The position numbers and the translations under genes are program-made. Of a stretch of DNA of 28,568 nt, positions 1-28,568 are shown one piece after another. Positions within the stretch are counted from its first letter, which is position 1. The number at the start of each line of letters is the position of its first letter. Origin of the DNA: Thiobacillus sp. (GTDB lineage: Bacteria; Pseudomonadota; Gammaproteobacteria; Burkholderiales; Thiobacillaceae). Under the pieces are notes generated by a model, which was given only the letters and a program-made list of their open reading frames with translations, was not told the origin of the DNA and ran no database searches. The stretch covers positions 1 to 28,568 of the forward strand of contig JAABQU010000176.1 in assembly GCA_011391285.1 (NCBI GenBank). Reading direction: 5' to 3'.

Positions 1-36
1 GCCGCCCGACATGCCGACGACGACCTTGGTGCTCAT
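1..36 (-). CDS. mnmA: tRNA-specific 2-thiouridylase MnmA, N-terminal 12 codons (partial)
   Basis: Only the first 12 codons lie in the window. They read MSTKVVVGMSGG, the start of the PP-loop ATP-binding motif (SGGVDSS in the family) found at the N-terminus of MnmA/TrmU. MnmA adenylates and then thiolates U34 of tRNA-Lys, -Glu and -Gln in the cytoplasm. The ATG overlaps the TGA of the upstream NUDIX gene in an ATGA arrangement, so the two are translationally coupled. A NUDIX gene followed by mnmA is a familiar order in betaproteobacteria and supports the call, but so few residues are visible that another PP-loop enzyme cannot be fully excluded. Confidence 0.75.
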   Translation of the reverse strand, partial: MSTKVVVGMSGG

Positions 37-488
37 GCGTGGCTCACGAAATCGAGCGGGAAGCGCCGCCCGGCCATGTAATCCTCGACGCAGCGGATCA
101 CCAGCGGGCTGCGGTGCGGCGTGGCGTGGGCGGCGAGCTCGTCCGCCGTCAGCCACACGGCGCGCACGATGCCATGGTCCAGCATGCGGCCGGCGTCGAA
201 GCCGGTGGCGCTGCAGACATAGGCGAAGCGCAGATAGGTGATGTCGCGCTGCGGATAGTGGGTGGTGTAGCAGCCCAGCAACGCGAGCGGCTCGACGTGG
301 TGCGCGGTTTCCTCCAGTGCTTCGCGCCGCACGGCCTCGATCAGCGTTTCGCCGCGCTCCCAGTGGCCCGCGGGCTGGTTAAGGCGCAGGCCTTCGGCGG
401 TGTGCTCTTCCACCAGCAGGAATCTGCCGTCGCGTTCGACGATGGCGGCGACGACGACATGGGGCAGCCAGGTTTCGGTTTCAGACAT
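33..488 (-). CDS. NUDIX hydrolase, NudJ-like (151 aa)
   Basis: A single-domain NUDIX pyrophosphohydrolase. The NUDIX box begins at the Gly of AGHWERGET and runs through RREALEETA, giving the GX5EX7REX2EE metal-binding pattern; the usual final Gly of the box is Ala here. The N-terminal strand (PHVVVAAIVERDGRFLLVEE), the NQPAGHWE segment and the C-terminal SPLVIRCVEDYMAGRRFPL segment resemble E. coli NudJ, which hydrolyses nucleoside tri- and diphosphates and thiamine pyrophosphate precursors. The substrate here cannot be read from sequence. It overlaps rluE by 8 nt at its start and mnmA by 4 nt at its end, so it is the middle gene of an RNA-modification operon. Family assignment is firm; the NudJ subgroup is an inference. 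Confidence 0.88.
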   Translation of the reverse strand: MSETETWLPHVVVAAIVERDGRFLLVEEHTAEGLRLNQPAGHWERGETLIEAVRREALEETAHHVEPLALLGCYTTHYPQRDITYLRFAYVCSATGFDAGRMLDHGIVRAVWLTADELAAHATPHRSPLVIRCVEDYMAGRRFPLDFVSHA

Positions 489-1023
489 GAATCTCTTTCC
501 ATTCCCCGGGCTGCAGGGCGCCCAGGGTCCATTCGCCGACGGCGGCGCGGATCAGGCGCAGCGTCGGAAAGCCGATCTTCGCCGTCATCCGGCGCACCTG
601 GCGGTTCTTGCCTTCGGCAATCGTGAGTTCGATCCAGCTCGTCGGGATGGCCTGGCGAAAGCGGATCGGCGGGTTGCGCGGCCACAGCCCGGTGGGTTCG
701 TCGATGAGGTGCGCCCTGGCCGGGCGGGTGACGAAGTCGCCCAGATCGACGCCGCGGCGCAGCGTTTCCAGGGCGGCCTCATCGGGCACGCACTCGACCT
801 GCGCCCAGTAGGTTTTGGGCAGCTTGTGCTTCGGATCGGCGATACGGCTCTGGAGCGTGCCGTCATCGGTTAAAATCAGCAGGCCTTCACTGTCCGCGTC
901 CAGCCGCCCGGCCGCATACACGCCGGGCACGCTGAGGTGGTCGCGCAGACCCTGCCAGCGCCCCTCGGGGGTGAACTGGCTCAGCACGCCGTAGGGTTTG
1001 TTGAACAGGATCAATCGCGCCAC
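481..1023 (-). CDS. rluE: 23S rRNA pseudouridine synthase, RluE-like
   Basis: RsuA/RluB/E/F-family pseudouridine synthase without an S4 domain, as in RluE, which modifies one uridine in 23S rRNA. The catalytic motif is [11 protein letters not shown] with the nucleophilic Asp at about residue 42. Other family blocks are [15 protein letters not shown] near the N-terminus and [10 protein letters not shown] near the C-terminus. The start is uncertain. I prefer the GTG at 1023, giving (M)[11 protein letters not shown] as in family members, because the upstream ATG at 1053 lies inside a GTTAAAATGGC element that looks like a promoter -10 box. With the ATG the protein would be 190 aa. Its stop overlaps the NUDIX start by 8 nt. 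The exact modified nucleotide is inferred from the family. Confidence 0.85.
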
Positions 1024-1092
1024 GCTGCAGACAAACGTCGTAAAAGCAGCCATTTTAACGTTAGCCGAGCACTCACCTTAATTTATCCAGCC

Positions 1093-2334
<1,242 letters not shown>

Positions 2335-2349
2335 GCCGCTTCTCCAGGC

Positions 2350-2384
2350 AAGAAAAAACCCCGCCGAGGCGGGGTTTTTTCTTG
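2350..2384. terminator. Bidirectional intrinsic terminator between icd and the cold-shock gene
   Basis: CCCCGCC (2359-2365) pairs with GGCGGGG (2368-2374). It is flanked by AAAAAA on the left and TTTTTT on the right, so a GC-rich stem is followed by a U-run on both strands. It serves the convergent genes icd (plus) and csp (minus). Confidence 0.93.
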
Positions 2385-2397
2385 TCAGTTCGACAAC

Positions 2398-2604
2398 TCA
2401 ACCTTGCGGCTGGATGTTGGAAGCCTGCTTGCCCTTGGGCCCCTGGCTGACTTCAAACGTGACCTTTTGACCTTCTTTCAGGGTCTTGAAGCCGTTGGAC
2501 TGGATGGCGGAGAAATGTGCGAACACATCCTCGCCGCCGTCATCGGGGGTGATGAAGCCAAAACCCTTGGCGTCGCTGAACCACTTGACAGTACCTGTTG
2601 CCAT
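2398..2604 (-). CDS. Cold-shock domain protein (CspA family, 68 aa)
   Basis: A single cold-shock domain of typical length that binds single-stranded RNA/DNA and acts as an RNA chaperone. RNP1 is KGFGFI and RNP2 is VFAHF; the N-terminus [18 protein letters not shown] is classic. The ATG at 2604 is preceded by a strong AAGGAGGA ribosome-binding site, which fixes the start; the longer open frame upstream is untranslated leader. A promoter candidate about 170 nt upstream would give a long 5' leader, as in cold-inducible csp mRNAs. Many betaproteobacteria carry several csp paralogues, so I give no letter. Confidence 0.95.
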
Positions 2605-2806
2605 TAATACTTCCTCCTTGGCGTGACACAAAACATAACCGCGAAAAGCATGACTGCGTTGGCGGACGACAGGACGGCGTGATTTTTTTAGCCGTCGGTC
2701 TGAATTCAAGCGCGCTACCCGCTGATGCCCTGCGGTAATGCCAAACCAGAACGGTTCTTGAAACCAAACTGATTGCATTTTTACTACCGCGGTTGTGTTT
2801 TTACAA
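2605..2806 (-). promoter_or_regulatory. Cold-shock gene promoter candidate and long 5' leader
   Basis: On the minus strand TTGTAA (2801-2806) and TAAAAA (2778-2783) are separated by exactly 17 nt. Transcription from there would give an untranslated leader of about 165 nt ending in AAGGAGGA before the csp ATG. Long structured leaders are a known feature of cold-shock mRNAs and act as temperature-responsive translation controls. The -35 and -10 each match consensus at only 4 of 6 positions, so the start point is tentative. Together with the first bases upstream of earP this explains the gene-free stretch 2605-2908. Confidence 0.4.
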
Positions 2807-2908
2807 GAGGAAAGCGTATTAAAACAAAGGCCTTTGCCAGGCTGTGGTTTCCTTCCAACTCCAGGTTTGTGCGGCGAGTGGCTGGCACGATGCGGTAGGA
2901 TGCGCGGC

Positions 2909-4054
2909 ATGCGCACCGACTGGGACATCTTCTGCAAGGTCGTCGACAACTATGGCGACATCGGCATCGCCTGGCGTCTGGCGCGCGGGCTGGTGAGCGA
3001 GCAGGGTCTGGCCGTGTGCTTGTGGGTGGACGATCTGGATGCATTTCACCGCATCTGGCCGACGATCGATCCGGACGCGGCCACGCAACGCTGCGAAGGG
3101 GTGACGGTTTGCGCGTGGCGCACGCCGTTTGCGGCAGTTGAGCCGGCGCAGGTGGTGATCGATGCCTTCGGCTGCACCCTGCCAGAAGCCTATCTGACCG
3201 CGATGAGCGTGCGGTCGCCGCCGCCGGTCTGGATCAATCTCGAGTACCTCTCCGCCGAGCCCTGGGTGGCCGAACACCATGGCCTGCCGTCGCCGCATCC
3301 GCGGCTGCCGCTGACCCGGTATTTTTTCTTTCCCGGCTATACGCCGGCCACGGGCGGCCTGCTGGTCGAAGCGGATCTGGCCGGGCGGCGCGAAGCGTTC
3401 GTGCAACGCGGAATCCCGGCGTTCTGGCGCGACCTGGGGCTTGAGCCGCCGCGGGGGGATGAATTGCGGGTGTCGCTGTTCGCCTACGAGAATCCGGCGC
3501 TGCCTGATCTGCTCGACGCCTGGGCCGCGGACCTGCGGCCCATCACCTGTCTCGTCCCCGAGGGCCGGGTTGTTCCGCAACTGGCGGCGTGGCTGTCGGT
3601 CCCGGGTTTGCAGGTGGGCGAGGGGCACCGCCGCGGGGCTCTGCAACTGCATATCCTGCCGTTCATGGATCAGGATACGTACGACCATTTGTTGTGGGCA
3701 TGCAATCTGAATTTCGTGCGCGGCGAGGATTCCTGCGTGCGGGCGCAGTGGGCGGCGCGTCCTCTGGTGTGGCAGGCCTACCCGCAGGCCGACGAAGCGC
3801 ACTGGGACAAGACGAACGCGCTGCTGCAGCACTACACGGAAGGCCTGGAAGGCGAGGCCGCGCACGCGGTGAGCGGCATGTGGCGGATATGGAATGGCAT
3901 GCCGGACGTGGCGGACATGGCGGCCTGCTGGGCGGCCTGGCGGGCGCAACAGGCTGTCATCGAGGCGCATGCGGTGGGCTGGTGCGACCGCCTCAGCCTC
4001 GCCGGTCGGTTGACCGACAAGCTGGTTGATTTCGTTGAAAATAAGTTAAAATAG
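2909..4054 (+). CDS. earP: EF-P arginine 32 rhamnosyltransferase EarP (381 aa)
   Basis: Inverting GT-B-type glycosyltransferase that transfers rhamnose from dTDP-L-rhamnose to Arg32 of elongation factor P. With the ATG at 2909 the N-terminus reads [19 protein letters not shown], placing Asp13 and Asp17 at the catalytic positions described for Pseudomonas EarP. The [10 protein letters not shown] motif puts Glu at residue 273, also matching the described active-site residue. That numbering, plus a GTAGGA sequence a suitable distance upstream, is why I prefer 2909 over the ATG at 2900. The efp gene follows 46 nt downstream and encodes Arg at position 32, so enzyme and substrate are adjacent. The dTDP-rhamnose (rml) genes are not in the window. 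Confidence 0.94.
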
Positions 4055-4100
4055 GCGGTTTTCTCAAACCCTTATTTAGCTCTCGCAGCAGGACACACCC

Positions 4101-4661
4101 ATGAAAATCGCACAGGAACTCCGCGCCGGCAACGTCGTGATGGTCGGCAAAGACCCAATGGTGGTACAGAAGGCCGAATTCTCGAAATCGGGCCGCAATT
4201 CCTCCGTCGTCAAAATGAAACTGAAGAACCTGCTGACCGGTTCCGGCATGGAAAGCGTCTATCGTGCCGACGACAAATTCGAGACCGTCAACCTCGAACG
4301 CAAGGAATGCACCTATTCCTACTTCGCTGATCCCTTGTACGTGTTCATGGACAGCGACTACAACCAGTATGAAGTCGAAGGCGAAAACCTCGGCGACGCG
4401 CTGAACTACCTCGACGACGGCATGCCGGTCGAAGTGGTGTTCTACGACGGCAAGGCGATCTCGGTCGAGATGCCCACCACCGTCGTTCGCGAAGTCGAAT
4501 ACACCGAGCCTGCCGTGCGCGGCGACACCTCGGGCAAGGTCATGAAGCCGGCGCGCATCAAGCCCACCGGGTTCGAACTGCCGGTCGCGGCCTTCGTCGA
4601 AATCGGCGACATGATCGAGATCGACACCCGTACGAACGAATTCAAGCGCCGCGCCAACTAA
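4101..4661 (+). CDS. efp: Elongation factor P (186 aa, Arg32 type)
   Basis: Relieves ribosome stalling at polyproline stretches. It has the three-domain EF-P layout and normal length. The loop that reaches the peptidyl-transferase centre reads [10 protein letters not shown], with Arg at residue 32, the EarP-dependent rhamnosylated type rather than the Lys34 beta-lysylated type of E. coli. The C-terminus carries the conserved [18 protein letters not shown] block. AGGA about 10 nt upstream acts as a weak ribosome-binding site. GTTAAAATAGGCGG at 4045-4058, overlapping the end of earP, may be an internal promoter -10 element. A UUCG-loop terminator follows after an odd inverted repeat. Confidence 0.97.
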
Positions 4662-4664
4662 TTT

Positions 4665-4759
4665 CGACTCGAATTGGAGCCGATACTTTGTCGGCTGCGC
4701 CTTGCCGTGCTAGAGCGCTGTCTGCTGCTTGTCTTCGCGTCTCGGCTCTAATCGAGTCG
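4665..4759. repeat. Long imperfect inverted repeat downstream of efp
   Basis: The arm at 4665-4683 (CGACTCGAATTGGAGCCGA) is matched in inverse orientation by 4742-4759 (TCGGCTCTAATCGAGTCG). The arms share all but one substituted base and one extra base, and enclose 58 bp of non-coding sequence. The RNA could fold into a long-stem structure between the efp stop codon and the terminator at 4791. It could be a processing element or the remnant of a small inverted-repeat element; nothing inside it is coding. Confidence 0.6.
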
Positions 4760-4790
4760 CAATAAGTCCAAGACTGGCACTTGTTGAATC

Positions 4791-4820
4791 AAAAGGCAGC
4801 TTCGGCTGCCTTTTGTTTTT
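4791..4820 (+). terminator. Intrinsic terminator of efp, UUCG tetraloop
   Basis: AAAAGGCAGC (4791-4800), loop TTCG, GCTGCCTTTT (4805-4814), then GTTTTT. This is a perfect 10-bp stem with a stable UUCG tetraloop and a U-run. The A-rich 5' arm would also allow some function on the minus strand. Confidence 0.93.
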
Positions 4821-4838
4821 GGCCGTCGGTTCAGCGGC

Positions 4839-4851
4839 GTTAAAATAGCGG
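4839..4851 (+). promoter_or_regulatory. Probable dnaE promoter -10 region
   Basis: GTTAAAATAGCGG contains TAAAAT (4841-4846), 28 nt before the dnaE ATG. A poor -35 (TTGGCC, 4819-4824) lies 16 nt upstream, overlapping the terminator tail. The same GTTAAAAT(A/G)GCGG-like word sits upstream of efp, metG and rluE, which suggests a recurring housekeeping promoter form. Confidence 0.4.
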
Positions 4852-4873
4852 CTCGCTTTTTCGTTGCGCCACC

Positions 4874-7800
4874 ATGACCGACCCGCGTTTCATCCATCTC
4901 CGCCTGCACACCGAATACTCCGTCGCCGATGGGCTGGTGCGGGTGGACGAGGCGATCAAGCGTGCGAAGGGCGTCGCGATGCCCGCGCTCGGGCTGTCCG
5001 ACCTGTCCAACACCTTCGGCTGGGTGAAGTTCTACCGCGCTGCGCGCGGCGCCGGCATCAAGCCGGTGTTCGGCTGCGACGTGTGGGTAAGCAACACCAC
5101 CGATCGCAATCGGCCCTCGCGCCTGTTGTTGCTGGTGCAGCACCGCGAAGGCTATCGCCGCCTGTGCGAGCTGCTCACCCGCGCCTATCAGGACAACATC
5201 CATCGCGGCCGCGCCGAGATCGATCCCATTTGGCTGGCCGATGGTACCGACGGCCTCCTGGCGCTGTCGGGCGGCGACGCCGGCAACGTCGCGCAGGCGC
5301 TCCTCGACGACAAGCCCGACGCGGCGCGTGCCGCAGCCGAGGCCTGGGCCGCGCTGTTTCCCGGCCGCTACTACCTGGAGCTGCAGCGCTTCGGCCAGCC
5401 GCATGCCGAGCGCCTGATCGACGGCCTGCTCGACCTTGGGGCGGCGCTGAAGCTACCGGCGGTCGCCACCCATCCCATCCAGTTCATCGCGCCGGACGAC
5501 TTCAAGGCGCACGAGGCGCGCGTGTGCATCGCCGAGGGCATGATGCTGGGCGACCCGCGCCGGCCGCGGCCGTTTACTACCGAGCAGTACTTCAAGTCGC
5601 CGGAGGAAATGGCGGAACTGTTCGCCGACCTGCCGGAGGCCTTGCAGAACAGCGTGGAAATCGCCAAGCGCTGCAACCTGACGCTGGAACTCGGCAAGAG
5701 CCGGCTGCCTGATTTCCCGACGCCGGATGGCATGAGTCTCGACGACTACATGCGGCAGCGTTCCTTCGAGGGGCTGCACGAGCGCATGGCCCAGCTTTAT
5801 CCCGATCCGGATGTTCGTGCCGCCAGGCTGCCCGAATACACCGCGCGGCTGGAGTTCGAGCTCGGCACCATCATCCAGATGGGGTTTCCCGGCTACTTCC
5901 TGATCGTGGCCGACTTCATCAACTGGGCCAAGAACAACGACGTTCCGGTGGGACCGGGGCGCGGCTCCGGCGCCGGTTCGCTGGTCGCCTACAGCCTGCG
6001 CATCACCGACCTTGATCCGCTGGCCTACGACCTGCTGTTCGAACGCTTCCTCAACCCTGAGCGGGTGTCGATGCCCGACTTCGACATCGACTTCTGCCAG
6101 GACGGTCGCGACCGTGTGATCCAGTACGTTAAGGAAAAGTACGGCCATGCGGCGGTGTCGCAGATCGCCACCTTCGGCACCATGGCGGCCAAGGCGGTGC
6201 TGCGCGACGTCGGCCGCGTGCTCGACCTGCCGTATCTGTTCGTCGACAAGTTCGTCAAACTGGTGCCCAACGAACTCGGCATTTCGCTCGCCGAGGCGCG
6301 CGAGAAGGAGCCGCAGATCGACGAACGCGCGCGAAACGAGGAAGAGCTCGCCGAGCTGCTGCCGCTGGCGGAAAAACTGGAGGGCATCACCCGCAACGTC
6401 GGCATGCACGCGGGCGGGGTGCTGATCGCGCCGGGCAGGCTCACCGACTTCTGCCCGCTGTACCGCGCGGAAGGTTCGGAATCGATGGTGTCGCAGTTCG
6501 ACAAGGACGACGTCGAGGCGATCGGTCTGGTCAAGTTCGACTTTCTCGGCCTGCGCACGCTGACCATCCTGGCCGAGGCGGTGCGCTTCGTGCAGCGGCA
6601 TGAAGACCGCACCGACTTCCGGCTGGAAGACTTGCCGCTCGACGATCCGGCGGTATACAAGCTGTTTGCCGACGGCAACACCACGGCGGTGTTCCAGTCC
6701 GAATCGCGCTCGGCCAAGGATCTGGAAAAGAAGCTGAAGGGCGACTGCTTCGAAGACATCATCGCGCTGATGGCGCTCAACCGCCCGGGGCCGCTCGGCT
6801 CCGGCATGGTGGACGACTTCATCGCCCGCAAACAGGGCAAGCAGAAGCCGGAGTATTTCCATCCCGATCTCGAGCCGGTGCTGAAATCGACCTACGGCAT
6901 CATCGTCTACCAGGAGCAGGTGATGCTGGTGGCGCAGATCCTGGCCGGCTACAGCCTCGGTGCCGCCGACATGCTGCGGCGCGCCATGGGCAAGAAGAAG
7001 CCCGAGGAAATGGCCAAGCAGCGGGAGATTTTCCTGGCAGGCGCATCCAAGCGCGGGGCGGACACCAAGGTCGCCGAACGGCTGTTCGACCTGATGGAGA
7101 AATTCGCCGAATATGGTTTCAACAAGTCACACTCGGCCGCCTATGCGCTGGTGGCCTATCACACCGCCTGGCTCAAGGCCTATTACCCGGCCGAATTCAT
7201 GGCCGCGACGATGTCGTCGGAAATGTCCGATACCGACAAGGTTCGCGTGTTCTACGAGGACTGTCGCGCCAACGGGCTGACCATGCTGCCGCCCGACATC
7301 AACCTGTCGGGCTACCGCTTCGACCCGGTCAGCAAGACCGAGATCCGCTACGGACTGGGCGCGATCAAGGGTGGCGGCGAGGCGGCAATAGGCGCGATCG
7401 TCGCCGAACGTGAAGCCAACGGGCCGTATAAAGGCCTGTTTGACTTGGCTCGTCGCATCGACAAGCGCTATCTCAACCGCCGCGTGCTGGAGGCGCTGGT
7501 GAAGGCCGGGGCGTTCGACAGCCTCAACGACCACCGTTCCAGCCTGATGGCCTCGGTCGGTGCGGCGCTGGAAACCGCTGATCGCGCGGCACGCAGTGGC
7601 GGTCAGGTCGGGCTGTTTGGCGAGATCCTGGACGGCGGCGGCGAAGACCTGATCGACGTGCCGGCCTGGGCCGAGCAGGAAAAGCTGCTGCAGGAAAAAT
7701 CCGCACTGGGCTATTTCTTCAGCGGTCATCCCTTCACCTCCTATCTGGCGGAGGTGGGAGGTTTTGCCAAAAGACAACTCGACAGTCTGGAACCGGCCCG

Positions 7801-8314
7801 CGAACTCCAGATGCTGGCCGGAATCGTCGTATCGCTGCGCACCCAGATGACCCGGCGCGGCAAGATGATGATTCTGCTGCTCGATGACGCGACTGCGCAG
7901 GTCGAGGTGGTGATCTTCAACGAACTCTTCGAGCAGAACCGCCATCTGCTGAAAGACGACACCCTGCTGGTCATCGAAGGCAAGGTCAATCGCGACGATT
8001 ATTCGGGTGGCCTGCGGGTTACCGCGGAACGGATCTACGACTTGGCGGGGGCGCGCACCCGCTTTGCCCAAGGGCTGCGGCTGGCGTGCAACGGACAGTG
8101 TCATGGCCAGCCCAACAGTGGCCGCAAATTGAGTGAATTGCTCGCGCCCTACAAGGTGGAGGAGGGCGGCTGTCCGGTCTGGGTGGATTACCACAACCGG
8201 GATGCGCGCTGTCGCGTGCGGCTGGGCGAGGAATGGCGGGTCAGGCTGGACGACCGGCTGATCGAATCCTTGGGCGACTGGCTCAAGCCCGAGGCGGTCA
8301 ACGTCATTTACTGA
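4874..8314 (+). CDS. dnaE: DNA polymerase III alpha subunit (1146 aa)
   Basis: Catalytic subunit of the replicative polymerase. The PHP domain covers roughly residues 5-280 (FIHLRLHTEYSVADG at the start). The polymerase palm includes GPGRGSGAGSLVAYSL and PDFDIDFCQDGRD, with the likely catalytic aspartates at 404 and 406. Next come the finger and helix-hairpin-helix regions, then a beta-clamp-binding motif QVGLF at residues 911-915, and an OB fold at about 975-1050 (LAGIVVSLRTQMTRRGK...). Length is close to the 1160 aa of E. coli DnaE. The gene stands alone behind the efp terminator; no good Shine-Dalgarno precedes the ATG. It is the DnaE1 type (C-terminal OB fold and clamp motif), not ImuC/DnaE2. 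Confidence 0.97.
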   Translation: MTDPRFIHLRLHTEYSVADGLVRVDEAIKRAKGVAMPALGLSDLSNTFGWVKFYRAARGAGIKPVFGCDVWVSNTTDRNRPSRLLLLVQHREGYRRLCELLTRAYQDNIHRGRAEIDPIWLADGTDGLLALSGGDAGNVAQALLDDKPDAARAAAEAWAALFPGRYYLELQRFGQPHAERLIDGLLDLGAALKLPAVATHPIQFIAPDDFKAHEARVCIAEGMMLGDPRRPRPFTTEQYFKSPEEMAELFADLPEALQNSVEIAKRCNLTLELGKSRLPDFPTPDGMSLDDYMRQRSFEGLHERMAQLYPDPDVRAARLPEYTARLEFELGTIIQMGFPGYFLIVADFINWAKNNDVPVGPGRGSGAGSLVAYSLRITDLDPLAYDLLFERFLNPERVSMPDFDIDFCQDGRDRVIQYVKEKYGHAAVSQIATFGTMAAKAVLRDVGRVLDLPYLFVDKFVKLVPNELGISLAEAREKEPQIDERARNEEELAELLPLAEKLEGITRNVGMHAGGVLIAPGRLTDFCPLYRAEGSESMVSQFDKDDVEAIGLVKFDFLGLRTLTILAEAVRFVQRHEDRTDFRLEDLPLDDPAVYKLFADGNTTAVFQSESRSAKDLEKKLKGDCFEDIIALMALNRPGPLGSGMVDDFIARKQGKQKPEYFHPDLEPVLKSTYGIIVYQEQVMLVAQILAGYSLGAADMLRRAMGKKKPEEMAKQREIFLAGASKRGADTKVAERLFDLMEKFAEYGFNKSHSAAYALVAYHTAWLKAYYPAEFMAATMSSEMSDTDKVRVFYEDCRANGLTMLPPDINLSGYRFDPVSKTEIRYGLGAIKGGGEAAIGAIVAEREANGPYKGLFDLARRIDKRYLNRRVLEALVKAGAFDSLNDHRSSLMASVGAALETADRAARSGGQVGLFGEILDGGGEDLIDVPAWAEQEKLLQEKSALGYFFSGHPFTSYLAEVGGFAKRQLDSLEPARELQMLAGIVVSLRTQMTRRGKMMILLLDDATAQVEVVIFNELFEQNRHLLKDDTLLVIEGKVNRDDYSGGLRVTAERIYDLAGARTRFAQGLRLACNGQCHGQPNSGRKLSELLAPYKVEEGGCPVWVDYHNRDARCRVRLGEEWRVRLDDRLIESLGDWLKPEAVNVIY

Positions 8315-8365
8315 TCTTCGCTGCGGCTGATACGAAATGACTTAACGCCGCACTGAAAATAGTTG

Positions 8366-8394
8366 TTGACATGTATTTCGTTATATTAGAAAAT
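8366..8394 (+). promoter_or_regulatory. Sigma-70 promoter of small RNA candidate
   Basis: TTGACA (8366-8371), a perfect -35, is followed by a 17-nt spacer and GAAAAT (8389-8394; 4 of 6 matches to the -10 consensus) in a locally AT-rich stretch that stands out in this GC-rich DNA. The expected start is near 8401. No open reading frame with a recognisable start follows, and a strong terminator ends at 8499. Confidence 0.6.
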
Positions 8395-8400
8395 TCTTAT

Positions 8401-8499
8401 AACGCTTCAGTTGCCGCAACGGTGACTTAGTGTTGTCTCCTCCAATCCTCCTCCTTTGGTGGATACTCTGCCCGGCTCTCACGAGTCGGGCATTTTTTT
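8401..8499 (+). ncRNA. Candidate small RNA with anti-Shine-Dalgarno hairpin loop
   Basis: An orphan transcription unit of about 99 nt between dnaE and acyP, bounded by the promoter at 8366-8394 and the terminator at 8469-8499. Inside it UCC-U-CCAA (8438-8445) can pair with UUGG-U-GGA (8456-8463), leaving the 10-nt loop UCCUCCUCCU (8446-8455). A second CUCCUCC lies in and just before the 5' arm (8437-8443). A CCUCC loop is the complement of ribosome-binding sites and is the hallmark of known C-rich-loop regulatory RNAs in proteobacteria, such as the CcsR/cuckoo RNAs of Rhodobacter. A smaller GUUG-CCG-CAAC hairpin is possible near the 5' end (8410-8420). No coding potential is convincing. Structure and function are inferred; the sequence elements are directly visible. 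Confidence 0.55.
8469..8499 (+). terminator. Intrinsic terminator of the small RNA candidate
   Basis: TGCCCGGCTC (8469-8478), loop TCAC, GAGTCGGGCA (8483-8492), then seven T. The stem is 10 bp with one G-U pair. It lies 150 nt past dnaE and could also end dnaE read-through. Confidence 0.9.
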
Positions 8500-8669
8500 G
8501 TCCGGAATTCCGCTCAGCCCCGTCACGTCCGTCTCAAGGCGGTCCTGAGCCGTTTGTCGTCGCCATGCCCAAAGAGCCCTGGCGATCCATTGCTCATGGA
8601 TGTTGTGGGTGTTTTTGATTGCTCGCGTTCCCCGCAATGCTGGGGCTTTGCGCGGTGCTGAAATGATAT

Positions 8670-8939
8670 TCAGTCGATCTGCTTCACGAATCCGCTGAAA
8701 TCGCCCTGTGCGTCGACCAGGTCGATGCGATCCACTCGTGCCTGCGGCGGACCGATCCGCGCCCACGCAATGAGCGCGTCGACGGCCGTGTCCGGCCCCT
8801 GAACCACCGCCTCCACCGAGCCATCTGGCGCATTGCGCACCCAGCCCGTCACGCCCAGGCGTTCGGCCTCGCTCCGCATGGATTCGCGAAACCATACGCC
8901 CTGCACCCGGCCATGAATGAGCAGGTGTTGCGTCCTCAT
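8670..8939 (-). CDS. acyP: Acylphosphatase (89 aa)
   Basis: Small cytoplasmic enzyme hydrolysing acyl phosphates. The signature [11 protein letters not shown] gives the phosphate-binding loop with the catalytic Arg at 18, and [12 protein letters not shown] gives the catalytic Asn at 36; C-terminal strand residues follow. Length is normal. It begins 7 nt after the metG stop and is probably co-transcribed with metG. The 355-bp stretch 8315-8669 beyond its stop holds the small RNA candidate on the opposite strand; I see no strong acyP terminator there. Confidence 0.94.
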
Positions 8940-8946
8940 GCCTTGA

Positions 8947-10989
8947 TCACTTCACCTTCATGCCCGGCTGCGCGCCGCTGTCTGGCGACAGGATGAAGAG
9001 GCCGGGTGCGTCACCCGAGGCCGCCAGCACCATGCCTTCGCTCATGCCGAATTTCATCTTGCGCGGCGCGAGGTTGGCGACCATCACGGTCAGCCGTCCC
9101 ACCAGTGCTTCCGGCGCGTAGGCCGACTTGATACCGGCAAACACCTGGCGGGTGCCGAGCTCGCCGAGGTCGAGCGTCAGCCGCAGCAGCTTGTCGGCGC
9201 CTTCGACGTGTTCGGCGTTGGCGATGCGCGCGATGCGCAGGTCGATCTTGGCGAAGTCGTCGATGCTAATGGTGTCAGCCACCGGCTGCGTGGCATGCAC
9301 CTGGGCTTCGGCGTGGCGCACCGGCGCGGGAGCTGGGGTGGGTTCGAGGTTCTGTTTGTTGGCGTCTACCATGGCTTCGATGGATTTGGGGTCGATACGG
9401 GTCATCAGGTGGCTGTATTCGTTGATGCGGTGGCGGATGAACAGGCTTTGCACGTCGTCCCAGGCCAGCGGTGGAATGGCGAGGAAGGCCTCGACCTGCT
9501 CGGCGAGCTTCGGCAGTACCGGCTTCAGGTACAGGGTCAGCAGGCGGAAGCAGTTAAGCGCAACCGTGCAGACTTCATGCAGGCGATACACCGCTTCCGG
9601 TTTCTTCGCCAGTTCCCAGGGCTTTTCGTCGGCCACGTACTGGTTGGCGCGGTCGGCCAGCGCCATGATTTCGCGCAGCGCCTTGGCATAATCGCGCGCC
9701 TCGTAATGTGCGGCGATCGTGCCGGCGGCGGCCTGGAAGTCGCCGATCAGTTCGAGGTTCGCCACGCCGTCGGCGAGCTTGCCTTCGAAATTCTTGTGGA
9801 TGAAGCCGGCGGTGCGGCTGGCGATGTTGATGAACTTGCCGACCAGGTCGGAGTTCACACGCGCGACGAAGTCGTCGAGGTTGAGATCGATGTCCTCCAT
9901 GCTGCCGTTGAGCTTGGCCGCGTAGTAGTAGCGCAGCCACTCGGGATTGAGCTTCTGCGCGAGATAGCTCTCGGCGGTAATGAAGGTGCCGCGCGACTTC
10001 GACATTTTCTGCCCGTTCACCGTCAAAAAGCCGTGCGCGTACACCGCCGTCGGCAGGCGGTGGCCGGAAAATTTGAGCATCGCCGGCCAGAACAGGGCAT
10101 GGAAATACAGGATGTCCTTGCCAATGAAGTGCACCAGTTCAGTTTTCGATTCGGCGCCCCACCAGGCGTCGAAGTCGAGGCCGTTGTCCTTGGCGTATTT
10201 GGCGAAGCTCGCCATGTAGCCCACCGGCGCATCCAGCCACACGTAGAAATACTTGCCTGGCGCATCGGGAATCTCGAAGCCGAAGTAGGGTGCGTCGCGG
10301 CTGATGTCCCAGTTGTTGAGACCCGAGGCGAACCATTCCTGCATCTTGTTGGCGGCTTCGCTCTGCAACGCGCCCGAGGTCGTCCACTCGCGCAGGAAAG
10401 CCTCGCACGCGCCGAGCTTGAAGAAGTAGTGCTCGGAATCCTTGTGCACCGGCGTTGCCCCCGACACCGCCGACACCGGGTTCTTCAGCTCGGTCGGGCT
10501 GTAGGTTGCGCCGCACACCTCGCAGTTGTCGCCGTACTGATCCAAAGCGCCGCACTTGGGGCATTCGCCCTTGATGAAGCGGTCCGGCAGGAACAGGTTC
10601 TTCACCGGGTCGTACAGCTGGGCGATCGTCTTCACCTCGATCAGCCCGGCTTCCTTCAGCCGCAGGTAGATCTTCGAGGCTAGTTCGCGGTTTTCAATGG
10701 AATGCGTCGAGTAGTAATGGTCGAAGCCGATGTGGAAGCCGGCGAAGTCGCGCGTGTGATCAATCCACACCCGGCCGATCAGCGCCTCCGGCGTGATGCC
10801 TTCCTTTTCCGCGCGCAGCATGATGGCGGTGCCGTGGGTGTCGTCGGCGCACATGTAGCGGCAGTCGTGGCCGCGCATCTTCTGGAAGCGCACCCAGATA
10901 TCGGTCTGGATGTATTCGACCAGGTGGCCGAGGTGGATGCTGCCGTTGGCGTAGGGCAGGGCGGAGGTGACGAGGATCTGGCGGGACAT
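8947..10989 (-). CDS. metG: Methionyl-tRNA synthetase (680 aa)
   Basis: Class I aminoacyl-tRNA synthetase charging tRNA-Met. The HIGH-type motif is HLGH (residues 19-22), KMSKS is at 328-332, and the zinc knuckle CPKC...CEVC lies around residues 141-161. The C-terminal tRNA-binding (EMAP/Trbp111) domain is present from about residue 575 ([13 protein letters not shown] ... [14 protein letters not shown]). Length fits the dimeric MetG with a C-terminal extension. The ATG at 10989 ([16 protein letters not shown]) is the family start; the frame opens 10 codons further upstream without support. GTTAAAATGGCGG at 11026-11038 on the minus strand is a likely promoter element, so metG-acyP may have its own transcript. 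Confidence 0.97.
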
Positions 10990-11025
10990 GGAAACAGCCG
11001 GGGCATACCCAAGGGGCACAAGAGG

Positions 11026-11038
11026 CCGCCATTTTAAC
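11026..11038 (-). promoter_or_regulatory. Probable metG promoter -10 element
   Basis: Minus-strand GTTAAAATGGCGG with TAAAAT as the -10 hexamer, 37-49 nt upstream of the metG start and just before the DUF924 stop codon. No good -35 sits at 17 nt. The same word recurs upstream of dnaE, efp and rluE. Confidence 0.35.
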
Positions 11039-11040
11039 GG

Positions 11041-11646
11041 CTAGAAGCGCGATCCGGGCTGTTTCAGGAATTCCAGTTCCTCCGGCGTGGAAGGGCGTCC
11101 CAGGATTTCATTGCGATGCGGAAAGCGGCCGAAGCGCGCGACCACGTCGCGGTGCTTGCGCGCGTAATCGAGGAAGCCGTCGAACAGCGCACATTCGTCG
11201 GCGGCTGCTTCGAGCGTCAGTTGTTCGTACAGCGACACGGACCGCTCCTGCAGATCGAGCGACTCGGCATGCTCCAGCGGCAGGTAGAGAAACACGCGCT
11301 CGATCGGTGCCAGTTTTCTGTCCTCGCCGGATTCCAGTGCGGCGAGGCTCAAGGCCAGCGACTGCGGGTCGGTGGCGAAGGCCTGCGGCTGGTCGCGGTG
11401 GATGTGGTGCGGAAACTGGTCGAGCACTATCACCAGTGCCAGCCGTCCGCGCGGACCGTTTGCCCAGTGATCGAGTTGGCCTGCGGTGGCCGCCGCCAGC
11501 GTGGCGGAAAAATGATCGACGACCGCCTGGTCGTTGGCGGGCGACTTGCCGAACCACAGCTTGTTTTGCCGTCCGGCAATCTCGGTCGCGCTGCCTGGCG
11601 CGCCGAACCAGAAAGCAAGCACACGTTCGGGCTGGTCAGCCATCAT
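11041..11646 (-). CDS. DUF924 family protein (201 aa)
   Basis: Matches the DUF924 (tetratricopeptide-like all-helical) family. Visible blocks are VLAFWFG at the start, LWFGKS, GRLALVIVLDQFPHHIHRD with the conserved LDQFPR-like core, ERVFLYLPLEHAES and the C-terminal RFPHRNEILGR. Biochemical function is not established. The start is one of two adjacent ATG codons (11646 or 11643); an upstream extension in frame has no support. It lies 13 nt after the CDGSH gene and 51 nt before metG, all on the same strand, so it may be co-transcribed with either. Confidence 0.87.
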   Translation of the reverse strand: MMADQPERVLAFWFGAPGSATEIAGRQNKLWFGKSPANDQAVVDHFSATLAAATAGQLDHWANGPRGRLALVIVLDQFPHHIHRDQPQAFATDPQSLALSLAALESGEDRKLAPIERVFLYLPLEHAESLDLQERSVSLYEQLTLEAAADECALFDGFLDYARKHRDVVARFGRFPHRNEILGRPSTPEELEFLKQPGSRF

Positions 11647-11659
11647 GGGGTTCAGCGAC

Positions 11660-11911
11660 TCAGAAAATATCGTCGGGCAGGTCGTTGTGCGAACCATCGC
11701 AGAACGGCTTGCCCTGGGTATGCTTGCAGTTGCACAGCCATACCGTGGTCTTGTCCTTGATGATGAACGACATCGGCTCCAGCCCGGTGCCTTCGTGCGA
11801 GCCGTCGCAGAAAGGCTGCGTCATCGAGCGGCCGCACGTACACCACCAGTATTCACCGGGTTCGAGTTCGAGTTCGGCCGGATTGCGGTCATACACAACG
11901 GGTTCGGGCAT
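11660..11911 (-). CDS. Double-CDGSH iron-sulfur protein (83 aa)
   Basis: Small protein with two CDGSH-type [2Fe-2S] binding motifs in tandem: CTCGRSMTQPFCDGSH and CNCKHTQGKPFCDGSH. Each supplies three Cys and one His, so two clusters per chain are expected. Bacterial double-CDGSH proteins are thought to work in redox or iron handling, but no specific role is assigned. The ATG at 11911 follows GGAG at a good distance, so I use it rather than the in-frame ATG at 11938. It heads a possible operon with DUF924, metG and acyP. Confidence 0.9.
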   Translation of the reverse strand: MPEPVVYDRNPAELELEPGEYWWCTCGRSMTQPFCDGSHEGTGLEPMSFIIKDKTTVWLCNCKHTQGKPFCDGSHNDLPDDIF

Positions 11912-12026
11912 GGGGGACTCCTGCGCAAAAGGCGCCATTCTAGCCGCATCGAGCGCTTTGAAATCCTTACGGATTTTGTGTCAATGCGGCCGGTTCGGCC
12001 GCTGCTGCATCGAAACGCATGCAGGT

Positions 12027-12644
12027 TTACGGGGTTTGCGAGAGAAGGTCGTGGATCATGCGCCGGAATGTCTGCACCACGGCGCCCTGATCAAGATCCG
12101 GGTTGCGGATGGCGCGGATCTGCAGGCCCTCGAACATCGCCGCGAGCGCTTCCACCATGCCCGAGAGGGTGGCCTCGCTGTCCTGGTGGCCGGCGGCCTG
12201 GCGCTGGGTGCGGATGGTTGCGGCCAGGCTGTCGCGGCATTGCCGGTCGGCGGCGCGCACGATGTCGGCCACGCGCGGATTGCGCGCGGCCTCGGCGACG
12301 ATTTCCAGCTGTAGCCCCGCCGCGCTCGGGTCGAGATTGCCTTCCACGCCCTCGATGGCCCGTTCGAGCATCGCGGATTTGACGTCGCTCGCCGCGCGCA
12401 ATTCCGCGGTCAGTGTCAGCAGGCGATCCAGATCCTGGGCGACGATGTCGGCGATGATCGCTTCCTTGTTCTCGAAGTAGTGGTAGATATGGCCCGAGCT
12501 CATGTCGGCCGCCTTCGAAATCTGCGCGATGCTGGTGCCGTGGAAGCCGTGCTGGCGGAAGCAGTCCGCCGCGGCTGTACGAATCCGGGTGCGGCGCGCT
12601 TCGGCACGCGAGGCGTCGGATGGCGGGTGGGTGGCCGTTGGCAT
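12027..12644 (-). CDS. TetR/AcrR family transcriptional repressor (205 aa)
   Basis: N-terminal TetR helix-turn-helix at about residues 15-60, with AAADCFRQHGFHGTSIAQIS and AADMSSGHIYHYFENKEAI, followed by an all-helical ligand-binding domain. It is divergent from an RND efflux operon across a short intergenic region containing palindromic GAACGTTC sites. It is therefore very probably the local repressor of the pump and of itself, released by a pump substrate. The ATG at 12644 is favoured because GGAG lies 8 nt upstream; the ATG at 12650 is too close to that site. The effector is unknown. Confidence 0.92.
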   Translation of the reverse strand: MPTATHPPSDASRAEARRTRIRTAAADCFRQHGFHGTSIAQISKAADMSSGHIYHYFENKEAIIADIVAQDLDRLLTLTAELRAASDVKSAMLERAIEGVEGNLDPSAAGLQLEIVAEAARNPRVADIVRAADRQCRDSLAATIRTQRQAAGHQDSEATLSGMVEALAAMFEGLQIRAIRNPDLDQGAVVQTFRRMIHDLLSQTP

Positions 12645-12693
12645 GCTCATCTCTCCGGTGGGTGGCGCAAAGATTAAGGCGAATACGAAAATC

Positions 12694-12722
12694 TTGCACC
12701 TTAGCGCATTCTAATATAGATT
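12694..12722 (+). promoter_or_regulatory. Candidate promoter of the RND efflux operon
   Basis: TTGCAC (12694-12699), 17-nt spacer, TAGATT (12717-12722). The -10 lies inside the palindromic operator that starts at 12713, so repressor binding would block RNA polymerase. Matches to consensus are moderate and a TATAGA alternative starts 2 nt earlier. Confidence 0.35.
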
Positions 12723-12748
12723 GAACGTTCATTCTATATTGAACGTTC
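12713..12748. promoter_or_regulatory. Tandem palindromic operator between tetR and the RND operon
   Basis: Two copies of the perfect palindrome GAACGTTC lie at 12723-12730 and 12741-12748, 18 bp centre to centre and each preceded by ATT. The first copy sits at the centre of a larger near-perfect 28-bp palindrome (12713-12740), whose halves AATATAGATTGAAC and GTTCATTCTATATT differ at one symmetric pair of positions. Location between divergent tetR and pump genes makes this the probable TetR-family binding site. Confidence 0.75.
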
Positions 12749-12839
12749 GATCCATACGGGATTTGAATGGTTCCCTGTTTGTATTTCGAGGCAGCCCGCC
12801 AGAGTCAGGCGGGTGCCCGGCATTTTCCAAAGGCCATCC

Positions 12840-14042
12840 ATGCACACTCGTCGCACCCTGTCGTCCATGCCGCTGGGCATCGCCCTGGCGGGCGCCATCC
12901 TCCTTGCTGCCTGCGGCGGGAAGGAACAACCGCCCGGGTCAGGTGCCGGCGCTCCGGGCGTGCCTGCTGTCACGGCGCTTACTGTTCAGACCGAAGCCGT
13001 CTCCGTGGCGACCGAGCTGCCCGGGCGCACCGCACCTTACCTGATCGCCGAATTGCGGCCGCAGGTGACCGGCATCGTCAAGCAGCGCTTGTTCATCGAG
13101 GGCAGCGAGGTCAAGGCCGGCCAGGTGCTGTACCAGATCGAGCCGGCCACGTATCAGGCTGCCCACGACAGCGCCGGTGCCAATCTTGCGCGCGCCGAGG
13201 CGAATCTTTACTCGGCGCGGCTGAAGGCCGAGCGCTACGCCGATCTGGTGAAGATCGAGGCGGTGAGCAAGCAGGCCAACGATGAAGCGGCCGCCGCGCA
13301 GAAGCAGGCGCAGGCCGACGTCGGGTCGGCGCAGGCCGCGCTCGACAAAGCGAAGATCGATCTCGATTTCACCCGCGTCACCTCGCCGATTGCGGGGCGC
13401 ATCAGCCGCTCGGCAGTGACCCCGGGGGCGCTGGTCACCGCGAATCAGGCAGCAGCGCTCGCCACCGTGCAGAAGCTCGATCCGATCTATGTCGATCTGA
13501 CGCAGTCCAGCGCCGATCTGCTGCGCATGCGGCGCGACCTCGAATCCGGCAGGTTGCAGCACGCTGGCGGCAGCGCCGTGCCAGTGCAACTTGTGCTGGA
13601 AGACGGCAGCCTCTATGGCGCCGAGGGCAGGCTGGCGTTCTCCGAAGTGACGGTCGATGAAGGCACTGGCAGCGTCACGCTGCGCGCGGTGTTCCCTAAC
13701 CCAAAGGGCGAGCTGCTTCCCGGCATGTATGTGCGCGCGCGCCTGACGCAGGGCGTGCAGGACGATGCCATCCTGGTGCCGCACGCGGCGGTGAGCCGCG
13801 ACCCGCACGGCAATGCGACCGTGATGGTGGTGAATGCCGAAAGCAAGGTCGAGCCGCGCATCGTCAAGGCGGTGCAATCGGTCGGCGACAAGTGGGTGGT
13901 CACCGAAGGCCTGGCCGCCGGCGATCGCGTCATCGTCGAAGGTCTGCAGAAGGCGAAGCCAGGCTCCCCGGTGCAGGTGCAGGAGGCCGCAACAGCGGCC
14001 GCGCCAGCAGCGCCGGCTGCTACCCCCGCTGCGGCGAAGTGA
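12840..14042 (+). CDS. RND efflux periplasmic adaptor lipoprotein, AcrA/MexA type (400 aa)
   Basis: Membrane fusion protein linking the inner-membrane pump to the outer-membrane channel. The N-terminal signal ends in a lipobox (LLAAC, Cys25), so the mature protein is lipid-anchored in the periplasm. Domain order: a split lipoyl domain (AELRPQVTGIVKQ ... DFTRVTSPIAGRI), an alpha-hairpin between them with many Ala/Gln/Lys residues, a beta-barrel region (DPIYVDLTQSSADLL) and a membrane-proximal domain. The C-terminus ends in an Ala-rich tail. The ATG at 12840 gives a proper signal peptide; an in-frame ATG 9 codons earlier does not improve it. It is the first gene of a three-gene operon, 11 nt before the pump gene. 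Substrates are unknown. Confidence 0.94.
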   Translation: MHTRRTLSSMPLGIALAGAILLAACGGKEQPPGSGAGAPGVPAVTALTVQTEAVSVATELPGRTAPYLIAELRPQVTGIVKQRLFIEGSEVKAGQVLYQIEPATYQAAHDSAGANLARAEANLYSARLKAERYADLVKIEAVSKQANDEAAAAQKQAQADVGSAQAALDKAKIDLDFTRVTSPIAGRISRSAVTPGALVTANQAAALATVQKLDPIYVDLTQSSADLLRMRRDLESGRLQHAGGSAVPVQLVLEDGSLYGAEGRLAFSEVTVDEGTGSVTLRAVFPNPKGELLPGMYVRARLTQGVQDDAILVPHAAVSRDPHGNATVMVVNAESKVEPRIVKAVQSVGDKWVVTEGLAAGDRVIVEGLQKAKPGSPVQVQEAATAAAPAAPAATPAAAK

Positions 14043-14053
14043 GGTAACAGACC

Positions 14054-17000
14054 ATGGCCCACTTCTTCATCGACCGCCCCATCTTCGCCTGGGTCATCGC
14101 CATCGTCATCATGCTGGCCGGTGCGCTGTCGATCCAGCAGTTGCCGGTGTCGCAATATCCGCCCATCGCACCCCCTGCTGTCGTCATCAACGCCAGCTAT
14201 CCCGGCGCGTCGGCGAAGGCGGTGGAAGACTCGGTGACGCAGATCATCGAGCAGAAGATGACCGGACTCGACGGTCTGCTCTACATGAGTTCGTCGAGCG
14301 ATGCCTACGGCCGCGCGTCGGTGACGCTGACCTTCGATGCCGAAACCAACCCCGATATCGCCCAGGTGCAGGTGCAGAACAAGCTGCAGATCGCGCTGCC
14401 GCTGCTGCCGCAGCCGGTGCAGCAGCAGGGCGTGCAGGTGGCGAAATCGGCGCGCAACTTTCTCATGGTCGTCGGCTTCGTGTCCGAAGACGGCAGCCAG
14501 TCCGCCAACGACCTGTCGGATTTTGTTGTTTCCAGCGTGCAGGATCCGCTGTCGCGTGTTTCCGGCGTCGGCGAAGTGCAGGTGTTCGGCGCGCAGTATG
14601 CGATGCGGGTGTGGCTCGATCCGGCCAGACTGACCAACTTCAGGCTCACCCCGGCGGACATCAGGGCCGCGATCCAGGCGCAGAACACGCAGGTGTCCGC
14701 CGGCCAGCTCGGCGGCACGCCGGCCGTTCCAGGGCAGGGTTTCAGCGCGTCGATCACCGCGCAGAGTCGACTGAAGAGTGTCGAGGAATTCGAGGCCATC
14801 CTGCTGCGCAGCAGCGCACAGGGTGGCGAAGTGCGTCTGCGCGATGTCGCCCGCATCGAGATCGGCGCCGAGAATTACGGCACGGTCGCGCGCTTCAACG
14901 GACAGCCCGCCGCCGGTGTCGGCATCAAGCTCGCTGCCGGCGCCAACGCGCTGGAGACCGCCGATGCGGTGCGTGCCAAGCTCGACGAGATGCAGCGCTA
15001 TTTCCCCGCCGGGGTGAAGGTGGTGGTGCCTTATGACACCACGCCGTTCGTCAGAATTTCGATCGAGTCGGTGGTCATAACGCTGATCGAAGCCGTCGCG
15101 CTGGTGTTCCTGGTGATGTTCCTGTTCCTGCAGAACCTGCGCGCCACCCTCATTCCCACTATCGCGATTCCCGTGGTGCTGCTCGGCACCTTCGGCGTGA
15201 TGGCGGCGTTCGGCTTCTCGATCAACACCCTGACGATGTTCGGCATCGTGCTGGCGATCGGACTGCTGGTGGACGACGCCATCGTCGTGGTGGAAAACGT
15301 CGAGCGCGTGATGAGCGAGGAAGGCCTGTCGCCGAAGGAGGCGACCAAGAAATCGATGCGCCAGATCACCGGTGCGCTGGTCGGCATCGGCCTGGTGCTG
15401 TCGGCGGTGTTCGTGCCGATGGCCTTCTTCGGCGGCTCCACCGGCGTGATCTACCGCCAGTTCTCGATCACCATCGTCGCAGCGATGGCCTTGTCGGTGC
15501 TGGTGGCGATCGTGTTCACCCCGGCCCTGTGCGCCACCCTGCTGAAGCCGATCAGGCAAGGCCACGAACACGGCGAGGGCGGATGGTTCGCGGGCTTCTT
15601 TCACTGGTTCAACGGCATGTTCGCGCGCAACACCCGGCGCTACGAATCGGCGGTGGGCGGCATACTCAAGCGCAGTGCGCGATTCCTCGCCATCTATCTG
15701 GCGATCGTCGTGGTGCTCGGCCTGCTGTTTGTGCGCATGCCTACTTCCTTCCTGCCGGAGGAGGACCAGGGAATCATGTTCAACCAGATCATGCTGCCTG
15801 CCGGTGCCACCCAGGAACGCACGCTGGCTGTGTTGAAGAAGGTCGAACGCCACTATCTCGAGAACGAGAAGGACACCGTGCGCGCGGTGTTCACCGTGGC
15901 CGGCTTCAGTTTCGGCGGCAGCGGCCAGAACATGGGCATCGGCTTCGTCAATCTGAAGCACTGGGATGAACGCAAGGCGCCGGGCATGGACGTGAAATCG
16001 GTGGCGGGGCGCGCGATGGGTGCGTTCGCCCAGATCCGCGAAGCCATGGTATTCGCCTTCGTGCCGCCGGCGGTGATTGAGCTCGGCACCTCGAGCGGCT
16101 TCGACGTGCAGTTGCAGGATCGGTCCGGTCTCGGCCACGACGCCCTGGTCGCGGCACGCAACCAGTTCCTTGGCATGGCGGCGCAGGACAAGCGCCTGGT
16201 GGGTGTGCGGCCCAACGGCCAGGACGACACACCCGAGTACCAGCTCGACATCGACCACGCCAAGGCCAGCGCCCTCGGCGTGACCGTGGCCGACATCAAC
16301 GACACCCTGTCCACTGCCTGGGGCGGCACCTATGTCAACGACTTCCTTGAACGCGGCCGCATCAAGAAGGTGTATCTGCAGGCTGACGCCAGCGCACGCA
16401 TGACGCCGGAAGATTTCGGCAAATGGTATGTGCGGAACAAGGCGGGCGAGATGGTGCCGTTTTCCGCCTTCACCCAGGCGAAATGGACCTATGGTTCGCC
16501 GCGCCTCGAGCGCTACAACGGCCAGCCGTCGATCGAACTGCTTGGCCAGGCTGCGCCCGGTTTGTCGTCGGGGGAGGCGATGGCGGCGGTGGAAGAGATC
16601 ATCGCCAAGCTGCCGCCCGGAATCGGCCACGAGTGGACCGGCACCTCCTACGAGGAACGGCGCAGCGGTTCGCAGGCGCCGGCGCTGTATGCACTGTCGC
16701 TGCTGGTGGTGTTCCTCTGCCTGGCGGCGCTGTACGAAAGCTGGTCGGTGCCGTTCGCGGTGATGCTGGTGGTGCCGCTCGGCGTGCTCGGCGCGCTGCT
16801 GGCGGCCACCGGGCGCGGGCTGTCGAATGACATCTACTTCCAGGTCGGCCTGCTCGCCATCATCGGCCTGTCGTCGAAGAACGCGATCCTGATCGTGGAA
16901 TTCGCCAAGGCCGAAATGGAAGCCGGCAAGGACCTGGTCACCGCCACGCTGGAGGCAGTGCGCATGCGCCTGCGTCCGATCCTGATGACGTCGCTTGCCT

Positions 17001-17215
17001 TCGGACTCGGCGTGCTGCCGCTGGCAATTTCCAGTGGGGCCGGCTCCGGCAGCCAGATCGCGATCGGCACCGGCGTGCTGGGCGGCACCATCGCCGCCAC
17101 CGTGCTCGGCATCTTCTTCATCCCGCTGTTCTACGTGGTGATCAAGCGCGTTTTCAAGGGCAAGCCGCAGGCGCAAGCCGCCGGCCCCGCAATCGCCCCG
17201 CAGGAGGTCAAGTGA
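14054..17215 (+). CDS. RND multidrug efflux pump, AcrB/MexB (HAE1) type (1053 aa)
   Basis: Inner-membrane proton-driven trimeric transporter with the twelve-helix, twice-repeated RND plan. It starts [21 protein letters not shown] as in AcrB homologues. The proton-relay aspartates are Asp407 and Asp408 in [13 protein letters not shown], the same numbers as in E. coli AcrB, and the relay Lys is at 942 in [13 protein letters not shown]. Length matches the hydrophobic/amphiphilic exporter class, not the heavy-metal (CzcA) class. It lies between the adaptor and the outer-membrane factor; its TGA overlaps the next gene's ATG. Substrates are probably amphiphilic compounds, an inference from the class. 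Confidence 0.96.
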
Positions 17216-18612
17216 TGATCCCGTTACGCACCCTGACCGTCGTACTCGCCGCCACGCTGGCGAGCGCCTGCACCATGATCCCGGACTACCAGCGCCCCGC
17301 GGCGCCGGTTCCTGCAACCTTTCCGAATGCGCCCCAGACCGTTGCGGCGACATCGGCCGATGCCATCGCCTGGCGCGACTACTTCGCCGCCGCGCAGCTG
17401 CGCGAGGTGATCGCGCTGGCACTCGCCAACAACCGCGACCTGCGGGTCGCCGCGCTCAATATCGAGCAGGCGCGCGCACAGTACCGCATTCAGCGCGCGG
17501 ACCTGTTCCCCACGATCGGCGCCACTGGCGGGCAGACCGCGCAGCGCCTGCCGCGCGATCTAAGCGGCAGCGGCCATGCCGATGTATTCCGCCAGTACAG
17601 CGCCACCGTGGGATTCTCTGCCTACGAACTGGATTTCTTCGGCCGCATCCGCAGCCTCAATGCAGAGGCGCTCGAAATCTACCTTGGCACCGAGGAAGCG
17701 CGCCGCAGCGCGCAGATCAGCCTGGTGGCCGAAGTCGCCGGCACCTGGCTGACAATCGCGTTCGACCGAGAACGGCTGGCGCTGGCGCAGAACACGTACG
17801 AAACCCGCTTGAAGTCGCACGACCTGATCCGCCGCAGCCTCGAGGCCGGGGCGGTCTCCGCGCTCGATCTGCACCAGTCGCAGCAACTGCTTCAGAGTGC
17901 CCGTGCCGACGTTGCCCGTTTCGGCGCCTTCCTCGCACAGGACGAGAACGCGCTCGCGCTGCTCGCCGGCACCCCGGTTCCAGCCGGCTTGCTGCCCGCC
18001 ACGCTCGCCGACAACGTCAGTGCCGTGGCCGACTTGCCGGCCGGTGTGCCTTCCGAAGTGCTGACCCTCCGTCCCGATGTCCTGCAGGCCGAGCGCAGCC
18101 TGCGCGCAGCCAATGCGAGCATCGGCGCCGCGCGCGCGGCCTTCTTTCCGAGCATCAGCCTGACCGCCGCGGCCGGCACTGCCAGCAGCACGCTGGACGG
18201 ACTTTTCGGAGGCGGCTCCGGCACCTGGAGCTTCATTCCGCTGATCCGCATCCCGATCTTCGAGGCCGGCCGCCTGCAGGCGAGTCTCGATGTGGCTGAA
18301 GTGCAGCGCGACATCAACGTGGCCTTTTATGAGAAGACCATCCAGACCGCGTTCCGCGAGGTGGCCGATGCGCTCGCCGAACGCGCTACGCTCGCCGAGC
18401 GGCTCGACGCCCGGCGCCAGCAGGTCGAGGCCACGCGGGCAGCTTTCCGCCTCGCGGAGGCGCGCTACAAGGGCGGGGTGGACAGCTTCCTTGGCCTGCT
18501 CGATGCACAGCGTTCGCTCTACCTTGCCGAACAGGAACTGATAGTCGTGCGGCTGGCCGACGCCGCCAATCGCGTGGCGTTGTACAAGGTGCTCGGCGGC
18601 GGCTGGCAGTGA
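17215..18612 (+). CDS. RND efflux outer-membrane lipoprotein, NodT/OprM type (465 aa)
   Basis: TolC-like outer-membrane channel of the NodT family. The signal peptide ends in lipobox LASAC (Cys19), followed by the typical MIPDYQRP start of the mature protein. Two outer-membrane efflux repeats follow; recognisable blocks are FGRIRSLNAEALE in the first half and RPDVLQAERSLRAANASIGAARAAFFP in shorter pieces in the second. The ATG at 17215 overlaps the pump stop codon (TGATG) and has GGAGG 8 nt upstream, so I prefer it to the GTG at 17212. It completes a self-sufficient tripartite pump. No clear terminator follows. Confidence 0.94.
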   Translation: MIPLRTLTVVLAATLASACTMIPDYQRPAAPVPATFPNAPQTVAATSADAIAWRDYFAAAQLREVIALALANNRDLRVAALNIEQARAQYRIQRADLFPTIGATGGQTAQRLPRDLSGSGHADVFRQYSATVGFSAYELDFFGRIRSLNAEALEIYLGTEEARRSAQISLVAEVAGTWLTIAFDRERLALAQNTYETRLKSHDLIRRSLEAGAVSALDLHQSQQLLQSARADVARFGAFLAQDENALALLAGTPVPAGLLPATLADNVSAVADLPAGVPSEVLTLRPDVLQAERSLRAANASIGAARAAFFPSISLTAAAGTASSTLDGLFGGGSGTWSFIPLIRIPIFEAGRLQASLDVAEVQRDINVAFYEKTIQTAFREVADALAERATLAERLDARRQQVEATRAAFRLAEARYKGGVDSFLGLLDAQRSLYLAEQELIVVRLADAANRVALYKVLGGGWQ

Positions 18613-18856
18613 TGACGTCGCACCCAGCCGGGTGACGGCATCGAGTTCAGCATTGGAGAAAAAAAAGAAATGAAGGTTCTTGCAGGCCCCCGCTAAACCC
18701 TGCGTATCGGGCGTGCGTGCAAAGTCGGGAACATTGCGCCCAAAAAGGCTGCTTGATTGGAGCTTGAGGACGGGTAGATCAGGGAATCCGACGCTGCGCT
18801 AAGACTGAAATCGCAGAGAGGGGATGGCCTTGTGGGCGTGGGGGGGGTGATACAGA
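18613..18856. other. Intergenic stretch between the efflux operon and hupB
   Basis: No convincing gene. A CACCC-AGCC-GGGTG mini-hairpin lies close after the pump operon but lacks a T-run. An 8-codon ATG frame at 18670 follows GGAG and an A-run, too short to interpret. A run of eight or more G lies near 18840. Confidence 0.5.
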
Positions 18857-18909
18857 GGGCACTGCTGAGCAGCAGTGCCCGGCTCGGTCTTCCCGCGGAG
18901 GAAGACCGA
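18857..18909 (-). terminator. Twin perfect hairpins downstream of hupB
   Basis: Two adjacent perfect 10-bp hairpins follow the hupB stop: TCGGTCTTCC/GGAAGACCGA (18884-18893 with 18900-18909, 6-nt loop) and GGGCACTGCT/AGCAGTGCCC (18857-18866 with 18871-18880, loop GAGC). Neither is followed by a U-run on either strand, so they may protect the 3' end of the abundant hup mRNA or be terminators of a non-canonical kind. Confidence 0.5.
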
Positions 18910-18915
18910 TACAGC

Positions 18916-19200
18916 TTACTTCTTCGCGCCGTTCACCAAGGCTTTCAGCGTTGCGCCGGCCTTGAAAGCGGGGACCTTGGCGGCCTTGATCTTCAGCTCT
19001 TCGCCGGTCTTGGGGTTGCGGCCCGTGCGTGCTGCGCGCTTGCGCACTTCGAACGTGCCGAAGCCGACCAGCGTCAGCGAGTCGCCTTTTTTCAGGGTGG
19101 TCGAAATGATGTCGATCAGCGCGCCGACGTTACGTTCGGCATCAGCCTTGGTGGAATCGGTTTTGGCGGCCAGTGCGTCGACGAGTTCTTTTCTGTTCAT
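18916..19200 (-). CDS. hupB: DNA-binding protein HU (94 aa)
   Basis: Histone-like nucleoid protein of the HU/IHF fold. The DNA-binding arm signature [12 protein letters not shown] is intact, with [18 protein letters not shown] preceding it. The start [11 protein letters not shown] and the length fit HU-beta rather than IHF. AAGGAGCTT provides a strong ribosome-binding site before the ATG at 19200. It is monocistronic: the twin hairpins lie downstream and a promoter candidate with a nearby inverted repeat lies upstream. HU-beta rather than HU-alpha is a likely but not certain label in betaproteobacteria, where one HU often predominates. Confidence 0.93.
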
Positions 19201-19241
19201 GTTTTAAAGCTCCTTGGTGAATGTGGGAAAGCCCGGATCGG

Positions 19242-19271
19242 ATTATTGTTGAAGAAACCCCTTGCTGGCAA
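19242..19271 (-). promoter_or_regulatory. Candidate hupB promoter
   Basis: Minus-strand TTGCCA (19266-19271), 18-nt spacer and AATAAT (19242-19247), about 40 nt before the hupB ATG. Hexamers match consensus moderately. The -35 abuts the inverted repeat at 19271-19299. Confidence 0.4.
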
Positions 19272-19299
19272 TGCCCTGATCGCAGTGTCTTCAGGGCAT
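19271..19299. promoter_or_regulatory. Inverted repeat upstream of hupB, operator-like
   Basis: ATGCCCTGA (19271-19279) and TCAGGGCAT (19291-19299) are perfect 9-bp inverted arms separated by 11 bp, so the arm centres are two helical turns (20 bp) apart. The position immediately upstream of the candidate -35 box suits an activator or repressor dimer site. No T-run follows, so it is not a terminator. Confidence 0.45.
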
Positions 19300-19787
19300 A
19301 GAACCGATTTTGTCGATGCCAGTCCGTGAAACCTTACCCGAATCCTGCCCAGTGTGGATACGTATCGATTCATCTCTCGCGGTGGCGTGCTCGCGTAGCA
19401 ATCTGGAACGCGTGTTGAATCAAGGGTTTATTGGTTGCGCGCCAAGCCCGCATCCTGGCGTCCAGAGGGCCGTTCGGCACCGTGTGCCGCGGTTTGGCGG
19501 GCCTTGGCCCTCCAAAAAGGGGCGTCCAGATTCCCTGTCAAAATGCGCGCGGGCATGTGTAGGCTGTCCGAATTTCCGCTCCGAAGAAGCCGGCGCCGCC
19601 CAAAAACCCGACTTCAGCATGCGTTAAACTTGACTCAATCAAGCGCCTAGCCCGGCATGACATCAGGTCACCCGTACATGCACTGACACACTGCCAGCGG
19701 ATGGACCGTACACACCCATCCTGTTCCGCTCCCCGCATTGACTGACTGTCATCGATATCCTGAAAACCACACGAGCCCACCCAAAGC
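19300..19787. other. Intergenic region between hupB and the HIT gene
   Basis: About 490 bp without a supportable protein gene. It contains a foldable GC-rich segment (GAGGGCC 19465-19471 with GGCCCTC 19506-19512, enclosing CGGCAC-CGT-GTGCCG) and a 10-bp direct repeat GGCGTCCAGA at 19457-19466 and 19521-19530. TTGACT words occur at 19630 and 19738 without convincing -10 partners. I do not recognise a known RNA here. Confidence 0.4.
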
Positions 19788-20180
19788 ATGACCGCACCCA
19801 CCGACAAGCCCTGTCCCTTCTGCCACCTCGACCCCAACCGCATCATGGCCGAGGATGAACTCACCATCGTCTACCGGGACGGCTTCCCCGTTTCGCTTGG
19901 TCACGTCGTCATCATCCCGCGCCGCCACTTCGCCACCTTGTTCGAAGCCACCGAAGCCGAGCAAGCGGCGCTGCTGAAGGCGCTGGCGCAGGCCAAGCAC
20001 ATCATCGATAAATATCATCAGCCGGACGGCTACAACATCGGCATCAACCACGGTCAGGCCGGTGGGCAGAGCGTGCCGCATCTGCATATTCATTTGATCC
20101 CGCGCTACCGGGGCGACAAGGAAGACCCGCGCGGCGGCGTGCGGTGGGTGCTGCCGGACAAGGCGAAGTACTGGGCGTGA
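19788..20180 (+). CDS. HIT family protein (130 aa)
   Basis: Histidine-triad nucleotide-binding protein. The triad motif is HLHIHLIPR, with histidines at 98, 100 and 102; the middle His is the nucleophile in this family. The N-terminus CPFCHLDP resembles the CxxC zinc-type start of Fhit/GalT-like branches. GHVVIIPRRHFATLFE is the conserved beta-strand block. Such proteins hydrolyse or transfer nucleotidyl groups, for example from dinucleoside polyphosphates or AMP-lysine, but the substrate here is open. It stands alone on the plus strand and is followed by an intrinsic terminator. Confidence 0.92.
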   Translation: MTAPTDKPCPFCHLDPNRIMAEDELTIVYRDGFPVSLGHVVIIPRRHFATLFEATEAEQAALLKALAQAKHIIDKYHQPDGYNIGINHGQAGGQSVPHLHIHLIPRYRGDKEDPRGGVRWVLPDKAKYWA

Positions 20181-20208
20181 TCAAAGGCCCAAGCCTTCGC
20201 TGCACGTC

Positions 20209-20252
20209 AAAAAAACGCAGGCGCGCAGGATCAGTGGGGCGCCCGTTTTTCT
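20209..20252. terminator. Intrinsic terminator after the HIT gene, probably bidirectional
   Basis: AAAAACG (20211-20217) plus GGCGC (20220-20224) pair with GCGCC (20239-20243) and CGTTTTT (20244-20250), with a 2-nt bulge. T-runs are present on both strands, so it may also end the minus-strand tRNA-Pro transcript that starts about 190 nt to the right. Confidence 0.75.
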
Positions 20253-20360
20253 TTGGGAGCTGAGAGGATGGGTGGCGCGGAACTGCAACCAGAACCCGGG
20301 CTTGCGGCTGCCATGTTGGCAGAACTAAAGACGAGGTTTGGATTGAGCAGAAAGGAATAA

Positions 20361-20437
<77 letters not shown>

Positions 20438-20510
20438 AGGCAGATCGCGGGTTCAGTGATGTGCCGAACCCTGTTTGAAGAACTAACGGGAAACTACTGA
20501 AGTTTCGCGG

Positions 20511-21479
20511 TCAGAAACTTCGGTCAACCGCGAAAGCCGCTAATTGTAGCAAAGCTGATTTGGAATTTGAATCAGGCAAGCAAGAAATTGCTGCATTGGC
20601 GGTCTGGACTTCGCGCTGCGCGACTTCGCGGGTGTAGTTCAGGGCACGGGTGTCCTTGATTGCGGCGAGCACGCTCTGGAACTCGGTGAGCCCGCCGTGC
20701 TCGATCGCTTGGCGGATGCTGGCAGCCTGCTCGGCGGTGCCGTGCTTCATCGCGTACAGCAGGGGCAGGGTGGGCTTGCCTTCGGCGAGATCGTCGCCGA
20801 TGTTCTTGCCGGTCTTGAGAAAGTCGCCGGAGTAGTCGAGCACATCGTCGATCAACTGGAATGCAGTGCCTAGGTGCATGCCGTAGTTCGCCAGTGCTGT
20901 TTTTTCTTCCTCGCTGCCGCCCCCAATGACGGCGCCAAGACGGCCCGCGGCTTCGAACAGCTTGGCTGTCTTGTAACGGATGACGCGCAGGTAGTTTTCT
21001 TCGTCGATGTCGGGATCGTGGCAGTTGAGCAACTGCAGCACCTCCCCTTCGGCGATGGTGTTGGTGGCGTCGGACAGGATACGCATGACTTCCATGTTAT
21101 CGACCGCGACCATCATCTGGAAGGCGCGCGAGTATAGGAAGTCGCCGACCAGCACGCTGGCGGCGTTGCCGAACAGGGCGTTGGCGGTTTTGCGGCCGCG
21201 CCGCAGTTCGGATTCGTCGACCACGTCGTCGTGCAGCAGGGTGGCAGTGTGAATGAATTCGACCACTGCGGCGAGTTCGTGGTGCGCGCGTCCCTGATAG
21301 TCGAAGCAGCCGGCCGACAGCAGCACCAGGGCTGGGCGAAGCCGCTTGCCGCCACTGTTGATGATGTATTCGGAGACCTGGCGGATAAGCACCACGTCGG
21401 AATAAAGGCTTTGGCGGATGACATGATCGACGGCACGCATGTCGTCGGCCAGGTAGGATTGCAGGCTCTCCAGGGACAC
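20511..21479 (-). CDS. ispB: Octaprenyl (polyprenyl) diphosphate synthase (322 aa)
   Basis: Trans-prenyltransferase that builds the ubiquinone side chain from farnesyl diphosphate and isopentenyl diphosphate. The first aspartate-rich motif is LLHDDVVDESELRRG (Asp84, 85, 88) and the second LIDDVLDYSGD (Asp211, 212, 215). GGKRLRPALVLL and GEVLQLL are further family blocks. It is divergent from rplU, the standard order around ispB in beta- and gammaproteobacteria, which supports the IspB label over geranyl or farnesyl synthases. The exact chain length is inferred (C40 is usual). tRNA-Pro lies downstream on the same strand. Confidence 0.94.
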   Translation of the reverse strand: MSLESLQSYLADDMRAVDHVIRQSLYSDVVLIRQVSEYIINSGGKRLRPALVLLSAGCFDYQGRAHHELAAVVEFIHTATLLHDDVVDESELRRGRKTANALFGNAASVLVGDFLYSRAFQMMVAVDNMEVMRILSDATNTIAEGEVLQLLNCHDPDIDEENYLRVIRYKTAKLFEAAGRLGAVIGGGSEEEKTALANYGMHLGTAFQLIDDVLDYSGDFLKTGKNIGDDLAEGKPTLPLLYAMKHGTAEQAASIRQAIEHGGLTEFQSVLAAIKDTRALNYTREVAQREVQTANAAISCLPDSNSKSALLQLAAFAVDRSF

Positions 21480-21571
21480 GATTCGGGCTGGTTATTGGTT
21501 AAGCCAGCAATGGTAGCAGCCCCGCTGGGGTTTTTCATCGCACGATGTATTCAAATAGCCTGCCAAAGGGT

Positions 21572-21600
21572 TTGACTTGTTTTGGCAAGACCGATAGAAT
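21572..21600 (+). promoter_or_regulatory. Promoter of rplU-rpmA
   Basis: TTGACT (21572-21577), exactly 17 nt, TAGAAT (21595-21600). Each hexamer has 5 of 6 consensus matches, the best promoter in the window. Transcription would start near 21607, about 33 nt before the rplU ATG. Confidence 0.8.
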
Positions 21601-21639
21601 CTCGCGCTTTCCTGGGTTCGTATTGGTTGGAGACCCCCC

Positions 21640-21951
21640 ATGTACGCAGTCATCAAAACCGGCGGCAAGCAATATCGCGTGAGCGCCGGTGACAAACTTA
21701 AAATTGAAAAGCTCGAAGCCGAGATCGGCGCCGAGATCACCTTTGATCAGGTGCTGATGGTGGGCGATGGCGCCGACATCAAAATGGGCGCGCCCATGCT
21801 TCGCGGTGCCACGGTCACAGCCACTGTGCTGAACCAGGCGCGCGGCGACAAGATCAAGATTTTCAAAATGCGCCGCCGCAAGCACTATCGCAAGAGCCAA
21901 GGCCATCGCCAGTACTTCACCGAAGTGCAAATCGGCGGCATCACCGCATAA
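21640..21951 (+). CDS. rplU: 50S ribosomal protein L21 (103 aa)
   Basis: Large-subunit ribosomal protein binding 23S r[17 protein letters not shown] at the start and [16 protein letters not shown] near the end are the L21 signatures; length is standard. It is preceded by a near-consensus promoter and followed after 12 nt by rpmA. Confidence 0.98.
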
Positions 21952-21963
21952 GGAGCACATAAC

Positions 21964-22227
21964 ATGGCACACAAGAAAGCAGGCGGCAGTTCGCGTAACG
22001 GTCGCGATTCAGAATCGAAACGCCTCGGCGTGAAATGCTACGGCGGCGAACTGGTTCTGGCAGGCAACATCATCGTGCGTCAGCGCGGTACCCAGTTCCA
22101 CCCCGGCGACAACGTCGGCATCGGCAAGGACCATACCCTGTTCGCGAAGGCACACGGTACGGTCAAGTTCGAAATCAAGGGCGCTGCCCGTCGCCGTACG
22201 GTACGCATCGAGCCGGTTGCGGTTTAA
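21964..22227 (+). CDS. rpmA: 50S ribosomal protein L27 (87 aa)
   Basis: Large-subunit protein whose N-terminal tail reaches the peptidyl-transferase centre. [20 protein letters not shown] is the standard bacterial start, without the cleavable leader seen in Firmicutes. [22 protein letters not shown] is visible in two parts. A good AAGGAG lies before the ATG. A terminator follows. Confidence 0.98.
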
Positions 22228-22274
22228 TTGACTCGACGGCCTGAGTTGATTTGAACTGAATCCGATTCGTTCGC

Positions 22275-22308
22275 CAAAAAGCCCTGTCCGCCGGATGGGG
22301 CTTTTTTG
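22275..22308 (+). terminator. Intrinsic terminator between rpmA and obgE
   Basis: AAAAAGCCC (22276-22284) pairs with GGGCTTTTT (22298-22306), then further T. It separates the abundant ribosomal transcript from obgE, so obgE is expressed by partial read-through or by an unseen promoter in the 35 nt before it. Confidence 0.85.
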
Positions 22309-22330
22309 TTTGTGCGAAATTAATCATTAG

Positions 22331-23690
<1,360 letters not shown>

Positions 23691-23694
<4 letters not shown>

Positions 23695-25802
23695 GTCGTG
23701 ATGCGTCGGTAAATATCGGTGACCTTCACCGGTAATTGTCGCACGTCATCGAGAATGATGTAACGCGCGGCGCCGTACATGTGGGGCAGGTAGTCGCGCG
23801 CGTCGCGGTCGAGCGTGACGCAGAATGGGTGGATGCCGGTGCGCGCCGCCTCGAGCAGCGCCATGCGGGTGTCCTCGATGCCGTACTGGCCGCGGTAGAC
23901 GTCGAAATAGTCGTCCGGGCGGCCATCCGACAGGCTCACCAGCACGCGGGTCTTGGCCTCCACCTGATTCAGCAGCTTGGTCATGTGGCGCAGGGCAAAG
24001 CCCATGCGGGTGTATTCCTGCGGGCGGATGCCGGAGATGCGCGCCTTCACCTCGTCGCCGTAGGCTTCGTCGAAGGTCTTGATGCGGAACAGTTCGCAGC
24101 GCTTGCGGGTGGTGCCGGAAAAGCCGTAGATCGCGTAGCGGTCGCCCAGCAGTTCAAGCGCTTCGCACAACAGGATCAGCGCCTCGCGCTCGGCTTCGTT
24201 GATCCAGCCCTTGGTCGAGCCGCTCATGTCGACGAGAAAAGCGACGGCAATGTTGCGCTCGGCACGATGCAGGCGCACAAACAGGCGGTCGCTCATTTCG
24301 CGGCCGTCCTTCGCATCGGCCAGCGCCTCGATCAAGGAATCGAGGTCGATTTCGTCGCCCTGGGTTTGGCGCTTGTCGAGGCGGTTCTCGTCGCGCAGCG
24401 CCTCGAACTTGCGGCGCAGGTGCTTCACCACGCCGGCATATTTGTCGAGCGTGTCGCGATAGAAGCTGTCGTGGACCGGGGCGACGGTTTTTTCCCGCAT
24501 CACGCACCAGTTCTTGCGGTAATGCTGGCGGCCGTAGTCCCACTCGGGAAACAGCTCGGCGCCTTTCTCGTGATAGGTGCCGTGCCATACGGAATCGGGA
24601 TCCTCGGGCTGGTCGAACACGCGATTCGCGTCGTATTCGCCGTCGCCCGCCGGGGTCAGATAGTCCGGGGGGATCTCGCCGAAATCGAGATAGACCGAGG
24701 TCAGCAGCTGCTTGACGCCTTCGGGCGGCGCGATCGGGGCGTCGTCGAGGGTAATGTCGAAGTCGAGCAGACCGTTTTCGTCGCGCGGCGTCACGTCCAG
24801 TTCAGGCGGCGCTTCGGGGGCTGAGTCGGGTTGGGCAGCGGCGTGCTCCTCCAGCAATTCGGCCAGCTTGATGCGCAGCCGCGCCTTTTCCTTGTCCAGC
24901 CGGGCGGCACGGGCGGCGGCGATCGCATCCGGGCGCAGGCAGCCCTGGTCGCTCCATTGCGGGCAGTCGATTTCGTCGTAGGCCGCGCCGAGCAGGGCCA
25001 GGCTGTCGTCCTGCGTGGCCTGGTCCGATGCCAGCGCCGCCTCGAACCGCTGCCAGGCTGGCGGCAGTGCGGGGTTGAGCTGCGCACGCAGGCGCTGCAT
25101 CTGGCGGTGCAGGCCGGGCAATTCGCGCGCGATGCACGCAGTCAAGCGCAGCGTTTCCAGTGCGTGGAGGCGGGCAAGGGCGCGCTCGGGATCGGCGTAG
25201 CCGGAAGCAACGGCCGCATGGTTGATGCGCAGGCTGCCGAAGCGGGTCTGCGCCCACAAGAGCGAGACGGTGGCCTTGGCGAGTTGAAAGTTGTCGTCCA
25301 GGTTCGGCAGCGCGGCGATCATCGGCGGCAGCACGATGCGCTCGCCGTCGGTCCAGGCGGCGTCGCCTTCCTCGAGTTTCAGGCGGCGGCCGGAGAGGCC
25401 GCAGACGAAATTGCCCAGCACCGGCGCGATGTCCTCGAACAGCGCGCCGGCCGCGTCGTTCAGGTGCTGCGCGTCGTCGAAGCTGTCGACTTCCTCCATC
25501 ACCCTGAGCGCGGTCTGCAGCCCGGTGCGGTCGAATACGTCGCAGGTGTGCACCGCCCACGCTTCCAGCAGTCGCCGTTCCATGCGCGGCAGCAGCGCCG
25601 GCGCGCGGCGGCCGAACTGCCAGGCGAGCGTGATGTGCGTGGAGGCGATGCGGCGGATCCAGCCGAGGATGAAGTCCTGCTCCTCGCGCGCCAGCGGCGC
25701 GAGTTCGGCGGCAAGCTGCTCGACCTTGAAATAGGTGAATTCGGTTTCCAGCCAGACATGGAGGCTGGTCTCCATCTCGGCAGCGGTCAGCGGTTTGGCC
25801 AT
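23691..25802 (-). CDS. cbbO: CbbO-like von Willebrand factor A protein (703 aa)
   Basis: VWA-domain partner of the MoxR-type AAA+ ATPase encoded just upstream. The C-terminal VWA domain (about residues 515-703) has an intact MIDAS motif DMSGS (Asp525, Ser527, Ser529) and the second MIDAS-type block LVSLSDGRPDDY. The N-terminal two thirds are mostly helical with an acidic Pro-rich linker. In characterised CbbQO systems CbbO docks the hexameric CbbQ motor on inhibited RuBisCO. NorD of nitric-oxide reductase clusters is a distant relative, so a non-RuBisCO client is possible. The ATG at 25802 overlaps the cbbQ TGA (TGATG); the frame extension upstream is a shadow of cbbQ. No RuBisCO gene is in the window, while aprA is close by. 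Confidence 0.85.
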
Positions 25803-26614
25803 CAGAAGATGGAGGAGGAGAGCTCCTGGATCGCCTTCAGCATGTCGGCGTCGTCGGTGACCGCCTGCGCGACCGCTGATTTGCATGCCGTCACCGGGCT
25901 CACGCCGTCGGCGATCAGCTTGCCGGCATGGACCAGAAGCCGTGTCGAGGCGCCTTCCTCCAGCCCGCTGCCCTTGAGGTTGCGCGTCATCTGCGCGAAC
26001 CGCACCAGATTGTCGGCGATGGCGTCGCTGACGCCGGACTCGGTCGCGACGATGCGGCGCTCGAGTGCGGCCGACGGATAGTCGAATTCCAGCGCAACGA
26101 AGCGCTGCCGGGTCGATTGCTTCAGATCCTTCAACACGCTCTGGTAGCCGGGATTGTAGGAAATGGCGAGGCAGAATTCGGGCGGTGCTTCGACTTCCTG
26201 ACCGAGCTTCTCCATCGGCAGGGTGCGACGGTCGTCGGCCAGCGGGTGGATCACCACCATGGTGTCCTTGCGCGCCTCGACGATTTCATCCAGATAGCAG
26301 ATGCCGCCGCAGCGCACGGCCCGGGTGAGCGGACCGTCCACCCATACCGTTTCGCCGCCCTTGACCAGATAGCGGCCGACCAGGTCGGACGCGGTGAGAT
26401 CGTCGTGGCACGACACCGTGATGAGCGGCCGCTTGAGACGCCACGCCATGTGCTCCATGAAGCGTGTCTTGCCGCAGCCGGTGGGGCCTTTCAGCAACAC
26501 CGGAATCTGCTGGCGGTAAGCGGCCTCGAATAGCTGGATTTCGTCGCCGACGGCCTCGTAATACGGCTCTTTTTCGATCAGGTGGTGGGCAGGGTCGAGG
26601 GTGCGTGCGTTCAT
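25802..26614 (-). CDS. cbbQ: CbbQ/NorQ family MoxR-type AAA+ ATPase (270 aa)
   Basis: AAA+ ATPase of the CbbQ/NorQ/GpvN group. Walker A is GPTGCGKT (43-50), Walker B is GICYLDE (104-110), followed by [18 protein letters not shown]. The sensor-1 region is SYNPGYQ (Asn154), and [20 protein letters not shown] lies just after it. CbbQ proteins form hexamers that, with CbbO, remodel RuBisCO to release inhibitory sugar phosphates; NorQ does a maturation job for nitric-oxide reductase. Sequence alone does not separate the two clearly, but the long CbbO-type partner favours CbbQ. It lies 16 nt after the DUF4124 gene and overlaps cbbO. Confidence 0.88.
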
Positions 26615-26630
26615 GGTCGGGAGGATTGTT

Positions 26631-27194
26631 TCAGAAGCAGCCGGATTGCTGCTTCTTGAGTTCGAGTTCCTTTATTTCCTCGCTCCAGGTGTTCATCTGT
26701 TCCTGCGTGGCGCCCACGCGGCGGGCTGCATCCATTTTGTCGAACACGCGCCCCAGTTGCTCCGTCAACGCGTCGCACTGGCTTGCTGAGCCCCGTGCAG
26801 CGGGCTTGATGGTGGTTGGCTGGGCTTCGATGTATTTGGAGCCGGGCTCAATCGAGATCACTGGCGCCTTGGGGGCAACCGGCGCGGCAGGCACGGCCGC
26901 AGCAGGTGAGGCAGGCACGACGGCAGCTGGTGAGGCAGCAGGTGCAGCAGGGGCGTTGGGAGCGTCTGGCGCAACCGGCGCAACTGGGGCTTGCCGCGGA
27001 GCAGGCTGCGGACGCACCGGGGTCGGCGCCGGATCGATTGCCACCTTGTGGACTTCTCGAGCGTTGCGACAGGGCAGGTTGGAATAGGTGACCTTGCCGT
27101 TAGCGTCGACGCACTTGTTGAGCGTGGCCTGCGCCGATACGCCTGCGGGGAGCAGGATCGTCAGCGCGAGCAGGGCAAATGCAAGCAGGCGCAT
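26631..27194 (-). CDS. DUF4124 domain secreted protein with Ala/Pro linker (187 aa)
   Basis: The N-terminus is a cleavable signal peptide ([23 protein letters not shown]). It is followed by a DUF4124 domain, recognisable by the pattern [19 protein letters not shown] low-complexity linker of Ala, Pro and Val (about residues 55-115) connects to a short helical, charged C-terminal segment with two Cys (near 139 and 186). DUF4124 proteins are common periplasmic or envelope proteins of betaproteobacteria without known function. The gene sits 6 nt after the ykgJ-like gene and 16 nt before cbbQ, so it is in the same operon even though its product is exported and CbbQ is cytoplasmic. The linker DNA has repeated GGTGAGGCAG-type units. 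Confidence 0.85.
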
Positions 27195-27200
27195 GGCGGT

Positions 27201-28112
27201 TCAGTGCTCCCCTGAGTATTTGTCGTCTTCCAGTTCCATTTTTTTCTGGAACTCGGCTTCCTTGTCCTGCTCGGCCAGGGCACGGCGGCGCGCCAGGCGC
27301 TTTTCGTAGGCATCCGGCCGTTCATCGACGAATTTCTCGCCGAACAGGGTGTGGCGGAGGAAGTTCAGGCCGAAGTCGAGCAGAGCCTCGTCGTCGGCGA
27401 TCAGCAGCGCCATGACGTCGACCGGGATGTCGTACGTGTCATTGAAGCTCGGGCTCATGACGAACGCACGGAAACGGTCGACGTCGTAGCTCGCCATGAA
27501 AAACAGCTGGTTGGAAATCGGGGTGGGCTTGCCGATGGCGGGGCCGGCCGATTTGCGCTTGACCACCAGCTGGCGCCAGGCATGGGCTTTCTCGTCGTAT
27601 TCGGCCACGCCTTGCTCGGCACGGTACTCCTCGATGGTCTGCGTCTTGTCCTCGAAGTGACCGAGGCAATGCGGCTCTTTCACCATCGCATAGGCGCTGC
27701 GGTCGACGTATTCGTCGGAACGGCGCATGGTCAGGAGGGCCACAGGATAGTAACGGCACGCAGTCGGGCGGTCTTCGTAGACGCCGCAGCCTTCGGGGGT
27801 CATGAACTGGCAGGCGGTACCGCCGTCGACCGGCTTCAGCTTGACGCCTGGCATGCCGTCCTTGTCCATCTCGAACGGCACGGAATACTGATTGAGAAAC
27901 TCGCCGGACGACATGTCCAGACGCTTTTTGAGGCGCAGGATGTCGTAGGGGGTCAGTGGAATGTCGATGTTGCTGCAGCACGCGTTCCAGCACTTGACGT
28001 TGCGATGGCAACGAAACTTCAGCGTCGCGTCCTCGGTCAGCATGATGGGTTTGACCGGGCTGCCCGCGAAGGGCGAGTCTTCGATCATGTCTTTGAATTC
28101 AGCTTCGTTCAT
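27201..28112 (-). CDS. YkgJ family cysteine-cluster protein (303 aa)
   Basis: Putative zinc- or iron-chelating protein of the YkgJ/Fli-B-like cysteine cluster family. The first cluster is FRCHRNVKCWNACC (Cys35, 41, 45, 46). Further conserved cysteines are in GGTACQFMTPEGCGVYEDRPTACRYYP split as Cys101, 109 and 119, with Cys149 in EPHCLGHF. The C-terminal third is charged and helical. No signal peptide is visible, so it is cytoplasmic. The ATG at 28112 follows GAGG. It is the first gene of the minus-strand operon leading to cbbQO, behind the aprA terminator. The role is unknown; metal or iron-sulfur handling for neighbouring enzymes would be an inference. Confidence 0.85.
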   Translation of the reverse strand: MNEAEFKDMIEDSPFAGSPVKPIMLTEDATLKFRCHRNVKCWNACCSNIDIPLTPYDILRLKKRLDMSSGEFLNQYSVPFEMDKDGMPGVKLKPVDGGTACQFMTPEGCGVYEDRPTACRYYPVALLTMRRSDEYVDRSAYAMVKEPHCLGHFEDKTQTIEEYRAEQGVAEYDEKAHAWRQLVVKRKSAGPAIGKPTPISNQLFFMASYDVDRFRAFVMSPSFNDTYDIPVDVMALLIADDEALLDFGLNFLRHTLFGEKFVDERPDAYEKRLARRRALAEQDKEAEFQKKMELEDDKYSGEH

Positions 28113-28234
28113 GGTTCAACCTCGTGGGGCGTGGCCCCTCGCTTCAAAAATCGATAACACACAGTGGGGAGTGCGTAGGGTACGCGCTTTCAACTGGATG
28201 CTAAACCTTGCTGGCCTTGCAGTTTTGTCCTTTT

Positions 28235-28264
28235 AAAAAAACCGGGCGCCGTGAAGGCGCCCGG
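28235..28264 (-). terminator. Intrinsic terminator of aprA
   Basis: On the minus strand CCGGGCGCC pairs with GGCGCCCGG (28242-28250 with 28256-28264, 5-nt loop), followed by seven T (28235-28241). It lies 22 nt after the aprA stop and separates the apr transcript from the ykgJ-cbbQO operon. I could not find a convincing promoter between 28113 and 28234. Confidence 0.93.
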
Positions 28265-28286
28265 AGTTTACTGCATCACCGATGAA

Positions 28287-28568
28287 TTAGTGGGCAGCGG
28301 GCTTGAACAGCTTGGACTTGTCGACCAGATCCACGTGGGCGCGCTTGAAGCAGTTCCACTGTTTGGAGTTCTTGTCGTAGACCGAGTTCACGAAGCAATG
28401 CCAGTTTTCCTCATCGACAAAGTTCTTGTCCATGCGGTAGTAGAAGCCGGGGTAACGGCTTTCCTGACGGAACTGGATGTGCTTCATGTGGGCTTCGGCC
28501 GTCAGGATGCGGTGGTAGTTTTCCCACGCGCGCAGCAGTTCGTGCAGGTCCTTCGCACGCATCTTCTC
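28287..28568 (-). CDS. aprA: Adenylylsulfate (APS) reductase alpha subunit, C-terminal end (partial)
   Basis: C-terminal 93 residues of the FAD-containing alpha subunit of dissimilatory APS reductase; the rest lies beyond the right edge. The blocks RAWENYHRILTAEAHMKH, FRQESRYPGFYYRMD and DEENWHCFVNSVYD are characteristic of AprA. With AprB it interconverts APS and sulfite plus AMP in the cytoplasm. In a Thiobacillus-like sulfur oxidiser it runs in the direction of sulfite oxidation, followed by ATP sulfurylase. The reading frame continues to the window edge without interruption and ends at TAA (28287), followed by a strong terminator. aprA is usually last in aprBA, consistent with that. Confidence 0.92.
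   Translation of the reverse strand, partial: EKMRAKDLHELLRAWENYHRILTAEAHMKHIQFRQESRYPGFYYRMDKNFVDEENWHCFVNSVYDKNSKQWNCFKRAHVDLVDKSKLFKPAAH

Follow-up and report, generated by a model that had tools for sequence, protein, structure and literature searches.

The RNA predicted at about 8401–8499 of the window, by which we mean the whole 28,568-nt stretch of Thiobacillus sp. DNA analysed here, is a member of the already described family RF02278 and not a new kind of RNA. The original prediction had presented it as an orphan that it could place in no annotated family, but it is not an orphan, because the covariance search matched RF02278 ("Betaproteobacteria toxic small RNA") over the gathering score, covering positions 1–64 of the 64-position model. 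We are confident, on the strength of this match and of comparison with published relatives, that the locus encodes a trans-acting small RNA with its own promoter and terminator, which would block the ribosome-binding sites of a set of mRNAs with the help of Hfq. The family has been published, as have its layout and mode of action, and what distinguishes this lineage is the anchoring beside dnaE and a conserved hairpin at the 5' end. In the literature searched, where a broad search was judged by titles, we found no published account of a dnaE-linked RF02278 locus. The features of the locus are collected in Table 1.

Table 1. Positions in the window of the sRNA gene, its parts and its neighbours
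Feature	Position	Strand	Remark
dnaE	4874–8314	+	upstream same-strand neighbour; Pfam DNA_pol3_alpha and others
-35 hexamer TTGACA	8366–8371	+	TTGACA in 41 of 43 dnaE-linked loci, window included
Conserved block ATATTA + GAAAAT (spacer end and -10)	8383–8394	+	mean pairwise identity 0.87
5' hairpin AACGC...GUGUU	8401–8434	+	MFE fold; end-stem covariation; outside the Rfam model
RF02278 match (double-hairpin anti-SD sRNA)	8434–8499	+	58.1 bits; gathering score 50
GUCUCCUCC, first anti-SD copy	8435–8443	+	in 95 of 95 distinct sequences of the group
Register A hairpin (original prediction), UCC.CCAA / UUGG.GGA	8438–8463	+	loop 8446–8455 is UCCUCCUCCU
Register B anti-SD hairpin, AUCC.CC / GG.GGAU	8445–8464	+	arm and loop hold the second anti-SD copy
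Intrinsic terminator, 10-bp stem and U7	8469–8499	+	inside the RF02278 match
acyP (acylphosphatase)	8670–8939	-	convergent downstream neighbour; Pfam
metG	8947–11019	-	beyond acyP

A conserved promoter-core-terminator unit beside dnaE

The original prediction had described a TTGACA hexamer, a 17-nt spacer, an AT-rich -10, a terminator with a 10-bp stem and seven T, and no gene in between, and all of these were found. The promoter (-10 hexamer GAAAAT at 8389–8394) is the sole promoter-like match in 7800–9200, where shuffled sequences average 0.2. One terminator-like site was found in the same interval, formed by the stem 8469–8478/8483–8492 with a 4-nt loop and the seven T at 8493–8499, and since shuffles gave 1.3 it does not by itself exceed chance. 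From the end of dnaE at 8314 to 8478 there is no listed ORF of at least 80 aa; a minus-strand ORF of 138 aa (8479–8895) overlaps the terminator and, in a different frame, acyP, and is probably a shadow ORF. Elsewhere in the window, a cspA thermoregulator leader (Rfam) lies at 2351–2750 on the minus strand with 80.3 bits (cut-off 78), and earP, encoding the EF-P rhamnosyltransferase (2795–4054, +), adjoins efp (4101–4661, +), an arrangement of the rhamnose type of EF-P modification.

When the C-terminal 399 aa of DnaE served as the query, 80 of 402 confirmed loci were kept, and Rfam scans covered 60 of these, 42 near and 18 distant. The near set (L001–L042; 66–93% identity) consists largely of Thiobacillus or Hydrogenophilales records (33 of 42), and its nearest locus, L001, is a Gammaproteobacteria MAG. 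In 41 of the 42 near loci RF02278 passed the cut-off just after dnaE, while in L032 the score fell under the cut-off and the motif was kept; none of the 18 scanned distant dnaE loci had a match over the cut-off. Among 100 genomes from the family of G003, 89 had a match that passed the cut-off and 94 a match of any strength, with one such passing copy in 87 of the 89 and two copies in G413 and G417. A set of 369 genomes from the class, G003 included, was searched with stricter filters by which weak matches were lost, and yielded 3 genomes over the cut-off and 103 with some match.

Across 43 dnaE-linked loci the -35 had a mean pairwise ungapped identity of 0.97, the ATATTA-GANNAT block one of 0.87 and the remaining spacer one of 0.50; the value was 1.00 for GTCTCCTCC, most of whose letters the locus-finding pattern required, and 0.39 and 0.33 in the 60 nt on either side of the locus. 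The promoter, the anti-SD core and the terminator are thus conserved together beside dnaE as a unit and the flanking DNA is not, which agrees with the free-standing anti-SD sRNA gene that had been proposed. In total 112 loci were collected (the window, L001–L042 and L126–L194), with some genomes represented twice, and the core pattern used for extraction was present in every one; 58 are of a Thiobacillus type with two A after CTCC, and 54 are of a sister type with one A. A looser pattern lost only L135 and left 111 sequences, of which 95 are distinct (44 Thiobacillus type and 51 sister type).

A strict block pattern made 105 of the 112 loci scorable for the -35, seven being left out, and the TTG stood at fixed spacing in 104 of them: TTGACA was read in 52 of 53 Thiobacillus-type loci, and TTG at that position in 51 of 52 sister-type loci. 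In the Thiobacillus-type loci the -10 region resembles an inverted repeat, TATTAGA-N4-TCTAATA. A regulon operator at this position was considered and rejected. The extended block ATATTAGANNATNCTNATA occurs at 7 sites in nine related genomes, six at the sRNA locus itself (in six genomes) and one elsewhere (in G001), three of the nine genomes having no site, and the right half of the repeat varies among relatives. Because of this distribution and the variable right half, we regard the repeat as a promoter block and not as an operator.

The original prediction did not describe the 5' hairpin, which begins close to the inferred start of transcription, or exactly there, and which the Rfam model omits. 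The fold of 8401–8499 reaches -41.8 kcal/mol against -22.1 in shuffles (z -6.75), and that of 8434–8499 has a z of -6.08. When the outer stem was compared from fixed ends with no alignment gaps, 58 distinct end pairs formed standard pairs at positions 1–5 in 58, 57, 57, 58 and 53 cases, with exchanges among A-U, G-C and G-U at positions 1 and 4. Over all relatives 94.0% of the first eight pairs form, compared with a mean of 83.9% and a maximum of 87.1% in 1000 column shuffles and a maximum of 87.3% in whole-arm shuffles; for the sister type alone the value is 94.6%, neither kind of shuffle exceeding 86.4%, and for the Thiobacillus type alone it is 93.5%, with 93.0% in the best of 1000 column shuffles and 94.0% in the best whole-arm shuffle, kinship being ignored throughout. 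The stem therefore covaries across the wider relatives, and covariation within the Thiobacillus type is weak, because 93.5% barely tops the column shuffles and falls under the best whole-arm shuffle. In many relatives an ATG in the hairpin opens a frame through the core, as judged by eye, but no conserved small peptide was seen by the same inspection, because the window and others carry ACG at this position.

The anti-SD core and its two folds

The hairpin of the original prediction (register A) can form, although with seven of its eight pairs, since 8441 and 8460 make a U.U mismatch. The second CUCCUCC (8437–8443) was said to lie just before it; this stretch in fact largely coincides with the hairpin's 5' arm, so that both anti-SD copies compete for the same partner at 8458–8464. 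Register B uses the same 3' arm, GGUGGAU, and leaves UGUCUCCUCCA open. The two folds are close in energy (A, the MFE, -27.4 kcal/mol; B, -26.5), and the dominant one depends on the assumed 5' end, with A ahead for 8401, 8405 and 8434 and B slightly ahead for 8395 and 8360. In the sister type the arm pairs predominantly with the second copy (0.72 vs 0.28), and in the Thiobacillus type such pairing is in the minority (0.43 vs 0.57); the window's own core, common to 33 of the 95 sequences, gives 0.66 for A and 0.34 for B.

Comparison across relatives favours register B as the better kept of the two. All six counted pairs are retained for B in 92 of 95 sequences and for A in 72, and among the 23 distinct cores 22 keep B and 9 keep A; we say only favours, because the gap rests mainly on one pair, 8444–8457. 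The compensatory changes and the invariant CCUCC loop that were expected for the 8438–8463 stem did not appear. This stem hardly varies, so compensatory changes are lacking, and the variation that exists fits register B better; the loop copy keeps CCTCC in all 51 distinct sister-type sequences but in only 39 of the 44 Thiobacillus-type ones, and is without it in the other five. The invariant part in the dnaE-linked and sister group is GUCUCCUCC, not the loop. The stretch GTCTCCTCC was present in 95 of 95 sequences, most of its letters being required by the extraction pattern, although this requirement cost none of the 112 loci. The invariance stops short of the whole Rfam family, as L098, a class-sample sequence that passes the cut-off, has UCUCCUCU there.

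A further CCUCC before GUCUCC was seen in 10 of the 51 distinct sister-type sequences (for example L127, L128, L137 and L148) and CUCC in 26, and in 0 and 1, respectively, of the 44 Thiobacillus-type sequences. From these letters, one reading is that a third anti-SD display may have been gained or lost between the Thiobacillus and sister lineages.

The nearness of the two registers allows a bolder interpretation, in which the RNA is a two-state regulator whose GGUGGAU arm flips between the copies and in which, in addition, the dnaE-linked locus is ancestral and the dispersed copies of the family are derived. We consider this combination unlikely. If the first part were true, target binding or the exact 5' end would flip the displayed anti-SD copy; if the second were true, the dnaE-linked locus would have been inherited vertically and the family's dispersed copies would have come from it.

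Proposed action, targets and competing explanations

In the reading that we prefer, that of a trans-acting RBS-blocking sRNA, a sigma70-type promoter would give a predicted RNA of about 99 nt (about 8401–8499) that stops at its own terminator, and perhaps also a shorter form starting near 8434. Because the single SD-like arm GGUGGAU covers one anti-SD copy at a time, the other would stay free; GUCUCCUCC, or alternatively the second CCUCC copy, would be displayed to purine-rich ribosome-binding sites. Hfq would help the RNA to pair with these sites, pairing would block 30S binding on a set of mRNAs, and GUCUCCUCC would be the main contact with the targets. The hfq gene is encoded in all nine related genomes searched. 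We infer the processing, the use of Hfq and the blocking of ribosome-binding sites from published relatives, and the window RNA would be a base-pairing repressor of this kind because S17 of Bordetella pertussis has a comparable order of parts. According to a preprint (PMC11722255), S17 is cut by RNase E near its CU-rich stretch and depends on Hfq, and its short form, S17S, represses BP2158 mainly via Site 1, where a mutation in either partner disrupts repression and matching mutations in both bring it back. In Burkholderia cenocepacia, ncS27 overexpression is reported to slow growth, with the opposite effect from an antisense to its CU-rich part (PMC5688073).

A different possibility is a global decoy: as a mimic of the 16S anti-SD, the RNA would compete for mRNA or for ribosomal factors and slow translation as a whole. 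The RNA does carry two anti-SD copies, and the family takes its name from growth inhibition in E. coli (PMC5688073, PMC4603805). However, deletion of S17 is described as raising 91 or 92 genes (both are the paper's own counts) and not all, overexpression of S17S as hardly impairing E. coli growth (PMC11722255, preprint), and NcS27 as slowing growth on some substrates only (PMC10987360). A general decoy is accordingly improbable. From these reports toxicity would seem to differ within the family, S17S hardly inhibiting E. coli, unlike what the family name says.

Slightly less probable still, and in our view very unlikely, is that the sequence is only the terminator or 3' UTR of dnaE and that any small RNA from it is a by-product. 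The -35 is on the dnaE strand and starts 52 nt past the stop codon of that gene, 7800–9200 yielded no second terminator-like site, and DnaE lies directly upstream on the same strand in 42 of 42 near loci. Against these points, a separate conserved promoter sits between dnaE and the core, and the core matches an sRNA family with published expressed members. Furthermore, the core is still conserved in 22 of 50 distinct sister-type loci whose fetched stretches, some of them short or cut by the contig end, showed no DnaE C-terminus. The RF02278 terminator may nevertheless serve dnaE as well.

For the repressor that we prefer, targets were sought in nine related genomes, where GGAGGAGAC occurs 2–9 nt before ATG at 24 sites, one of which precedes prsR in 7 of the 9. 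This recurrence was rejected as evidence of targeting, because a control 9-mer recurs too: GGAGGAGCA preceded one orthologous gene in 8 of 9 genomes (flhF-like by reading of the protein start). A second control, GGAGGAGTC, gave 13 sites and no gene common to the genomes. Strong ribosome-binding sites can be conserved between related genomes, and recurrence says no more than this. Among the best 30 loci of 71 genomes with a prsR match, 28 starts were readable; the exact 9-mer preceded prsR in 14 of them, and 21 ranked by duplex energy in the top 5% of a background made up of 247 ORF starts (400 kb of G420), a sample that is biased by the choice of prsR through the GGAGGAGAC motif itself. On these matches prsR is a candidate target, as a lead only. 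A PEP-CTERM gene has been tied to RpoN and probably to PrsK-PrsR (PMC9850573). None of the targets tested in related genomes passed the control search, and site-1 duplexes at seven gene starts of the window were unremarkable, lying between -2.7 and -8.6 kcal/mol where the background median is -8.3.

Relation to known families

Several weaker relatives were seen in other genomes. A second, shorter one of 45 nt, with 30–38 bits and thus below the RF02278 cut-off, occurs in 5 of 9 Thiobacillus-like genomes (L090, L091, L092, L094 and L095, at about 1501–1545); it has UGUCUCCUC(C) just before a terminator and, upstream, a conserved palindrome CTACAACTAAAGTTGTAT and a GAAGTTCTCCGCAA.GAGG element, and in L090, L091 and L095 it is closely followed on the same strand by a gene that by eye encodes a Nudix hydrolase. 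Class genomes gave weak matches below the cut-off (L099–L125) with a core like CUCCUCCAUCCUCCUUUGGUGGUU, of which L099–L102, L104, L110 and L112 are without the UGUC start; L099 and L100 share a promoter TTGACA...ATAT(T/C)AGA like that of the window. Of 15 loci of this group that were scanned, none reached the cut-off of any sRNA family, and 8 had a tRNA gene roughly 1 kb away. By their letters these matches may represent an undescribed neighbouring family. In a Zoogloeaceae MAG (L047, 5220–5556, +), two tandem sRNA-Xcc1 copies (RF02221) over the cut-off lie about 1 kb downstream of dnaE.

CcsR/cuckoo RNAs of alphaproteobacteria have an anti-SD-like C-rich motif, defined by CUCCUCCC, and sit behind a small DUF1127-type gene. 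The kinship with them that the original prediction had drawn from a small hairpin RNA with a C-rich anti-SD loop is almost certainly wrong, since 8401–8499 is without the CUCCUCCC motif, the neighbours are dnaE upstream and acyP downstream, and the only Rfam families over cut-off in the whole window are cspA, tRNA and RF02278, the last of which contradicts such a kinship. Five other Rfam families scored below their cut-offs by cmscan, including anti-hemB (23.9 vs 49.5 bits). The Neisseria RNA NmsRb (RF02877) resembles the window RNA in its 5' hairpin, unpaired CU-rich stretches and terminator, and aligns weakly over 8402–8497, but at 25.6 bits against a cut-off of 52; for anti-hemB and NmsRb this is similarity of layout, not membership.

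The original report of the toxic sRNA family is said to be that of Kimelman in 2012. The window RNA has the UGUCUCCUCC start, the double hairpin and the terminator with its U run, and its predicted folds show two hairpins, the second being the terminator, with unpaired CU-rich anti-SD stretches, as in RF02278; the first stem of the Rfam drawing is in a third register (8441–8444/8460–8463). Published members include ncS03, ncS05, ncS27 and ncS62 of B. cenocepacia, whose members are reported as short free RNAs that are higher in biofilm or under nutrient limitation, and Hsnc59, 63, 86 and 107 of Herbaspirillum (PMC7011215). In the four Herbaspirillum members the RNA extends 24–47 nt upstream of where the model begins (Table 1 of PMC7011215), a likeness to the window RNA. 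Burkholderia genomes are reported to hold three to five dispersed copies (PMC5688073), whereas Thiobacillus-like genomes have the copy beside dnaE. The family thus gains a fixed dnaE-linked representative in Thiobacillus-like bacteria, with dozens of genomes available for comparing promoter, 5' hairpin, core and terminator.

Another close described system is S17, which is related to RF02278 members by reported homology and has a CU-rich processed 5' end (Site 1), a loop site and a terminator, with its own sigma-A promoter of 17-bp spacing and a short form of 67 nt from the CU-rich stretch (PMC11722255). Its long form, S17L, is given as 190 nt, with about 123 nt before the processed end and a predicted small ORF (PMC11722255), whereas in the window RNA about 34 nt precede 8434 and fold into a hairpin, with no conserved ORF seen by eye. 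Targets of S17 have been published (PMC11722255), and the window RNA was compared with it by the published description; on that comparison GUCUCCUCC would be the positional counterpart of Site 1. The picture of how such anti-SD RNAs act is left unchanged by the window locus, and the comparison of relatives marks the 5' GUCUCCUCC as the most constrained part, which agrees with the Site 1 mutants of S17 if the two correspond.
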